Assembly: GCF_012843675.1 (NCBI RefSeq)
Contig: NZ_JABAFO010000002.1
Span: 1-64,000, forward strand
DNA: 64,000 nucleotides
Reading direction: 5' to 3'
Source: Lactobacillus sp. MRS-253-APC-2B
GTDB taxonomy: Bacteria > Bacillota > Bacilli > Lactobacillales > Lactobacillaceae
This document shows, in pieces, positions 1 through 64,000 of this stretch. Under the pieces are notes generated by a model that was not told the origin of the DNA, did not search any database, and saw nothing but the letters and a program-made list of their open reading frames with translations. Position 1 is the stretch's first letter. Each line of letters opens with the position of its first letter. The position numbers were made by a program, and so were the translations under genes.

Positions 1-73
1 GGGAAATAGCTCAGCTTGGTAGAGCACCTGGTTTGGGACCAGGGGGTCGCAGGTTCGAATCCTGTTTTCCCGA
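1..73 (+). tRNA. tRNA-Pro (TGG), 5' base missing
   Basis: The anticodon loop TTTGGGA between CCTGG and CCAGG gives anticodon TGG. The 3' acceptor strand TTTCCCG (66-72) needs a C at position 1 that lies just outside the window, so the gene is cut by one base. A73 is the discriminator and no CCA is encoded. It opens a seven-gene tRNA cluster. Confidence 0.95.
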
Positions 74-84
74 TTTAAGATTAT

Positions 85-158
85 CGCGGTGTAGCTCAGC
101 TGGCTAGAGCGTCCGGTTCATACCCGGGAGGTCGAGGGTTCGATCCCCCCTGCCGCGA
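85..158 (+). tRNA. tRNA-Met (CAT), elongator type
   Basis: Cloverleaf with loop TTCATAC, anticodon CAT. The body closely resembles the Bacillus elongator tRNA-Met and the first acceptor pair is C85-G157, unlike the initiator at 354. A lysidine-type tRNA-Ile2 is less likely because its body differs. No CCA is encoded. Confidence 0.9.
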
Positions 159-163
159 TAAAT

Positions 164-237
<74 letters not shown>

Positions 238-266
238 TAACTTGCAAAAGTTTCTTTTATGATAAT

Positions 267-338
267 GACCCATTAGTCAAGCGGTTAAGACACCAGCCTT
301 TCACGCTGGTATCGTGGGTTCGAATCCCGCATGGGTCA
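267..338 (+). tRNA. tRNA-Glu (TTC)
   Basis: Acceptor GACCCAT (267-273) pairs with ATGGGTC (331-337). The loop CTTTCAC gives anticodon TTC. Discriminator A338; no encoded CCA. Confidence 0.94.
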
Positions 339-353
339 CTTTATTTTAATTAT

Positions 354-427
<74 letters not shown>

Positions 428-431
428 TTTT

Positions 432-507
432 GGTCCGTTGGTCTAGTTTTGGTTAGGACGCATCCCTGTCACGGATGAGATCACGAGTTCGAGTCTCGTA
501 CGGACCG
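432..507 (+). tRNA. tRNA-Asp (GTC)
   Basis: Acceptor GGTCCGT (432-438) pairs with ACGGACC (500-506). The loop CTGTCAC gives anticodon GTC. The discriminator is G507, as usual for Asp. The D-loop is slightly long. Confidence 0.94.
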
Positions 508-512
508 TAAAT

Positions 513-585
513 GGCTCGGTAGCTCAGTTGGTAGAGCAACGGATTGAAGCTCCGTGTGTCGGCGGTTCGATTCCGTCCCGCGCCA
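513..585 (+). tRNA. tRNA-Phe (GAA)
   Basis: The loop TTGAAGC gives anticodon GAA. Acceptor GGCTCGG (513-519) faces CCGCGCC (578-584), leaving a T516/C581 mismatch at the fourth pair. Discriminator A585; no encoded CCA. It is the last gene of the cluster and is followed by a strong terminator. Confidence 0.94.
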
Positions 586-599
586 CTAGCCATTTTATT

Positions 600-641
600 A
601 TCGTTCAGCCACGTTATGATAATGGGGCTGAACGATTTTTT
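600..641 (+). terminator. Intrinsic terminator of the tRNA cluster
   Basis: An 11-bp stem (600-610 with 626-636) is followed by a T run. It lies 15 bases after tRNA-Phe and ends the rRNA/tRNA transcription unit. Positions 642-827 downstream hold no gene that I can support. Confidence 0.85.
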
Positions 642-827
642 GATTTAGGAAAAGTTGAATTGAACGACTCAAGCATAAACTACATAATCAGTAATCGAAT
701 TATTGGTATTCCGAAACTGCTTATGAGATTGTCAAATGCGAATAGGATGTTGAAAGATTTATACCCCCAAATCGCTATTAAGTATTTTTGGGAAATCATC
801 AGCAGCTTTGGCGACATATTAATTAAG

Positions 828-875
828 AAAAAACACGCTGCCCTAGCCATATCGAGGTTAGGACAGCGTGTTTTT
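828..875 (-). terminator. Terminator of mscL
   Basis: AAAACACGCTG (829-840) pairs with CAGCGTGTTTTT (864-875), with an additional inner stem CCTAgCC/GGtTAGG. Read leftwards the T run follows the stem, 11 bases after the mscL stop codon. A/T runs on both sides would also stop transcripts coming from the tRNA side. Confidence 0.85.
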
Positions 876-885
876 AGCTGGTGGA

Positions 886-1272
886 TTATTTTTGCTGGTC
901 TTTTAAAAGTTCAACGATTTCGGCTAGGTATTTTTCCTCAGCACTTGGCTCAGGAGCAGTGGGTTCTTCTTTATGGCGAAGCATTAACTTATTCACCAAC
1001 TTCACGATTAAGAAAACTACAAAAGCAATAATCAAGAAATTAATAACTGCATTTAAAAAAGCCCCATAACGGAAATGTGCTTCCCCAAAACTAAAGACAA
1101 GGTTGGAAAGATCGATCTTGCCTAAAAAGATTCCGATTAAAGGGTTAATCAGATTTTTAACCAGGGAATTCACGATGGCAGTAAAAGCTGAACCAATGAT
1201 TACCCCGATGGCCATATCCATAACATTACCGCGTGAAATGAAATCTTTAAATTCTTGCAACGTTTTTTTCAT
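886..1272 (-). CDS. mscL: Large-conductance mechanosensitive channel MscL
   Basis: The product is a homopentameric inner-membrane channel that opens under membrane tension to release solutes during hypo-osmotic shock. The 128-residue protein has the family N-terminal amphipathic helix (KTLQEFKDFISRGNVMDMAIGV), TM1 at about 15-45 with the pore-lining GVIIGSAFTAIVNSLV, a short periplasmic loop, TM2 at about 70-95, and a charged C-terminal helix. Length is normal for the family. The start is set by AGGAGATG seven bases upstream of the ATG. The gene is monocistronic and transcribed towards the tRNA cluster with its own terminator. Confidence 0.97.
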   Translation of the reverse strand: MKKTLQEFKDFISRGNVMDMAIGVIIGSAFTAIVNSLVKNLINPLIGIFLGKIDLSNLVFSFGEAHFRYGAFLNAVINFLIIAFVVFLIVKLVNKLMLRHKEEPTAPEPSAEEKYLAEIVELLKDQQK

Positions 1273-1410
1273 TTAATCATCTCCTGTTCTTTCAGAGCAA
1301 CATTAAAATTATAGGATAAATTGACAGGCGGAACAAACATTAATTTAAGCAAGTTCTTTTTGATTAAAGTTATTATGGCTGTTAAACTTAATTAAGTGAC
1401 CAATTATCGC

Positions 1411-1440
1411 TTGTAAAAATAAGAAGATCGATTGTATAAT
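1411..1440 (+). promoter_or_regulatory. Promoter of the glutamate-cysteine ligase gene
   Basis: TTGTAA (1411-1416) and a perfect TATAAT (1435-1440) are separated by 18 bases, 37 bases before the ATG. A GAGAGG ribosome site lies at 1461-1466. Confidence 0.7.
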
Positions 1441-1476
1441 ATTAGAAATTTTTAATTTAAGAGAGGAATTCTAATT

Positions 1477-2817
1477 ATGTTCAGTCAAATTGGTGAACTC
1501 ATTTTTAATAATGAGGCCGTTGCTAAGACTTCTGATTTTACAATGGGATTGGAAGTTGAGATGCAGCGAGTGGATGAAACCGGCAATGTCAGTCAAGAAC
1601 CATACCCGGCCGCGATTGGCGATGAAAAGACCAACCCTTGGCTGACCAATGATTATTTGGAAACGATGCCTGAAATGGTAACGCCGGCTGCCAGCCACTC
1701 TTTGGATGCAATGCACTACCTTTATAAAATTAATAATGCCTTGCGTGCGGCACTGGCTCCTGGAGAACTGCTCTGGCCGCTGTCAATGCCGCCTAAACTG
1801 CCAGCTGATAAGTCGCAGCTGCGTTTGGCAAAGATGGGTCCCAAAAAAGAGGCGTATTTGAAAGAGTGGACCAAGCGTCATAGCTATTCAGAAGGGACGC
1901 CGTGTGGAGTACACATTAATCTAAGCATTGATCAGCATATTATTGATTTGGTTAAGGACGGTTTTCCTGATAAATTTAAAGATGAAAAGGCAGTTCGCAA
2001 CTATCTGTATGCGGTGTTAGCCCAAGGATTCGTTCGCTATCGCTGGTTTATTACTTACCTGTTTGGTGCCAGCCCGATTGCCGAGGCCAATTATTTTGAA
2101 AAAGGGCAGGGATTTGATCATCCGGTTCGCAGTATTCGCCAAAGTTCATATGGCTTTGGTACCAAGTTCAAGGGTGACTATACCGATGTACAAAGCTATG
2201 TTGACCGGATTGAAGATGGGGTTAAGCAGGGAATTTTGACCTCTGATTATGAATTTCATGGCAGTGTGCGGTTTAAGGGCAATCAAAATCTAAAAGAACT
2301 GCCTAAAACCGGCGTTGAGTACATTGAATTGCGGATGCTTGATCTGGACCCAAGCAGCTCAGTAGGCGTTAGAACGGACACGCTACGCTTTATTCGCCTG
2401 CTAGCCAGCTACTTTATCATGCATCCAGCCCTGCAGCCAGAAGAGGTCAATCGGGTTTTGGACAACGCTGATGAGATGAACGACGTGGTGGCTAAAGAAC
2501 TGCCGACTGAGCCATGTCATTATCAAAACAAGGCCCTGGCGATGATCAAGAGCTTGGAGCGCTATGCCAACCAGATTCAGCTGGGACCGGAGTTTTCTGA
2601 GATCTTAGAGGACTTGGAGGATCGCATCATCAATCCAAAGACCACGCCAAGTGCCAAACTGATGAATTATGTTGAAAATGGCTCTTTGGAAAACTATGCA
2701 TTACGCCGAGCGCGTCGTTATCAAGAAGCAGCCATGGAGTCTTTGCATCCATTCCAGGGCTTTGCCGGTGATCATATTCCTGATGCCGATGAACTGAAGC
2801 GTCAGTTGGATAAATAA
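1477..2817 (+). CDS. gshA: Glutamate--cysteine ligase (gamma-glutamylcysteine synthetase)
   Basis: The enzyme joins glutamate to cysteine with ATP, the first step of glutathione synthesis, in the cytosol. The 446-residue protein matches the stand-alone GshA form of lactobacilli, not the 750-residue GshAB fusion: it has FTMGLEVEMQRVD near the N terminus, EMVTPAASHSLD at about 65, and EGTPCGVHINLS at about 137, blocks of the GCS_1 fold. No glutathione synthetase domain or gene is nearby, so the product may be gamma-glutamylcysteine itself or other gamma-glutamyl peptides. It is convergent with a gamma-glutamyl hydrolase, sharing one terminator. Confidence 0.9.
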   Translation: MFSQIGELIFNNEAVAKTSDFTMGLEVEMQRVDETGNVSQEPYPAAIGDEKTNPWLTNDYLETMPEMVTPAASHSLDAMHYLYKINNALRAALAPGELLWPLSMPPKLPADKSQLRLAKMGPKKEAYLKEWTKRHSYSEGTPCGVHINLSIDQHIIDLVKDGFPDKFKDEKAVRNYLYAVLAQGFVRYRWFITYLFGASPIAEANYFEKGQGFDHPVRSIRQSSYGFGTKFKGDYTDVQSYVDRIEDGVKQGILTSDYEFHGSVRFKGNQNLKELPKTGVEYIELRMLDLDPSSSVGVRTDTLRFIRLLASYFIMHPALQPEEVNRVLDNADEMNDVVAKELPTEPCHYQNKALAMIKSLERYANQIQLGPEFSEILEDLEDRIINPKTTPSAKLMNYVENGSLENYALRRARRYQEAAMESLHPFQGFAGDHIPDADELKRQLDK

Positions 2818-2826
2818 GCAAATAAT

Positions 2827-2863
2827 AAAACAGCACTGCCTAAATTTTGGTAGTGCTGTTTTT
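2827..2863. terminator. Bidirectional terminator between two convergent genes
   Basis: AAAACAGCACTGCC (2827-2840) pairs with GGTAGTGCTGTTTT (2849-2862), with A and T runs on the outer sides. It serves the ligase gene from the left and the C26 hydrolase gene from the right. Confidence 0.88.
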
Positions 2864-2874
2864 AAATTAGCTGA

Positions 2875-3630
2875 CTATTTTTGATTGTTGAGATGATGAC
2901 GTTGCGCTGCAACCTTGGCAGAACGATGGATAAAGTCACCAAAGATAGCCTGGGACTCGCGGTAGTGCTTGTACATGTTTTCGGGATGCCACTGTACGGC
3001 CAGAATCTGATCGCTGTCCTTTGATTCCAGGGCCTCGATGACTTGATCCTGGGCACGGGCGGCTACTTCAAGCGAAGGTGCAATCCGATCAATGGCTTGA
3101 TGGTGCCGTGAGTTGATGTAGGGATGCTTGCCGATCAGTTTATAGAGATGGCTGTCCATATCAACGTCAATATGGTGTGAAGGTAAGTTGCCCGGTGCGT
3201 CTTGGCTGTGCTTTAAATGCGCATCCGGGTTTTCGGAAAGGTCTTGATATACTGTTCCGCCCAAACCAATGTTGATCAGCTGCATACCACGGCAGATACC
3301 CAAAATGGCCTTGCCGGATTGAACCGCACCTTTGAGCAGGGCGATCTCAAACAAATCACGCTTGCGGTAAGTCATTCCCAGATTCATGTGTGGTTCCTGA
3401 CCATAAAAGGTTGGATCAACATCGGCGCCACCGGCAAATACGACGCCATCAAAGATATCCAGATATTCAGGTGCTAAATCGGGCTGAACGCTTGGAAAAA
3501 TTACTGGAACGCCGCCTGATTTAACGACCGCCTCAATAATCGGCCGTGGCGCAAATGGAGCATTGCGCTCATTGATTACGTTGGTAGCTTCTGTTAAGGT
3601 TGCGGCTGGAATCGCAATTTTTGGTTTCAT
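2875..3630 (-). CDS. Gamma-glutamyl-gamma-aminobutyrate hydrolase family protein (peptidase C26)
   Basis: A class I glutamine-amidotransferase-like hydrolase of the PuuD/C26 group, which cleaves gamma-glutamyl amide bonds. The triad is visible: nucleophile Cys113 in GICRGMQ, and His215 with Glu217 in VQWHPEN. An oxyanion glycine pair sits in FAGGADVDP (about 66-73). The 251-residue length is normal for the family. The exact substrate cannot be read from sequence; the convergent gamma-glutamylcysteine ligase gene suggests gamma-glutamyl peptides, which is inference. Start ATG at 3630, read leftwards. Confidence 0.88.
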   Translation of the reverse strand: MKPKIAIPAATLTEATNVINERNAPFAPRPIIEAVVKSGGVPVIFPSVQPDLAPEYLDIFDGVVFAGGADVDPTFYGQEPHMNLGMTYRKRDLFEIALLKGAVQSGKAILGICRGMQLINIGLGGTVYQDLSENPDAHLKHSQDAPGNLPSHHIDVDMDSHLYKLIGKHPYINSRHHQAIDRIAPSLEVAARAQDQVIEALESKDSDQILAVQWHPENMYKHYRESQAIFGDFIHRSAKVAAQRHHLNNQK

Positions 3631-3877
3631 CGAAAAAATCCCCCATTTGCAAAAATCTTATTAGAAAAAATTTATCATATTTGATTGGCGAAAGTACAGT
3701 TTTATGCTGAGAAATATTAAAAAAAGATGATAAAGTGATTAATGAGCTGCTGATTGACAATTAATGGCAATCGGCAATTTTTTAAAAAAACAGTACAAAC
3801 ACTGCTATTAAGGCATTTATAAACATAAAAACAGCTTAAAAAATGATTTTTCATAACGATTTACCCAAAAAATACAA

Positions 3878-3906
3878 TTGACAAAGCAGGAAACAGCGAG
3901 TATCTT
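3878..3906 (+). promoter_or_regulatory. Promoter of the pyrBC operon
   Basis: Consensus TTGACA (3878-3883), a 17-base spacer and TATCTT (3901-3906). Transcription would start near 3913, giving a leader of about 220 bases before pyrB. The stretch 3631-3877 is AT-rich and shows no gene. Confidence 0.75.
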
Positions 3907-3925
3907 TATTTGCGATGAATGAATG

Positions 3926-4033
3926 TCCTTTAAGTTTAGTCCAGAGAGGCTAGCAAGGAAACGAATTAAATTGCGGCATGGTGAATGCTGTTTTCGTTGA
4001 ACGCTGCCCTCAAATGGAGGGTGGCGTTTTTTT
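3926..4033 (+). promoter_or_regulatory. PyrR-dependent attenuator (binding loop plus terminator)
   Basis: AGTCCAGAGAGGCT at 3938-3951, flanked by CCTT (3927-3930) and AAGG (3955-3958), is the PyrR binding loop consensus. At 3999-4033 an intrinsic terminator follows (GCCCTC/GAGGGtGGC stem and seven T). Known mechanism: PyrR with UMP binds the loop, blocks the antiterminator and allows termination, so uridine nucleotides shut off pyrBC. pyrR itself is not in the window. Confidence 0.9.
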
Positions 4034-4039
4034 AAGGGC

Positions 4040-4114
4040 AAATTCACAAAGGAGGATTCTTAATCCGCCATTTAAAGGACGACAGTGAGCGTCCAAACGG
4101 TTACTCGTGAATTT
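4040..4114 (+). promoter_or_regulatory. Possible three-way-junction structure in the pyrB 5' UTR
   Basis: A closing stem AAATTCAC (4040-4047) with GTGAATTT (4107-4114) encloses two hairpins: GGATT/AATCC (4054-4058, 4062-4066) and GGACG/CGTCC (4077-4081, 4090-4094). It lies between the PyrR terminator and the pyrB ribosome site, which starts at the very next base. A strong but gene-less Shine-Dalgarno string AAAGGAGG (4048-4055) sits inside. I do not recognise a known riboswitch class. Confidence 0.4.
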
Positions 4115-4133
4115 AAGGAAGGATTTTGTCAAA

Positions 4134-5096
4134 ATGTTAGAACCTATGAACCTTGTCCGCTTAGAAAACTTTGTCAGTGTTGAGAATCTGTCAGCCGATG
4201 AAGTCAACGCTTTGATTGCTCGTGCCGAATACTTTAAGCGTGGTGGTGCCGTACCACAACTAAACAAGCCAGTCTATGTTGTTAACGGCTTCTTTGAAAA
4301 CTCCACGCGTACGCACACCAGCTTTGCCGTAGCAGAACGCAAGCTGGGATTGACGGAGATCCCATTTGATCCTACACACTCTTCAGTTAAAAAGGGTGAG
4401 ACGCTGTATGACACGATGCTGACAATGACGGCACTGGGCATTGATTTGGCCGTAATTCGTCACAGCGAAAATAATTACTACGAACCTTTGATCAACACCA
4501 AAGAAGGCGAACAGACCAACATCGGCATCGTCAACGCCGGGGATGGTTCCGGTCAGCACCCATCACAATGTCTGCTGGACGTTATGACGATTCATGAACA
4601 GTTTGGTACGTTCAAGGGCTTGAAGATCGCCATCATTGGTGACATCAGCCACTCTCGCGTTGCCCGTAGCAATGCACAGCTGCTTAACAAGCTGGGAGCC
4701 GAGGTCTACTTCTCTGGTCCAGAATACTGGTTCAACGAAGACTTTACGCAATATGGTCAATACAAGCCGGTTGATGAGCTGGTTGGCGAAATGGATGCCA
4801 TCATGCTGCTGCGGGTTCAGCATGAACGTCTCTCCAACGATGATGCTCACGAAAAAGACTTCAGCAAGGAAGCCTACCACGAAAAGTACGGTATGAACCA
4901 AGATCGCTACAACAAGATGAAAGATAATGCCATCATTATGCACCCAGGTCCAATCAACCGAGACGTTGAACTGGCCAGTGAACTGGTTGAGGCGCCTAAG
5001 TCGGTCTTCTTCCGTCAGATGCAAAACGGGGTCTTCATGCGGATGGCAATGATTGAAGCAGTATTGCGCGGTCGCAAGTTGGGTGGTTTAGAATAA
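4134..5096 (+). CDS. pyrB: Aspartate carbamoyltransferase catalytic chain
   Basis: The enzyme condenses carbamoyl phosphate with aspartate to N-carbamoylaspartate, the committed step of pyrimidine synthesis. The 320-residue product has the family signature [20 protein letters not shown] (phosphate-binding STRT loop), the HPSQCLLD block and [10 protein letters not shown] near the C terminus. I use ATG 4134, preceded by AAGGAAGGA at 4115-4123, not the in-frame GTG at 4107, which lies in a leader stem. pyrC begins one base after its stop, so the two are co-transcribed and probably translationally coupled. Regulation is by the PyrR attenuator upstream. Confidence 0.97.
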
Positions 5097-5097
5097 G

Positions 5098-6378
5098 ATG
5101 ACGACAAAACTGATTAAAGGCGGTACGGCTTTTGTAAACGGCCAATTGGTTAAAACGGATGTCCGGATTGCTGATGACAAGATTCAAGCAATTGGCAACG
5201 ATCTGCCGGCAGCTGATGAAACGATTGACGCAACAAACAAATTAGTAGCACCAGGACTGGTCGACGTTCACGTACATTTCAGAGAACCGGGTCAAACCTA
5301 TAAGGAAACGATTGAAGCCGGCAGCAAGGCAGCGGCTCATGGCGGTTTTACCACGGTCGGTGCCATGCCAAACGTTGATCCGGTACCTGACACGCCAGAA
5401 CGCATGCAGGCACAGACTTCTTTGAATCAAAAAGAAGGCGTCGTTCACATTTTCCAATATGGTGCAATTACGCATGGCCGCACCAGTGAGGAACTGGTAG
5501 ATTTTCATGCTCTCAAGCAAGCCGGTGCCTATGCCTTTAGCAACGATGGCAGCGGTGTACAGACGGCAGGCACGATGTATCAAGCTATGGAAGGGATTGC
5601 CAAAGAAGATATGATCTTGGCAGCCCACGTGGAAGACGATTCATTACTATTTGGCGGGATTATGACTGCCGGCAAGCGGGCCGAAGAATTGGGCTTGCCT
5701 GGTGCACCAAGCGTTTCTGAATCAGCTCAGGTCGCGCGGGATTTGGTTTTGGCCAACGCAACCGGGGTTCACTACCATATCTGCCATATCTCAACTAAAG
5801 AAAGCATCGCAATGGTGCGCTTCGCCAAGTCTCAAGGCGTCAACGTAACCTGCGAGGCCTCGCCGCATCATTTGCTGTTGGCTGACCAAGATATTCCAGC
5901 CAACAACTCATATTACAAGATGAATCCGCCACTGCGTCATGAAGACGACCGGCAGGCATTGATTGAGGGGCTGCTGGATGGTACGGTTGACATGATCGCC
6001 ACTGACCATGCGCCACACTCCAAAGATGAAAAGCCTAAAGATGACATGCGCGGTGCAGCCAACGGTATTACCGGCAGTGAGACGGCATTTCCAATGATGT
6101 ACACCAAGTTTGTCAAAGGCGGCCTCTGCACGTTGGAACAATTGCTGAACTGGATGAGTACCAAGCCGGCTGATATTTTTGGTCTTAAAGAAGCCGGTCA
6201 TCTGGAACCGGGTAAGCCAGCTGATATTGCGATCTTTGACCTGGATACGCAACGGACGCTTAATGAGGCTGACTACCTTTCCAAGGGCGTCAACAACCCA
6301 TTTACCGGCCAAAAGGTCTATGGCACGGCGGACCTGACGCTGGTTGATGGTGAGGTTGTATATCAGCGTAAGAACTAA
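5098..6378 (+). CDS. pyrC: Dihydroorotase
   Basis: The enzyme cyclises N-carbamoylaspartate to dihydroorotate. The 426-residue length is that of class I metal-dependent dihydroorotases. Metal ligands are visible in [11 protein letters not shown] (about 57-67), HICHIS (about 228) and the catalytic aspartate in ATDHAPHS (about 302). It directly follows pyrB (one-base gap). Unlike many lactobacilli, carA, carB, pyrD, pyrF and pyrE do not follow; the next DNA is a mobile-element remnant and then a terminator, so the remaining pathway genes must be elsewhere. Confidence 0.97.
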
Positions 6379-6387
6379 TATTTAATT

Positions 6388-6715
6388 ATGCCTAGCCGGA
6401 AATCCCGTGACTTTAGTCATGGGATGGATAGGCCTGCTATGATAGAATACTTGTAGATAGCAATTGACTTAGTAACTGCCTCGCTGAGAACCAAAGTGAG
6501 TATTACAGCATTATAAGACTGACTATCTAACAACTATTGATATATCATTGCCTATGGCAACCTGGGAATGTAAAAGGCATTGGTAATTAGATGATCACTG
6601 CTCAAGCAACTGTGGCTGTTTGAGTAAATCGTCCGTATCTATGCAAATTGTGGTTCAGGCACTCAATATCGGGGTGTCTGCTCACAAGCCATCGACTTTA
6701 GCCGATGGTGGTTGA
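6388..6715 (+). mobile_element. Gene-less IS200/IS605-like element remnant with hairpin ends
   Basis: The left end has a 10-bp hairpin ATCCCgTGAC-TTTA-GTCAtGGGAT (6402-6425) inside an outer GCCTA/TAGGC stem (6390-6394, 6429-6433). The right end has CCATCGaC-TTTA-GcCGATGG (6689-6708) and ends TGGTTGAC. The shared GAC-TTTA-GTC loop and the right-end sequence resemble ends of TnpB-carrying IS200/IS605 elements. No tnpA or tnpB reading frame remains. The interior contains further hairpins (6548-6560, 6601-6624) and could be the scaffold of the element's omega RNA. It sits between pyrC and the operon terminator. Exact ends are estimates. Confidence 0.6.
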
Positions 6716-6727
6716 CTTTTCAAATTT

Positions 6728-6760
6728 AAGTCAGATCGATTATTACGGTCTGACTTTTTT
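6728..6760 (+). terminator. Terminator of the pyrBC operon
   Basis: AAGTCAGA (6728-6735) pairs with TCTGACTT (6749-6756), followed by T residues. It is separated from pyrC by the IS-like remnant and was probably adjacent to pyrC before the insertion. Confidence 0.75.
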
Positions 6761-6831
6761 ATTTATCAAACATTTGTTCGCGAAATTCAGACGTGTTAAA
6801 ATAAGGTACCACGAAGAATTAGGAAAAGAAA

Positions 6832-7653
6832 ATGGTGAGCGCATTGAAAACAATAACGTGGCAAGACATCATTCGCACCTTAAACAGCGATGTCTGCTTG
6901 TATGAGCTGGGACAAAAATGGGGAAACGAATTTTTAACGGCAGATCAGCGCGCGGCAATGATTCGCCAGCATCAAACCGAACTGTTGGATCTGCAAAAAG
7001 AGCTGGCGGAGTTGACTGAATTGCCATTGCCATCCAGTGCGACACTGATCGGTATTTTTATGGCCAGATGCGTAATTGCTGGGCTAACCGAGCAAAATCC
7101 AGAGCCTGGCGATGAGCTTCTTTTGGTCAGCTATCAAGACCAAGCTTCTCAGTTTGGCACGCACTGGGAAGTTGAAATCTATGATCCGACTGCTGAAGAA
7201 AAAACGCTGGGCGTATCCGAGCTGTCATATGCTGAGATTTTGGGAATGAAGGTTGCCATTGATGAGGATGCCGACTTTTTAAGTGGGCTGGCGGCACTTT
7301 TTAGTGAGATTACCCAAACCGGCTTATACGACTGGGAGCGCAATGCGGTGATCTATCAGCGAACCGCTGCCCAGCAGGCCATGGAATCGGCAATGTATGA
7401 ATTTATGGAACAGACGCAGCAGATTGCGCATTTTTTGGATCAGTACGTTACAGCACATCCCGATGATTCACAGCTGCCCGACGAGATTGCCTTGTTTTGG
7501 CCGCTGACGACCGGGATCATGGCACCCTTGGATGCAGACGACCCTGACAGTCCGATGATCTCAACAATGAAACAGGATTCACAGCTTTTGGCTCGCTTCA
7601 AACTGCGGTTTGGTCGTGAGTTTCGTGAGTTTATCAAAAATCATCAAATCTAA
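6832..7653 (+). CDS. Uncharacterised acidic cytosolic protein, 273 aa
   Basis: I do not recognise the family with certainty. The protein is soluble, acidic and helix-rich with no signal peptide or membrane segment. It starts with LKTITWQDIIRTL, has a Glu/Leu-rich helix at about 45-62, a central segment with many acidic residues, and a basic C terminus (RFKLRFGREFREFIKNHQI). The start is ATG 6832 with AGGA eight bases upstream. It stands alone between the pyrBC terminator and the ACT gene promoter. Confidence 0.75.
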   Translation: MVSALKTITWQDIIRTLNSDVCLYELGQKWGNEFLTADQRAAMIRQHQTELLDLQKELAELTELPLPSSATLIGIFMARCVIAGLTEQNPEPGDELLLVSYQDQASQFGTHWEVEIYDPTAEEKTLGVSELSYAEILGMKVAIDEDADFLSGLAALFSEITQTGLYDWERNAVIYQRTAAQQAMESAMYEFMEQTQQIAHFLDQYVTAHPDDSQLPDEIALFWPLTTGIMAPLDADDPDSPMISTMKQDSQLLARFKLRFGREFREFIKNHQI

Positions 7654-7753
7654 TGTGAAGTTCGTATTTTATCCGCTTTATTGGTCATGTCGATCCAATT
7701 ACTTAAAAAATAGCTAAAATAAGCAGTTGATATTAATTGTTTTATTAAAATAG

Positions 7754-7782
7754 TTCGTTAAGTGTGTTAAGATGATTATAAT
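7754..7782 (+). promoter_or_regulatory. Promoter of the ACT/UPF0210 operon
   Basis: TTCGTT (7754-7759), 17 bases, and a perfect TATAAT (7777-7782), 32 bases before the ATG. The -35 match is weak. A GGAGGA ribosome site follows at 7803-7808. Confidence 0.5.
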
Positions 7783-7814
7783 CAATTTCTAAGCATTTAT
7801 TTAGGAGGAAGACC

Positions 7815-8084
7815 ATGCGCGCAATTTTAACTACGATTGGTAAGGACAAAACCGGGATTATTGCCGGTGTCAGCAGCTATCTGGCAGAAAGTGGCATTAA
7901 TATTGTTGACGTTTCGCAAACGATTATGGATGGCTACTTTACGATGATGATGATGGTTGACGTTGACGATGCCACTGCCGATTTTGAAAAGCTGACTCAA
8001 GAGTTGGATGCATTGGGTACCAAGCTGGGAGTCGATATCAACATTCGCAATCAAGAAATGTACGACGCCATGCACCAGCTATAG
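7815..8084 (+). CDS. ACT domain protein (UPF0237 family)
   Basis: The 89-residue protein is a single ACT domain (beta-alpha-beta-beta-alpha-beta), a small-molecule binding fold usually specific for amino acids. [34 protein letters not shown] is the typical first strand-helix-strand with the ligand-binding glycine turn. Ligand and function are unknown. It precedes the UPF0210 gene by 10 bases, a pairing found across Firmicutes, so the two probably work together; UPF0237 may sense a ligand for UPF0210 (inference). Confidence 0.92.
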
Positions 8085-8094
8085 GAGGATTGCC

Positions 8095-9438
8095 TTGGAA
8101 ACCGAAAAGATTATGGAAACGATTCGCATGGTCTCAGAAGAAAAGCTGGACCTGCGAACGATTACGATGGGGATTTCTCTGCTTGACTGTATCGATAGCG
8201 ATAGTGATCGGGCCTGCCAAAAAATCTACGATAAGATTACAACCAAGGCCAAGGATCTGGTACGCGTTGGTGAAGAGATTGAAACCGAGTTTGGGATTCC
8301 GGTTGCCAATAAGCGGATCACGGTTACGCCAATTTCATTGATTGCGGCGGCTTCTCATGATCATGACTACGTTAAGTATGCACTGGCACTGGATAAAGCA
8401 GCCAAGACGGTCGGTGTTGACTTTATTGGGGGCTATTCGGCACTGGTGCAAAAAGGCTACCAAAATGGCGACAAGACTCTGATTCAATCACTGCCGGAAG
8501 CCTTAACGCAGACTGATCTGGTATGTGCCTCAGTCAACGTTGGTTCAACGCGGACGGGGATCAATATGGATGCCGTCAAGGAAATGGGCGAAGTCGTCAA
8601 AAAAGCATCTGAGCTGGACTACATGAACAATGCCAAAATGGTAATCTTCTGCAACGCGGTTGAGGACAATCCATTTATGGCTGGGGGCTTTCATGGTGTC
8701 GGCGAGTCTGATGTGGTTATCAACTGTGGCGTCTCGGGTCCTGGTGTCGTTAAGGCAGCGCTGGAAAAAGTCAAGGGCGAGTCAATGGACGTTGTAGCCG
8801 AAACCATCAAAAAGACAGCCTTTAAGGTTACGCGGATGGGCCAGCTGGTCGGTACCACGGCAGCCAAGCGTTTGGGTGCCAAGTTTGGAATTGTTGACCT
8901 TTCGTTGGCTCCAACAGCGGCAATTGGCGACTCCATTGCCGAGATTCTTGAAGAAATCGGGCTGTCAAGTGTTGGTGCGCATGGTACTACGGCGGCACTT
9001 GCCATGCTTAACGATGCGGTTAAAAAAGGTGGTATCATGGCCTGCAGTCACGTTGGTGGGCTTTCTGGTGCCTTTATTCCGGTTTCGGAGGATGCTGGGA
9101 TGATCAAGGCCGTTAATGCCGGCTATTTGAACGTTTCCAAGCTGGAAGCCATGACGGCAGTCTGCTCGGTTGGGCTGGACATGATTGCCGTACCTGGTGA
9201 CATTGAGGCCTCAACCATCAGTGGTATGATTGCCGATGAGGCGGCGATTGGGATGATCAACGCCAAGACAACGGCAGTACGGGTGATTCCGGTTCCTGGT
9301 AAAAAAGTTGGTGACACGGTTGAGTTTGGTGGCTTGCTTGGCTATGCACCAATTATGGATGTCAGCCATGCCTCTTCGGCAGCCATGATCAGTCGCGGTG
9401 GTACGATTCCGGCACCAGTTCATAGTTTTAAGAATTAA
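8095..9438 (+). CDS. UPF0210 (DUF711) family protein
   Basis: A conserved 447-residue protein of unknown biochemical role; the family has a PFL-like fold. Visible features are several glycine-rich blocks: [51 protein letters not shown] and [17 protein letters not shown]. The start is TTG 8095, preceded by AGGAGG at 8083-8088 that overlaps the upstream stop codon; the next ATG (8113) would lose conserved residues. It is coupled to the ACT gene and ends in its own terminator. Confidence 0.9.
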
Positions 9439-9450
9439 TGATACGATATA

Positions 9451-9495
9451 GATCGTGTTTGCCTGTTTAAATTGACAAATCACGGTCTTTTTTTT
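9451..9495 (+). terminator. Terminator after the UPF0210 gene
   Basis: GATCGTG (9451-9457) pairs with CACGGTC (9481-9487), with inner TTTG/CAAA pairing, followed by a long T run. Confidence 0.75.
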
Positions 9496-9581
9496 ATTAT
9501 TAAATGAGAAATTGCGGTTTTATTTAGAGTATGTTATCATTATTCTAATATTTTTTTAATCTTGAATTGGAAGTGGGAAAT

Positions 9582-11168
9582 ATGAGTGTCCGGGTTCGCG
9601 ACCTATTGAAACTGCCAACCATGTCGCGATCGCATGTCGTCGCAGGTGAAGCAGGGCTGGATCGAGTGGTTTCAACAGTATCGGTAATCGACTTTACAGC
9701 GACGTCGGTTGCCCAACGAGAACTCTATCAGCCGGAAAATTCGGCTAATGAGCAGCTGCTTTTGACCTCGATCGATCATAACTATGATGTAGTGACTGAT
9801 TGTCGTCAGATCGAACAGCTGGCTAAAAACGGCTGTGTTGGCGTGGTTGTCTACTATGTCGGTGACAAGGTACCTACACTGCCGCCTAAGATCAAGGAAA
9901 CAGCTGATCAGCTGAATTTCTTGATAATTTTTGCTCAGGAAACACAAAAGAATCTGTCTTACAGTGCCGTGATCTCGGAGATTATGTTTGCGATTTTTCA
10001 AGATCGCATGCGTCATCCCAGTTTTGCGCCAACAATCATCGGCCGAGTTTCGGCAATGCCCGAATATCGGCGCAGCGTTGGTGAGGTTTTAAAGCTGCTG
10101 GCCGCAGAAATTGATGCATCACTAGCAATTATTGATAATCAAGGCGGGATTCTGTATCGTGAGACCTGGCCTAAAGGCACAGCCGTTAATTGGGAAAACC
10201 TCTTAAACGTAATCGAACAGATCAATATTAATGGTGAGCTGCCGGTGACGACGACTGATGGTATGAAGATCACGCACTGGCAGTTACCAAACAGTCCATA
10301 CACGGTGCTGATCATCAGCCGACAAACGGTAACCAACCTGACCTGTGAGCGCGTTGCCGAAACCTTACAGACGGCTTTGAATCTTTGGGGCAATCAAAGC
10401 CAAGATGATGAAAATTTGATTCGGGCAATTATTCAAGGTCAGGTCGTACGAGCAGCTCAATTGGGGCGTCAGTACCGCTTCGATCTGAAAGACACGCAGG
10501 CAGCGCTGGTGGTCAGCTGTCCAAACAATGTCAACAAGTCCAAGCTGAAAAAATGGGTCGATCAGTTAACGTTACGGATTGCTGGCCACATGATTAGTGA
10601 CTGGTACAATGATCAATTGATCGTTTTGCTGGAAAAATCGCCATCCTATCAAGAATGGCAGAGCTGGGAGAGTGGATTTAAAAAAGACGATCAGCAATTG
10701 GCTGCTCAATGCGTCGTTGTTTCGGCAACGATGGTGGATGGCTTTGGCGGTATTCAAAGACTGTATCAATTGGTCAGTCAATACATGTCGGCAGCGCAGA
10801 CGATCCTGCCGCACCGGTCGTTTTTCAATCAAGCTGACCTTGAGTTTGCCAGGGGATGTCAAAGAGAACTGCAGGAAGAAGGCACCGAGGTTATTCGTTG
10901 GCAAAAGCGGCTGGATGCCATGCAGCATAACCTGGTCGAGACCTTGCTGACCTTTTTGCTCGATACACCGCAAAATATCGAGCAGGCCGGTAACTTGCTC
11001 TATGTTCACCGGAATACGATCAAGTATCGTCTCAACAAGATCAGTAACCGATTTGGCTTTGTTCCCGGCGTAATGCCAGAATCATTTGAACTCTATCAAG
11101 CATTGGGGGTTCACCGGCTGTTGCGCGGCAATGAAGACGCCGATGAATTAAACGAATCAAACAAGTAA
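9582..11168 (+). CDS. PucR family transcriptional regulator
   Basis: The 528-residue protein has the PucR N-terminal ligand domain (VRDLLKLPTMSRSHVVAGEAGLDRVVSTVSVID, about 1-120), a GAF-like middle region, and a C-terminal HTH_30 domain (LLTFLLDTPQNIEQAGNLLYVHRNTIKYRLNKI, about 455-490). The family controls catabolic genes for purines, GABA and other amino-acid-like compounds, often as activators. I use ATG 9582 behind GGAAGTGGG; TTG 9567 is also in frame. It is monocistronic and its targets are not clear from context. Confidence 0.9.
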   Translation: MSVRVRDLLKLPTMSRSHVVAGEAGLDRVVSTVSVIDFTATSVAQRELYQPENSANEQLLLTSIDHNYDVVTDCRQIEQLAKNGCVGVVVYYVGDKVPTLPPKIKETADQLNFLIIFAQETQKNLSYSAVISEIMFAIFQDRMRHPSFAPTIIGRVSAMPEYRRSVGEVLKLLAAEIDASLAIIDNQGGILYRETWPKGTAVNWENLLNVIEQININGELPVTTTDGMKITHWQLPNSPYTVLIISRQTVTNLTCERVAETLQTALNLWGNQSQDDENLIRAIIQGQVVRAAQLGRQYRFDLKDTQAALVVSCPNNVNKSKLKKWVDQLTLRIAGHMISDWYNDQLIVLLEKSPSYQEWQSWESGFKKDDQQLAAQCVVVSATMVDGFGGIQRLYQLVSQYMSAAQTILPHRSFFNQADLEFARGCQRELQEEGTEVIRWQKRLDAMQHNLVETLLTFLLDTPQNIEQAGNLLYVHRNTIKYRLNKISNRFGFVPGVMPESFELYQALGVHRLLRGNEDADELNESNK

Positions 11169-11218
11169 AATGGAAAATTTTGGTTGTGGTGCCTAATGAT
11201 AAGCGGTGGTTTTATCCG

Positions 11219-11371
11219 TATAATGTTATGTATAGATTAGAAATCTATCAGCGAAGGATTTCTAATCAGTTGTCAGCGTCGGCAAGCGCTGGCACACTTC
11301 AAATTTTCCTAATTCCGAGAGTGGCCAGAGAAGACCTTGATATAAAGGCTTTCTGGCTACTCTTTTATTTT
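11219..11371 (+). ncRNA. Candidate small RNA between pucR and the MFS operon
   Basis: TATAAT (11219-11224) is followed by an 11-bp perfect inverted repeat (11235-11245 with 11257-11267), a 7-bp hairpin (TCAGCG/CGCTGG region, about 11272-11293) and a 12-bp intrinsic terminator (11318-11329 with 11352-11363 and a T run). No good -35 box is visible, so it may instead be a long structured 3' UTR of pucR. No reading frame of note lies in it. Confidence 0.35.
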
Positions 11372-11398
11372 AATTAATAGAAAAAGTCAACCGAAATC

Positions 11399-11436
11399 AA
11401 AAAATCGCATCGGAGGAGCAGCCCGATGCGATTTTC
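11399..11436 (-). terminator. Terminator of the MFS operon
   Basis: AAAATCGCATCGG (11401-11413) pairs with CCGATGCGATTTT (11423-11435). Read leftwards it ends in a T run, six bases after the transporter stop codon. Confidence 0.88.
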
Positions 11437-11441
11437 AGTTT

Positions 11442-12665
11442 TTAGTTAATTTTGCGATGCTGTGTCAGATAGACTAATAAGAAATCCAAAAGCAGTGTGC
11501 AGCCGGTAATGGCAAAGACGGCCGAATAACTGAAAAGCCCAGAGATCGTGGAGCCAAGCAAGGCCCCCAGCACTGACCCAGCAGCTTGGAAGGATTGATT
11601 ATAGCTAAAGACGCGACCAAAAGCCTCTGTTGGTACTTCTAGCGTTAGAATTGTCTGCGCCGCCGGCATTAGAGCTGCATTGGCAAAACCAAGCAAAAAG
11701 CGCCAAAATGCCAGCATCCATGGTGAATTGGTCAAAGTCATCGGAATAAACAATAAAGCAGCAGCGATCAGACCAGTCATCAAGACTATCTTAGGCCCAA
11801 TGCGATCCATGGTATGACCAACCTTAGAAGCCGCTACCAGATTGCCCAGACCAGGCGTGGCGGCGACGATCCCTGCAACAAATGCAATGTTGCCAGAATC
11901 ATGCATCATTTCCCTAACGTAAAGTGAGACGATAGGGTTGATTGACATGACTGATGATTGTACCAGCATGGTAGTTATGAACATGACCACAATTAATTGG
12001 ACGTTGTCGATCTGGCCCAGCAATTCCCGCATCGGTTTCATGTTTTCCTTTTTGATTGGGGTAAACTTTTCTTTGACCAGCAGCGAGGTGGCGATAAAAA
12101 CGCCCAGCATCAATCCGCCAGTAATAAAAAATGGGACGCGATATCCCCAGGCACCTGACAGAGTACCACCCAACAGCGGTCCGATCAGATTACCGGTTAC
12201 GCCGGCGGTTGTCATCGCTGACATGACCCAGCCGGATTTGCTGTGTGGCGTCTCGCCAGCCATCAGTGCAATCGAATTGTTAATGTAGCCAGAAAAGGCA
12301 CCTTGTAAAAAACGCAGACCAATAATCATCCAGACGTTGACCGAAAGCCCCGTCAAAAAAATCGTACAGGCCATTACGCCAGATGCTCGCATGCACATTA
12401 ATTTACGGCCCTTGCGATCAGCCAGACTGCCCCAGTATGGTGAGACAATTGCCTGGGAAATAAAGGTTGCCGCAAAAGCCAAGCCAGAATAGATATTAAG
12501 CTGAAAGCGCGAAAAATGGCCCAGTTCATCAATAAAAAGCGAGATAAACGGCATGGTCATCGAATATCCCATTCCGGTAATAAAACAGCCAAACCACAGC
12601 GTATAAAAAGTCTGATGCCATTTGCTGGGCAGCTCGTGATGAGTACCGATATCTGAGTCTTGCAA
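11442..12665 (-). CDS. MFS multidrug efflux transporter (DHA1 type, 12 TM)
   Basis: A 407-residue proton-coupled exporter in the cytoplasmic membrane, related to the PmrA/NorA-type drug pumps. Motif A is seen as GSLADRKGRKLM in the loop between TM2 and TM3, and the motif C-like region is GVTGNLIGPLLGG in TM5. Start is TTG at 12665 with GGGGGTGAT six bases upstream. It lies 30 bases downstream of a second, unrelated MFS pump gene in one operon. Substrates cannot be read from sequence. Confidence 0.88.
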   Translation of the reverse strand: MQDSDIGTHHELPSKWHQTFYTLWFGCFITGMGYSMTMPFISLFIDELGHFSRFQLNIYSGLAFAATFISQAIVSPYWGSLADRKGRKLMCMRASGVMACTIFLTGLSVNVWMIIGLRFLQGAFSGYINNSIALMAGETPHSKSGWVMSAMTTAGVTGNLIGPLLGGTLSGAWGYRVPFFITGGLMLGVFIATSLLVKEKFTPIKKENMKPMRELLGQIDNVQLIVVMFITTMLVQSSVMSINPIVSLYVREMMHDSGNIAFVAGIVAATPGLGNLVAASKVGHTMDRIGPKIVLMTGLIAAALLFIPMTLTNSPWMLAFWRFLLGFANAALMPAAQTILTLEVPTEAFGRVFSYNQSFQAAGSVLGALLGSTISGLFSYSAVFAITGCTLLLDFLLVYLTQHRKIN

Positions 12666-12695
12666 AAAATCACCCCCAATTAGATTTAAGACGGA

Positions 12696-14060
12696 TTATC
12701 CTTGTTGGCGCTTTTTCCAACCCAGATAACGATAAAAGATTACCAGCATCAAAATAGCCAGGCCAACGGTTACCCACATAGCAGCTCGTACTCCGGTTGT
12801 CAAAGAAGCCGGCAGTCCTGAGATAACGACCAAAAGCGTAACCGAAGCAGCCCCGCAAGCTTGCCGCAATGTGTTGTTAAGTGCGGTTCCGTGACTGTTT
12901 TCATTAGGAGCCAATTGTGAAAAGGCTTCAGAAAGAGCCGGGTTAAACAAAAAGGCGTTACCGATCAAACGGGTCATATAGGCAACCGTCAGTACCCAGA
13001 TTGGCATGTGAGCATTGACGTTGACCAGCGGAATCGAAGCCAAAAGCGTCAGGATACCACCAGTCGTAATCAGCCATTTTGGTCCATATTGATCGTACAG
13101 CCGACCGGCAATTGGTGCCACCAGCGCATTGCAAAGCGCGCCTGGCAGCAGAATCAATCCGGACTTAAAGCTGCCAACATGCATAACATTTTGTGTAAAG
13201 ATTGGCAACAGCTGCTCGGTTCCCAGCAAAATCATGAACGCACAGCAGCTGACAGCCGTCATCATCCGAAATGATGGGTAACGAACGATTTGAACCTTTA
13301 GCATCGGATCGGCCATGTGCAGCTGGCGCTTGACAAAGTACCACATAATGATCAAACCAACAATCAGCATGGCCAAACCAGCCAGCAGATTGATCTCAAA
13401 GACCGTCAGACTGCCCAGAATCAGTGATGAGCCGATTAAAGAGATCAAAACCGATACCAGATCGATCTTGATTGGTCGTGGCTTGGAAAAATTAGGCATC
13501 TTAAAGAAGGCACCTATCCAGACCAAAAGCATCAAAGGCAGTACAAAGATGAAAATGTAGCGCCATGAGAAGTATTCCAAAATCAACCCGGACAATGAAG
13601 GCCCCAAAGCCGGTCCAGAAGCGATAACCAGGCCTGACATGCCCAAGACGGAGCCGCGTTTTTCGGGGGGATAGATGGTGATCATCGTCGTCATCTGAAA
13701 CGTCATCAAGATCCCACCGGCACAAGCCTGAACCAACCGTGCCAACAGCAGCAACCAAAAGTTATTGGCAAAACAGCCAAGCAGCGTTCCGATAATGAAA
13801 GTACCAACCGTTGACAAGAAGACGCCTCGGTTGGTGAAGCGTTCATAAATATTGGATGACAGTGGCGTAATAACCCCGATCAAAAGCGTATAGCCGGTTG
13901 TGAGCCATTGAACGGCATTTAATGAAACGTGCAGATCATTTTTGATAACCGGCAGCGCGGTAACCATCATTGTTTGGCTGGCCAGACTAATGAAGCTGGC
14001 GACCAGAAGAATGATCGTAACGCTGCGACGAGTGCGCGCATCGACAGTGCTTGCGGACAT
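12696..14060 (-). CDS. MFS efflux transporter, DHA2 (EmrB/QacA) type, 14 TM
   Basis: The 454-residue protein has the length and layout of 14-helix drug:H+ antiporters: MVTALPVIKNDL in TM1 (motif D1-like), WLTTGYTLLIGVITPLSS in TM2, RLVQACAGGILM in TM4 and GLVIASGPALGPSLSGLILEYFSWRYIF in TM5 (motif C, antiporter signature). The ribosome site is AGGAAAGGAAG. It is the first gene of a two-pump operon. No adjacent regulator gene is seen apart from pucR on the other strand. Confidence 0.9.
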   Translation of the reverse strand: MSASTVDARTRRSVTIILLVASFISLASQTMMVTALPVIKNDLHVSLNAVQWLTTGYTLLIGVITPLSSNIYERFTNRGVFLSTVGTFIIGTLLGCFANNFWLLLLARLVQACAGGILMTFQMTTMITIYPPEKRGSVLGMSGLVIASGPALGPSLSGLILEYFSWRYIFIFVLPLMLLVWIGAFFKMPNFSKPRPIKIDLVSVLISLIGSSLILGSLTVFEINLLAGLAMLIVGLIIMWYFVKRQLHMADPMLKVQIVRYPSFRMMTAVSCCAFMILLGTEQLLPIFTQNVMHVGSFKSGLILLPGALCNALVAPIAGRLYDQYGPKWLITTGGILTLLASIPLVNVNAHMPIWVLTVAYMTRLIGNAFLFNPALSEAFSQLAPNENSHGTALNNTLRQACGAASVTLLVVISGLPASLTTGVRAAMWVTVGLAILMLVIFYRYLGWKKRQQG

Positions 14061-14248
14061 AAAAGACTTCCTTTCCTAAAAATAAAGCATTATAAAGTAG
14101 ACAAAGAATATAAATTCATACTTATCTAGTCTAGCATTGTAAGCGCCCTACAAAACAAGCCCAGAAAGTCGGTTTTTCAATTTTTATTGGGCAGCAGCCG
14201 GTGAGTTTTGATATGATTGATTTTGTGAATAAATAACGAGGTGACATC

Positions 14249-15106
14249 ATGAGCAACCGAATCGCGGTCTTTTCCGACGTGCACGGCAATTTGCACGCCT
14301 TGCAGGCAATGTATGCTGACAGCCTGCGTCATAATGTTGATGAATATTGGTTCATTGGTGATCTATTGATGCCTGGTCCAGGCGTAATGGAGATCTGGCG
14401 CTTGATCAAACAGATGCAGCCAACCGTGATGGTGCGTGGCAACTGGGATGATCTGACGGTTAAGGGCGTGAGAGGACAAATGGATCTGGAAAAACCATCA
14501 CGCATCTATTTTGCCCGGTTGGCACAATACGTTGGCGAGCACGTATCTGCTGGTGTAATTGACGAAATTGCCAGCTGGCCACTGCACGTTCAAAAGCAGG
14601 CGGGCAAGCTGATGTTTGGCATCTCGCATAATCTGCCAACTCTCAATATGGGGCAGGCGTTGTTTCCAACCAATCCCGTTGAACATTTTGATAAGCTGTT
14701 TGACGGCTTTAACAATCAAGACGTTGCCATTTATGCTCACGTGCACCACAGCTTGATGCGCTATGCCAGTGACGAACGCTTGATCCTAAATCCTGGATCG
14801 GTTGGTGAGCCGTTTAATGGCTGGTGGCCGCTGCAGCATGACACGCGTGCCCATTATTTGATTTTGGAAGTTGACGATGATGGGATTGCTGAGCTGGACT
14901 ATCGGCATGTGGCTTATGATCGCGAATCCGAATATGAGTTGGCCGTTGAAGCTGACATTCCTTATCTGGAACTTTATAAGCGGACTTTAGAAACTGGCCG
15001 TGTTAATACGCATGACCAGGAATTGCTGGATCAGATCAATCATAAATGGGACTATCTGGCTGAATATCAAGCCTATGCCGATCGCGTTAACAAGCAGCGC
15101 TTCTAA
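14249..15106 (+). CDS. Calcineurin-like metallophosphoesterase
   Basis: A 285-residue cytosolic phosphodiesterase/phosphatase. All metal-binding blocks of the family are present: FSDVHGNLHAL (about 8-18), GDLLMPGPG (about 37-45), GNWDD (about 70), HVHH (about 165) and NPGSVGEPF (about 183). The first block and the NPGSVG block resemble YfcE/MJ0936-type enzymes. The natural substrate is unknown. Start ATG 14249 follows GAGGTGA. Monocistronic. Confidence 0.9.
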   Translation: MSNRIAVFSDVHGNLHALQAMYADSLRHNVDEYWFIGDLLMPGPGVMEIWRLIKQMQPTVMVRGNWDDLTVKGVRGQMDLEKPSRIYFARLAQYVGEHVSAGVIDEIASWPLHVQKQAGKLMFGISHNLPTLNMGQALFPTNPVEHFDKLFDGFNNQDVAIYAHVHHSLMRYASDERLILNPGSVGEPFNGWWPLQHDTRAHYLILEVDDDGIAELDYRHVAYDRESEYELAVEADIPYLELYKRTLETGRVNTHDQELLDQINHKWDYLAEYQAYADRVNKQRF

Positions 15107-15190
15107 TAGATACCGATAGCTTGGGGTAACAATGCTTGAATCAAAAATACGATTGATCTGAATTTAATTACAAAAAGTAAGGCGAAAAAT

Positions 15191-15219
15191 TTGCGTTTAA
15201 TAATTCAGCTTGGCATAAT
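15191..15219 (+). promoter_or_regulatory. Promoter of rpsN
   Basis: TTGCGT (15191-15196), 17 bases, CATAAT (15214-15219). I looked for a Zur box, often found before this paralogue, and saw none that is convincing. Confidence 0.5.
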
Positions 15220-15294
15220 AGCAAACGAATGACTATGCAAATGTAAAAATCTTATTTTCTAAAACAAAATTTATGATCAATTGGAGGGAAGAAA

Positions 15295-15564
15295 ATGGCA
15301 AAGAAATCCAAGATTGCCAAGCTTAAGCATCAAGAAGCGCTGGTTGAAAAGTATGCAGCCAAGCGTGCCGAACTGAAGGCAGCTGGCGACTATATCGGTT
15401 TGTCAAAGCTGCCACGCAACTCAGCACCGGTTCGTCTGCATCATCGTGATCGTCTGGATGGTCGGCCCCATGCCTACATGCGTAAGTTTGGCTTGTCACG
15501 ACTGAATTTCCGTGAACTGGCTCATAAAGGTCAGCTGCCAGGTGTCAAAAAAGCCAGCTGGTAG
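15295..15564 (+). CDS. rpsN: 30S ribosomal protein S14, zinc-independent (long) form
   Basis: The 89-residue form of S14, which binds 16S rRNA in the head of the small subunit. It lacks the CxxC zinc ribbon of the 61-residue form and carries [49 protein letters not shown], the C-minus type signature. In other Firmicutes this copy replaces the zinc form when zinc is scarce. It stands alone, outside the main ribosomal operon, with a GGAGGGAAG ribosome site and its own terminator. Confidence 0.96.
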
Positions 15565-15572
15565 CCAAAATT

Positions 15573-15614
15573 AAAGATCCATGGTTTGAGATCACTCGAC
15601 CATGGATCTTTTTT
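15573..15614 (+). terminator. Terminator of rpsN
   Basis: AAAGATCCATGG pairs with CCATGGATCTTT around a 15-base loop, followed by a T run. Confidence 0.9.
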
Positions 15615-15688
15615 GGTTAGAACATGTTTTAAAACAACGGTAGCAGTATACTAAACTCAGATAATCCTTAAGAAGTGAAGTGAAGCAA

Positions 15689-17002
15689 ATGCCAAATAGA
15701 TTAATCAAATGGGTGGTCCGATTTAATCAGCGCTCATTTATCAAAATTACGCGGCAGACGTTGATGCTGTTGTTTCCAATTGCGTATGTTGGGGTACTGG
15801 CAGTTATGCTGAAAAAAGCATTTTTTGCAACGGACAGTTTTTTTTATAACATTGCCAATCTAGGTGACCTGATGCCGGACTGGCTTTGGAATGGTGTGAC
15901 CGCTTTTACATATGGACTGGTTAAGGTGACGTTTGGAATGTTTGGCGTTATGGCAGCCTATGCCGCGGCCCGCTATACTGCCAAGCTTTATCATTGTGAT
16001 GCACCGATGGCCGGGATGACTGGGTTTGTAACCATGCTGTTGGTGGCTTTTCGCTATGTTCGTGCCACTAATGATAGCATAATCTCGTTTGACTGGAATC
16101 TCTTGAGTGTCCGCAGTGTTTTATTTGCCTTGATTGTCGGCTATGGCGTGGGTCAGGTTTATCGCTGGCTGGGTAAGAGCGGTGAACCAGGCGAACAGAC
16201 GATTGAAACGCTTGAAAAAATGCAGCAGCGGGTCTTGAATGCGCTGAAGCCATTGTTTTTCTGTCTGACGATTGGTGCCATCGTGGGAGCCTTGTTTAAT
16301 TGGATGACGCTAAGTACCTGGCTGAACCTGGTCTATACCTGGCTGGAAAACTTTGGTCAGGGCAACCAGTCACTGTGGGTAGCGATTCCATTGATCATCG
16401 TCTCGCTTTTGCTGAGCTGGTTTGGTATCGGCGGACCAAGCATTAATACGGCAGCGCAGGGACTTACCGGAGCTGCTGCAGCTAATCTAAACTATGCATT
16501 GCAGCACGGTTCGGGTTGGAACGTTCCTTATAAGTATCTGGCATCCACGCTCTACAGTTCATTTGCCAACTTTGGCGGTGATGGCGTAATGCTGGCGCTG
16601 GTAATTGCCTTGATCATCGTTGGTCATCAGCCCGAGGTGCAGCGATTGGCCCGTTGGAATCTAGTGCCGGTTTTGTTTAACAGCAGCTATGGCTTGATGA
16701 TTGGTCTGCCGGTAATCTTGAATCCAATCTTTTTGCTGCCATATCTATTGCTGCCAATTGCCAACCTGTTGCTGGGAGCTTTGGCAATCTTACTGCATTT
16801 AATTCCGGCAACGCCATATCCATTGCCAATGGGGACACCAGGTCCATTAGCGGCGTTTATCGGTTCCAATGGTGATTGGGAGATTCTGCTGTTTTCATTG
16901 GTTCTCTTAGTCTTTGACGTCTGGGTATATATTCCGTTCGTACGTTTGGCCTTGGGTGTAGAATTAAAAACTCAGCGAGAAAAGGCGGTGGCATCATGCT
17001 GA
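15689..17002 (+). CDS. PTS EIIC component, lactose/cellobiose-like
   Basis: A 437-residue membrane protein with about ten hydrophobic segments that matches the PTS EIIC family of the lactose/cellobiose superfamily in length and in blocks such as LSWFGIGGPSINTAAQGLTG (about 245-265) and PYPLPMGTPGPLAAFIGSNGDW (about 370-390). No EIIA or EIIB gene is adjacent, so phosphoryl transfer would need partners from another locus. I use ATG 15689 behind AAGTGAAG rather than GTG 15680. Its end overlaps the next gene by seven bases. Confidence 0.85.
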   Translation: MPNRLIKWVVRFNQRSFIKITRQTLMLLFPIAYVGVLAVMLKKAFFATDSFFYNIANLGDLMPDWLWNGVTAFTYGLVKVTFGMFGVMAAYAAARYTAKLYHCDAPMAGMTGFVTMLLVAFRYVRATNDSIISFDWNLLSVRSVLFALIVGYGVGQVYRWLGKSGEPGEQTIETLEKMQQRVLNALKPLFFCLTIGAIVGALFNWMTLSTWLNLVYTWLENFGQGNQSLWVAIPLIIVSLLLSWFGIGGPSINTAAQGLTGAAAANLNYALQHGSGWNVPYKYLASTLYSSFANFGGDGVMLALVIALIIVGHQPEVQRLARWNLVPVLFNSSYGLMIGLPVILNPIFLLPYLLLPIANLLLGALAILLHLIPATPYPLPMGTPGPLAAFIGSNGDWEILLFSLVLLVFDVWVYIPFVRLALGVELKTQREKAVASC

Positions 17003-17904
17003 TTATCAATGATAAGGAGCGCCGCCGCAGCGTACGCTTATTGGCAGTCGTCACAATCCTGCTGATCATGCTGGCGTTTCCGGCTTATTTTTGGATGAAA
17101 GATACCAACCACTACCTGGCACAGCGCAGCAAGGCTCGGATGTCGCCCATTATTATGATTCCTGGCAGCTCAGCGACCAAGAATCGTTTTGATCAGATGG
17201 TCACGCTGCTCAATAAAGACACCAGTCATAAGCATAGCCTGTTGAAAATGGAGGTCTATAACGATGGTAAGATCACCTATACGGGTAAGATCAGCCAAGG
17301 TGACAATGAACCAATCATCGTGGTTGGTTTTCAAAACAATCATGATGGCTATGACAACATCAAAAAGCAGGCCAAGATGTTTGATGCGGCCTTTAGCGAA
17401 CTGATTGATCAATATAAGTTCAATAACTTTAAAGCATTTGGCCATTCCAACGGCGGCCTGATTTGGACACTGTGGCTGGAAAAATACTATTCACAGTATT
17501 CCGACTACGTAAAGATCAAACGCTTGATGACGGTGGGATCGCCATTTAACCTTAATGAAAGCTCAACTAAGAATCCAACGCAGATGTATACTTATTTTTT
17601 GAAGCATAAAAACAAGCTGCCATCAAGTCTGGATGTCTACTCGGTTTCGGGTGCCGATACCTATACTGAAGATGGGATCGTAAAACTGGGCAGTGTGCGG
17701 GCTGGTCGCTATATTTATCAAAAGCAGGTTAAGCACTATACTGAAATGACGGTGACCGGCAGTAAGGCTCAGCACTCGTCTTTACCACAAAATCGCCAGA
17801 TCATTCGCCTGATTGAGGAATATCTTTTGGATAGTGATCAGCAAAACGCAATCAATCCGAAAGCTAAAAAGACCAGTCACGACTCGTCATTACAAAATCA
17901 GTAA
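16996..17904 (+). CDS. Membrane-anchored alpha/beta hydrolase, DUF915 family
   Basis: A 302-residue protein with one N-terminal membrane helix (about 14-34) and an extracellular alpha/beta hydrolase domain. IIMIPGSSAT (about 52-61) is the oxyanion region, GHSNGGLIW (about 149-157) the nucleophile elbow with Ser151, and QHSSLPQN supplies the likely catalytic His. DUF915 proteins are secreted or surface hydrolases of unknown substrate in lactic acid bacteria. ATG overlaps the end of the EIIC gene, so translation is coupled; the two may act on the same compound (inference). Confidence 0.85.
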   Translation: MLIINDKERRRSVRLLAVVTILLIMLAFPAYFWMKDTNHYLAQRSKARMSPIIMIPGSSATKNRFDQMVTLLNKDTSHKHSLLKMEVYNDGKITYTGKISQGDNEPIIVVGFQNNHDGYDNIKKQAKMFDAAFSELIDQYKFNNFKAFGHSNGGLIWTLWLEKYYSQYSDYVKIKRLMTVGSPFNLNESSTKNPTQMYTYFLKHKNKLPSSLDVYSVSGADTYTEDGIVKLGSVRAGRYIYQKQVKHYTEMTVTGSKAQHSSLPQNRQIIRLIEEYLLDSDQQNAINPKAKKTSHDSSLQNQ

Positions 17905-17950
17905 AATAATATTTGCAAATTTGCTTTGCCAAAGGTTATCGTAGATATAC

Positions 17951-17984
17951 GTGCAGACGGCTTGCATTAAGTCGGGCACTTTTT
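17951..17984 (+). terminator. Possible terminator after the DUF915 gene
   Basis: GTGC-a-GAC (17951-17958) pairs with GTC-gg-GCAC (17971-17979) followed by TTTTT. The stem is interrupted, so it may be weak and allow read-through to the gene at 18001. Confidence 0.45.
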
Positions 17985-18000
17985 AAACAGGGGGATAAAA

Positions 18001-18507
18001 ATGCAAAGGCAAAAGCATTTTGTCGAAATCGTAACGTTGCTGCTGGTGGTTTTGGTAATGTCATTTTGGGGGTATTGCCACTATCGCTTTTTGCAGTTTC
18101 ATCCATTGGTCAACCGCGTCTATCGATATCAAACGGCGGCGGATCAAGAAAAACTGACCAGCACACCGGATGACTATCGGTACGTCGTTTTTGGCACTGG
18201 TCGTTATCGTGGCGAGTACATCAGAGTCGATAATCGAAAACAGCTGCTCAAGATATTGAACCATCGTAATGCCTATCAAGCAGCCTTTGAGCAAAATGGA
18301 TCCCATTATGTGGTTCGCCACCATCGCTTACAGATGGATCTAGAAGACATGCCATCAGGAGAAAGCTATGTTCGCAGTGCCGATCGAACATGGACCGTCC
18401 AGTCGGATCAGTCCGCGATTGCGCAGACAACCAGCAGCTCATTGCAATTGACTTCATTGCATGCAAAAAGCAGACGATCAGTACTCTGCCGTGACACTAA
18501 GAATTAA
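18001..18507 (+). CDS. Uncharacterised membrane-anchored protein, 168 aa
   Basis: I do not recognise it. An N-terminal hydrophobic helix (about 10-27) anchors a hydrophilic domain that is probably outside the cell. The domain has basic and aromatic residues (YRYVVFGTGRYRGEYIRVDNRKQLL) and a Ser/Thr/Gln-rich tail with many His and Arg. No LPxTG motif is seen. GGGGGAT lies six bases before the ATG. It follows the EIIC-DUF915 pair and precedes decayed genes, so it belongs to an accessory patch. Confidence 0.65.
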   Translation: MQRQKHFVEIVTLLLVVLVMSFWGYCHYRFLQFHPLVNRVYRYQTAADQEKLTSTPDDYRYVVFGTGRYRGEYIRVDNRKQLLKILNHRNAYQAAFEQNGSHYVVRHHRLQMDLEDMPSGESYVRSADRTWTVQSDQSAIAQTTSSSLQLTSLHAKSRRSVLCRDTKN

Positions 18508-18541
18508 GAAACACTTATTATACTAAACGAAATATTTAATT

Positions 18542-18572
18542 AAGCATCTGGATTTTCCAGGTGCTTTTTTTA
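18542..18572 (+). terminator. Terminator after the 168-aa protein gene
   Basis: AAGCATCTGG (18542-18551) pairs with CCAGGTGCTT (18557-18566), then a T run. The broken epimerase sequence starts only a few bases later. Confidence 0.85.
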
Positions 18573-18580
18573 TTTTCTGT

Positions 18581-19510
18581 TTAAAGATTCGTGGTTTAAG
18601 GACTTATTTAAGCAAAATTACGGTTAGCGCCTTGTCGCAAATGGAGCAGCTGTTCCAAAAGATCAAGCCGGATGCCGTTTTGGTTCATGGTGATACGACC
18701 ACGACATTGGCTGCCAGCTTGGCGGCTTTTTATCAACAGATTCCGGTTGGCCACGTTGAGGCAGGGCTGCGAACCTGGGAAAAATATGATCCTTTTCCTG
18801 AAGAGATCAATCGTCAGCTGACTGATACCATTGCACAGTGGTATTTTGCACCAACCGAACGGAGCCGGCAAAATCTGCTGAAAGAGCATCATAATGACCA
18901 GCAGATATACATAACGGGCACTACCGCCATTGACGTGCTGGCTCACACCATCAAAGATCAATGGCAAATGCCGATTCTTGATCAGATTCAGCCGGATGCT
19001 AAGTTGATTCTTTTAACGATGCATCGTCGTGAGAATCAAGGAGCCCCGATGCAGGAAGCTTTTGATGCCATCAATGATTTTGTTTTAAGCCACCCTGAAG
19101 TTGAAGTTGTTTTTCCGGTTCATTTAAGTCCCAATGTTCAAAAGGCAGCTCATCAAGCGTTTGATGATAATAATCGCGTTCATCTGATTGCACCTTTGAA
19201 CGTTATCGACTTTCACAATTTAGCGGCTCGCAGCTGGCTGATCATGACGGATTCCGGCGGCATTCAAGAAGAAGCACCTTCTCTGGGGAAGCCGGTCTTG
19301 GTTTTGCGTGATACTACTGAACGTCCAGAAGGCGTTGCAGCCGGTACGCTCAAATTGGTCGGTACGGATGCCAAAGAGATTTCAAAATGGCTTAATGCAT
19401 TTTTGAATGATCCGGCACGCTATGATCAGATGGCCAAAGCTCAAAATCCTTATGGTGACGGCCATGCTGCCGAGCGAATCGTGAACGTTTTGCGTCAGGA
19501 ACTGAATTAA
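18581..19510 (+). pseudogene. 5'-truncated UDP-N-acetylglucosamine 2-epimerase (wecB/mnaA-like)
   Basis: From about 18605 the frame matches UDP-GlcNAc 2-epimerases: LSKITVSALSQMEQLF, then VHGDTTTTLAAS, GHVEAGLRT, FPEEINRQ, MHRRENQG, DSGGIQEEAPSLGKPVLVLRDTTERPEG, to a normal C terminus. About 70 N-terminal residues, including the conserved TRPE segment with Arg/Lys active-site residues, are missing, and a terminator of the previous gene sits where they should be. No ribosome site precedes the first possible start, TTG 18632. The intact enzyme interconverts UDP-GlcNAc and UDP-ManNAc for wall or capsule sugars; this copy is probably inactive. Confidence 0.75.
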
Positions 19511-19525
19511 GAAAGGAAGAAAGTA

Positions 19526-20047
19526 ATGAAGATCTCAAAGCTTTGCAAATATGCAGTTGTTCCAGCCGCCATTTTAATTTTATCGCAAACCGGTATCGGT
19601 AAGGCGGTTGCCGACACGCTGACACCGGCTGCGGTCAGCTCAACGGCTTCAGTTGGCCAGACCGCACAAAAAGGGACGACCGCATCAACTGCTAAGACGG
19701 CAACTAAGGCTCAAGGCGGCTCGGTTTCAGGCGATGGCTGGACGATTATTCCCGGCAAGCCTGGCGTTCCTGGCAAACCTGGGATTCCTGGCATTCCAGG
19801 AGACGGTACGCGGGCAGCGACGGTGGCTACGGCAGCCACTGCTGCTACTGCACCAACCGCGCCAACGGCTCCTACTGCACCAACGGCATCAACCGCGCTA
19901 ACCTGTACCAATGTGGTTGTAATTGTTGTCGTTCGAGTTCACTACTTTAGCTGCTACAACTACCGCTACAGCTGCTACCCAGTATTTTCAATGTACCGGG
20001 CAACTCGCGTTCACTACGCACATTGTGGCTGGTTCTCATTCTGCTAA
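19526..20047 (+). CDS. Secreted collagen-like low-complexity protein, probably frameshifted
   Basis: A good ribosome site (AAGGAAG) and a signal peptide (about 1-30, cleavage likely after AVA) start a 173-residue reading frame. After a Thr/Ala-rich part comes a short Gly-Xaa-Pro run (about 77-93), then an Ala/Thr/Pro repeat and an odd Cys/Tyr/Val-rich tail. Between 19807 and 19950 another frame, with mostly C-ending codons, encodes a Gly/Cys/Tyr/Asn-rich stretch that fits the tail better, so two compensating frameshifts or phase variation are possible. No sortase motif. Function unknown. Confidence 0.55.
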   Translation: MKISKLCKYAVVPAAILILSQTGIGKAVADTLTPAAVSSTASVGQTAQKGTTASTAKTATKAQGGSVSGDGWTIIPGKPGVPGKPGIPGIPGDGTRAATVATAATAATAPTAPTAPTAPTASTALTCTNVVVIVVVRVHYFSCYNYRYSCYPVFSMYRATRVHYAHCGWFSFC

Positions 20048-20065
20048 ACAACTATCAAAAATAAC

Positions 20066-20112
20066 AAATAACGCTGTGTCAAGCTCGATGAAAGCTTAAT
20101 ACAGCGTTATTT
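20066..20112. terminator. Bidirectional terminator
   Basis: AAATAACGCTGT (20066-20077) pairs perfectly with ACAGCGTTATTT (20101-20112). It lies between the secreted-protein gene and the convergent DUF554 gene. Confidence 0.8.
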
Positions 20113-20117
20113 ATGTT

Positions 20118-20798
20118 TTACAAAATATTTTTAAATAAAAAGAACAACAAGGGGCCTAATAAGGACGGCAACATATCCAAGGTTTTAAACTCTTTGATCT
20201 TTAAGAGTGAAAAACCAGATGCCGCAATCAAAAAGCCGCCGACGATCGATTCTTCCACAACAAAAGCATTCGAAAAGAAACTGGCAGATAAAAATTTAGC
20301 GATCAAATAGATACCACCGAACCAAATCAATATAATTGGCGTTTCCAAAAGCATGCCCCAGCCAAAGCCGGTCCCAAAAATAATACCGCACACTAGCGTC
20401 AGCATGGCGTTGGTATAAAGCATGGTCTGATTGCCATTGGTTGCGGCAACGACAGGCCCCAGGATTCCCAAAGCACCAATGCAGTCCAAAAAACTTGCCG
20501 TGGCCACGCCTTCACCAAGCTTGGAGGTAAAGCGCGTGCTGAGCCAGTGGTTAGAGCGGTCATCTAATTGCCAGTATGTCCCTAAAGGAATGCCTACTGC
20601 CAGACTGATGATGAACAAAACAGGATAATGACTCTTTGGCATATTGCTGATCACCGACTGCAGTCCCACGCCTAAAGCTGCAAAACCCAGGGCAATCCAG
20701 AGGGTCTCGATATACTTTTCTTGCAGAAACTGCTTGAAAAAACAGCCGATTGCCGTCCCAACGACTACTGCACCAACATTGGCCCAGATTCCGATCAT
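20118..20798 (-). CDS. DUF554 family membrane protein
   Basis: A 226-residue integral membrane protein with about seven hydrophobic segments. It matches the DUF554 (YdfK-like) family, with the N-terminal GIWANVGAVVVGTAIGCFF and the conserved FLDCIGALGILGPVVA block (about 103-118). Its transport or enzymatic role is unknown. Start ATG 20798 follows GTGAGG. Monocistronic. Confidence 0.85.
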   Translation of the reverse strand: MIGIWANVGAVVVGTAIGCFFKQFLQEKYIETLWIALGFAALGVGLQSVISNMPKSHYPVLFIISLAVGIPLGTYWQLDDRSNHWLSTRFTSKLGEGVATASFLDCIGALGILGPVVAATNGNQTMLYTNAMLTLVCGIIFGTGFGWGMLLETPIILIWFGGIYLIAKFLSASFFSNAFVVEESIVGGFLIAASGFSLLKIKEFKTLDMLPSLLGPLLFFLFKNIL

Positions 20799-20960
20799 GT
20801 TAAAAACCTCACTTTAAATTGTTGCGCCGAGCCAAACGGATTCAGCAAAGCACCTTTAAACATACTTAATTATTTTAGCCTATTTAGACTTGATAAAAAA
20901 GTAATTGCTATACCCGGGCGAATTGTCCCAGCTTGGTAATCTGGCCGTCATTCAAACATT

Positions 20961-20996
20961 AAAAAAGGTCAACCGGCGAGCAGATCGCGGTTGACC
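20961..20996 (-). terminator. Terminator of the dipeptidase gene
   Basis: GGTCAACCG (20967-20975) pairs with CGGTTGACC (20988-20996); read leftwards a run of T follows. Confidence 0.85.
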
Positions 20997-21018
20997 AATT
21001 GATTAAGTGAATTAGTGA

Positions 21019-22431
21019 TTATAGATTTTCATCTGTGTTAAAATTCAAAGGACAGTAATCGGTCATCTTGGTGATCAATTCAAGACTTAATTGACGATAG
21101 GCATTCAAAACGTCGGTAGCAAAGTTTTCAGACTGCCGCGTCAAATAATTGGTCAATTTGGCACCTGCCAGACTGGCTGCTTTTTCGTCAGTTGCTTGAA
21201 TCATCGCAATTGCCTTGGCATTGCAGTCTTTTTGCACGTCTCTGAGCATTGGTAGAAAATCATGCAGATGACTGTCAACCAAGACGCTGGCATGCTTAAA
21301 GATCCAGTATGCTGAATTGAGCTGAGCTGGCAGCTTGCCACGCTTATACGGAGCTGGCGTGTCATTGATGTTGCTAAAGAACGGCACAAACGTTGATTCA
21401 TTGGCAACCCCCATGGCAATCCAGTGAATGCTGTTCTTAGAGGCCCGCGACGTCTGCAGAATGTGGGCTTCTTGAGTCTTGGCCAGACTGATTGGACGGT
21501 AGCGGTGCTTTTCTTCTTCAGAACCAGTACCGATTGGATCAAATGGCGTACCCTCATAATGTGAGCCAAGGTAGGCCTGAGCATCAAAGATTGAAAGCTG
21601 ACGTTCGGGCTTCATCAAAAACGGCAGCTCGGTGTCTTCTGGCTGTTCGTTTTGAGCAGCTTTGGGACTGAACATTTGGTGCCCATACCAGACGCGCGGT
21701 TCGCTGTAGACGGCATCAGAGCGGTCAGCCGTACCAAAGATCTGACGGAAGTTGAAGGTGCCAGGGTGTGGATTCAGATGATTCTTTTCAACGAATTCCT
21801 GAATACCGGGATGGTACATAAAGTTGTCTGGGTCGTTAAAGTCGATTTCTTGAATTGCCAGTTGGTTGGCAACTACGGCATAGCAGTCATCGGGAATGCG
21901 CTGAGCAACCCAGTAGTGACCAGCCCCGGTTTCCAGATACCAAGCCTCGTCATCATCGGCAAACAAAATACCATTGGTTTCACCGGTGCCGTATTTGGCC
22001 ACCAGTTGACCCAAACGCTGAACCCCTTCACGCGCAGTCTTGACGTATGGCAAAACAACGGTAACCATAGCTTCTTCGTTCAAACCTTCTTTAACGAGTG
22101 GATCGTATCCTAAAACCAGGTCGTTGGAATAGGCACTTTCAGTTGCACTCATCGCTACGCCGTATTCATTGATACCGGCTTCTTCAAACAGGCCATATTT
22201 ATCGGTCCATTCTGGGGTAGCCGTATAGCGGGCGCTGATTTTGGGCAGTGTAAGCTCAAGCTTGGTGTCCTTGGAAATGAATTGTGATGGCATCTCGCCA
22301 CGAGCATGGACGACCAGACGCTTTGGCCAGGCTGCCTTGGCATCTTCATTGCGGCCGATCATGATCGAACCATCGCGGCTGGCTTTTTTACCAATCAAGA
22401 TACTGGTACATGCCGAGAGTTTTTGTGACAT
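21019..22431 (-). CDS. pepD: Dipeptidase, family C69 (PepD/PepDA)
   Basis: A 470-residue cytosolic Ntn-hydrolase that cleaves a broad range of dipeptides, part of the peptide-use system of lactic acid bacteria. The nucleophile is Cys8 in LSACTSILIGKKAS; the family is made as a short propeptide or directly with this Cys exposed. Further family blocks: GRNEDAKAAWPKR (about 26-38), EAGINEYGVAMSATES and ADDDEAWYLETGAGHYWVAQRIPDD. Full length. Monocistronic, divergent from the antiporter gene. Confidence 0.93.
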   Translation of the reverse strand: MSQKLSACTSILIGKKASRDGSIMIGRNEDAKAAWPKRLVVHARGEMPSQFISKDTKLELTLPKISARYTATPEWTDKYGLFEEAGINEYGVAMSATESAYSNDLVLGYDPLVKEGLNEEAMVTVVLPYVKTAREGVQRLGQLVAKYGTGETNGILFADDDEAWYLETGAGHYWVAQRIPDDCYAVVANQLAIQEIDFNDPDNFMYHPGIQEFVEKNHLNPHPGTFNFRQIFGTADRSDAVYSEPRVWYGHQMFSPKAAQNEQPEDTELPFLMKPERQLSIFDAQAYLGSHYEGTPFDPIGTGSEEEKHRYRPISLAKTQEAHILQTSRASKNSIHWIAMGVANESTFVPFFSNINDTPAPYKRGKLPAQLNSAYWIFKHASVLVDSHLHDFLPMLRDVQKDCNAKAIAMIQATDEKAASLAGAKLTNYLTRQSENFATDVLNAYRQLSLELITKMTDYCPLNFNTDENL

Positions 22432-22525
22432 ATTCAGGTCCCCTTATTTTGATTTTGTAACTTTATGTATTTATTTTAAACCAAGTAATCAATAAAATTA
22501 AACAAAAAGTGGAGGAAATTAAATA

Positions 22526-24355
22526 ATGGAACAGCTTTCAATGTTTATTATTATGTTTTCAGCCTTGCTGATTCCAATATTGATGGCACGCTTTAAGGTT
22601 GCCAGCGTACCAACTGCAGTTGCCGAAATCATCGTTGGGATTATTTTGGGCAAGAGCGGCCTTAACCTAGTGGTGCAGACCCGTGACCTGACTTTTTTAT
22701 CGAGTCTGGGTGTGATTGTCTTGATGTTTTTGTCCGGGATGGAAATTAATTTCAGTCTGTTCAAAAAACAACCGGGGGTTAAAAGAGATCATCAGTCACC
22801 GGTTAATTTGGCGATTGAATCGTTTGCCGGTATCATGCTGACGGCGTTTGTACTGGCAATGATCCTTAAGATGACAGGGATGTTCAGCGACGTTTTGCTG
22901 GCGACGATTATCTTTTCAACAGTGGCGCTAGGTGTAGTAATTGCAACGCTGAAAGAAAAAGAGATTCTCAGCCGCCCCATGGGACAGACAATTTTACTAA
23001 CAGCGGTTTTGGGTGAGGTAATTCCGATGCTTTCGTTAACGGTCTATGCCTCGATCAATGGTGGCAATGCTGGGCGATTGTGGATGATCGTTTTGCTGTT
23101 TTTGGCAGCCATCGTACTCTTGAATCGGTTCAAGCAGCCCTTTATCTGGTTTAACAAAGTAACCAAAGCGACTACGCAGCTGGATATTCGTTTGGCCTTT
23201 TTCTTGATCTTTACGCTGGTAACGCTGGCCGAAACGGTGGGGGCCGAAAATATCCTGGGAGCCTTTTTAGCCGGGATGGTTATGAAGCTGCTGGAACCAA
23301 GCGAGACGACGCAAGATAAGCTGACGTCAATCGGCTATGGCTTCTTTATTCCGATCTTCTTTTTGATGACCGGTGTTAAATTGAATCTGCGTACGCTGCT
23401 GGTCAATCCGCATGCTCTGGCGCTGATTCCGGTACTGGTAATCTGCTTTGTCTTGGCAAAGTTGACCCCAATGTTGGTGTTCAGACAACGTTTTAATGGT
23501 CGTAATGCCTTTGCGGGCGGTTTTTTGCTGGTAACGACAATTACGCTGGTTTTACCAACGCTGCAAGTTGCCCGTAATCTGCATGCCATCACCAGTACCC
23601 AGTCAGATGCTTTTGTGCTGGCGGCTGTAATCGTCTGCATTATTGCGCCAATCGTTTTCAACTCGGTTTATCGACTGGCTCCAGAAGACAAAGTCAAGCA
23701 GCGCGTTGTCTTTTTGGGGACCAACGTTTTCAGTGTTCCAGTGGCTCAACAGCTGTCACGCAACTGGTATGAGGTGCGCATGGTAACTGACAGTAAAGAT
23801 AACTACAAGACCTACGACAGTGAAGTCAAGAACCTGACCTATTTGCCGGAACTAAGTGAAGCAGCGCTGGAAAAAGAAAAGCTTTTTGACTGTGACATCA
23901 TGGCGATTGACTATCTGGACGATGCCAAAAACTTCCGGCTGGCCAAACTGGCTAAGGCACACCATGTCAGCCGCGTGATTGCCGGTCAGAATCAGCGCAA
24001 TCTGGATGAGGATCAGCGCAACAAACTGCAAAAACTGGGCGTTGAGATCTTTAACGTCTATAACGTCCAAACGAGCGTTTTAAGAGCGCTGATTGAATCG
24101 CCATCAATCATGACGATGCTTAACAGTACCGAAGCCGGCCTTTATGAAGTCGTGGTTCGCAATCGTCGCTATACCGGCCAGCAGCTGCAGGCACTGCCGT
24201 TTATTGACAAGATAACGGTCAGCCGGATTCGTCGTGGCAGTCAGTGGCTGATTCCAAGGGGGACGACGGTGATCGAACCTGGCGACCATTTGATTTTTAC
24301 CGGTAAAGCCAGCGATGTTGCCAATATTCGGGCCGAACTGCGCAAACGCAACTAA
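22526..24355 (+). CDS. CPA2 family cation:proton antiporter with RCK domain (Kef-like)
   Basis: The 609-residue protein has a membrane half of about 12 helices (1-385) of the Na+/H+ exchanger fold, a TrkA-N/RCK nucleotide-binding domain (about 400-520, starting RVVFLGTNVFSVPVAQQL) and a TrkA-C domain (about 530-609, GLYEVVVRNRRYTGQQLQ to DHLIFTGKASDV). Such proteins export K+ or Na+ in exchange for protons and help in pH and osmotic balance. The nucleotide-binding glycines are less regular than GxGxxG, so ligand binding is uncertain. GGAGG lies 10 bases before the ATG. Confidence 0.9.
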   Translation: MEQLSMFIIMFSALLIPILMARFKVASVPTAVAEIIVGIILGKSGLNLVVQTRDLTFLSSLGVIVLMFLSGMEINFSLFKKQPGVKRDHQSPVNLAIESFAGIMLTAFVLAMILKMTGMFSDVLLATIIFSTVALGVVIATLKEKEILSRPMGQTILLTAVLGEVIPMLSLTVYASINGGNAGRLWMIVLLFLAAIVLLNRFKQPFIWFNKVTKATTQLDIRLAFFLIFTLVTLAETVGAENILGAFLAGMVMKLLEPSETTQDKLTSIGYGFFIPIFFLMTGVKLNLRTLLVNPHALALIPVLVICFVLAKLTPMLVFRQRFNGRNAFAGGFLLVTTITLVLPTLQVARNLHAITSTQSDAFVLAAVIVCIIAPIVFNSVYRLAPEDKVKQRVVFLGTNVFSVPVAQQLSRNWYEVRMVTDSKDNYKTYDSEVKNLTYLPELSEAALEKEKLFDCDIMAIDYLDDAKNFRLAKLAKAHHVSRVIAGQNQRNLDEDQRNKLQKLGVEIFNVYNVQTSVLRALIESPSIMTMLNSTEAGLYEVVVRNRRYTGQQLQALPFIDKITVSRIRRGSQWLIPRGTTVIEPGDHLIFTGKASDVANIRAELRKRN

Positions 24356-24365
24356 GATAAAACCA

Positions 24366-24416
24366 AAACAGTGCCACGGCAGGCTGATGATTAAGCTTGC
24401 AATGGCACTGTTTTCA
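24366..24416. terminator. Terminator after the antiporter gene
   Basis: AAAACAGTGCCA (24366-24377) pairs with TGGCACTGTTTT (24404-24415). Confidence 0.8.
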
Positions 24417-24454
24417 TATTACTGAAAGCTGCCGATAACGGGATGTCAGTTTGA

Positions 24455-24628
24455 TTATTTTTGCTCAAATAAAAGCGCGCAGACAATCATGATAGCAGCC
24501 AGGCCCCAGGCAGCCAATTTAAAGATCAGCAGTCCCTTAGGCGTGGTCTTGATTTCTGGATGGCGTTTCCAGTAGATCGGCATTAAAACGGCCAGCAGCA
24601 CACAGCCGGTTGCAATTATCCAAAACAT
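24455..24628 (-). CDS. Small two-helix membrane protein, 57 aa
   Basis: Two hydrophobic segments (about 2-18 and 35-53) flank a short basic loop (YWKRHPEIKTTPKG). I do not recognise a family. GAGGTGATT just upstream supports ATG 24628; a GTG nine bases earlier is in frame but lies inside that ribosome site. Short convergent neighbour of the antiporter gene. Confidence 0.6.
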   Translation of the reverse strand: MFWIIATGCVLLAVLMPIYWKRHPEIKTTPKGLLIFKLAAWGLAAIMIVCALLFEQK

Positions 24629-24743
24629 ATTAATCACCTCACGTATATTCGTAAAAACTTTACCATATATTCAGCAGGTATTGACAATCATTAATCATCT
24701 TTTTGACGATTTACGATTGATAAACCGCAGCGCAAAAGGTGGT

Positions 24744-24794
24744 CATTAATTAATGGGGCAATTAATTGCACTGGACAACGAAAATCGATAAACT
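24744..24794 (+). promoter_or_regulatory. Thiolase promoter with two adjacent palindromes
   Basis: TTGCAC (24766-24771), 17 bases, TAAACT (24789-24794). Two perfect palindromes, CATTAATTAATG (24744-24755) and CAATTAATTG (24759-24768), lie next to each other, the second touching the -35 box. They look like an operator pair for an unidentified regulator. Confidence 0.5.
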
Positions 24795-24834
24795 AGGTTA
24801 CGTTTGCAAGATTTCATATTGTGGGGGAAGCTTA

Positions 24835-26013
24835 ATGGAAAAAACATATATTGTTGCTGCCCGGCGAACGCCAATTGGTAAATTTGGCAAGTCTTTAGCG
24901 GCCGTTTCTGCCGTGGAGCTTGGCGCAGTTGCAATCGAAGCCGTCGTCAAAGACAGCGGCGTGACCAAAGAGGCGATTGATCAAGTTTTAATGGGCAACG
25001 TAATTCAAGCTGGCGCTGGCCAGAATCCAGCTCGTCAAGCCGCAGTTAAAGCCGGGTTGGACTATGCCACGCCCGCAATTACGATTAATGACGTCTGCGG
25101 CTCTGGATTGTCAAGTGTTAATCTGGCAGCCAGTCTGATTCAATCAAATCAAGCGCGGATTGTGATTGCCGGTGGGATGGAAAGCATGTCGCGGGCGCCT
25201 TATATCTTAAATCAGGCTCGTGGCGGCTATCGATTTGGGGATGGACAACTAATCGATGCTTTACAAAAAGATGCCTTGATTGACGTTGAAAACAACTATC
25301 CAATGGGAATTACCGCTGAAAACGTTGCTGAGCTTGATCAAATCAGTCGTCAAGCGCAAGATGAATTTGCCTTGCGCAGTCATCAAAAAGCAGTTGCGGC
25401 ACAAGCCAGTCATGCGTTTGATCGTGAAATTGTCCCAGTCGAGGTTCCAACCCGCAAAGGCACGGTGATTGTTAAAGAAGATGAGGCCCCGCGCGCGGAT
25501 ACCTCACTTGAAGCGCTGCAAAAGCTAAAGCCGTCATTTACCAGTCAAGGAACGGTTACGGCGGGGAATGCCTCGGGACTTAACGATGGGGCAGCAGCCG
25601 TGATGCTGGCTTCTGAATCGGCAGTAAAACAATATGGACTGCAGCCTTTAGCCGAGTGGCAAGCTGCGACCCTGGTTGGTATTGACCCGGCCTATATGGG
25701 ATTAGGGCCAGCCTACGCAATTGAAAAATTGTTTAAGGACAATGGTATCAGCCGTGATGATATTGACCTGTATGAAATCAACGAAGCCTTTGCCTCACAA
25801 TCAGTTGCCTGTCTGCGGCGGCTCAAGCTGGACGAACAGCGTGTCAACCCCCGTGGCGGTGCGTTGGCACTGGGGCATCCGGTGGGCTGTTCCGGAGCTC
25901 GAATTCTGGTGACGCTGATTCATGAAATGCAGGATCTCGATGCGCGGACTGGGATTGCCAGCCTGTGCATCGGTGGCGGCATGGGCGTGGCCTGTCTGAT
26001 TGAAAAGGCATAG
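24835..26013 (+). CDS. Acetyl-CoA acetyltransferase (thiolase)
   Basis: The enzyme condenses two acetyl-CoA to acetoacetyl-CoA, the entry to the mevalonate route for isoprenoids in lactobacilli. The 392-residue protein has the acyl-accepting Cys88 in NDVCGSGLSSVNLA, NEAFASQSVA (about 316), the catalytic His in GGALALGHPVGCSGARI (about 346) and the second Cys in SLCIGGGMGVA (about 378). Start is ATG 24835 behind GGGGGAAG; longer upstream starts lack a ribosome site and lie in the promoter. The HMG-CoA synthase gene is at 37.6 kb, so the pathway is scattered. Confidence 0.95.
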   Translation: MEKTYIVAARRTPIGKFGKSLAAVSAVELGAVAIEAVVKDSGVTKEAIDQVLMGNVIQAGAGQNPARQAAVKAGLDYATPAITINDVCGSGLSSVNLAASLIQSNQARIVIAGGMESMSRAPYILNQARGGYRFGDGQLIDALQKDALIDVENNYPMGITAENVAELDQISRQAQDEFALRSHQKAVAAQASHAFDREIVPVEVPTRKGTVIVKEDEAPRADTSLEALQKLKPSFTSQGTVTAGNASGLNDGAAAVMLASESAVKQYGLQPLAEWQAATLVGIDPAYMGLGPAYAIEKLFKDNGISRDDIDLYEINEAFASQSVACLRRLKLDEQRVNPRGGALALGHPVGCSGARILVTLIHEMQDLDARTGIASLCIGGGMGVACLIEKA

Positions 26014-26025
26014 AATAGAAAAGAC

Positions 26026-26091
26026 TGATCTTAGAACAGCCAAAGCTTTTTTGACGAGTCAGGATGTTTTTAAGATCAATGATTGGCTGTT
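26026..26091 (+). other. Crossed inverted repeats (possible RNA pseudoknot) after the thiolase gene
   Basis: TGATCTTA (26026-26033) pairs with TAAGATCA (26071-26078), and AACAGCCAA (26035-26043) with TTGGCTGTT (26083-26091). The pairs interleave, so they form either a pseudoknot or two alternative hairpins. No clear T run follows. Function unknown. Confidence 0.45.
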
Positions 26092-26235
26092 AAATTAGCG
26101 TTGCCGGCGTGTCTGAGCAGCTTGGCTCAAAAGAAGCAATCTGAAGTAATGACTGGTCGAGAATAAACATTGGTAAAGGAATGGAAAAATAGTAAAATAC
26201 TAATTTAGATGCATAGTTTTGAGAGGATTTTGATT

Positions 26236-26871
26236 ATGAAAAAGTCGCGTTGGATTGATTTTGGCGTTGTCTGTGGTTTGTTTTTTCTGGCTTTCATGTT
26301 TGCCGTTTTGCGTCATGATTCCCAGATCAAAACCATGGACCAGGCTGGCTTTGCTTTAACGATGCCAATCACTGCTATGAAAACTCGCGTCATGCTTTTG
26401 ATCACCGCATTCGGCTCGCCACAGTTTCTAGGACCGGTAACGCTGATAATGATGCTGATTTTATGGTGGAAAAAGCGCCTAGGCGACAGCATGTGGTATG
26501 GTGCCATGCAGTTTGTGGGCTATTTGTTGGTGATTGCATTTAAGAGCAGTGTGATGCGGCCGCGGCCGGCGCATCAGTTAGAAAAGATTGGCGGCTATAG
26601 TTTTCCTAGCGGTCATACCTTTGCCACGGCAATCTTTGTTTTAACGCTGCTCGCATTGGTATGGCCACGGCTTAAATCTAGATGGGTCAAGATACTGCTT
26701 GGTATCATTGGAGCTAGCTGGATCTTTTTGATTATGTACTCACGCGTTTATCTACACGTTCACTACGCTAGTGACGTCTGGGCTGGTTTGTTGCTGGCGC
26801 TTTGCTGGTGGCTGATTGCCAACTCGCAAAAAGAGCGCTTTATGAATTGGCTGGCTGAAATTCAAAAATAA
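26236..26871 (+). CDS. PAP2 family membrane phosphatase
   Basis: A 211-residue membrane enzyme of the phosphatidic acid phosphatase type 2 family; bacterial members dephosphorylate undecaprenyl pyrophosphate or phospholipid phosphates on the outer face of the membrane. The three active-site motifs are complete: KSSVMRPRP (about 108-116), PSGH (about 130-133) and SRVYLHVHYASD (about 172-183). Start ATG 26236 follows GAGAGGA; the longer form from 26209 lacks a ribosome site. Which lipid it acts on is not known. Confidence 0.9.
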   Translation: MKKSRWIDFGVVCGLFFLAFMFAVLRHDSQIKTMDQAGFALTMPITAMKTRVMLLITAFGSPQFLGPVTLIMMLILWWKKRLGDSMWYGAMQFVGYLLVIAFKSSVMRPRPAHQLEKIGGYSFPSGHTFATAIFVLTLLALVWPRLKSRWVKILLGIIGASWIFLIMYSRVYLHVHYASDVWAGLLLALCWWLIANSQKERFMNWLAEIQK

Positions 26872-26884
26872 TTACTTATCACTC

Positions 26885-26913
26885 TTGTCAAATCTGTAAA
26901 AATTCGCTATACT
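26885..26913 (+). promoter_or_regulatory. Promoter of tRNA-Ser
   Basis: TTGTCA (26885-26890), 17 bases, TATACT (26908-26913), 18 bases before the tRNA 5' end. Confidence 0.8.
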
Positions 26914-26930
26914 AATTAGCGTTGAATTAT

Positions 26931-27019
26931 GGAGAGTTGGCAGAGTGGTAATGCACCGGACTCGAAATCCGGCGAACCCGTGTTGAGCGGGCGCGCAGGT
27001 TCAAATCCTGTACTCTCCT
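26931..27019 (+). tRNA. tRNA-Ser (CGA)
   Basis: A class II tRNA with a long variable arm. Loop CTCGAAA between CCGGA and TCCGG gives anticodon CGA. Acceptor GGAGAGT (26931-26937) pairs with ACTCTCC (27012-27018). The discriminator position is T, not the usual G, and no CCA is encoded. Single gene with its own promoter and terminator. Confidence 0.93.
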
Positions 27020-27046
27020 TTTTCAGAGACATCTATAACTAACTAG

Positions 27047-27085
27047 AAACCCCAAAGCCTTGAAATGATAGGTTTTGGGGTTTTT
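27047..27085 (+). terminator. Terminator after tRNA-Ser
   Basis: AAACCCCAAAGCCT (27047-27060) pairs with AGGTTTTGGGGTTT (27070-27083), then T residues. Confidence 0.88.
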
Positions 27086-27186
27086 AGTAATTATTAGAAA
27101 TTGAAAAGTTGGGACACCTAATGCAGCTTCGAAATGTTTTGCTGGACGATTTCTGTACATTTTAGTTAATCTGGTTCATTAATAAA

Positions 27187-27233
27187 CAGATCGGTAATCT
27201 GAACTTGTCGCTATATTATGTAAGCGCTATACT
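27187..27233 (+). promoter_or_regulatory. Oleate hydratase promoter with inverted repeat and cre-like site
   Basis: TTGTCG (27205-27210), 17 bases, TATACT (27228-27233). CAGAT-cggta-ATCTG (27187-27201) just upstream of the -35 box is a possible operator. TGTAAGCGCTATAC at 27219-27232 matches the CcpA cre consensus except at one position and overlaps the -10 box, which would fit catabolite repression. Confidence 0.55.
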
Positions 27234-27292
27234 AAACGTATGAACTGATGTTATCGCTTTCGCAAGGATTATTTTACACTGGAGGGGTTTTT

Positions 27293-29065
27293 ATGTATTA
27301 TTCCAACGGTAATTATGAAGCATTTGCACGTCCTCGCAAGCCTGAGGGAATCGAACAAAAACACGCCTATATTATTGGTGGGGGGCTGGCCGGCTTGGCA
27401 GCGGCCGTCTTCATGATTCGTGATGCTCAGATGCCTGGCGAAAACATTCACATCTTAGAAGAGCTGCCGGTTGCGGGGGGCTCACTTGATGGCGAGAAGC
27501 GTCCTGGCGTTGGGTATGTCATTCGGGGCGGTCGAGAAATGGAAAACCACTTTGAATGCCTTTGGGACATGTATCGCTCAATTCCTTCCCTGGAAATCCC
27601 AGGCGCCTCTTATCTGGATGAATACTACTGGTTGGACAAGGATGATCCCAATTCATCAAACTGCCGTCTGATTCATAATCGCGGCGATCGGGTACCTAGT
27701 GATGGCAAGTATGGCGTCGAGAAGTTTTCAAAATATATCGTTAAGCTGGTTTTGACTTCAGAAGATGAGTTAGAGGGCAAGACGATTGGCGACTGGTTCC
27801 CAGATGAGTTCTTTGACACCAATTTCTGGCTGTACTGGTCTACTATGTTTGCCTTTGAAAAGTGGCACTCCTTGATTGAAATGCGGCGCTACTGCATGCG
27901 CTATATTCACCATATCGATGGGCTGCCAACGCTGAGCGCCTTGAAATTCAACAAATACAACCAGTATGAGTCAATGACTAAGCCAGTCTTGGCATATCTG
28001 CAGGCTCATAATGTCGACATTCAATACGACACTGTGGTCAACAATGTCTTGGTTGATACCAGCAATGACAAGAAGATTGCCAAAAAGATTCTGCTGACTA
28101 AGGATGGCAAGGATGAAGAAATCGTCTTGACCGACAACGATTATGTCTTTGTTACCAATGGCTCAATTACTGAGAGTTCAACCTATGGCGATCAGAACAC
28201 GCCGGCACCGATCACGCACAGCTTAGGACCAAGTTGGAAGCTGTGGGAGAATCTTTCCTATCAGGATGCCGATTTTGGTCACCCTGACGTCTTTTGTAAG
28301 AACGTTCCTGACCGTGCCTGGTTCATCTCAGCTACGGCAACGCTCAAGAATCGCAAGCTGGCGCCATACTTTGAACGGCTGACCAAGCGCAGTCTTTATG
28401 ATGGCAAGGTCAACACCGGTGGGATCATCACGGTTACCGACTCGAACTGGATGCTGAGCTTTACGATTCACAGACAGCCGCACTTTAAGGACCAAAAGCC
28501 GGATGAAACGGTTGTCTGGATCTATGCGCTTTATTCCGACACGGAAGGCAACTACATCAAGAAACGGATCGTGGACTGCTCAGGCAAGGAGATTACTGAA
28601 GAATTGCTCTACCACCTGGGCGTTCCAGTTGACGACATTGAAGGCTATGCCGAAAACGACGTCAATACCGTACCTGTCTACATGCCTTACGTTACCAGTT
28701 ACTTCCAGCTGCGTAAAAAGGGCGATCGGCCGGCAGTTGTGCCAAAGGGATCGCAAAATCTGGCCTTCTTGGGCAACTTTGCCGAATCACCAACTCGCGA
28801 CACGGTCTTTACCACGGAATACTCGGTTCGGACCGCGATGGAAGCTGTCTACACGCTCTTTAACGTTGATCGCGGCGTTCCTGAAGTCTTTGATTCTGTC
28901 TTTGACATCCGCCAAGAACTGCGGGCTCTGTACTACTTGAGTGACAAGAAGACATTGCCGGAGATGGATCTGCCGGTACCAAAGCTGGCTGCCAAGACCG
29001 CGTTGCGCAAGCTAAAGGGAACTTGGATCGAAGAAATTCTCAAAGAGCAGCATCTGCTTGAATAA
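27293..29065 (+). CDS. ohyA: Oleate hydratase (10-linoleic acid hydratase, MCRA family)
   Basis: An FAD-dependent enzyme that adds water to cis-9 double bonds of unsaturated fatty acids, giving 10-hydroxy fatty acids and detoxifying them at the membrane. The 590-residue length is typical. The Rossmann FAD site is AYIIGGGLAGLAAAVFM (about 24-40) with GGREMENHFECLWDM (about 80-94), whose Glu is the proposed water-activating residue, and the C-terminal NLAFLGNFAESPTRDTVFTTEYSVRTAMEAVY. Start ATG 27293 follows GGAGGGG. Monocistronic. Confidence 0.95.
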   Translation: MYYSNGNYEAFARPRKPEGIEQKHAYIIGGGLAGLAAAVFMIRDAQMPGENIHILEELPVAGGSLDGEKRPGVGYVIRGGREMENHFECLWDMYRSIPSLEIPGASYLDEYYWLDKDDPNSSNCRLIHNRGDRVPSDGKYGVEKFSKYIVKLVLTSEDELEGKTIGDWFPDEFFDTNFWLYWSTMFAFEKWHSLIEMRRYCMRYIHHIDGLPTLSALKFNKYNQYESMTKPVLAYLQAHNVDIQYDTVVNNVLVDTSNDKKIAKKILLTKDGKDEEIVLTDNDYVFVTNGSITESSTYGDQNTPAPITHSLGPSWKLWENLSYQDADFGHPDVFCKNVPDRAWFISATATLKNRKLAPYFERLTKRSLYDGKVNTGGIITVTDSNWMLSFTIHRQPHFKDQKPDETVVWIYALYSDTEGNYIKKRIVDCSGKEITEELLYHLGVPVDDIEGYAENDVNTVPVYMPYVTSYFQLRKKGDRPAVVPKGSQNLAFLGNFAESPTRDTVFTTEYSVRTAMEAVYTLFNVDRGVPEVFDSVFDIRQELRALYYLSDKKTLPEMDLPVPKLAAKTALRKLKGTWIEEILKEQHLLE

Positions 29066-29094
29066 TTAAAACAATTTAAAAGATCAGATTATGT

Positions 29095-29131
29095 AAAAAG
29101 ACCACCAGCGCCAATTTGCGGGTGGTCTTTT
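29095..29131. terminator. Terminator between oleate hydratase and serA
   Basis: AAAAGACCACC (29096-29106) pairs with GGTGGTCTTTT (29121-29131), with extra GCG/GCG-side pairing. It can act in both directions between convergent genes. Confidence 0.85.
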
Positions 29132-29189
29132 GATATTGAGCAAATAAATTAAGATAAGTGGTTAAACTTATGGCTGCTGATTGGGCGGA

Positions 29190-30365
29190 CTAGTCGTGAT
29201 GAATCAAGCGGACGCGGGTGATGGCATCGACTTGGCTTAAACGGTCAATCACTTTTTGCGCGGTTGCCGGCGTGAGGTTCGAAACGTCTAGCATCGTATA
29301 GGCATAATTGCCGCGCGAACGGTTGACCAGGTTTTCAATGTTGATGCCTTCATCGGCCATAAACGTCGAAATCTGCCCCAGCATGTTCGGGATGTTTTTG
29401 TGAATCAGCGTGAAACGATCAGGACTGGCAAAGGGGGCAGCCACATCTGGCAGGTTGACCGAGTTTTTGATGTTGCCGGTTTCCAGATAGGTCATGATTT
29501 CATGAGCCGCGATCTGTGCACACTTGACCTCAGCTTCGACCGTTGAGCCGCCGATATGCGGCATGATGACGATATCGGGATTGTTCAGAATCTGAGCCTC
29601 GCTGAAGTCAGTGTAGTACTTTTTCAGCGTGCCATCAGCCAGGGCCTTGACGGCAGCGGCATTGTCAACGATTCCCAGTCGCGAGTAGTTGAGCAAAACG
29701 GCGCCGTGCTTGAAATGCTTTAATTCTTCCGTGCCGATCAGTCCAGTGGTTTCTTCATTTTTAGGAACGTGAACCGTTACGAAATCGGCGCCTTTGATAG
29801 CATCGGCAATTGTCTGTGCGCGTTTGACCTGACTTTCCAGCTGCCAAGCCGATTCAACGGAAAGATAAGGGTCATAGCCGATGACGTCCATGCCCAGATC
29901 AACGGCGGCGTTGGCAACCAGCGAGCCAACGTGGCCCATGCCAATAACGGCGATGCGCTTGCCTAAAAGCTCAGTGCCGTTGAAGCTGGTCTTCTGCTTT
30001 TCGGTTCGCAGCGTAATATCGGCACCAGGCTTGGCATTGGCACTCCATTGAATGGCAGCGATGATGTTCCGGCTAGCCATGATCATCGAGGCGACGACCA
30101 GTTCCTTAACGGCATTGGAATTGCCGCCAGGCGTGTTGAAGACGACCGTGCCGTTTTCAAGAGCTTTGTCTAATGGGATATTGTTAAAGCCGGCCCCGCA
30201 GCGCGCGATAACTTTCAGACTCTTGGGAAATTCATGATCATGCAGATCCACGCTGCGAATCATATAGGCATCCGGTTGAGCCTCGGGATTATTGATCTGG
30301 TAATCAGCCGTAAATTCATCAAGTCCGGCTTGAGCAATAGCGTTATAGGTTTTGATCTGGTACAT
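29190..30365 (-). CDS. serA: D-3-phosphoglycerate dehydrogenase
   Basis: The enzyme oxidises 3-phosphoglycerate to 3-phosphohydroxypyruvate with NAD+, the first step of serine synthesis. The 391-residue protein has a substrate-binding domain (ARCGAGFNNIPLDKA), a Rossmann NAD domain (AVIGMGHVGSLVANAA, about 137-152; catalytic His in MPHIGGSTVEAE) and a C-terminal ACT domain (about 318-391) that in relatives binds serine for feedback inhibition. It follows serC by 12 bases with an AGGAGGAA site, so it shares the serC leader attenuator. Confidence 0.95.
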   Translation of the reverse strand: MYQIKTYNAIAQAGLDEFTADYQINNPEAQPDAYMIRSVDLHDHEFPKSLKVIARCGAGFNNIPLDKALENGTVVFNTPGGNSNAVKELVVASMIMASRNIIAAIQWSANAKPGADITLRTEKQKTSFNGTELLGKRIAVIGMGHVGSLVANAAVDLGMDVIGYDPYLSVESAWQLESQVKRAQTIADAIKGADFVTVHVPKNEETTGLIGTEELKHFKHGAVLLNYSRLGIVDNAAAVKALADGTLKKYYTDFSEAQILNNPDIVIMPHIGGSTVEAEVKCAQIAAHEIMTYLETGNIKNSVNLPDVAAPFASPDRFTLIHKNIPNMLGQISTFMADEGINIENLVNRSRGNYAYTMLDVSNLTPATAQKVIDRLSQVDAITRVRLIHHD

Positions 30366-30377
30366 GAAAGATTCCTC

Positions 30378-31460
30378 CTAGCGATTTTCTTTTTCGAATT
30401 GCTGTATAAAGTCACACAAAGCAACGACACCATCATATGGCATGGCGTTATAGATACTTGCCCGCATGCCGCCAACGAGTCGGTGACCTTTTAGATTCAA
30501 TAGACCGTGTTCCTGGGCCTCTTTGACGAATTTAGCATCCAGTTGCGCGTCGCCAGTTACGAATGGCACGTTCATGAGCGAACGATAGCGAGGATCGACA
30601 TTGTTTTTAAACAGCTTGGAGTTATCCAGGCAGTCGTACAGCAATTGGGCCTTCTTGCGGTTGCGAGCGTCCATGGCCTTAAGACCACCTTGTTCATCGA
30701 TCCATTTCAAAACCAGCCCGGCAACATAGATTTGGAAGACGGGCGGCGTGTTGAGCGCGGACTTTTTAGCGGCCTGCTTGGTGTAGTCGAGCATGCTTGG
30801 CAGCCCCTTGACATGACCCAGCAGCGACTTTTTCAAGATTACGATCGTGACGCCAGCAGGAGCCAGATTTTTTTGCGCACCGGCATACATCAGATCGAAT
30901 TTTTCAAACGGATAGTCTTGACCTAAGAAGTTGGAAGAAAGGTCGCCAACCAGCGGCGTACCGTTAGTTTCCGGCAGTTCTTGCCAAGCCGTACCCATGA
31001 TGGTGTTGTTGGTCGTAATGTGTACGTAGTCATAGGTATCTTGTGGAATGGCTGGTACTTTTGGCAGGGTGGTGTAGTGCTGGCCTTTAGAGGAGGCTAG
31101 AATATCGGCTTCCACGCCTTTGAGCAAGCGTGCTTCTTCAACGGCGCGTTCAGACCAGTGACCAGTGTCGATATAAGCGGCGCGATGATGTTGATAGGTA
31201 AGGTTTAATGGTACGGCCGTAAACTGCGTGGTGCCGCCGCCCTGCATGAATAAGACGTCATATTCATGATCATCCAGATTCATCAATTTGTAGATGCGCG
31301 CCTTGGCATCCTCATAAACATCGACAAACAGCTGAGAACGGTGCGAGATTTCCAGAATGCTCATGCCAGAATCATTGAAATTTAACAATTCAGCTTGAAC
31401 TTTTTTAAGAACTTCTTTTGGCAGCACAGCCGGACCAGCCGCAAAATTATAGACAGTCAT
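30378..31460 (-). CDS. serC: Phosphoserine aminotransferase
   Basis: A PLP enzyme that converts 3-phosphohydroxypyruvate and glutamate to phosphoserine. The 360-residue protein has YNFAAGPAVLPKEVL at the N terminus, MQGGGTTQFTAVPLNL (about 75-90) and the PLP lysine in MYAGAQKNLAPAGVTIVI (about 192). Two ATG codons lie close together; I use the inner one (31460), seven bases after GGAGG, over 31466, which is too close. It is the first structural gene behind the serine-rich leader peptide and terminator. Confidence 0.95.
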   Translation of the reverse strand: MTVYNFAAGPAVLPKEVLKKVQAELLNFNDSGMSILEISHRSQLFVDVYEDAKARIYKLMNLDDHEYDVLFMQGGGTTQFTAVPLNLTYQHHRAAYIDTGHWSERAVEEARLLKGVEADILASSKGQHYTTLPKVPAIPQDTYDYVHITTNNTIMGTAWQELPETNGTPLVGDLSSNFLGQDYPFEKFDLMYAGAQKNLAPAGVTIVILKKSLLGHVKGLPSMLDYTKQAAKKSALNTPPVFQIYVAGLVLKWIDEQGGLKAMDARNRKKAQLLYDCLDNSKLFKNNVDPRYRSLMNVPFVTGDAQLDAKFVKEAQEHGLLNLKGHRLVGGMRASIYNAMPYDGVVALCDFIQQFEKENR

Positions 31461-31482
31461 TGTCATTCCTCCAAATCTTAAA

Positions 31483-31514
31483 ATAAAAAAGCACCCACTT
31501 GATTAAGTGAGTGC
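31483..31514 (-). terminator. Attenuator terminator of the serCA operon
   Basis: On the transcribed strand GCACTCACTT, loop AATC, AAGTGGGTGC and six T. It lies between the leader peptide and serC, 23 bases before the serC start. Its 5' arm (31505-31511) can pair instead with AAGTGAG (31546-31552), forming an antiterminator. Confidence 0.88.
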
Positions 31515-31582
31515 CATCCAAATTCAGTCTCGGATTTGAATTGACCTCACTTATCGCGAAGGCCAACTCAAAATGCGGCCTT
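31515..31582 (-). promoter_or_regulatory. Alternative leader hairpins of the serCA attenuator
   Basis: In transcript order: arm 1 GAAGGCC (31577-31583, touching the leader stop codon), arm 2 GAGTTGGCCTT (31559-31569, its GGCCTTC part at 31558-31564 pairs with arm 1), arm 3 GAGGTCAATTC (31538-31548, pairs with arm 2 over 11 bp with three G-T pairs), and arm 4, the terminator 5' arm, which pairs with AAGTGAG overlapping arm 3 (31546-31552). Stalling in the Ser codons favours 1:2 and so 3:4 (read-through); finishing translation covers arm 1 and favours 2:3 and termination. Confidence 0.75.
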
Positions 31583-31645
31583 CTAAACGCGGGAAGACCA
31601 TGATGAGGAAACCATCAATGCAAAATCAAAATTGTTTAACAGCAT
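31583..31645 (-). CDS. Serine-rich leader peptide of serCA (20 aa)
   Basis: ATG at 31645 follows GAGGAGGGAACTGAAC, a strong ribosome site. The peptide ends MVSSSWSSRV and stops at TAG 31583-31585; five of six consecutive codons (TCC TCA TCA TGG TCT TCC) read serine. The stop codon abuts the first leader hairpin. The Ser codons are also complementary to the leader's own ribosome site (TGATGAGGA with TCCTCATCA). This is the layout of ribosome-mediated attenuation, here sensing charged tRNA-Ser. Confidence 0.85.
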   Translation of the reverse strand: MLLNNFDFALMVSSSWSSRV

Positions 31646-31688
31646 GTTCAGTTCCCTCCTCATCAAATTATTATTTATCGTTAACAAA

Positions 31689-31717
31689 ATTATAATCTGA
31701 TTGCAAAAAAACGTCAA
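31689..31717 (-). promoter_or_regulatory. Promoter of the serCA operon
   Basis: Read leftwards: TTGACG (31712-31717), 17 bases, perfect TATAAT (31689-31694). Transcription would start near 31682, giving a 200-base leader up to the terminator. Confidence 0.85.
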
Positions 31718-31732
31718 TAATAAATTTGATTC

Positions 31733-31741
31733 TGGTATAAT
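31733..31741 (+). promoter_or_regulatory. Extended -10 promoter of the histidine phosphatase gene
   Basis: TGgTATAAT (31733-31741), 32 bases before the ATG. Its -35 region falls on the -35 box of the divergent ser promoter, so the two could compete. Confidence 0.6.
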
Positions 31742-31772
31742 GACCAAAAACTAAAGTCGAAAGGAAAAGAAT

Positions 31773-32393
31773 ATGACCGAATTTTATATCATTCGCCATG
31801 GTCGCACCTTTGCCAATGCGGCCGGGCTTAAGCAGGGAACCATTAATACGCCGCAGACCTATCTCACTGATGAGGGACGGGCGCAGGCGCAGCTTTTGGC
31901 CCAGAATTTTGATTTGCGCGATTTTGACGCGCTTTATGTTTCGCCTTTGGAACGCACCAAGCAGACCGCGGCGATTTTAAATGAGGAGGCGCAGCTGCCG
32001 GTCATCGAAGACAGGCGTTTACTTGAGATTTCTTATGGGGACTGGGATGGTCAACCGAATGCTGATCTGATGAATCAATATCCAGAATTGTTTTCGACGT
32101 TTGTCAAGGATGTACGTCCTGAATATGCTGCCGTTGCCCATGGCGAGACGTTTACACATGTTGAAAAACGGGTCCAGGACTTTATTAAAGACGTTACGGC
32201 TCAGCATCCCAACGAGCGGGTCGTAGTCGTTACGCATGGCTTTACGGTCCGTTCGTTTGCAGCCAGTGCCACGCATGCGCCAGGCTTGACGATTCTGGAG
32301 CCAGAAAACTGCAGCGTTACTAAACTGATTGTTGAACCCACCACGCTTGAGCAGCATCTGATCTATTACAACCGTTCCACACAAGGATTCTAA
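31773..32393 (+). CDS. Histidine phosphatase family protein (phosphoglycerate mutase-like)
   Basis: The 206-residue protein has the catalytic RHG motif (YIIRHGRTFANAAG, His9 and Arg8), an Arg in SPLERTKQTA (about 60), the acid residue in LEISYGDWDG (about 86) and the second His in VVVTHGFTVRSF (about 151). It is cofactor-independent in length and more like phosphatases (CobC/PhoE type) than glycolytic mutases. It diverges from serCA over 130 bases. As no serB is visible, it may be a metal-independent phosphoserine phosphatase like those known in this superfamily; that is inference. Confidence 0.85.
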   Translation: MTEFYIIRHGRTFANAAGLKQGTINTPQTYLTDEGRAQAQLLAQNFDLRDFDALYVSPLERTKQTAAILNEEAQLPVIEDRRLLEISYGDWDGQPNADLMNQYPELFSTFVKDVRPEYAAVAHGETFTHVEKRVQDFIKDVTAQHPNERVVVVTHGFTVRSFAASATHAPGLTILEPENCSVTKLIVEPTTLEQHLIYYNRSTQGF

Positions 32394-32401
32394 GTTATCA
32401 A

Positions 32402-32437
32402 AAAGGCGGATCACGCGGAATGCGGGATCCGTCTTTA
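32402..32437. terminator. Terminator after the histidine phosphatase gene
   Basis: AAAGGCGGATC (32402-32412) pairs with GGATCCGTCTTT (32425-32436). It lies between convergent genes. Confidence 0.75.
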
Positions 32438-32503
32438 ATTGTTTGCTGACTTTTAAGCGCAGCCGTCAAGATGGTTGACTGAACTGTTGGAAACGCTGCT
32501 AGT

Positions 32504-34927
32504 TCACTTTTGCATGGCATGTTTAGGCTTTTGACCAAGGTTGGCGAAAAAGTGCTCGTAAACCAGATCCGTCCAGCGCGTCAGGTGGGTCAGACTGGAA
32601 TCGCCGGTCAAAGAAAGTACGAAGGCAAATCCCAGGGCAACTGCCGAAACGTGGTCAATGCCAAACAGACTGCCAAACAGCGACGCACAGACTAAAAGAC
32701 CCATGATGCAGCCATAAAAGATGATGCTGCGGAATTTGTTAAGTGGATGACAGATCTGGTAGAGCACCATAAAGCCGACCGCGGCCAGAATCATGGTTGA
32801 GGCCGTTGAGATGTCTTGGCGGCTGAGGCCAAACAAGGCTCCGCAAACCACAATGACGCCAACGGTAAACATATCAGTGATCCCACCAGGCAGGGCGCGA
32901 CGCAAAACGTTGGGCAAAAATTTGCCATGAATGCGCTGATGATTGGTTTCCAGGGCCAGCAGGAATGAAGGCGTCCCAATCGTAAACAGACTGATCAGCG
33001 TGATGTGGGAAGGATCGAGCGGGTAGTTGAATGCAAAGATCAGCGTAAAGATGGACAAGAGCAGTGAGAAGATGTTCTTGACCAAAAACAGACTGGCTGA
33101 TCGTTCGATGTTATTGACAACCTGCCGTCCTTGCGCGACGACCTGCGGCATTTTGGCAAAGTCAGAATCAAGCAGCACCATCTGAGCGGCATTCATGGTG
33201 GCCTCATTGCCTGAAGCCATGGCAATACTGGTATCCGCTCGTTTCATGGCTAAAATGTCATTGACGCCATCGCCGGTCATGGCAACGACTTCACCTTGTT
33301 TTTGCAGCGCAGTGACGAACTTTTGCTTTTGATCTGGCGTCACTCGGCCAAAAACCGTATAGCGCTGTAAGGCACTTTCGTATTCGCGATCAGTTAAGGC
33401 AGCCGCGCTTACGCAGTTTTGCGCGCCTTCAATCTGCGCCTGTTTGGCTACGCTGGCAACCGTTAATGGATCATCACCCGAGATAACCTTGATCTTGACG
33501 CCTTGTTCGGCAAAATAGCGGAAGGTGGCGGGGGCAGTCTTGCGGACGGGATTTCTCAGCAAAACGAATCCTAGTGGGATAACTGGAGCGCTAAGACTAG
33601 CTTTGCTCAACTGACCTTGATACTGCCCAAATACCAGGACCCGATAGCCTTGCTTGGCATATGGCTCAAATTCATTGCTAAACATGGCGACACTGTCTCT
33701 TAGTACCATTTCTGGGGCGCCTAAGACGTAGCTTTCATTGCCAAAGCCCACGCCCGAGTACTTCCAGGCTGAACTGAACGGCACGATCTGATCAGCTTGG
33801 CGGCCGCTGCCTTGCGTAAAGTATTCTTTCATGGCTTTCATCGTTGAGTTGTCGCCAGGCATGGCCGCGCAAAAATCACTGATCAGGCTGCGCAGCTGAT
33901 GGTCGTCAATCGGAGCCTGCTGGGCAGTAAAGAAACGCTGAACTTGCATTTGATTTTCGGTGATCGTCCCGGTTTTATCAACGCACAACACCGTAACGCG
34001 GGCCAGTGTCTCAATGCTTTTCATACTGTGCAGCAAAACCCGCTGCTGTGCCAAGCGCATGGCACTCAAAGCCAGCGCGACGGTTGCCAAAAGGTAGAGC
34101 CCTTCAGGAATCATGCCGATCAAGGCTGCTTCCATGGAAACGATGCTTTGTTTAAGCGGGTTGCCATTATGCACGTATGATTCATAAAATAGCGCGGCAC
34201 CAATTGGAATAATAATGATGCCGACGAATTTGATCAGCCGATTGAGCGATTTGATCATGGCTGATTCTTCGGTAGTATCCATTTTCTGTGCTTTAGCCGT
34301 CAGCTTGGCGGCATATGAATCAGCACCGACATGCGTCAAGCGAACCCGTGCCGAACCGGAAACGACAAAGCTGCCTGACATCAGATTGTCGCCGGGATGT
34401 TTGGTGATCTCATCAGCTTCCCCAGTCAGCAGCGACTCATTGACGTTGAGCGAACCGGTTAAAAGCTGCGCATCGGCTGGAATCTGCTGACCGGTTTTCA
34501 ACTCGATGATATCATCCAGCACCAGCTGATCAGTTGGCAGCTGAATCGGTTTGCCATCACGAATCGCCGTCGCCTTGGCTGCATTTAGCACTGTCAGTTT
34601 TTCCAGCACTTTTTTGGACCGCAATTCTTGGATAATGCCAATAACGGTGTTGGCAACGATAACAGGTAGGAAAGTCATGTCCTTGTATGAACGAACCAGC
34701 ACCAGCAAGACTGCCAAAACAACGAAAATTAAATTAAAAAAGGTAAACGTGTTGCTGTAGATGATCTGCCGCGTGGTTTTGAAGGTCGTATTGATGGCGG
34801 TGTTGGTCAAGCCGGCCTGGGTGCGATGCGCCACCTGATCCTTGCTCAGGCCAGTATCAGGTGCGGCGTTGAAGTGCTCAATCTGCTCATCTTTAGCGGT
34901 TGCTGATTGTTGATGATGTCTGCGCAT
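32504..34927 (-). CDS. Cation-translocating P-type ATPase
   Basis: An 807-residue integral membrane ATPase with about ten helices. Visible motifs: actuator-domain LLTGEADE (about 167-174), MIPEGL in TM4 (272-277), phosphorylated Asp317 in DKTGTIT, and the hinge MTGDGVNDILAMKRADTSIAM. The PEGL ion-binding motif and size place it with the P2-like/CtpE group of Ca2+ or other cation pumps, not heavy-metal P1B pumps (no CPC). The exact ion is uncertain. Start ATG 34927 behind AAAGGGATGA. Monocistronic. Confidence 0.9.
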   Translation of the reverse strand: MRRHHQQSATAKDEQIEHFNAAPDTGLSKDQVAHRTQAGLTNTAINTTFKTTRQIIYSNTFTFFNLIFVVLAVLLVLVRSYKDMTFLPVIVANTVIGIIQELRSKKVLEKLTVLNAAKATAIRDGKPIQLPTDQLVLDDIIELKTGQQIPADAQLLTGSLNVNESLLTGEADEITKHPGDNLMSGSFVVSGSARVRLTHVGADSYAAKLTAKAQKMDTTEESAMIKSLNRLIKFVGIIIIPIGAALFYESYVHNGNPLKQSIVSMEAALIGMIPEGLYLLATVALALSAMRLAQQRVLLHSMKSIETLARVTVLCVDKTGTITENQMQVQRFFTAQQAPIDDHQLRSLISDFCAAMPGDNSTMKAMKEYFTQGSGRQADQIVPFSSAWKYSGVGFGNESYVLGAPEMVLRDSVAMFSNEFEPYAKQGYRVLVFGQYQGQLSKASLSAPVIPLGFVLLRNPVRKTAPATFRYFAEQGVKIKVISGDDPLTVASVAKQAQIEGAQNCVSAAALTDREYESALQRYTVFGRVTPDQKQKFVTALQKQGEVVAMTGDGVNDILAMKRADTSIAMASGNEATMNAAQMVLLDSDFAKMPQVVAQGRQVVNNIERSASLFLVKNIFSLLLSIFTLIFAFNYPLDPSHITLISLFTIGTPSFLLALETNHQRIHGKFLPNVLRRALPGGITDMFTVGVIVVCGALFGLSRQDISTASTMILAAVGFMVLYQICHPLNKFRSIIFYGCIMGLLVCASLFGSLFGIDHVSAVALGFAFVLSLTGDSSLTHLTRWTDLVYEHFFANLGQKPKHAMQK

Positions 34928-35009
34928 CCAATCATCCCTTTCTGCTTTATTTTTAATTTTATTTTAGCATTCTTTGTGATTTGGAACGGTTACCTTTAAG
35001 ATAAATTAG

Positions 35010-35282
35010 GAACGATTTTGCGCGGGATTCAATTATTCGCCATATTATGCAATTTGGGATGTGCAATCTCAATGCCTGAAAGTCTTACAGATTATCGAAG
35101 ACGTTGAGCGAATCTGTGGGCTTGGCGAAACCCATGATTTTGAACATGTGATCGTAGATGGTAAAATAATTGATAGCGTATCGGCAGTCTCGCTTCATGC
35201 TAATCGTTTGCAAAAGATGAGCAGCTTGCCGACAGCCAGACATCGGATAAGACGCAGGACGCGATTTCTGGCGTTTCATTAG
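35010..35282 (+). pseudogene. Fragment of an unrecognised protein gene
   Basis: An open frame without an ATG runs from a stop at 35007 to TAG 35280. Its middle (LKVLQIIEDVERICGLGETHDFEHVIVDGKIIDSV) looks like real protein, but the upstream part lacks a start with a ribosome site (only GTG 35061 is possible) and the end is Arg-rich and unlike the rest. I read it as a gene remnant; a short functional ORF is the alternative. The rest of 34928-35304 is AT-rich spacer with no other gene. Confidence 0.35.
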
Positions 35283-35304
35283 AACAATAGCAGGGGGAAT
35301 TGAT

Positions 35305-36030
35305 TTGGCTTCAAAAAAGTTTTATGCCGTGCGCCGTGGCAAAAAGCCCGGCATCTACACCAGCTGGCCTGAATGTCAAAAGCAGGTTGCTGGCTTTGCC
35401 AACGCGCGCTTCAAGGGCTTTATGACCAGAGAAGAGGCTTTGGCATGGCTGCAGCAGCCGGAAAAAAGCAAGCCGCGGGCCGTTAAGCATGCCACGCAGA
35501 CCAGCCTGGATCTGTTTGGCGAAAAGCAGGGGCCACGTTTTATTCCAAAAATTGTTTTTTATACGGATGGTGGGTCGCGCAATCATGGCAATCGAAGAGG
35601 CGATCATGTTCATGAAGACGATCGGGCAGCTTGGGCCTATCTGATTCGGTTTGAGGATGGCTTAAAAATCACTGATACGGCTGGTGAGCTTGGTGCGACC
35701 AACAATCGCATGGAGGTTATGGGACTTTTAAAGTGTCTGCAGCGCCTGCTTGAGCTAAATCTGCAAAACGAACCGATTGAAGGCATTCTTGACTCGGAAT
35801 ACGTTTTAAATCCGATCAAAAAAGGGCGGTTATATGGTTGGGCACGACGCGGCTGGAAGACTACTGGCGGCAAGCCGGTTGCCAATCAAGAGCTTTGGGC
35901 CGAGGTGAGCGTGCTGCTGCCTAAATTCAAACAGCTGCGCTTTAAGTGGACCAAGGGACATGCCAACAGTCACGGTAATGTTACGGTCGACCGGCTACTG
36001 AATAAAACGATGAATGATTTCAAGGACTAG
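35305..36030 (+). CDS. Ribonuclease HI with N-terminal hybrid-binding domain
   Basis: The enzyme cuts RNA in RNA-DNA hybrids. Residues 4-48 (KFYAVRRGKKPGIYTSWPECQKQVAGFANARFKGFMTREEA) are the hybrid-binding domain of eukaryotic-type RNase H1, and residues 80-241 the RNase H fold with Asp in FYTDGGSRN, Glu in NNRMEVMG, Asp in LDSEYV and Asp in TVDRLLN. The start is TTG 35305 behind GGGGGAA. The 241-residue form with an insert (HGNRRGDHVHEDDRAAW) is usual in lactobacilli. Confidence 0.93.
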   Translation: MASKKFYAVRRGKKPGIYTSWPECQKQVAGFANARFKGFMTREEALAWLQQPEKSKPRAVKHATQTSLDLFGEKQGPRFIPKIVFYTDGGSRNHGNRRGDHVHEDDRAAWAYLIRFEDGLKITDTAGELGATNNRMEVMGLLKCLQRLLELNLQNEPIEGILDSEYVLNPIKKGRLYGWARRGWKTTGGKPVANQELWAEVSVLLPKFKQLRFKWTKGHANSHGNVTVDRLLNKTMNDFKD

Positions 36031-36045
36031 ACATCAATAAAATAG

Positions 36046-36089
36046 AAAACTCGCTTGATTTCGCGGACCGCGAATCAAACGAGTTTTTT
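36046..36089 (+). terminator. Terminator of the RNase HI gene
   Basis: AAACTCGCTTGATTTCGCG (36047-36065) pairs with the arm at about 36068-36084 and is followed by six T. Confidence 0.88.
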
Positions 36090-36297
36090 AATTATGTATA
36101 AATAAAAAAGCTATCAGATAACGATTCCCCGCAGTTTAAAGAAACAGAACCGCACCAAATAGCTGGTAGTCAAGAAAGAAGTGAATGTCGGCACTCCTTA
36201 CGGTTAATTATATTACTATATCGTGTCGAAAATGAAAACCCCTAAATTGAAATTTTATAAGAAAAAACGTGAATATTTTTCACATTTCAGTTTAAAG

Positions 36298-36326
36298 TTG
36301 CAATTACAACCGACAATCGATATAAT
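36298..36326 (+). promoter_or_regulatory. Promoter of the MarR gene
   Basis: TTGCAA (36298-36303), 17 bases, TATAAT (36321-36326). GTGAA-tattt-TTCAC at 36270-36284 upstream is a possible operator. Confidence 0.75.
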
Positions 36327-36351
36327 ATTGATCATGAAAGGTGGCGGGACG

Positions 36352-36804
36352 GTGATTGATGTATTACGCGAGATGGGAATGGCATCGCGAGCCTTGGATG
36401 CCATGGCCAACGCGGAATTTAAAAAAATAGAGCTGGCACGGGGACAGTTCGTATATTTGGTTCGAATCTATGAGCATCCTGGCATTATTGCGCGGGATTT
36501 GGCCAAATTAATTTTGATGGATAAGACGACGATTGCCAGAGCGGTTGCCAAATTGGAAAAAAACGGCTTAATCGTGCGGCGTTCTGATCCGGCCAATCAT
36601 CGGATCAAGCGAATGTATGTAACGAAAAAAGGAGCGGAACTATACCCGTTTATTATTCGTGAAAATGAACATTCAAATGAGGTCGCTTTACAAGGCTTTT
36701 CGCCCCAGGAAGCTAAGCAGGCTCATGACTATCTGCAGCGGATGCGCCAAAATCTGGAAAAAGACTGGGATTTTGTTAAAGCAGGCGGTCAAAGAAATTA
36801 TTGA
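36352..36804 (+). CDS. MarR family transcriptional regulator
   Basis: A 150-residue winged-helix dimer typical of MarR repressors. The DNA-binding part is PGIIARDLAKLILMDKTTIARAVAKLEKNGLIVRRSDPANHRIKRMYVTKKG (about 43-95). The start is GTG 36352, eight bases after AAGGTGG; the in-frame ATG codons further upstream fall at or before the predicted transcription start (near 36333). It precedes the B3/B4 and mvaS genes, which may be its targets (inference). Confidence 0.88.
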   Translation: MIDVLREMGMASRALDAMANAEFKKIELARGQFVYLVRIYEHPGIIARDLAKLILMDKTTIARAVAKLEKNGLIVRRSDPANHRIKRMYVTKKGAELYPFIIRENEHSNEVALQGFSPQEAKQAHDYLQRMRQNLEKDWDFVKAGGQRNY

Positions 36805-36853
36805 TGATATTAGATATAATAAAGACATATTAAATGGATAAAGGAGTTTTATT

Positions 36854-37570
36854 ATGAAGCGAGTCGTAGTCGATGAAAGTTTTTGGGATGTTTTTCCAGA
36901 TGCAGAGATTGCAATTATGTACGTTGATGGAATTGACAATCATGATACGGATGAGAACAAGGCAGAACGGGCTGAATTATTAAAACGGGCAACTGCTGAA
37001 TCAGCTAAGTTCACCAAAGAAGAAACCTTCCGTGACAATCCAGTCGTTGCTCAGTGGCGCGAAGCCTATGCCAAGTTTCCTAAGCGTAAAGGTGCTCGGG
37101 CTTCAGTTGAGGCGCTGCTGAAGCGGGCCAGCCAGGGACATGTCTTTGAACCAATTGAACCGCTGGTTGACGTCTACAACAGCATCTCGCTGCGTTATGG
37201 CGTTCCCGTTGGCATTGAAGACCGTGATAAGATTGCCGGCGATATGCATCTAGGCAAGGCCAAGGGTGGAGAAAGCTTTCAGCCGGTCGGTGCTGACAAG
37301 GATGATCCAGCCCGGGAAGGCGAGATCCTCTATTATGACGATGCCGGTGCCGTCTGCCGCAGTCTGAACTGGCGTGATGCCCAACGCACGATGCTGACCA
37401 GCGATTCTAAAAACGTGGTCATCGTTATGGAAGCCATTAATGAAGAGCAGATTCAGCGGACACATGAGGCCATGGACGAGCTCAAGCAATTGATTGAACA
37501 CTACTTTGGTCAGACCCCAAGCGAACCGCACTACCTAACTAAAGAGAATCCAATTGCCGATGTCGACTAG
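36854..37570 (+). CDS. B3/B4 domain protein
   Basis: A 238-residue protein built on the B3/B4 fold that in phenylalanyl-tRNA synthetase beta surrounds the editing site. Conserved blocks are FRDNPVVAQWREAYAKFPKRKGARASVEALLKR (about 58-90) and the C-terminal CRSLNWRDAQRTMLT (about 171-185). Stand-alone members are of unknown function; a role in amino-acid or tRNA editing is only a guess. GGAG precedes the ATG, and the HMG-CoA synthase gene follows after 10 bases. Confidence 0.88.
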   Translation: MKRVVVDESFWDVFPDAEIAIMYVDGIDNHDTDENKAERAELLKRATAESAKFTKEETFRDNPVVAQWREAYAKFPKRKGARASVEALLKRASQGHVFEPIEPLVDVYNSISLRYGVPVGIEDRDKIAGDMHLGKAKGGESFQPVGADKDDPAREGEILYYDDAGAVCRSLNWRDAQRTMLTSDSKNVVIVMEAINEEQIQRTHEAMDELKQLIEHYFGQTPSEPHYLTKENPIADVD

Positions 37571-37580
37571 GTGAGCACGG

Positions 37581-38750
37581 ATGAAGATTGGAATTGATAA
37601 AATGGCGTTTGCGACAACGTCAGAATATATTGATCTGGCGGAATTGGCGAGGGTACGCGGTGTTGATCCCAACAAATATCTGATTGGGATTGGCCAAAGC
37701 GAGCAGGCGGTTTTGCCCCCCACCCAGGATATCGTGACGCTGGGAGCTGCCGCGGCTGATAAGCTGTTGGATGAAGATGATCGTGAACGAATCACCACGG
37801 TTATCGTTGCTACAGAATCGGGAATCGATAACTCCAAGGCCAGTGCGATCTATGTCAAGCGACTGTTGAATCTGGATGACTATGTCCGGACTGTGGAAGT
37901 CAAGGAGGCTTGTTATTCTGCAACGGCAGCGATTCAGTTTGCCAGAGGTCAGGTCGCGCTGGAACCAGAAAAAGCGGTTTTGGTAATTGCAGCTGATGTA
38001 GCGCGTTATGGCTTAAAGACTGCTGGCGAGGTAACGCAGGGCGCTGGAGCGGTTGCCATGCTGATTACGGCTGCCCCACGGATCTTAGCGATTGAACGAA
38101 CCAGCGTTGCCTATTCGCAAGACGTGATGGATTTTTGGCGGCCGCTTTATGCTACCGAGGCGATGGTCGATGGCAAGTATTCGACCAACGTCTATATTGA
38201 TTTTTTCAAGCACACGCTGAATCGCTACGAGAAGTTAACGGATCGCAAGCTGGATGATTTCGCGGCAATTGCTTTTCATCTGCCATTTACCAAAATGGGT
38301 AAGAAAGCCTTGGAGGCCGTTTTGGGCGAACGTGATGACCAAACGGCCTGGCGTCTGCGCAAGGCACTATTGGCCAGCCAAAACTACAGCCGCCGGGTCG
38401 GCAATCTCTATACCGGGTCGCTTTATCTAGGTCTGATGTCGCTTTTGCAAAATGATTCTGAGCTAAAGCCTGGTCAGCGCATTGGCCTGTTCAGCTATGG
38501 ATCGGGCGCGGAAGGCGAGTTTTACAGCGGAATTCTGCAGCCGGGATATCAAGAACGACTAAGCAACGTTGCAGGCGACCTCAGTGAACGCCAGCTGATT
38601 TCGATCGCAGCCTATGAGCAGCAGTTTAATGACCAGCTGGGAATGAATAAGGAAGACGTTGAATACGACATCAGCGCGGATCCGGCTCGTTTCGTCTTAG
38701 CCGGCCAAAAAAATCATCAACGTCAATACGTGGACAAGCATCAGCTGTAA
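37581..38750 (+). CDS. mvaS: Hydroxymethylglutaryl-CoA synthase
   Basis: The enzyme condenses acetyl-CoA and acetoacetyl-CoA to HMG-CoA in the mevalonate pathway. The 389-residue protein keeps the catalytic triad at the positions known from the Enterococcus enzyme: Glu79 (ATESGID), Cys111 (KEACYSATAAIQ) and His in AIAFHLPFTKMG (about 233). It follows the B3/B4 gene by 10 bases with a weak GGTGAG ribosome site. The HMG-CoA reductase gene is not in the window. Confidence 0.96.
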   Translation: MKIGIDKMAFATTSEYIDLAELARVRGVDPNKYLIGIGQSEQAVLPPTQDIVTLGAAAADKLLDEDDRERITTVIVATESGIDNSKASAIYVKRLLNLDDYVRTVEVKEACYSATAAIQFARGQVALEPEKAVLVIAADVARYGLKTAGEVTQGAGAVAMLITAAPRILAIERTSVAYSQDVMDFWRPLYATEAMVDGKYSTNVYIDFFKHTLNRYEKLTDRKLDDFAAIAFHLPFTKMGKKALEAVLGERDDQTAWRLRKALLASQNYSRRVGNLYTGSLYLGLMSLLQNDSELKPGQRIGLFSYGSGAEGEFYSGILQPGYQERLSNVAGDLSERQLISIAAYEQQFNDQLGMNKEDVEYDISADPARFVLAGQKNHQRQYVDKHQL

Positions 38751-38833
38751 AGTTTTTAAGCTGATTGAGATTGCAATTTAAGCTTAGCCTGTTTACGATT
38801 TATTAAAAAATGATTATAAAAGAGGCGGCTTTG

Positions 38834-39409
38834 ATGAGAGATGATATTTATTTTGACCCCAATACGGTTGAATGGGTGATGACGCATTGTAATGTTGCCC
38901 AACTCGGCGTACAGGACGGTGATTCGGTCTATATCGTGCCGGTTCACTTCGGCTTTGAGCTGGATGAGCAACAGCATTTTTGCCTTTACTTTCATGGCAA
39001 TGACGCAGGCAAGCGGGCGCGCTTAATGAAGGCTGATCCGCATGTTGGCGTAGAGATGTGCAGTGACTATCAGCTGCTTCCGGCAGCGCGGGACTGCCTT
39101 TTCAGTGCCAGTTTCCATAGCGTAATTGGCAAGGGAACGGTTAAAGAATTGGCGGCAGCTGAAGACAAAGTACACGCACTGACTGTAATGATGCACCATT
39201 ACGTGGCACGAATGCCGCATCCGCTAACGGAGGACATGGTAAAGCAGGTTCATGTCTGGCGCGTTGATCTGGATGAGGTTGCCTGCAAGGTGAAAAATCC
39301 TAATGAAAACGACCAACAGATCTTAAAGGAGTTTGGGCATCAAGTAGACGTTCCCGATGCGGTCAGTTCCAGCAGTCAAAAAGCTGATGCAAAAGAGCCG
39401 ATGGATTAG
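38834..39409 (+). CDS. Pyridoxamine 5'-phosphate oxidase-like FMN-binding protein
   Basis: A 191-residue split-barrel flavoprotein, similar to the NimA/5-nitroimidazole reductase group. VAQLGVQDGDSVYIVPVHFGFELDE (about 18-42) and FCLYFHGNDAGKRARLMKADPHVGVEM are the strand pairs that bind FMN phosphate in relatives. The Ser/Ala/Asp-rich tail beyond 175 is variable. Start ATG 38834 follows AGAGGCGG. Substrate unknown. Confidence 0.85.
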   Translation: MRDDIYFDPNTVEWVMTHCNVAQLGVQDGDSVYIVPVHFGFELDEQQHFCLYFHGNDAGKRARLMKADPHVGVEMCSDYQLLPAARDCLFSASFHSVIGKGTVKELAAAEDKVHALTVMMHHYVARMPHPLTEDMVKQVHVWRVDLDEVACKVKNPNENDQQILKEFGHQVDVPDAVSSSSQKADAKEPMD

Positions 39410-39413
39410 CAAA

Positions 39414-39450
39414 ACAAAAAAAGAGGTGGGAATTGCCCCATCTCTTTTTT
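39414..39450. terminator. Bidirectional terminator overlapping the lexA stop
   Basis: AAAAAAAGAGGTGGG pairs with CCCCATCTCTTTTTT. It terminates the PNPOx-like gene on one strand and lexA on the other; the lexA stop codon lies at its edge. Confidence 0.85.
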
Positions 39451-40075
39451 AGTAGATGCTGTCGCGGAAAAGCCCGACGACTTTGCCTAAAATAGTTACC
39501 CGGTCCAGGATGATCGGTGCCATCGTGTCGTTTTCCGGCTGTAGGCGATAATGACCGTTTTCCTTGAAGAAACGCTTGCAGGTAGCCTCGTTGTCATCAT
39601 TCATGGCAATGACGATGTCGCCGTTTTTAGCGGTATCCTGCTTCCGAACAATGACTTTATCGCCGTTTAAGATTCCCATGTTGACCATTGAATTGCCTTG
39701 GATCTGCAGCATGAACAGGTCGTTGTGGTCCGGAATCGAAGGCGGGATTGGGAAATAATCAGTTGCATCTTCGACTGCGAGAATCGGCTCACCGGCAGCA
39801 ACGATCCCTAATAATGGAATCTTTTCCTGCTTTGGTGCGATTCCTAAGACGTCCATGCCGGCGGGCGTAATCTCTAAAGCTCGTGGCTTGGAAGGGTCTT
39901 TTTGCAGATAGCCCTTCTTGATAAGCCGATTGATATGCCCGTGAACGGTAGATGTAGATGAGAGACCAACAGCTTTACAGATTTCGCGAACGGTTGGCGG
40001 ATAGCCGTGAGTGGCGACCTGTTGATGAATATAGCTGAGAACGGCCATTTGCTTGCTGGCTGCTGTTTTTACCAT
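39449..40075 (-). CDS. lexA: LexA repressor
   Basis: The SOS repressor: it binds SOS boxes and cleaves itself when RecA is activated by single-stranded DNA. The 208-residue protein has an N-terminal winged helix ([32 protein letters not shown], about 26-57), the Ala94-Gly95 cleavage bond in VAAGEP, Ser129 in QGNSMVNMG and Lys167 in ATCKRF, the Ser-Lys dyad. An SOS box overlaps its own -35 box. It diverges from the DUF896-yneF genes as in Bacillus. Confidence 0.97.
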
Positions 40076-40104
40076 GTTGCCACCTCATTTTTAGATTTTG
40101 AGTA

Positions 40105-40133
40105 ATTATATCATACTCGCAAAATTTTTTCAA
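40105..40133 (-). promoter_or_regulatory. lexA promoter
   Basis: Read leftwards: TTGAAA (40128-40133), 17 bases, TATAAT (40105-40110). Confidence 0.85.
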
Positions 40134-40144
40134 ACATACGTTCG
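40131..40144. promoter_or_regulatory. SOS box (LexA operator)
   Basis: On the lexA strand CGAACGTATGTTTG, matching the Gram-positive consensus CGAACnnnnGTTYG. It overlaps the -35 box of lexA and lies 25 bases upstream of the divergent -35 box. Confidence 0.85.
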
Positions 40145-40168
40145 TTGGAACTTAACGACGCGGATTGC

Positions 40169-40197
40169 TTGCTAAATAATGCGGTGTTCGCTACACT
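40169..40197 (+). promoter_or_regulatory. Promoter of the DUF896 gene
   Basis: TTGCTA (40169-40174), 17 bases, TACACT (40192-40197), 44 bases before the ATG. Confidence 0.6.
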
Positions 40198-40241
40198 AAG
40201 TAACGTAAAAATCACTGTTTCAGGCAGAGGGGAAGAAAATT

Positions 40242-40493
40242 ATGGCTGATTCAAAAGCACAAGAAAAGCTGCTCAAACGAATCAATGAGCTGGCGCATAA
40301 AAACAAAACAGAAGGACTGACCGCGGCCGAAAAAGCTGAACGCAAACAGCTGCGTGATCAATATCTGAAGAATTTCCGGGAAGCTTTTCGCTCAAATATT
40401 GAAATGATGCGGATCTTTGATAAGGATGGCAAAGAGGTCACTCCGGAAAAAGTTCGGCAGATTCAACGTAAAAAAGGGCTGCGTGATGACTAA
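40242..40493 (+). CDS. DUF896 (YnzC-like) protein
   Basis: The 83-residue protein is a short helical hairpin: LLKRINELAHKNKTEGLTAAEKAERKQLRDQYLKNFR, the DUF896 signature, followed by a basic tail. In Bacillus the ynzC gene belongs to the LexA-controlled yneA-yneB-ynzC group. Here the cell-division inhibitor yneA is absent between lexA and this gene. Function unknown. GAGGGGAAG precedes the ATG. Confidence 0.9.
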   Translation: MADSKAQEKLLKRINELAHKNKTEGLTAAEKAERKQLRDQYLKNFREAFRSNIEMMRIFDKDGKEVTPEKVRQIQRKKGLRDD

Positions 40494-40571
40494 TTCATCG
40501 AATGCGCCTTTTATTTGACGCCGATATCGTGTAACATTAGTATCGTTATCTAAAATAAGGGGGAAAAATCC

Positions 40572-40802
40572 ATGAGTACTGGGCTTAGTATCATGTTGAT
40601 CATCCTGGCACTGCTGGTTGGCCTTTTAGTTGGCTTCTTTGGTGCTCGGAAATACATGGAAAACTACCTGCGTAACAATCCGCCGATTTCTGAAGATATG
40701 CTGCGGACGATGATGATGCAGATGGGCCAAAAACCTTCAGATCGCAAACTGCACCAAATGATGCAAGCGATGAAGGCTCAAGCGCGTAAAGCAGGCAAAT
40801 AG
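40572..40802 (+). CDS. yneF: YneF family small membrane protein (UPF0154)
   Basis: The 76-residue protein has one N-terminal membrane helix (about 5-26, [27 protein letters not shown]) and the conserved [29 protein letters not shown]. The family is widespread in Firmicutes and its role is unknown. The position next to lexA and DUF896 is conserved with Bacillus. Confidence 0.93.
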
Positions 40803-40806
40803 CAAT

Positions 40807-40840
40807 CAAAAAGGACCGGTGCACTGCATCGATCCTTTTT
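40807..40840. terminator. Terminator between yneF and plsC
   Basis: AAAAAGGAcCGgTGCA pairs with TGCaTCGaTCCTTTTT. A and T runs on both sides suit both convergent genes. Confidence 0.8.
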
Positions 40841-40923
40841 GATTAGTATTGGTGCCAATCCTGACCAGTCTGACCGATTATGGGTGGCCAGCTGCCAGGC
40901 TAAGGTCAGGACTTTAAGCTTGA

Positions 40924-41562
40924 TTAAAAGTCATCGTTTTTGGGCTTTTCTGGCATATAGTAGTGGTAATTGGGATCAAGCTCGTCGTCCAGCTGATCAA
41001 ATGCCGTCTGCATCTGGCGTTCCAATTCCTGTTGATTCTCATCGGTTAGGCGTAGCTTGCGGTCAATATAGATTGGCTTGCCAAAACTGATCTTGCGCTT
41101 TTGCCGTTTAAAGATGCCGCTTAGCTTCAATGGCCCTTGGTAGACGGCGGGCACCAGCGGCACGTTGGCCATTTTGGCAATGATCAGCGCGCCGCCTTTG
41201 ATCTTGCTGGAATAGCGCGAGCCAGTCGGGAAGATGATAGTTGAGCGATCACTGTTTTTCAGCAGCCTGACCGGAGTTTTGATGGCAGAGGGGCCGGGAT
41301 TTTTGCGGTTGACGGGAAAGGCGCCCAGCTTGCGCAGAAACCAGCTGGCAAAGCGTCCTTTGAATAGCTCTTCTTTGGCCATGAACGTAAATTTTTTAGG
41401 ATAAACGGCCAGAGCCAATAGAACCGGGTCCATCCAGGTACGGTGCGGTGCGACGATAATGTAGTTGCCCTCAGGAAGGCGATCTTTATGTTCAATCTGA
41501 GGCCGACCATTAAACAGCGTTAACAGCGGATTGACCAGATGAACCAAGAAATCATAGAGCAT
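40924..41562 (-). CDS. plsC: 1-acyl-sn-glycerol-3-phosphate acyltransferase
   Basis: A membrane-bound enzyme that adds the second acyl chain to make phosphatidic acid. The 212-residue protein has the catalytic HRTWMD block (HX4D, about 40-45), substrate block NRKNPG (about 85), and FPTGSRYSSK, a variant of FPEGTR in which Glu is replaced by Thr, and VPLVPAVYQG. The N terminus is amphipathic or membrane-dipping. GGGAG precedes the ATG. Confidence 0.88.
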   Translation of the reverse strand: MLYDFLVHLVNPLLTLFNGRPQIEHKDRLPEGNYIIVAPHRTWMDPVLLALAVYPKKFTFMAKEELFKGRFASWFLRKLGAFPVNRKNPGPSAIKTPVRLLKNSDRSTIIFPTGSRYSSKIKGGALIIAKMANVPLVPAVYQGPLKLSGIFKRQKRKISFGKPIYIDRKLRLTDENQQELERQMQTAFDQLDDELDPNYHYYMPEKPKNDDF

Positions 41563-41679
41563 TTAAACAACTCCCAATTTTTAAAGTAATTTTATATATT
41601 TAGTATGACGAACCATACTCAAACATGCAAGCAAACATATACGCTACAGCAAATTATTAGCAACCAAGTGAGGGAAAAT

Positions 41680-42438
41680 ATGACAACCGTTCAGCTTAAA
41701 CCAAACGAGCGCATTGATCAGCTCAGCGCGCAAGGAGTACAAATCATTCAATCCAGTGAAGTTTTTGCTTTTTCATTAGATGCCGTGCTGCTGGCTGATT
41801 TTGTGCGGCCAAATCGGCGTCAAAAAACCAAAATCGTGGATCTGTGTGCTGGGAATGGCGCGATCGGTCTGTTTTTGCATCATAAGCTAGGCGGGCATTT
41901 TTATGAGATCGAGCTGCAGGAACGGCTGGCTGATATGGCTCAGCGATCAGTGGCCTTAAATGATCTGACGGCCCGTTATGATGTGGTCAATGACGATGTT
42001 GCCAATGTTTACCAGTACGTGGCTAAAGATCATGCGGATGTGGTTGTCTGCAACCCGCCGTATTTTAAGAACGCGCCAGCGAGTCAGAAAAATCCTAATC
42101 ACTATCTGGCAATTGCCCGGCATGAATTAACGATTGATCTGGCAATGGTCTGTGATCGCATGAGCGGCCTTTTGAAAATGAATGGGCGCGGCTATCTGGT
42201 ACATCGGCCAGATCGGCTGCCGGAAATCCTAGCTACGATGACGGCCCATCGGTTGGCGCCGAAAAGAATCAAGTTTATCTATCCCAAACCGGGGATGGAA
42301 GCCAATATGGTGCTGATCGAGGCGATTAAAGACGGTAAGCCAAATGGGACGCGCATTATGCCGCCATTGATCGTAGCGGGTGAAGATGGTGAGTATGGAC
42401 CGGAAGTGCAGGCGATGCTTAATGGTCAAAACGTCTGA
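41680..42438 (+). CDS. tRNA1(Val) A37 N6-methyltransferase-like protein (TrmN6/YabB)
   Basis: A 252-residue class I SAM methyltransferase. The SAM-binding glycine motif is [14 protein letters not shown] (about 54-67) and the N6-adenine methylase motif NPPY lies at about 127-130. In E. coli the relative TrmN6 modifies A37 of tRNA-Val. Start ATG 41680 follows GTGAGGGAAA; earlier in-frame codons lack a site. The next gene overlaps its last 17 bases. Confidence 0.88.
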
Positions 42439-42703
42439 GCGGCATTATTATTTTTACGTGCTCTATTGCGCAGACCACACACTGTATGGCGGCTACTCCA
42501 CAGATGTCTGGCGGCGTTTGGCAATGCATCAATCCGGCAAGGGAGCCAAGTATACCCGACCACAGAAACGCCGCCCGCTCAAGCTTTTGTATTACGAAGA
42601 ATTTGATAATCAGCATGACGCGCTGAGTGCGGAATGGCACTTTAAGCATCAGCCGCGCGCTAAGAAAATTGCCTACCTGCGTGCCCATAATATTAAAATC
42701 TGA
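42422..42703 (+). CDS. GIY-YIG domain protein (UPF0213/YhbQ-like)
   Basis: A 93-residue single GIY-YIG domain: [53 protein letters not shown]. The catalytic Tyr and Arg of the fold are present ([12 protein letters not shown]). The group is related to structure-specific nucleases but its role is unresolved. ATG 42422 lies inside the end of the methyltransferase gene, a conserved pairing in Firmicutes, indicating coupled translation. Confidence 0.9.
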
Positions 42704-42790
42704 TTAAAAAATCTTCCATTCAAGCAAATCTGTCTGTATAATCGATTTTTGGAGATAAAGATTTGTTTATGTAGTGGAGGAATTTGAGAT

Positions 42791-43789
42791 ATGAAGATTA
42801 TTGCGTACGGAATTCGTGAAGACGAACGCCCCTATGTTAAAAACTGGCAATGGGCCAATCCAGATGTGGAACTGGTCTGGACCGACAAGCTGCTAGATGT
42901 TGAATCAGCTGAATTGGCCAAGGGCTGCGATGGCGTAGTTGCCTACCAACAGAAAAACTACTCGGCTGATCTTTTAAAGCGACTGCATGAAATGAATATT
43001 CACAACCTTTCATTGCGCAACGTTGGTATCGATAACGTTGACACTAAGGCGGCAGTTAAATATGGTTTTAAGATTACCAACGTACCAGTTTATTCCCCAG
43101 CGGCGATTGCCGAATTTGGCGTCACGCAGCTGCTGAACCTGTTGCGGCGAACTAAGGAATTTCAGAATAAGTTTGCCAAACGCGACTATCGCTGGGCGCC
43201 AAACATTGCCAGCGAGCTCAACCAACAGACGGTTGGCATTGTCGGGGCTGGGCACATCGGCCGCGTGATGGCGCATATCTGTCGAGGGTTTGGCGCGCGC
43301 GTCATGGTCTACAATCACCGTCCCAAGCCAGATCTGGTTAAGGCTGGCGTATTTACTGATTCTTTGGATGAGCTGTACAAAGAATCTACGGTAATTTCAT
43401 TGCATGTGCCAGCTGTCAAATCAACTTACCACATGCTCAACCGGGATTCTTTTGCCAAAATGCAAAAGGGTGTTTTGATCATTAATATGTCGCGCGGTTC
43501 TTTAATCGATGAGCAGGATCTGATTGAAGCACTCGATAGCGGCCAGGTTGGCGGGGCGGCCTTGGATGTTTTAGAGGATGAGACCAAGATCTTTAACAAG
43601 AATATGGCCAACCAGCCGTCCAATTATCCAGCGTTTGATAATCTTGAATCACGCGAGAACGTTTTGATTACACCGCATACGGCATTCTATACGGATGAAG
43701 CCGTGCGCAATATGGTCGAACAGAGTCTGGATGCCAGTCGTGAACTGATCTTGACGGGCGCCAGCGACAAAATGGTTAAACTAGGATAG
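42791..43789 (+). CDS. D-lactate dehydrogenase (copy 1)
   Basis: An NAD-dependent D-2-hydroxyacid dehydrogenase of 332 residues that reduces pyruvate to D-lactate, regenerating NAD+ in fermentation. The NAD site is GIVGAGHIGRVMAHI (about 148-162); Arg of LSLRNVGIDNVD (about 78), the Glu and His of the active site in DVLEDETKI and TPHTAFYTDEAV are present. It is a tandem paralogue of the next gene and has less optimised codons. GGAGG is 9 bases before the ATG. A TATAAT at 42737-42742 is the likely -10 box. Confidence 0.92.
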   Translation: MKIIAYGIREDERPYVKNWQWANPDVELVWTDKLLDVESAELAKGCDGVVAYQQKNYSADLLKRLHEMNIHNLSLRNVGIDNVDTKAAVKYGFKITNVPVYSPAAIAEFGVTQLLNLLRRTKEFQNKFAKRDYRWAPNIASELNQQTVGIVGAGHIGRVMAHICRGFGARVMVYNHRPKPDLVKAGVFTDSLDELYKESTVISLHVPAVKSTYHMLNRDSFAKMQKGVLIINMSRGSLIDEQDLIEALDSGQVGGAALDVLEDETKIFNKNMANQPSNYPAFDNLESRENVLITPHTAFYTDEAVRNMVEQSLDASRELILTGASDKMVKLG

Positions 43790-43797
43790 TAATTCTG

Positions 43798-43828
43798 ACA
43801 CGATGTTTTGCGGACATCGTGTTTTTTT
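43798..43828 (+). terminator. Terminator between the two D-lactate dehydrogenase genes
   Basis: ACACGATGT pairs with ACATCGTGT, followed by seven T. The two copies are thus separately transcribed. Confidence 0.88.
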
Positions 43829-43912
43829 GAGCAGCAAAGCTAGATTTTTAGAAGCGTTTTCGCGCCATGTTGGTTTCTTTTAAAGAGCTTTCATAAACAA
43901 AAATAGCTAAAA

Positions 43913-43942
43913 TTGTTAAATTATGAACTTTTGGGTTATACT
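43913..43942 (+). promoter_or_regulatory. Promoter of D-lactate dehydrogenase copy 2
   Basis: TTGTTA (43913-43918), 18 bases, TATACT (43937-43942). Confidence 0.65.
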
Positions 43943-43989
43943 GGAAACAACGATGAAAAACAACTAAGCCAATCGGAGGTATGAAATCA

Positions 43990-44988
43990 ATGAAGATCTT
44001 AGCTTATGGTATTCGTGAAGATGAAAAACCTTTCGTTAAGGAATGGGAACAAGAAAACCCAGAAGTTGAAGTTGAAATTACCGACAAGCTGCTGGATGAA
44101 GAAACGGTCGCAATGGCAAAAGGATTTGACGGGGTAGTTGTCTACCAGCAAAAGCCATATACCGATGCGGTTTTTGAAAAGCTGGACGCTTATGGCATTC
44201 ATAATGTTTCACTGCGTAATGTTGGAGTTGACAACATGAACCCAGCTACGGTTAAGAAGTATGGGTTTAAGGTTACCAACGTGCCAGTATATTCACCAGC
44301 CGCCATCGCTGAATTTTCCGTTACGCAATTGATGAATCTGTTGCGGCGGACCAAGGAATACTTCCATAAGTTTGAACGCAATGACTTCCGCTGGGCACCA
44401 CAGATTTCTCAAGAACTGAACCAGCAGACGGTCGGCGTGATCGGTACGGGGCACATTGGCCGCGTTGCCATCGACATTTACAAGGGCTTTGGCGCCAAGG
44501 TAATTGCCTATGACGTCTACCACAATCCTGAACTGGAAAAAGAAGGCCTCTACGTCGATACCTTGGATGAATTGTATGCCAAGGCAACGGTTGTAACGCT
44601 GCATATTCCATTGTTCCCATCGACTGAGCACATGCTGAACCAAGAAGCCTTTGATAAGATGCGTGATGGCGTCTTTATCGTCAATGCTTCACGTGGTCCG
44701 CTGATCGATGAACAGGCACTGATTGATGCGCTTGATTCTGGCAAGGTTGCCGGGGCTGCCTTGGACGTTTTGGAAGATGAAACCAAAGTCTTCAACCACG
44801 ACATGACGGGCAAGAACATGACCTACCCAGAATTCTGGAACCTCAACTCGCGTGAAAACGTCCTGATCTCGCCACATACGGCCTTTTACACCAACGTGGC
44901 GGTACAAAACATGGTTAAGTACAGTCTGTCAGCCAACAAGGATCTGATCGAAACCGGCACCTCCGACAAGCTGGTTAAATTCGACTAA
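43990..44988 (+). CDS. ldhD: D-lactate dehydrogenase (copy 2, probably the main enzyme)
   Basis: A 332-residue paralogue of the upstream gene, identical in length and domain layout: KILAYGIREDEKPF start, NAD site GVIGTGHIGRVAIDI (about 148-162), LSLRNVGVDN-type Arg, DVLEDETKVF and SPHTAFYTNVAV. Its codons (AAG, GAA, AAC, CTG) are those of highly expressed genes, which suggests that it is the main enzyme of D-lactate formation. ATG 43990 is 10 bases after GGAGG; ATG 43981 is in frame but only one base after that site. Confidence 0.93.
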   Translation: MKILAYGIREDEKPFVKEWEQENPEVEVEITDKLLDEETVAMAKGFDGVVVYQQKPYTDAVFEKLDAYGIHNVSLRNVGVDNMNPATVKKYGFKVTNVPVYSPAAIAEFSVTQLMNLLRRTKEYFHKFERNDFRWAPQISQELNQQTVGVIGTGHIGRVAIDIYKGFGAKVIAYDVYHNPELEKEGLYVDTLDELYAKATVVTLHIPLFPSTEHMLNQEAFDKMRDGVFIVNASRGPLIDEQALIDALDSGKVAGAALDVLEDETKVFNHDMTGKNMTYPEFWNLNSRENVLISPHTAFYTNVAVQNMVKYSLSANKDLIETGTSDKLVKFD

Positions 44989-45002
44989 TTAAAATACTGA
45001 AG

Positions 45003-45033
45003 AAAAAAGGCTTGCGACAACAGGCCTTTTTTT
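45003..45033 (+). terminator. Terminator of ldhD, overlapping the rpsB promoter
   Basis: AAAAAAGGCtTG pairs with CAgGCCTTTTTTT. The hairpin contains the -35 box of the next promoter. Confidence 0.85.
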
Positions 45034-45040
45034 GTATACT
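45012..45040 (+). promoter_or_regulatory. Promoter of rpsB-tsf
   Basis: TTGCGA (45012-45017), 17 bases, TATACT (45035-45040). The -35 box lies within the ldhD terminator hairpin. Confidence 0.7.
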
Positions 45041-45046
45041 ATCAGT

Positions 45047-45154
45047 CGGTGCTAAATGCCCAATTCACACCTGGCGGGATGTTAGAGGAAGTGCCAATCG
45101 GTGCCCCTGACAGTTGAACGGCAGGGAGGAAAAAACTATTTGGAGGTATGATTC
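45047..45154 (+). promoter_or_regulatory. Structured rpsB leader
   Basis: About 108 bases of untranslated leader before rpsB, with CCCTG/CAGGG (about 45103-45126) pairing and repeated CGGTGC strings. In many bacteria S2 binds its own leader; whether this is the case here cannot be told. GGAGG at 45141-45145 sets the ATG at 45155. Confidence 0.35.
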
Positions 45155-45946
45155 ATGTCTGTTGTTAGCATGAAGCAATTGCTTGAAGCCGGTGTCCACT
45201 TTGGTCACCAAACTCGTCGCTGGAACCCTAAGATGAAGCCATTCATCTTTACGGAACGCAACGGCATCTACATTATCGATCTGCAAAAGACGGTCAAGAT
45301 GATCGACACGGCCTACGACTACATGAAGGACGTTGCTGCTAAGGGCGGCGTTGTTCTGTTCGTTGGTACGAAGAAGCAAGCACAAGACTCAATCGAAGAA
45401 GAAGCTGTGCGTGCAGGTCAATACTACGTCAACCACCGTTGGCTGGGTGGTACCCTGACCAACTGGAAGACGATCCAATCCCGGATTGCTCGCCTGAAGG
45501 AATTGAAGAAGATGAGCGAAGACGGTACGTTCGACGTACTGCCAAAGAAGGAAGTTTCCGTGCTGACTAAGCAACGCGAAAAGCTGGAACGTTTCCTTGG
45601 CGGTATCGAAGACATGCCACGCATCCCAGACGTTTTGTACATTGTGGACCCACACAAGGAACAAATCGCTGTTAAGGAAGCTCAAAAGCTGCACATTCCA
45701 ATCGTTGCCATGGTTGACACCAACACTGACCCTGACGATGTTGATGTTATCATCCCATCCAACGATGATGCTATTCGTGCCGTTCGTCTGATCACGGCTA
45801 AGATGGCAGATGCTGTCATCGAAGGCAAGCAAGGCCAAGACGATGCCAAGCAAGCTGAAGTAGCCGTTGAAGCTGCTGACGAACCAAAGGAAGTTTCTTC
45901 AGACGATCTGCAAAATCTGAAGAACAGCGTTGAAGGCAACAACTAA
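45155..45946 (+). CDS. rpsB: 30S ribosomal protein S2
   Basis: A 263-residue small-subunit protein, needed for S1 attachment and mRNA binding. The start [55 protein letters not shown] and [15 protein letters not shown] are invariant family blocks. The acidic C-terminal tail (about 230-263) is usual in lactobacilli. Strong codon bias. The operon continues with tsf after an internal terminator. Confidence 0.98.
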
Positions 45947-45964
45947 CCAAATTAGTTAACGCTT

Positions 45965-46018
45965 GGGCTGTTTTGCAGTTTGGACCATTTTGGCCTAAGC
46001 GCAAAACAGCCTTTTTTA
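45965..46018 (+). terminator. Terminator between rpsB and tsf
   Basis: GGCTGTTTTGC (45966-45976) pairs with GCAAAACAGCC (46001-46011), then six T. It probably lowers tsf expression relative to rpsB, or is partly read through. Confidence 0.85.
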
Positions 46019-46051
46019 TTAAAACATCTAATTTTAAGGAGAGACGTACTT

Positions 46052-46927
46052 ATGGCTGAAATCAAAGCTAAGCAAGTAATGGAACTGCGGAAGAAGTCCG
46101 GTGCCGGTATCATGGATGCCAAAAAGGCCCTGGTTGCCAGCGATGGTGACATGGATAAGGCAATGGACTGGCTGCGTGAAAAGGGGATTGCCAAGGCTGC
46201 CAAGAAGAGCGACCGGATCGCTGCTGAAGGTCTGACCAACATCGCCGTTGACGGCAACACGGCCGTTATCGTTGAATTGAACTCAGAAACGGACTTCGTG
46301 GCTGCTTCTGACCCATTCAAGGAATCACTGGCTGACGTTACCAAGGTACTGCTGGAAAACAAGCCAGCTGACCTGGACGCTGCCCTGGCTTCCAAGACGG
46401 CCAACGGTACGCTGAATGATGACCTGATCTCCACGACGCAAAAGACTGGTGAAAAGGTTTCTCTGCGCCGCTTTGCCTTCGTTAACAAGGAAGACGGCGA
46501 CAACTTTGGTGTTTACCTGCACCAAGGTGGCCGAATTGCTGCACTGGTCGTTCTGGAAGGTGCTGACGAAGAAACGGCTAAGGACGTTGCTATGCACGTT
46601 GCTGCCGTTAACCCAGAATTCATGACTCGTGAAGATGTTCCAGCTGATCGCCTGGCTCACGAACGCGAAGTCTTCAAGGAAGAAACGCTGAACGAAGGTA
46701 AGCCTGAAAAGATCGTTGACAAGATCGTTGAAGGTCGTCTTAACAAGTTCCTGTCCCAAATCTGCCTGGCAGACCAAGACTTTGTCAAGGACCCAGACGT
46801 AACGGTTGCTGAATACGTTGAATCCAAGGGTGGCAAGCTGAAGAGCTTCATTCGCTACGAAGTCGGTGAAGGTATCGAAAAGAAGCAAAGCGACCTGGCT
46901 GCTGAAGTCAAGGAACAACTGAAGTAA
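46052..46927 (+). CDS. tsf: Elongation factor Ts
   Basis: The 291-residue guanine nucleotide exchange factor of EF-Tu. [37 protein letters not shown] (about 7-43) is the UBA-like N-terminal domain; NSETDFVA (about 75-82) contains the residues that enter the EF-Tu nucleotide site. ATG 46052 follows AAGGAGA; the longer frame upstream runs through the terminator and is not used. Confidence 0.98.
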
Positions 46928-46940
46928 TTCGTTAATTGAC

Positions 46941-46979
46941 GAAATGCGCACTGGTCGATGACATCGGTGCGCTTTTTTT
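46941..46979 (+). terminator. Terminator between tsf and pyrH
   Basis: GCGCAC (46946-46951) pairs with GTGCGC (46967-46972) with inner partial pairing, then seven T. Confidence 0.8.
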
Positions 46980-47011
46980 GCAAAATCGTGCATAGCAGGA
47001 AGGAATTTCAA

Positions 47012-47734
47012 ATGTCTAAAGTAAAATACAACCGGATCGTCTTGAAGCTTAGTGGTGAGGCTTTGGCTGGTGAAAAAGGCTTCGGCATCAATCCACCGGT
47101 AATCAAGAAGATCGCTGAAGAAATCAAGCAGGTCTGCGATTTGGGCGTTCAAGTCTGCATCGTCTGCGGTGGTGGTAACATGTGGCGCGGTATTACCGGC
47201 GAACAGATGGGGATGGAACGTGCCCAGGCTGACTATATTGGGATGCTGGGTACGATCATGAACGGTCTGTCGTTGCAGGATGCCTTGGAATCAGTTGGCG
47301 TGCCAACGCGGGTTCAAACGGCCATCGAAATGCGCCAGATTGCTGAACCATACATTCGTCGCAAGGCTATTCGCCACCTCGAAAAGGGCCGCGTTGTTAT
47401 CTTCTCTGCCGGTACGGGTTCACCATACTTCTCTACCGACACGACGGCTGCTTTGCGGGCTGCTGAAATGGACGCTGATGCCATTCTGATGGCCAAAAAC
47501 GGGGTCGATGGCGTCTACTCTGCTGATCCAAACAAGGTCAAGGATGCCATTAAGTTCGATCATCTGACGCACATGGACATTTTAGACAAACACCTGCAAG
47601 TGATGGACTCCACTGCCAGCTCGCTGTCAATGGACAATCACATTCCATTAGTAGTCTTCAATCTGAACACGCCTGGCAACATTGTCCGTGTCGTTAAAGG
47701 CGAAGAGATTGGGACGACGATTGAGGGGGAATAA
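47012..47734 (+). CDS. pyrH: UMP kinase
   Basis: A 240-residue hexameric kinase that makes UDP from UMP, of the amino acid kinase family. Blocks: [31 protein letters not shown] (about 49-60), [22 protein letters not shown] (about 128-150) and [11 protein letters not shown] at the end. ATG 47012 follows AGGAAGGAA. frr starts four bases after its stop, a conserved pairing. Confidence 0.97.
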
Positions 47735-47737
47735 ATA

Positions 47738-48301
47738 ATGGCTGATGGTAAACAAATCCTAGCAGAAGCTAAAGAAAAGATGAATAAGTCCGGTGACGCA
47801 CTGCGCCGGTCTTTGGCTGACATTCGGGCTGGTCGTGCCAACGCTAGTCTGTTAAACTCGGTTAAGGTTGAATACTATGGCGTGCCAACGCCTTTGAACC
47901 AAGTAGCCTCGATTACGATTCCAGAGGCACGGCAACTGCTGATCTCACCATATGACGAAAGTCTGCTGGGTGAGATTGAAAAGGCTATCTACGCTTCTAA
48001 CCTGGGCTTGACGCCTCAAAACGATGGTTCCGCAATTCGGCTGGTGATCCCACAACTGACTGAAGAACGGCGTAAGGAACTGGTTAAGCAGGTTAAGGCT
48101 GAACTGGAAAAGGCCAAGGTTGCGGTCCGCAACGTACGGCGGGAAGCCATGGATGACCTGAAGAAGGGCAACAAGAACGGCGACTTTAACGATGATGAAT
48201 TCCACAAGCTGGAAGACAAGGTTCAAAAAGAAACCGATGAAGGAATCAAGAACCTGGAAAAGATTGCCGACGAAAAAGAAAAAGAACTGCTGGAAGGCTA
48301 A
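47738..48301 (+). CDS. frr: Ribosome recycling factor
   Basis: A 187-residue tRNA-shaped protein that with EF-G splits post-termination ribosomes. Blocks: LRTGRA-type [35 protein letters not shown] (about 25-60), [21 protein letters not shown] (about 100-120) and [10 protein letters not shown] (about 133). GAGGGGGAA overlaps the end of pyrH. A terminator follows. Confidence 0.98.
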
Positions 48302-48320
48302 GTTCTATATTCTAACTCAA

Positions 48321-48358
48321 AAGAGAAATCAACGTGCGTGGCGTTGGTTTCTTTTTAT
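48321..48358 (+). terminator. Terminator after frr
   Basis: AGAAAtCAACG pairs with CGTTGgTTTCT around a short loop, then TTTTATTTTT. Confidence 0.85.
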
Positions 48359-48446
48359 TTTTTACTGAGGACCGTGCCAGCCATACTAAAATCTAGCTTA
48401 ATATTATGCATAGTTGGCGACAAATGTAGAGCCAGGCCTAGATTTC

Positions 48447-48455
48447 TGGTAAAAT
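48447..48455 (+). promoter_or_regulatory. Extended -10 promoter of the uppS operon
   Basis: TGgTAAAAT (48447-48455), 46 bases before the TTG start. No good -35 box is seen, as is common for extended -10 promoters. Confidence 0.5.
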
Positions 48456-48501
48456 GAAAAGTGTTGCAATTAAAAAACAATGCGGAAATGGAGGGTTGTT
48501 C

Positions 48502-49266
48502 TTGTTTAACAAGAATCACCAGGCGGCAGATGAGCCGCAATTGGATATGTCCCGCATCCCAGCTCATGTTGCCATTATCATGGATGGCAATGGCCGCTGG
48601 GCGCAGGCGCGACACCTGCCTCGCGTGGCGGGTCACAAACAGGGTATGCAGACGGTGAAGAAAGTCACGATTGCTGCCAGCGACCTTGGCGTAAAAGTAC
48701 TCTCGCTTTACGCTTTTTCAACGGAAAACTGGAAACGGCCAGAAAGCGAAGTCAGCTACCTGATGGACTTGCCGATTCGCTTCTTTAGTACGTTTGTGCC
48801 AGATCTGGTTAAGCACAACGTCAAGGTAACGGTTATGGGCGATATCACCAGACTGCCTGAAAAAACGCAAAAGGCCGTTTATGATGCCATGGCTGATACT
48901 AAAGACTGCGATGGTATGATTCTAAACTTCGCGCTTAACTATGGGGCGCGTGATGAAATCAAGCGGGCCGTGCAGTCAATTGCTCAACAGGCGGCAGCCG
49001 GCGAACTTGATCCTGCTTCCATCACTGAAGACACGATCAGCAGCCATCTGATGTCAGCTCAGCTGGGCGAATATGCAGATCCTGATCTTTTGATTCGGAC
49101 CAGCGGCGAAGAGCGAATCTCAAACTTTATGCTTTGGCAGATTGCCTACAGTGAGTTGCTGTTCGTGCCAGAACACTGGCCAGACTTTGATGGCGAGACG
49201 CTTAAACGATGCCTGATTGAATTTCAAGGGCGGCACCGTCGTTTTGGCGGTTTGGTAAATAAATAG
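48502..49266 (+). CDS. uppS: Undecaprenyl diphosphate synthase
   Basis: A cis-prenyltransferase of 254 residues that builds the C55 lipid carrier for wall precursors. Catalytic Asp28 lies in VAIIMDGNGRWAQARHLPRVAGHKQG; SLYAFSTENWKRP (about 68-80) and DLLIRTSGEERISNFMLWQIAYSEL (about 197-221) are the other family blocks. Start TTG 48502 is six bases after GGAGGG; ATG 48454 lies inside the -10 promoter box. First gene of a cluster with cdsA, rseP, proS and polC. Confidence 0.96.
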   Translation: MFNKNHQAADEPQLDMSRIPAHVAIIMDGNGRWAQARHLPRVAGHKQGMQTVKKVTIAASDLGVKVLSLYAFSTENWKRPESEVSYLMDLPIRFFSTFVPDLVKHNVKVTVMGDITRLPEKTQKAVYDAMADTKDCDGMILNFALNYGARDEIKRAVQSIAQQAAAGELDPASITEDTISSHLMSAQLGEYADPDLLIRTSGEERISNFMLWQIAYSELLFVPEHWPDFDGETLKRCLIEFQGRHRRFGGLVNK

Positions 49267-49282
49267 AAACGGGTGAAGATTA

Positions 49283-50071
49283 GTGAAAACACGGATTATT
49301 ACGGCGGTCGTTGCCTTGGCAATCTTTATTCCACTGATTGTCTATGGCGGCTGGCCATTAACGATTGCGGCAGTCGTCTTAGGGATGATTGCAATCGGCG
49401 AAATCCTCAGCATGAAAAAGATGTTTTTGACGTCTTTTCCAGCCATCGTCAGCTACATTGGCGTGGCAGTCATGGTCTTGCCAAACAGTTGGCTGGACTT
49501 TTTGCCGAGTCACATTACGCGGCTGTTTGCCATGTACGTAATGGTGCTGTTGCTGCTGCTGCATACGGTTGTGCATAAGCAGCGCTTCAGCTTTGACGAT
49601 GCTGGGGTCTTGGCATTGGGAATGCTGTATGTCGGCATTGGCTTTAACAACTTCTTGGCAGCACGGGCCGTTGGCTTTACGACGCTTTTGTATGCCATGC
49701 TGATCGTTTGGCTGACTGATAGTGGAGCTTATCTGTTTGGTCGTAAGCTGGGCAAGCACAAGCTGGCTCCGCGCGTCAGCCCGAACAAAACCTGGGAAGG
49801 CTCGATCTGCGGTACGCTTTTGGCAACAGTCGTCTTGGCTGTTTATCTTTACTTCTTCCCGGTTGGCTACCATAACTGGGGCTTGATGGTCTTCTTGACG
49901 CTGCTGCTTTCGATTTTGGGTCAGTTTGGTGATCTGGTTGAATCAGCACTCAAGCGATTCTACGGCGTTAAGGACTCCGGTAAGATCCTGCCTGGCCATG
50001 GTGGTATTTTGGACCGGTTTGACAGCATGCTGCTGGTCATGCCGGCCCTGTACCTGCTGGGGATTATCTAA
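49283..50071 (+). CDS. cdsA: Phosphatidate cytidylyltransferase
   Basis: A 262-residue membrane enzyme with about eight helices that makes CDP-diacylglycerol from phosphatidic acid and CTP. The signature is near the C terminus: GDLVESALKRFYGVKDSGKILPGHGGILDRFDSMLLV (about 212-248), with metal-binding Asp. LTDSGAYLFGRKLGKHKLAPRVSPNKTWEG is also typical. GTG start behind GGGTGAAG, 16 bases after uppS. Confidence 0.95.
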   Translation: MKTRIITAVVALAIFIPLIVYGGWPLTIAAVVLGMIAIGEILSMKKMFLTSFPAIVSYIGVAVMVLPNSWLDFLPSHITRLFAMYVMVLLLLLHTVVHKQRFSFDDAGVLALGMLYVGIGFNNFLAARAVGFTTLLYAMLIVWLTDSGAYLFGRKLGKHKLAPRVSPNKTWEGSICGTLLATVVLAVYLYFFPVGYHNWGLMVFLTLLLSILGQFGDLVESALKRFYGVKDSGKILPGHGGILDRFDSMLLVMPALYLLGII

Positions 50072-50095
50072 GCTGGCCGAAAGGTAGGCGATTCT

Positions 50096-51370
50096 GTGAT
50101 ATTAACGATTATTACCTTTATTATTGTCTTTGGGCTGCTGGTTTTGGTTCACGAATATGGTCACTACTATTTTGCCAAGCGGGCCGGCATTCTGGTTCGT
50201 GAATTTTCGATTGGCATGGGTCCCAAGATCTGGTGGCATCGCAAAAATGGCACGACTTATACGATCCGAATTCTGCCATTGGGCGGGTACGTTCGACTGG
50301 CAGGTGCCGATGAAGAAGATGAGGAGTCGCTGCGTCCCGGAACGCCGGTTTCCATTCAGCTTAACGACCAGCAAAAAGTCACCAGCATCAATACAAGTGA
50401 CAAAAACACACTGTTTCAAGGGATTCCGCTGCAGCTGATCGATCATGACCTAAACGAAGGCTTGTGGATCAAAGGCTACGTCAATGGTGATGAAAGTACG
50501 GTTAAGACCTATAGTGTCGATCATGATGCCACGATTATCGAAAATGATGGCACCGTCGTTCAAATTGCTCCCAAAGATGTTCAGTTCCGTTCGGCCAGCC
50601 TGGGCAATCGGATGCTGACCAACTTTGCCGGACCATTTAACAACTTTTTGCTTTCATTGGTTGTCTTTATCATTTTGGGCTTTACGCTCAGCGGCATTCC
50701 AACCAACAGCAATCGGCTTGGTCAGGTGCAGACTGATTCCGTAGCAGCCAAAGCAGGCTTGAAGGCAGGCGATCGGATTACTGAGATCAATGGTCACCGA
50801 ACCAAGAACTGGACGGCTTTGGCAACTAGAATCTCGGGCAATCCGGGCAAAAAGCTGACCGTTGAATACCAGCGCAATGGTCATACGTATACCACGACGA
50901 TGACGCCTAAAAAAGTCAAGCAGGGCAATGAGACGGTTGGTCAAGTCGGTATTGTTGAAGAGCAAAAGACCGATGCCAAGTCGCGGATCACGTTTGGCTG
51001 GCAACGGTTCGTTCAGGCCGGTACTCTGATTTTCAGTGTGTTGGGGCACATGTTTACGCATGGCTTTAGCCTTAATGACTTGGGCGGGCCGGTTGCCATT
51101 TATGCCGGCACGTCACAGGCTACGGCACTTGGGATTAACGGGGTGCTCAACTTCTTGGCCTTGTTATCGATTAACCTGGGGATCGTCAATTTACTGCCGA
51201 TTCCTGCATTAGATGGTGGTAAGCTGTTATTAAACATCATCGAGGCGATTATCAGACGGCCGATTCCCGAAAAAGCAGAAGGCATCGTTACGATCATTGG
51301 CTTTGCCTTCTTGATGCTGTTGATGATTCTGGTTACTTGGAACGATATTCAACGCTACTTTATTCATTAA
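50096..51370 (+). CDS. rseP: Site-2 zinc metalloprotease RseP/RasP
   Basis: A 424-residue intramembrane protease that cleaves anti-sigma factors and signal peptide remnants. The zinc site HEYGH is at residues 19-23 in TM1, a PDZ domain at about 200-290 (VAAKAGLKAGDRITEINGHRTKNW), and the third zinc ligand in NLLPIPALDGGKLL (about 365-378). GTG start, 24 bases after cdsA, with GAAAGGTAGG upstream. Confidence 0.95.
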   Translation: MILTIITFIIVFGLLVLVHEYGHYYFAKRAGILVREFSIGMGPKIWWHRKNGTTYTIRILPLGGYVRLAGADEEDEESLRPGTPVSIQLNDQQKVTSINTSDKNTLFQGIPLQLIDHDLNEGLWIKGYVNGDESTVKTYSVDHDATIIENDGTVVQIAPKDVQFRSASLGNRMLTNFAGPFNNFLLSLVVFIILGFTLSGIPTNSNRLGQVQTDSVAAKAGLKAGDRITEINGHRTKNWTALATRISGNPGKKLTVEYQRNGHTYTTTMTPKKVKQGNETVGQVGIVEEQKTDAKSRITFGWQRFVQAGTLIFSVLGHMFTHGFSLNDLGGPVAIYAGTSQATALGINGVLNFLALLSINLGIVNLLPIPALDGGKLLLNIIEAIIRRPIPEKAEGIVTIIGFAFLMLLMILVTWNDIQRYFIH

Positions 51371-51421
51371 AATTTCTGGCTCCGTTTCATGAAGCCGTTC
51401 AAAGGAGTATTTTTTTAAATT

Positions 51422-53164
51422 ATGAAGCAATCAAAGATTTTGATTCCTACCAAAAAAGAAGCACCAGCTGATGCTGAAGCGCTCAGCCATAAGATGATGG
51501 TGCGCGCCGGCTACATCTATCAAGTCTCGGCCGGGGTCTGGGCATATCTGCCAATGGCCTACCGCGTGATTCGCAAGGTGGAAAACATCATTCGCGAAGA
51601 AATGGACAAAGCCGGTGCGGTTGAAATGATGATGCCAGCACTTTTGCCAGCCGACCTGTGGAAAAAGTCCGGTCGTTACGAAAGCTATGGGGATAACCTG
51701 TTTAAGCTCAAGGACCGCCGCGATCGTGAATTTATCCTGGGACCTACGCATGAAGAAACGGTTACCAGCATTCTGCGTGACAGTGTCCAATCATACAAGA
51801 AGCTGCCATTGGTTGTTTACCAATTGCAAGACAAATTCCGTGATGAAGATCGGCCACGCTATGGTATCTTACGGGGCAAGGAATTTGAGATGCTGGACGG
51901 CTATTCATTTTCAGCTGATCAAGCCGGTCTGGATGAAGCCTACAATCTGCAGGCACAGGCTTATCGCAACATCTTTGATCGCATTGGGCTGGACTACAAG
52001 GTAATCTTAGCCGACTCTGGTACGATGGGCGGCAAGAACTCACAAGAATTCTCCGCGCCAGCTGAAGTGGGTGAAGACACGATTGCTTACACGGATGGTA
52101 CCTACGCAGCCAACCTGGAAAAGGCGACGAGCAAGTTTGCTGGCGTTCAACAGACCGATGCGCCGGCTGAACTTATCAAGCAGCCAACGCCAGGTGCTCA
52201 CAGTGTTGACGAGGCGGCTGAAAGCCTGGGAATGGAAAGCAGCCAGATCATCAAGTCCATGCTGTACATGGCTAAGATGGATGAAGAAGAAACGGTACCA
52301 GTGCTTGTATTGATGCGCGGCAATGACGAGGTTAACGAAACCAAAGTCGAAAACGCGTTGGACTGTGAAGAACTCAGTCTGGCCACTGAAGAAGATGCTG
52401 AAAAGTACTTGGGTGCTCACCCTGGTTCACTGGGGCCAGTTGGTGTTGGTGAAGAAGTGAAGATCTTAGCCGACAACTACGTCAAGGTATTGGTCAACAT
52501 GGCTTGCGGTGCTAATGAAGACGGCTTCCACTACGTCAATGCCAACCTCGATCGCGACTTCCGTGTTGATGAGTTTGGCGATTTCCGTAACGTTCAAGAA
52601 GGCGAAATCGCACCAGACGGTCAGCCAATCAAGTTTACGCGTGGGATCGAATTGGGTCACATCTTCAAGCTGGGGACGCACTACTCCAAAATTCTTGGTG
52701 CTCAAGTGCTGGATCAAAATGGTCGTCAAACCGACATGGTAATGGGCTGCTACGGGATCGGGGTTTCCCGGCTGCTGTCAGCAGTTGCTGAACAAACGGC
52801 CGATGAACACGGTTTGGCCTGGCCAGACAGCATCGCACCATTTGACGTGCATGTGATCCCAGTCAATGCCAAAAACGATGAACAGATGCAGATGGCCGAA
52901 AGCATCACCAAAACTTTGGAAGCAGCTGGCTATGAAGTGCTGCTCGACGATCGTAAGGAACGGGCCGGCGTCAAGTTTGCCGATGCCGATCTGATTGGTC
53001 TGCCGCTGCGGATCACGGTCGGCAAGAAGGCCAGCGAAGGCATCGTTGAAGTCAAGATCCGTAAGACTGGCGAAACGATCGAAATCAAGCAAGAAGAAGT
53101 CGAAAACACGGTTGGCATTTTGCTCAAGCAATTGATGCCAAATACTGAAACCGCCGCTGAATAA
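51422..53164 (+). CDS. proS: Prolyl-tRNA synthetase (bacterial type, with editing domain)
   Basis: A 580-residue class II synthetase. Motif 2 is in FRDEDRPRYGILRGKEFEMLDGYSF (about 139-163), motif 3 in MGCYGIGVSRLLSAVAEQ (about 440-457), the INS editing domain that clears Ala-tRNA-Pro at about 230-400, and the anticodon-binding domain from about 475. Full length. AAAGGAG precedes the ATG. The rseP-proS-polC order is conserved in Firmicutes. Confidence 0.97.
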   Translation: MKQSKILIPTKKEAPADAEALSHKMMVRAGYIYQVSAGVWAYLPMAYRVIRKVENIIREEMDKAGAVEMMMPALLPADLWKKSGRYESYGDNLFKLKDRRDREFILGPTHEETVTSILRDSVQSYKKLPLVVYQLQDKFRDEDRPRYGILRGKEFEMLDGYSFSADQAGLDEAYNLQAQAYRNIFDRIGLDYKVILADSGTMGGKNSQEFSAPAEVGEDTIAYTDGTYAANLEKATSKFAGVQQTDAPAELIKQPTPGAHSVDEAAESLGMESSQIIKSMLYMAKMDEEETVPVLVLMRGNDEVNETKVENALDCEELSLATEEDAEKYLGAHPGSLGPVGVGEEVKILADNYVKVLVNMACGANEDGFHYVNANLDRDFRVDEFGDFRNVQEGEIAPDGQPIKFTRGIELGHIFKLGTHYSKILGAQVLDQNGRQTDMVMGCYGIGVSRLLSAVAEQTADEHGLAWPDSIAPFDVHVIPVNAKNDEQMQMAESITKTLEAAGYEVLLDDRKERAGVKFADADLIGLPLRITVGKKASEGIVEVKIRKTGETIEIKQEEVENTVGILLKQLMPNTETAAE

Positions 53165-53183
53165 ATTTTGAGCGACAGACTTT

Positions 53184-53234
53184 ACAAAAAGTGGTTTGAA
53201 GGTAGAATAGATTCTGCTTTTAGCCGCTTTTTTT
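53184..53234 (+). terminator. Possible terminator between proS and polC
   Basis: AAAAAGtGG pairs with CCGCTTTTT around an imperfect inner stem, followed by a T run. The stem is loose, so partial read-through into polC is likely. Confidence 0.5.
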
Positions 53235-53258
53235 AATGAATGAGAGAGGAGCATTGGA

Positions 53259-56200
53259 GTGAAGTTATCACGACACGAGCTGTTTGAGCATCTGTTGGAT
53301 CAACTAAAGATGGATAAAAATGATCCGGCCTTTAAGGATGGCAAGATCAAGCAGGTAATCGTTCACCGCAAGTCCAAATGCTGGGAATTTGACATTGTAT
53401 TGCGCAAGGTCATGCCTTATGCATTATTCCGGCAGTTCATCTCGGCTTTGCAGATGAGCTTTAGCCAGCTGGCCGGCGTTAATGCCAAAGTCAGGATCGT
53501 TACGCCAACCGATGAATTGGATGGCAAGGCAGTTGTTGACTACTGGTCATACGTGGTTGATGCCGAAGTCGGCGAATCGCCAATGGCACGCGAGGTCTGT
53601 TCAAAAACGATCCCCGAAGTCGATGGCAATCGCGTTCAGCTGCTGTTGGAAAACGAGGCCATCAAGGACTTTTTCGTTAAGAATCTGCTGAGTGCGATTG
53701 AAGAAGGCTATCAAAAAGTCGGTTTTCCACAGTTTCGAATTCATCCCTTAGTCGATCAGTCGGCTTCTGAACAAAAAATCAAAGAGCTCAAGGCCAAACA
53801 GCAGCAACAAGACCAAGAGCTGGTAAAAAAGGCCATGGAACGACTGCAGCAGCAAAAGGCCGAAAAAAAGCAGCAGGATAATTCGCTGCCTGACCTGGGT
53901 GATGGTCCGTTGGTGATTGGCAAGCCGATCAATCCCAAGGAACCGGTTCGGCGGATGGCTGAGATCACGGAAGAAGAGCGCAACGTGGTCGTTGAAGGAT
54001 ACGTGTTCTCCAAAGAAGTCCGTGAGCTGCGCAGTGGTCGCCAGCTGCTGATCTTAGAGGTAACCGACTACACATCATCATTTGCAATCAAGAAATTTTC
54101 CAACAACAAAGAAGACGAGGCTAAGTTTGCGGCGATCAAGGAAGGCGAATGGATCAAGGCACGCGGCCCGGTTCAAGAAGACACTTACATGCGTGATTTG
54201 ACGATCATGGCCTATGCGATTCAACAAGTCAGCCATCCTGCCAGAAAAGACAACGCGGAAGGTGAAAAGCGCGTTGAATTACATCTGCATACCACGATGA
54301 GTACGATGGATGCCACCAACTCAATTTCCGACTACATCAAACAGGCTGAAAAATGGGGGATGAAGGCTATTGCCGTAACCGATCATGCTGGCGTGCAGGC
54401 TTTCCCCGAGGCGTTTAACGCCAGCCATGACAAAAAAGGCAATGCCAAGATCAAGATTTTATATGGTGTGGAAGCCAATGTCGTTGACGATGGGATTCCT
54501 TTGGTCTACAACGAAAACCACGATGAGCTTTTAGGCAACACGTATGTCATCTTTGACGTGGAAACAACGGGGCTTTCAGCGATCTACGATAAGGTGATTC
54601 AATTATCGGCCGTCAAGATGCGTGATGGTGAGGTGTTAGACTCGTTTAACCAGTTTATCGATCCGGGCTTCCCGCTTTCTGAACAAACCAAGGAACTGAC
54701 CAAGATTACTGACGAAGACGTTAAGGGATCCAAGTCGGAAACCGAAGTCTTTCAAATGTTCCAAGACTTTTGTGCGGGCTGCCTGCTGGCTGGACACAAC
54801 GTCAGCTTTGATATGGGCTTTTTGAATACCGGCTATGAGCGTGATGGCTTGCCGCGGATTACAGCTCCGGTGATCGATACTTTGCCATTGGCGCGCTTTT
54901 TGCACCCAGAAATGCACCGGTTTACGCTGGATACTTTGAGCCGTAAGTTTAAGGTTGGACTTGATCACCACCACCGGGCCGACCACGATGCCGAGGCAAC
55001 GGGACACTTGCTGCACATCTTTTTAAGAGATGCTGAAAAGCGCTACGATGCCAAGTACGTCGATGATTTGAACAAGCATATGTCGGATAATGGCGCTTAT
55101 CGTCATGGGCGACCGTTTCATGCGACGATCTTTGCTCAGAATCGTGATGGCTTAAAGAATCTCTACAAACTGGTCTCTTTGGCCAACGTTAAGTACTTTT
55201 ACCGGGTACCACGGATTCCGCGCAGCGTGTTGGATCATTACCGCGATGGACTTTTGATTGGGACGGCCTGCTCAAGAGGCGAAGTTTTTACCGCCATGAT
55301 GGAAAAAGGCTACACGGATGCCAAGCAAAAAGCACAATACTATGACTTTATTGAGGTTCAGCCCAAGCCAAACTACGCGCCTTTGATTGAACAGCAGATT
55401 ATCTCAAACACCGCGCATCTGGAAGACATCATCAAAAATATGGTCAAATTGGGTGCCGACCTGGATAAGCCGGTGGTGGCAACGGGTGATGCACACTATC
55501 TCAATCCAGAAGACAAGATCTATCGCCACATTTTGATCAACTCACAAGGTGGCGCCAACCCACTCAACCGGACCCGTCGGCCAGACGTACCATTTAGAAC
55601 GACTGATGACATGCTCAAGCAGTTTGCCTTTTTAGGTGAAGAAAAGGCCCACGAGATTGTCGTGGAAAACACCAATCGCTTGGCCGACTCAATTGAAGAA
55701 ATGCGGCCAGTGCAAGATTCGCTGCACACACCGAACATGAAGGGCGCCAATGAAGAATTGGCCAGGCGGACCTGGGATACCGCGCATGCCTGGTATGGCG
55801 ATCCATTGCCAAAGCTAGTTAAGGATCGTGTCGAATTGGAATTAAATTCGATCATCGGCAACGGGTACGCAGTTATCTATCTGATTGCCCAGCGCCTGGT
55901 AGCCAAGTCCAATAAAGACGGTTATCTGGTTGGCTCGCGTGGTTCGGTTGGATCATCAGTCGTGGCCAACCTGGCCGGAATTACCGAGGTTAACGCCTTT
56001 CCGCCGCATTATCGCTGTCCCAACTGTCAATACAGCCACTTCTACACAAAAGGTGAGTACAGCTCGGGCTTTGATATGCCAGATAAGGACTGCCCTAAAT
56101 GTGGGACTTTGATGATTAAAGACGGTCATGACATTCCGTTCCAGACTTTCCTTGGCTTTAAGGGTAATAAGGTTCCCGATATCGATCTGAACTTTTCTGG

Positions 56201-57596
56201 CGACTACCAGCCGATCGCGCATAACTACATGAAGGTGCTCTTTGGTGAAAAGAACGTTTATCGGGCCGGGACGATCGGTACGGTGGCTGACAAGACAGCT
56301 TATGGCTACGTCAAGGCCTTTGAACGCGATACTGAGCAGCAGTTCCGTGGTGCCGAAGAGGATCGTCTGGCCAAAGGTGCAACCGGCGTTAAGCGGACGA
56401 CCGGTCAGCACCCAGCCGGAATTATTATCGTACCGGATGACATGAGCATCTATGACTTTACGCCGGTGCAGTATCCAGCTGATGATCAAAACGCAGCCTG
56501 GGAGACGACACACTTTGATTTCCATTCAATCCACGACAACATTTTGAAGATGGATATTTTGGGTCATGATGATCCAACCATGATTCGTTTTTTGCAAGAC
56601 CTTTCTGGTGTCAATCCACAGACGATTCCAATGGATGATCCTGGGGTGATGAGTCTGTTTTCCAGTCCCGACATCTTGGGTGTTACTGAAGAACAGATTC
56701 AAAGTAAAACTGGGACCTTGGGATTGCCAGAATTCGGGACCCGCTTCGTACGGGGAATGCTGGACGATACGCACCCGAAGAACTACTCACAGCTGTTGCA
56801 GATCTCTGGTCTTTCGCACGGGACTGGGGTGTGGCTGGACAACGCTCAAGAACTGATCAAAAACGGTACTGCTACGATTGCCAACGTTATCGGTTGTCGT
56901 GACAACATCATGACCGACTTGATCCACTATGGTCTGGATTCAGAAACGTCATTCCAGGTCATGGAGCACGTGCGTAAAGGGCGCGGGATTCCAGAAGAAT
57001 GGCAAGAAAAGATGCTGCAGGCGGGCGTGCCGCAATGGTATCTGGATTCTTGTCTGAAGATCCAATACATGTTCCCGCGGGCGCACGCGGCAGCTTATGT
57101 TTTGATGGCGCTGCGGATTGCCTACTTTAAGGTCTACTTCCCATTGGTATACTACGCCGCCTATTTCTCGGTGCGGGCCGATGACTTTGACGTAGTCGCC
57201 ATGGCGCATGGTAAGGATGCCGTCAAGGCGCGCATGCAGCAGATCAACGACCAGGGCAATGAAGCCAGTGCCAAGGATAAGAGTCTGCTGACGATTTTGG
57301 AATTGGCCAATGAAATGCTGGAACGCGGCTACAACTTTGAGATGGTTGATCTGAATCGTTCCGATGCTACGGACTGGCTGATTGATGGCAATTCATTGAT
57401 TGCACCGTTTCGAGCTATTCCTGGACTGGGGGTCAACGTTGCCAAGCAGATCGTAGCCGCCCGGGCCCAGCGACCGTTCCTTTCCAAAGAAGATCTTTCC
57501 GAGCGCGGTAAAGTTTCACAGACTTTGATTGAGTTTATGACAGCTAACCATGTCTTAGACGACTTGCCGGATGAAAATCAGCTTAGTCTGTTTTAA
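53259..57596 (+). CDS. polC: DNA polymerase III alpha subunit, PolC type
   Basis: The 1445-residue replicative polymerase of low-GC Gram-positives. In order: N-terminal and OB domains (to about 330), PHP domain part 1 ([15 protein letters not shown], about 343), inserted DnaQ-like 3'-5' exonuclease ([12 protein letters not shown], about 430, to [11 protein letters not shown], about 583), PHP part 2, a zinc finger (CPNCQYSH...CPKCG, about 918-950), palm with [11 protein letters not shown] (about 970), and a helix-hairpin-helix end ([19 protein letters not shown]). GTG start behind AGAGGAG. Full length. Confidence 0.98.
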
Positions 57597-57669
57597 CGCT
57601 AAGCATTTTAGCTGACTGGGTAGCTGATCATTATTTAGCTAGCGTAGAAATGGCAAATTTGGCTTATGG

Positions 57670-57698
57670 TTGCTAAGTATGAACAAAGATGCTATACT
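57670..57698 (+). promoter_or_regulatory. Promoter of the rimP-nusA-infB operon
   Basis: TTGCTA (57670-57675), 17 bases, TATACT (57693-57698). Confidence 0.75.
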
Positions 57699-57722
57699 AT
57701 CAATAGTGAATAACTCGTTAGG

Positions 57723-57751
57723 GAGTGAGCAGCAATGCTCGCTCTTTTTAT
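57723..57751 (+). terminator. Leader terminator (attenuator) before rimP
   Basis: GAGTGAGC (57723-57730) pairs with GCTCGCTC (57737-57744), followed by TTTTTATT, between the promoter and rimP. Transcripts must pass it to reach nusA. As NusA itself strengthens termination, this is a plausible autoregulation point (inference). Confidence 0.75.
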
Positions 57752-57776
57752 TGCAATGAAATTGGAGGTGGCGGAT

Positions 57777-58253
57777 TTGAGCAGTACGGTAGTTGACGCG
57801 GTTGAAAAGCTGGTTGAGCCGATCCTGGCTGAGCATAACTTTGAGCTGTATGATATCGAATTTGTCAAAGAGGGACAGAGCTGGTATCTAAGAGTCTATA
57901 TCGATAAAGAAGGCGGTATTACGCTGGAAGACTGTGCCACGGTCAGTGATCAGCTGAGCGAGGCTTTGGACAACGTTGACCCTGACCCGATTCCCCAGGC
58001 ATACTTTTTAGAGGTATCCTCACCGGGTGCGGAACGGCCCTTGAAAAAAGAAAGCGACTATCAGCGAGCATTGAACGACTATATTCACGTCTCGCTGTAT
58101 CAAGCGGTGGACGGACGCAAGGTCTATGAGGGCACGATGACGGATCTGACGCCTGACAGCTTGACGCTGGATTATCTGGATAAGACGCGACACAAAACGA
58201 TTACGTTGGATCGTAAAAAAATTGCCAAGGCACGTTTGGCAATCAAGTTTTAA
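57777..58253 (+). CDS. rimP: Ribosome maturation factor RimP
   Basis: A 158-residue factor for assembly of the 30S subunit. N-terminal domain [44 protein letters not shown] (about 20-65), then [15 protein letters not shown] (about 76-90), and a C-terminal Sm-like domain. The start is TTG 57777, five bases after GGAGGTGG; earlier ATG codons lie in the leader terminator. First gene of the nusA operon. Confidence 0.95.
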
Positions 58254-58268
58254 CAAAGGAGCAGCAAA

Positions 58269-59492
58269 ATGAGCACTAAGAAGCAAAAGCAAGCACAAGA
58301 ACTGCTTGATGCCATGGACGTCCTGGAAAAGGAAAAGGGCATCAAAAAAGAAGTCATCATCGAGGCATTGACGGATGCTTTGGGAAAGGCCTACAAGACC
58401 AACTACAACGCCAGCAACGTTGAAGTCAAGATCGATGAAAACACGGGTGAGTTCAAGGTCTTCTCTGACAAGACGGTTGTAGAAGAAGTCGAGAACCCTA
58501 AAGAACAAATCAGCCTGCATGATGCTTGGGAAAAGAGTCATGGCTACAGTCTGGGTGACACGTTCCAACAAGAGGTAACGCCACATGACTTTGGTCGTCT
58601 AGCAGCCCAAACGGCTAAGAACATCGTCTTGCAAAAGCTGCGCGAAGCCGAACGTGACCGTGTTATCAACAAGTACGACAAGATGCTGAATGAACTGGTT
58701 GAAGGTGAGGTTTCTCGCGAAGACAACCGCTTCATCTACATCGACTTGGGTGACGGCGTTGAAGCCGGCTTGAGCAAGCGTCAAACGATGCCAAACGAAG
58801 AATACCGCATTCACGATCGCGTTCAGGTCTACATCTACAAGGTAGCCGATGCCAAGCCAATGCAGCAGCCTGATGGTACGCAAAAGCGTCAGTACCGTGG
58901 TCCACTGGTGCTGGTTAGCCGTACGGATCCAGGTATGCTCAAGCGTCTGTTTGAAAAAGAAGTTCCCGAATTAAAGGAACAAAACGGCCCCATCGAATGG
59001 AAGGGCAGTGCACGTGAGGCTGGTGATCGTTCCAAGGTTGCCGTGGCTTCCAAGGACCCTAATATTGATCCGGTTGGTACATGCGTTGGTCCACGGGGGG
59101 CGCGGGTTCAAGCCATTGTTAACCAACTGGGTGGCGAAAACATCGATATCATCGAATACAGCTCCGATCCAGCCGTCTTCATCAAGAATGCTTTGAAGCC
59201 AGCTACGGTTGACCGTCTGGACTTTGATGACAACAACGGTGAAGAAGAAGACACCGGCAGCGTTGATCACGAAGGCAACAAGATCGTCAAGGTTCACCAT
59301 GGCTGCACGGTCTACGTACCAGATGATCAGCTGTCCCTGGCAATCGGCAAGCGCGGTCAAAACGTTCGTCTGGCCGCTCAGCTGACCAAGTACAAGATTG
59401 ACATCAAGCCATCCAGTGAAGCACCATCCGTTGATGATCAGACTGATGATTTTGACGATGATGCTCAAAACGATGCAACCGACGCCGAATAA
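58269..59492 (+). CDS. nusA: Transcription termination/antitermination factor NusA
   Basis: A 407-residue RNA polymerase-associated factor that modulates pausing and intrinsic termination. N-terminal polymerase-binding domain (about 1-125), S1 domain (EGEVSREDNRFIYIDLGDGVEAGLSK, about 135-200), KH1 (DPVGTCVGPRGARVQAIVNQLGGENIDII) and KH2 (LSLAIGKRGQNVRLAAQLTKYKIDI). The acidic tail (about 380-407) is short, and the repeats found in E. coli are absent as in other Firmicutes. AAAGGAG precedes the ATG. Confidence 0.98.
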   Translation: MSTKKQKQAQELLDAMDVLEKEKGIKKEVIIEALTDALGKAYKTNYNASNVEVKIDENTGEFKVFSDKTVVEEVENPKEQISLHDAWEKSHGYSLGDTFQQEVTPHDFGRLAAQTAKNIVLQKLREAERDRVINKYDKMLNELVEGEVSREDNRFIYIDLGDGVEAGLSKRQTMPNEEYRIHDRVQVYIYKVADAKPMQQPDGTQKRQYRGPLVLVSRTDPGMLKRLFEKEVPELKEQNGPIEWKGSAREAGDRSKVAVASKDPNIDPVGTCVGPRGARVQAIVNQLGGENIDIIEYSSDPAVFIKNALKPATVDRLDFDDNNGEEEDTGSVDHEGNKIVKVHHGCTVYVPDDQLSLAIGKRGQNVRLAAQLTKYKIDIKPSSEAPSVDDQTDDFDDDAQNDATDAE

Positions 59493-59541
59493 GACTACAA
59501 TAGAATCTGTATGGAACTAAATTGAGCAGCGGGGTGAAACA

Positions 59542-59838
59542 ATGAAAAAGAGAAAAGTACCGATGCGCAAAGACATCGTTACCTGTGAAATGATGCCCAA
59601 GCGAGAACTGATTCGCGTGGTGCGCAACAAGGAAAACGAAGTCAGCGTGGATCCAACTGGTAAAAAAGCCGGTCGGGGCGCCTACATTGCCGCCGATGTA
59701 AAGATTGCCACGCGGGCCAAAAAGGAGCGCACTTTTGATAAGGCATTCGGCGTCAAGCTGGAAGATGAGTTCTACGACCAGCTGATCGACTATGCTGATC
59801 ACCTGCAAGAACGCATTAAGCTGTTTGGTCACGTTTAA
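59542..59838 (+). CDS. rnpM: YlxR/RnpM family RNA-binding protein
   Basis: A 98-residue basic protein with RKVPMRKDIVTCEMMPKRELIRVVRN and PTGKKAGRGAYIA, the YlxR signature. In Bacillus YlxR (RnpM) binds and modulates RNase P RNA. Conserved position between nusA and ylxQ; the stop codon overlaps the next start (TAATG). Confidence 0.93.
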   Translation: MKKRKVPMRKDIVTCEMMPKRELIRVVRNKENEVSVDPTGKKAGRGAYIAADVKIATRAKKERTFDKAFGVKLEDEFYDQLIDYADHLQERIKLFGHV

Positions 59839-60164
59839 TGACGACTTCCAAACAGCAGCTGCTGAACATGCTGGGACTGGCTCGGCGCGCCGGACAGATT
59901 ACGGCTGGTGAGGGATTGGTCTTAAAGTCCATTCGTGCTCATCAGGCCAGAGTGGTCTTTTTGGCTTGCGATGCCGGTAAATCCACGGTTAAGCAGTTCA
60001 TCAACAAGTGCCAATATTATCAGATACCACTTATCACCATGTTTACCAAGGCCGAATTAAGCCAGGCCATTGGACAAAAGCGCACGGTGATTGCCGTTGA
60101 GCAGGCCGGTTTTGCCAAGCGCATAATCGAACTAGTCAACGACGCTGAAGAAACAACAAACTAA
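59838..60164 (+). CDS. ylxQ: YlxQ family L7Ae-like RNA-binding protein
   Basis: A 108-residue protein of the L7Ae/L30e fold: [46 protein letters not shown]. Relatives bind kink-turn RNA, though YlxQ itself is reported not to need this for growth. ATG overlaps the end of the previous gene by one base. Confidence 0.93.
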
Positions 60165-60180
60165 AAAGGAGCGTGATTCG

Positions 60181-62406
60181 ATGGCCAAAGAACGAATTTA
60201 CGAACTAGCCAAAGAGCTGAAGATGCCAAGCAAGGACCTGGTAGACATGGCCAAAAAGGAGGGAATCACGGTAAAAAGTCATATGTCTTCCGTGACCTCA
60301 GAAGAAGCCAACCGTCTGCGCAGCATGGCTAAGGGCGGCAATGCCAACAAGCCAGCTGCCGTAAAGCAGAACAAGCCTAAGCAAGAAAAGACAGCACAGC
60401 CAAAGCGCCAAGAAAACAACAATCGTCCACAAAACCAAAATGGACAAAAGTCATCCAACAACAACCGTAACAACAACGGTAACAACAACCGGGGCGGCAA
60501 TGATGACAGCGGCCGTGGCGTTCACGTTTTCAACAAAAACAAGAACAACAAGAAGAACCGTCGCAACAAAAACAACAAGCATAACAAGAACCAGCGGATG
60601 CGTGAGGTTAAAAAGCAACAACCTACGCAGCGTAAGGATCGTCCACTGCCAGAAGTACTTGAATACACTGAAGGCATGAACGCACAGGATCTGGCTAAGC
60701 TTTTGCACCGGCCAGCTGCCGAGATCATCAAGAAGCTCTTTATGCTGGGCGTCATGGTTAACCAAAACCAATCCCTGGACAAGGACACGATTGAACTGTT
60801 GGCTGCCGACTACGGTATCGAAGCCAAGGAAAAGGTTCAAGAAGATATTGCCGATCTGGACAAGTTCTTTGATCAAGAAAACCAAAACACGGAACACATG
60901 GTTTCTCGGCCACCAGTCGTTACGGTTATGGGTCACGTTGACCACGGTAAGACGACGCTGTTGGACAAGATCCGTCACTCCCACGTTACGGATTCCGAAG
61001 CCGGTGGGATCACCCAGGCAATCGGTGCCTACCAAGTTGACTACAACGGCAAGCTGATTACTTTCCTGGATACGCCAGGTCACGCGGCCTTTACTGAAAT
61101 GCGGGCGCGTGGTGCCAACATCACCGATATTACGGTCTTGGTCGTTGCTGCCGATGACGGGGTTATGCCACAGACGGTTGAAGCCATCAACCACGCCAAG
61201 GCTGCCCACACGCCAATCATCGTTGCCGTTAACAAGGTCGACAAGCCAGGTGCCAATCCAAACCGCGTGATCGAAGAATTGGCTCAATACGAGCTGATTC
61301 CTGAAGACTGGGGTGGCGACACGATCTTCGTCAACATCTCAGCTAAGTTTGGCAAGAACATCGATGAACTGCTCGACATGATCCTGCTGCAGGCCGAAAT
61401 GATGGAATTGAAGGCCAACCCTGATCAAAACGCGGCTGGTTCCGTAGTTGAAGCACGGCTTGATCAAGGTCGTGGTCCCGTAGCCACGTTGCTGGTTCAA
61501 CAAGGTACGATGCATGTCGGTGACCCAATCGTCGTCGGCAATACGTTTGGCCGTGTCCGGACGATGACCAACGAAAACGGTCGTCGCATCAAGGAAGCTA
61601 CGCCATCGACGCCTGTTGAGATTACTGGTTTAAACGATGTGCCAGAAGCCGGAGATCGGTTCGTTGTCTTTGATGATGAAAAGACGGCTCGGGCTGCCGG
61701 TGAAGAACGGGCAAAGCGCGCCTTGGTTGAAGAACGGCAAAAGACTAGCCACGTAACGCTGGACAACCTGTTTGCCACGATGAAGAAGGGTCAGATGAAG
61801 ACGCTGCCAGTAATCATCAAGGCCGACGTGCAGGGTTCCGTTGAAGCCCTGGCTCAGTCACTTGAAAAGATCAAGGTTGACGGCGTTCGCGTTGATATCA
61901 TTCACAAGGCCGTTGGTGCGATTTCTGAATCCGACGTTACCTTGGCCGAAGCTTCCAACGCGGTTATCATCGGCTTTAACGTGCGCCCTACGCCACTGGC
62001 CAAGTCGATGGCTGAATCCAACAACATTGATATTCGGCTGCACCGGGTTATCTACAACGCCATCGAAGAAGTTGAAGATGCCATGAAGGGGATGCTGGAA
62101 CCAGTCTACAAGGAAGAAACGGTTGGTCAGGTTGAAGTTCGCCAGATCTACAAGGCTTCCAAGATTGGTACGATTGCCGGTGGGATGGTTATCGACGGCA
62201 AGATTACTCGTGACTCCAAGGTCCGCTTGATTCGTGACGGCGTGGTCGTTTACGAAGGTGAATTGGGCAGTCTGAAGCGCTTCAAGGATGACGTTAAAGA
62301 AGTCAAGCAAGGCTACGAGTGTGGTCTGACGATTCAAAACTACAACGACATCAAGGAAGGCGACGTAATCGAAGCTTACCAGATGAAGGAAGTTCCCGTT
62401 AAGTAG
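60181..62406 (+). CDS. infB: Translation initiation factor IF-2
   Basis: A 741-residue GTPase that brings fMet-tRNA to the ribosome. IF2_N domains at about 1-50 and 160-215; between them a long Asn/Lys/Arg-rich linker (about 60-150). G domain motifs: GHVDHGKTT (about 252-260), DTPGH (about 298) and NKVDK (about 352). Domains II to IV follow to the C terminus. AAAGGAG precedes the ATG. Confidence 0.98.
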
Positions 62407-62432
62407 CTTTTAGTCGCCAAAGGAGAACAATT

Positions 62433-62792
62433 ATGCCAAATAAACGCTACCGGGTGGATCGACTGGCTGAACAGATTCAGCGTGAAGTCGATGACATCCT
62501 CTTAAAGCGCGTACGTGATCCACGTGTTCAAGATATCACGATCACGGGCGTTGACGTTACGGGCGACCTGCAGCAGGCAACGATCTATTACAGCCTGCTG
62601 TCTAACAAGGCCAGCGATGGCGAAAAGGCTCAACAAGGTCTGGACAAGGCTAAGGGGCTGATTCGCAGCGAGCTGGGCAGTCGTCTGAACATTTTCAAGA
62701 CTCCAGAGCTCACGTTTAAGCGTGATCCATCGGTTGCTTATGGCAGTCGGATCGACCAATTGATCAACCAGCTGCACAAGCAGGAGCGATAA
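62433..62792 (+). CDS. rbfA: Ribosome-binding factor A
   Basis: A 119-residue KH-like factor for 16S rRNA 5' end maturation. [27 protein letters not shown] at the N terminus and [25 protein letters not shown] near the end are the family blocks. AAAGGAG precedes the ATG. Last gene of the nusA operon, followed by a terminator. Confidence 0.97.
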
Positions 62793-62798
62793 TCAATT

Positions 62799-62835
62799 AA
62801 AAGGGAGCCCAGCTTGTGGCCCCCTTTTATTATTT
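62799..62835 (+). terminator. Terminator after rbfA
   Basis: AAAAGGG-GC pairs with GC-CCCTTTT around a 10-base loop, followed by ATTATTTT. Confidence 0.75.
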
Positions 62836-62858
62836 TAGAAATGAAAGCGGTGAGAATT

Positions 62859-63752
62859 TTGGACGGAATTATTCCATTGTACAAAGAACGCGGGATGACC
62901 AGCTTTGACTGTGTCAGTCGCTTGCGGCGGATTCTGCATACCAAAAAAATCGGCCATTCAGGAACCTTAGATCCAAACGTGGACGGCGTTTTGCCGATCT
63001 GTGTGGGGCAAGCTACCAAAGTCGTTGAATTCTTAATGGCATCGGGTAAACAATACGTCGGAGAGCTTTTAGTTGGCGAGGCTACGACCACGCAGGACCT
63101 GGATGGCGAAGTCGTGGCCCAAAAGCCAGTTACGGCGCCAATTGCTGAAGATACGATCAGGAAAGCCATGCAGGAGCTGACGGGCGATATCGTGCAGATT
63201 CCGCCAATGTATTCGGCAATCAAGGTTAATGGCAAGAAACTCTATGAATACGCACGGGCTGGCGAAACCGTAGAGCGACCAAAACGGCACGTACACATTG
63301 AACGTTTTGAAATGACGGCTTCCAGCTACGATGAAAAAAATCAGCAACAGCGCATCCGCTTTGTCGTGGACTGCAGTAAAGGAACCTATGTAAGAACGCT
63401 GGCGTATGATCTGGCTAAAGAATTGGGTTACCCCGGTGTAATGAGCAGCCTGACGCGGACCAAGAGTGGTGGCTTTGAGTTGGACCAGACCTTGAGTTTG
63501 ACCGACATTCAAGATGCCATGGAAGCTCAGATCATGAACCGCTATGTCTATCCAATGGACTACGCGCTCAAAAGCTATCCCCACGCAGAATTGTCCGATG
63601 CACAATGGAAAAAGGTTCAAAACGGCGGTTGGCTAAGTGATCTGGATACTAAAGATCAAGAAGTTGCGCTGACTTATCAAGGTGAGGTCAAAGCCCTGTA
63701 CCAACTGAAAGATCATGTTTACAAGCCGCTCAAGATGCTGTCGACAAAGTAG
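62859..63752 (+). CDS. truB: tRNA pseudouridine(55) synthase TruB
   Basis: A 297-residue enzyme that makes pseudouridine 55 in the T-loop of tRNAs. Catalytic Asp38 lies in KIGHSGTLDPNVDGVLPICVGQATK; YEYARAGETVERPKR and VDCSKGTYVRTLAYDLAKELG are further blocks. The start is TTG 62859 (MDGIIPLYKERGMTSFD, the family N terminus), behind AAGCGGTGAG; upstream starts lie in the terminator. ribF follows after nine bases. Confidence 0.95.
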   Translation: MDGIIPLYKERGMTSFDCVSRLRRILHTKKIGHSGTLDPNVDGVLPICVGQATKVVEFLMASGKQYVGELLVGEATTTQDLDGEVVAQKPVTAPIAEDTIRKAMQELTGDIVQIPPMYSAIKVNGKKLYEYARAGETVERPKRHVHIERFEMTASSYDEKNQQQRIRFVVDCSKGTYVRTLAYDLAKELGYPGVMSSLTRTKSGGFELDQTLSLTDIQDAMEAQIMNRYVYPMDYALKSYPHAELSDAQWKKVQNGGWLSDLDTKDQEVALTYQGEVKALYQLKDHVYKPLKMLSTK

Positions 63753-63761
63753 GTGGGGTCA

Positions 63762-64000
63762 ATGCAAGTTATCAAAATCCATCATCCCTATGATCCGGAA
63801 CTGATTCCAGAAGGGCCAGTCGTTTTGGCAATGGGCTTTTTTGATGGCATTCATCGTGGTCACCAAGCTGTGATCAAAACAGCGCGCAAAATTGCCGATG
63901 AAAAAGGGGTTCCCTTGGCTGTTTTGACTTATGATCACCGTCCCGAAATCGTCTATCAGCAATATCCAGCTGGCGGCGTTCATTATCTAACGCCACTGCC
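63762..64000 (+). CDS. ribF: Riboflavin kinase/FAD synthetase, partial
   Basis: The first 79 residues of RibF, cut by the window end. It makes FMN and FAD from riboflavin. GPVVLAMGFFDGIHRGHQAVIKTARKIADE is the nucleotide-transferase signature with HxGH-like GIHRGH. ATG 63762 follows GGTGGGG. truB-ribF is a conserved pair. Confidence 0.93.
   Translation, partial: MQVIKIHHPYDPELIPEGPVVLAMGFFDGIHRGHQAVIKTARKIADEKGVPLAVLTYDHRPEIVYQQYPAGGVHYLTPL

Follow-up and report, generated by a model that had tools for sequence, protein, structure and literature searches.

Identification of a probable serine attenuator upstream of serC-serA

The window (the whole 64,000-nucleotide stretch of DNA analysed here) very probably contains a ribosome-mediated transcription attenuator that senses charged tRNA-Ser and controls serC-serA. 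This reading is built on the anatomy of the serC leader, the in-frame conservation of its codons, and the covariation of its competing helices, all three of which were demonstrated. The leader combines several features expected of such attenuators: a promoter and a short open reading frame (ORF) preceded by a Shine-Dalgarno (SD) sequence, a run of cognate codons, and a terminator with an antiterminator that excludes it. Its ORF was also the sole match when the whole window was scanned for SD-preceded ATG ORFs of 8 to 36 codons with at least four of seven codons for one residue (or four of seven for aromatic residues) and a terminator behind them.

On the minus strand, the leader occupies the space between serC-serA and a divergent gene of the histidine phosphatase family (31773-32393, plus strand; PF00300). 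The phosphoserine transaminase gene serC (31466-30378, minus strand) was identified by matches above the cut-off to TIGR01364 and NF003764; it probably starts at ATG 31460 rather than at the first ATG, 31466, which overlaps the ribosome site. The phosphoglycerate dehydrogenase gene serA (30365-29190, minus strand) is located 12 bases behind serC and matched PF02826 and PF00389 above the cut-off, and its best NCBIfam match is PGDH, below that model's cut-off. Among named organisms, Limosilactobacillus mucosae DSM 13345 has the nearest serC, 99% identical to that of the window, and the genome of the window is closest to Limosilactobacillus mucosae.

All elements of the leader are on the minus strand. 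The consensus promoter of the original prediction was recovered by a consensus scan as TTGACG, a 17-nt spacer, and TATAAT (31689..31717), with 11/12 matches, and the strong ribosome site that it had reported corresponds to the SD sequence GAGGAGG (31655..31661), which in the predicted fold pairs with the first Ser codons (TTTCCTCATC). The leader ORF (MLLNNFDFALMVSSSWSSRV; 31583..31645) comprises 20 codons and a TAG stop, as had been described, and its product ends in SSSWSSRV. The regulatory codons TCC TCA TCA TGG TCT TCC (Ser Ser Ser Trp Ser Ser), likewise recognised earlier, occupy positions 31592..31609.

A chain of mutually exclusive arms follows. Arm 0 (TGGTCTTC; 31593..31600) lies within the Ser codons and pairs in the predicted fold with GAAGGCCG (31583-31576), behind the stop codon. 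Arm 1 (GAAGGCC; 31577..31583) can pair with arm 0 or with arm 2, and its first G is the final base of the TAG stop, in agreement with the earlier description of a stop codon touching a hairpin. Arm 2 (TTGAGTTGGCCTTC; 31558..31571) pairs with arm 1 or arm 3, and arm 3 (AAGTGAGGTCAATTCAA; 31536..31552) pairs with arm 2 or, through AAGTGAG, with arm 4 as the antiterminator. Arm 4 (GCACTCACTTAATC; 31501..31514), for which arm 3 is the alternative partner, is the 5' side of the terminator, and the terminator scan placed its 3' side, AAGTGGGTGC, and the T6 tract at 31485..31500; the stem spans 31514-31491 and is followed by T6. Helices 2:3 and 3:4 and the terminator were thus present as originally listed, whereas arm 0 had been missing from that list; helix 2:3 was described as 11 bp long, and in the predicted fold it comprises 12 pairs and, past a bulge, 3 more. 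The 218-nt leader stretch folds 6.2 standard deviations better than its dinucleotide shuffles.

We infer a mechanism in which ribosome stalling, a response to serine, and a transcription switch would be linked as follows. When charged tRNA-Ser is scarce, the ribosome would stall on the Ser codons and cover arm 0, so that arm 1 would pair with arm 2 and arm 3 would be free for arm 4; with arm 4 held by arm 3, the terminator would be blocked and serCA would be transcribed. When serine is plentiful, the ribosome would reach the stop codon and cover arm 1, arm 2 would pair with arm 3, and arm 4 would be left to the terminator, ending transcription before serC. By pairing with the SD sequence of the leader itself, the Ser codons might conceivably also limit further initiation.

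Distribution of the leader in Lactobacillaceae

We searched 396 Lactobacillaceae genomes for serC, which was present in 169 at E<=1e-60. The upstream regions analysed numbered 154 and came from 150 of these 169 genomes, three further Limosilactobacillus genomes, and Ligilactobacillus equi. Under a strict rule (ATG, SD match of at least 5, 8 to 35 amino acids, location within the last 250 nt, and no fewer than 3 Ser in a stretch of 7 codons), a Ser-rich ORF was identified in 90/154 regions compared to 17/3,080 shuffles. A short SD-ATG ORF of any composition was found in 91/154 regions and in 208/3,080 shuffles, and 90 of these 91 regions were the Ser-rich ones. When the residues enriched in ORFs before serC were compared, Ser (90/154 regions) was followed by Asn, with 32. 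A looser rule, from which three chance-looking TTG ORFs were removed by hand, yielded a Ser-rich leader before serC in 107/154 regions, representing 15 genera and Ligilactobacillus equi. In 103 of the 107 leaders, the ORF and serC are separated by a terminator hairpin that scores -12 kcal/mol or better and is followed by a T tract.

The remaining 47/154 regions were negative, and one of them (G201) carries the leader further upstream. The leader was absent from all regions of genera g20 (7/7), g47 (14/14), g50 (7/7), and g19 (3/3), from one each of g53 and g56, from 8/9 examined in g39, from 4/5 in g33, and from one Limosilactobacillus. Since the negative regions include all those examined in g19, g20, g47, and g50, serC in Lactobacillaceae does not need the leader. 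T-boxes as a substitute were not found at the gathering score in the 20 of the 47 noncarrier loci that were searched. In g19 and g56, serC is preceded at a distance of ~30 nt by a terminator, with no Ser leader. A tRNA-Leu(CAG) gene was also seen upstream of serC, on the opposite strand, in 11/11 loci scanned (L197, L200, and L202-L210; g19, g23, g33, and g56).

Model R3, which was built from 30 leaders, matched 100/396 genomes at E<=1e-4. By coordinates, every row of the R3 match list except six precedes serC, and the 13 best R1 matches (E<=2.2e-7) all precede serC. Over 148 genomes of the order, R3 gave a single match, itself in Lactobacillaceae, and no such leader was recognised upstream of 13 order-level serC genes (L021-L033) or of three more distant ones (L010-L012). 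Two of these order-level loci, L025 and L033, have Ser-containing reading frames upstream of serC without a visible SD sequence.

Conservation of the leader peptide and its codons

The N-termini of the leader peptides are unrelated between genera, while the SD sequence, ATG, frame, and stop are kept. The motif SSxS occurs in 100/107 leaders, a count that is partly built in because the leaders were selected for Ser. Noncircular support comes from the Ser-rich composition of 90 of the 91 SD-ATG ORFs and from the reading frame: among the 96 regions having a TCN run, the run is in frame with the best-SD ATG in 95.

A core, S[WRQKL][SF], was delimited in 102 leaders, with Ser before and Ser or Phe behind the middle codon by construction; five leaders fall outside it. 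The middle codon is TGG in 69, TTG in 11, CGG in 11, AAG in 8, and CAG in 3. Two codons before it, Ser is found in 101/102 core leaders. Three codons before it, Ser is found in 62/102 and is written TCA, TCC, AGC, AGT, or TCT, a variety of spelling that pairing alone would hardly explain.

The two Ser positions preceding the middle codon are written TCC in 82 and 85 of the 102 leaders. Overall, TCC and TCT make up 367/509 leader Ser codons (72%) versus 204/912 (22%) among those of the window's long ORFs. Base pairing to arm 1 and to the SD sequence can account for part of the conservation of the Ser codons. Duplexes between the SD sequence and the first Ser codons averaged -10.40 kcal/mol for cognate pairs versus -9.67 kcal/mol for swapped ones, and the cognate mean was reached in 0/5000 permutations, or in 37/5000 at the genus level; this comparison, which leaves out L106 (an incomplete row), is only suggestive of SD pairing with the first Ser codons as an extra pairing. 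TCG is rare, accounting for 11/509 Ser codons of the leaders; the window itself encodes a tRNA-Ser with the corresponding anticodon, CGA (26931-27019, plus strand).

Conservation and covariation of the competing helices

The position of arm 1 relative to the stop codon differs among the leaders. Near L. mucosae, arm 1 touches or follows the stop codon, and in many leaders from elsewhere in the family (TGGTCTACA...TGTAGGCC) arm 1 encloses it; both shapes yield the same chain of exclusive pairings. The TGG, CGG, and CAG middle codons accompany changes in arm 1.

Pairing was scored in three sets of leaders. In set A3 (30 leaders of two genera, aligned by sequence alone), the cells paired amounted to 94.1% for helix 0:1, 93.5% for 1:2, 95.2% for 2:3, 96.7% for 3:4, and 99.6% for the terminator, compared to 19 to 63% for slid partners. 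The numbers of pairs changed on both sides were 1, 5, 5, 3, and 5, respectively, and, of 500 shuffles, 19, 0, 1, 0, and 0 reached the covariation score, a score that kinship among the leaders can raise. The 11 leaders nearest the window (set A4) behave like A3, with weaker covariation: 92.0% (0:1), 96.1% (1:2), 88.5% (2:3), 96.9% (3:4), and 96.2% (terminator) of the cells were paired, and 11, 21, 27, 5, and 0 of 500 shuffles, respectively, reached the score. When helix 2:3 of A4 was slid by one column, 74% of its cells were still paired. In set A5 (19 leaders of genus g55), helix 0:1 was paired in 90.0% of the cells with zero compensatory changes, and helix 1:2 was paired in 99.3% with one compensatory pair. 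Compensatory changes are thus clear for helices 1:2, 2:3, and 3:4 and for the terminator and weak for helix 0:1.

The alignment across related lactobacilli that had been proposed as a check showed conserved Ser codons and alternative helices that were kept, most of them with compensatory changes. Relatives retaining the hairpins without the ORF or its Ser codons had been named as evidence against the original prediction, and the opposite was found, with the ORF and the Ser run both kept. Even relatives with very different N-termini, arm sequences, and stop positions relative to arm 1 keep an SD-preceded Ser-run ORF.

Predicted effect of ribosome position on the fold

The transcript was folded up to the terminator loop with the ribosome footprint masked, and the share of arm 4 held upstream (antiterminated) served as the readout. 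For the window, with an 11-nt footprint, this share was 0.75 without a ribosome and 0.37 with a ribosome at the stop codon. It was 0.90, 0.90, and 0.89 with the A site at S13, S14, and S15 and 0.81, 0.89, and 0.76 at W16, S17, and S18, respectively. The modelled rise precedes the Ser run, as the share was already 0.89 at L10 and 0.88 at M11 (range from L10 to S15, 0.86-0.90), and the last Ser adds nothing, given its 0.76 versus 0.75 without a ribosome. The sharp contrast predicted by the model for the window is that between the Ser run and the stop.

Across 105 leaders, the share at the first two Ser codons was higher than at the stop by >0.2 in 42, lower by that margin in 0, and changed less in 63. 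In a sample limited to at most four leaders per genus (n=42), 21 leaders changed in the predicted direction versus 0 in the other; leaders with shuffled middles gave 32 versus 15 of 168, and footprints of 8 and 14 nt gave 17 and 26 versus 0. Therefore, in the model, read-through is favoured when the ribosome sits on the Ser codons and termination when it sits at the stop, in line with the stall-versus-stop pairing logic that had been put forward from the window sequence.

Default termination of an untranslated leader, with arm 0 holding arm 1, is a possibility that the model did not bear out: beside the value of 0.75 for the window, the median share of arm 4 held without a ribosome was 0.78 over the 105 leaders, which speaks against low untranslated read-through.

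Comparison with known regulatory elements

In enteric bacteria, the textbook switch for amino acids is leader-peptide attenuation, which operates in the trp, his, leu, thr, and pheA operons. In lactobacilli, the switch on record is the T-box, which is also known to control serine genes in Firmicutes. The enteric attenuators and the serC leader alike have a promoter, an ORF with cognate codons, exclusive hairpins, and an intrinsic terminator before biosynthetic genes, and the logic of the serC leader resembles that of the his leader. The serC leader differs from the enteric ones in its predicted serine specificity, in its occurrence in Lactobacillaceae, and in that the regulatory codons themselves form arm 0.

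The sequences were compared by an Rfam scan, in which no family matched the leader of the window. The best subthreshold match, to RF04312 (28 bits versus a gathering score of 59), covers the arms and terminator behind the ORF and was not retained. The statement that no T-box motif is present held: the T-box covariance model RF00230 had no match in the window, in the leader at E up to 10, or in 20 leader loci. The serC element RF00517 likewise had no leader match at E up to 10, and in 20 loci with other leaders the scan returned only two tRNAs and one ribosomal-protein leader. Elsewhere in the window, a PyrR binding site (RF00515; 3923-4034, plus strand) barely exceeds the gathering score.

Other cognate-codon leaders have been described. 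In Bacilli, the histidine leader peptides that precede hisS/hisZ paralogs (Naville and Gautheret 2010, PMC2965389) are also presented as a case of Firmicute leader-peptide attenuation replacing T-boxes, but they concern His and tRNA synthetase genes, and serine, serA, and serC are not mentioned in the main text of that paper. The ilv-leu operon of Staphylococcus aureus has a Leu-rich attenuator peptide (PMC5794164); it is likewise a Firmicute biosynthetic operon with a leader peptide, for which that paper gives genetic support, but the amino acid is leucine, the genes are others, and the main text does not mention serine. The cysS upstream ORF motif of Rhodobacterales, with tandem cognate codons and proposed ribosome-mediated attenuation (PMC8632094), shares the conserved cognate-codon upstream ORF and differs in being specific for Cys and found in alpha-proteobacteria. 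Also in alpha-proteobacteria, the serC element RF00517 precedes serC-serA (Corbino 2005, PMC1273637); as described there, it consists of two small stems close to the start of serC, with a proposed action on translation and with no leader peptide or terminator mentioned. An alpha-proteobacterial element before serC is elsewhere referred to as an orphan riboswitch candidate (PMC7266159). In a 2013 survey of RNA regulons that included Lactobacillaceae, the amino acid attenuators counted were only those for His, Leu, Thr, and Trp, with Ile/Val and Phe attenuators mentioned from other work (PMC3766115).

Our literature search covered open-access papers, with subscription journals mostly outside its coverage, and there was no serine leader-peptide attenuator among the matches listed. 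As far as searched, the mechanism proposed for the serC leader is classical (trp/his type), and its predicted serine specificity and its clade are new. A serine attenuator distributed over ~15 genera of this family of food and gut bacteria would extend the known set by one amino acid. The leader would also offer a direct handle on serine sensing, and its many natural variants provide material on how sensitivity depends on codon choice, SD pairing, and the chain of hairpins.

Alternative explanations

The Ser codons could be kept only for RNA pairing, with the element acting as a terminator under protein or metabolite control and the peptide being incidental. This would fit the prevalence of TCC (82 and 85 of 102 leaders), the complement of GGAGGA, the advantage of cognate over swapped SD duplexes (0/5000; genus level, 37/5000), and the co-occurrence of TGG, CGG, and CAG codons with changes in arm 1. 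We nevertheless regard it as improbable, because the Ser run shares the frame of the best SD-ATG in 95/96 regions, the SD sequence, ATG, frame, and stop stay constant while the N-termini vary freely, and the Ser found three codons ahead of the middle codon in 62/102 leaders has five spellings. The sensitivity of the folding model to ribosome position and the lack of an Rfam family matching the leader also argue against it. The prevalence of Ser before serC, which exceeds that of other residues by far (90/154; next, Asn with 32), is difficult to reconcile with a constitutive attenuator, in which the terminator would only lower serCA expression and the general translation rate, not serine, would set read-through. 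Such an attenuator would be consistent with the high model value without a ribosome (0.75) and with the 63/105 leaders showing no change of >0.2, but is very improbable overall.

A tRNA-Ser T-box riboswitch is extremely unlikely. In Paenibacillus polymyxa, serine biosynthesis was reported to have a serine T-box (PMC8002221), and 291 T-boxes were counted in 15 Lactobacillaceae genomes (PMC3766115); however, the search that gave no T-box in the window, the leader, or the 20 leader loci does detect one at another Lactobacillaceae locus (L247).

A possible wider family of leader peptides

Eight places matched by R3 do not adjoin a listed serC start. Two of them precede serC after all: in G201 the gene is more distant, and in G428 (L242; G428:C1:375200-378200) the Ser leader is intact and serC is split into two reading frames, by either a real break or an assembly error. 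The match at L249 was discarded as a stray terminator, and the five remaining places (L244 to L248) carry other codon runs. Two loci of genus g25 encode YYFWY (L244) and YYFWF (L245) before PTS-IIC-like proteins, identified by Pfam as PTS_EIIC_2 in L244 and by eye in L245. At L248, YYYFWFF precedes a gene judged by eye to be aminotransferase-like; this locus belongs to genus g29, as do L250 and L251, which also have aromatic leader ORFs. The aromatic leaders of g25 and g29 have a similar chain of arms. At L246 (G088:C1:1577041), an ORF encoding VVVVVSV and a terminator precede an amino acid permease gene (Pfam). At L247 (G088:C1, ~1571700), an Arg-rich ORF and a terminator are located upstream of an Rfam T-box, before a gene that by eye is ABC-transporter-like, possibly representing two attenuators in tandem.

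A pattern search for aromatic leaders matched 3/121 genomes; the pattern was too strict, as it missed the known case G132. No codon runs were found at the weaker R1 loci L053-L069.

We see an even chance that the Ser leader belongs to a family of Lactobacillaceae attenuators with a common chain of arms and different codon runs (Ser, Leu, aromatic, Val, and Arg), the Leu, aromatic, Val, and Arg leaders being single observations and weak matches. If so, the family would constitute a second, largely unrecorded layer of amino-acid sensing alongside the T-boxes.

The Leu leader was found outside the window in the window's own genome (G000:C45:24422-24522; L035 and L253), as a Leu-rich ORF (MKKQLFVQFNNMALQLNALLLLQVKDPVA) with a strong terminator. 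Its Leu run, ALLLLQ, is the second-best R1 match in that genome (E 0.005), and it precedes a gene whose best NCBIfam match, below the cut-off, is a branched-chain amino acid ABC transporter. The Leu leader is kept in both close relatives that have this gene (L254 and L255) and thus occurs in 3/50 genomes of the genus, including that of the window.
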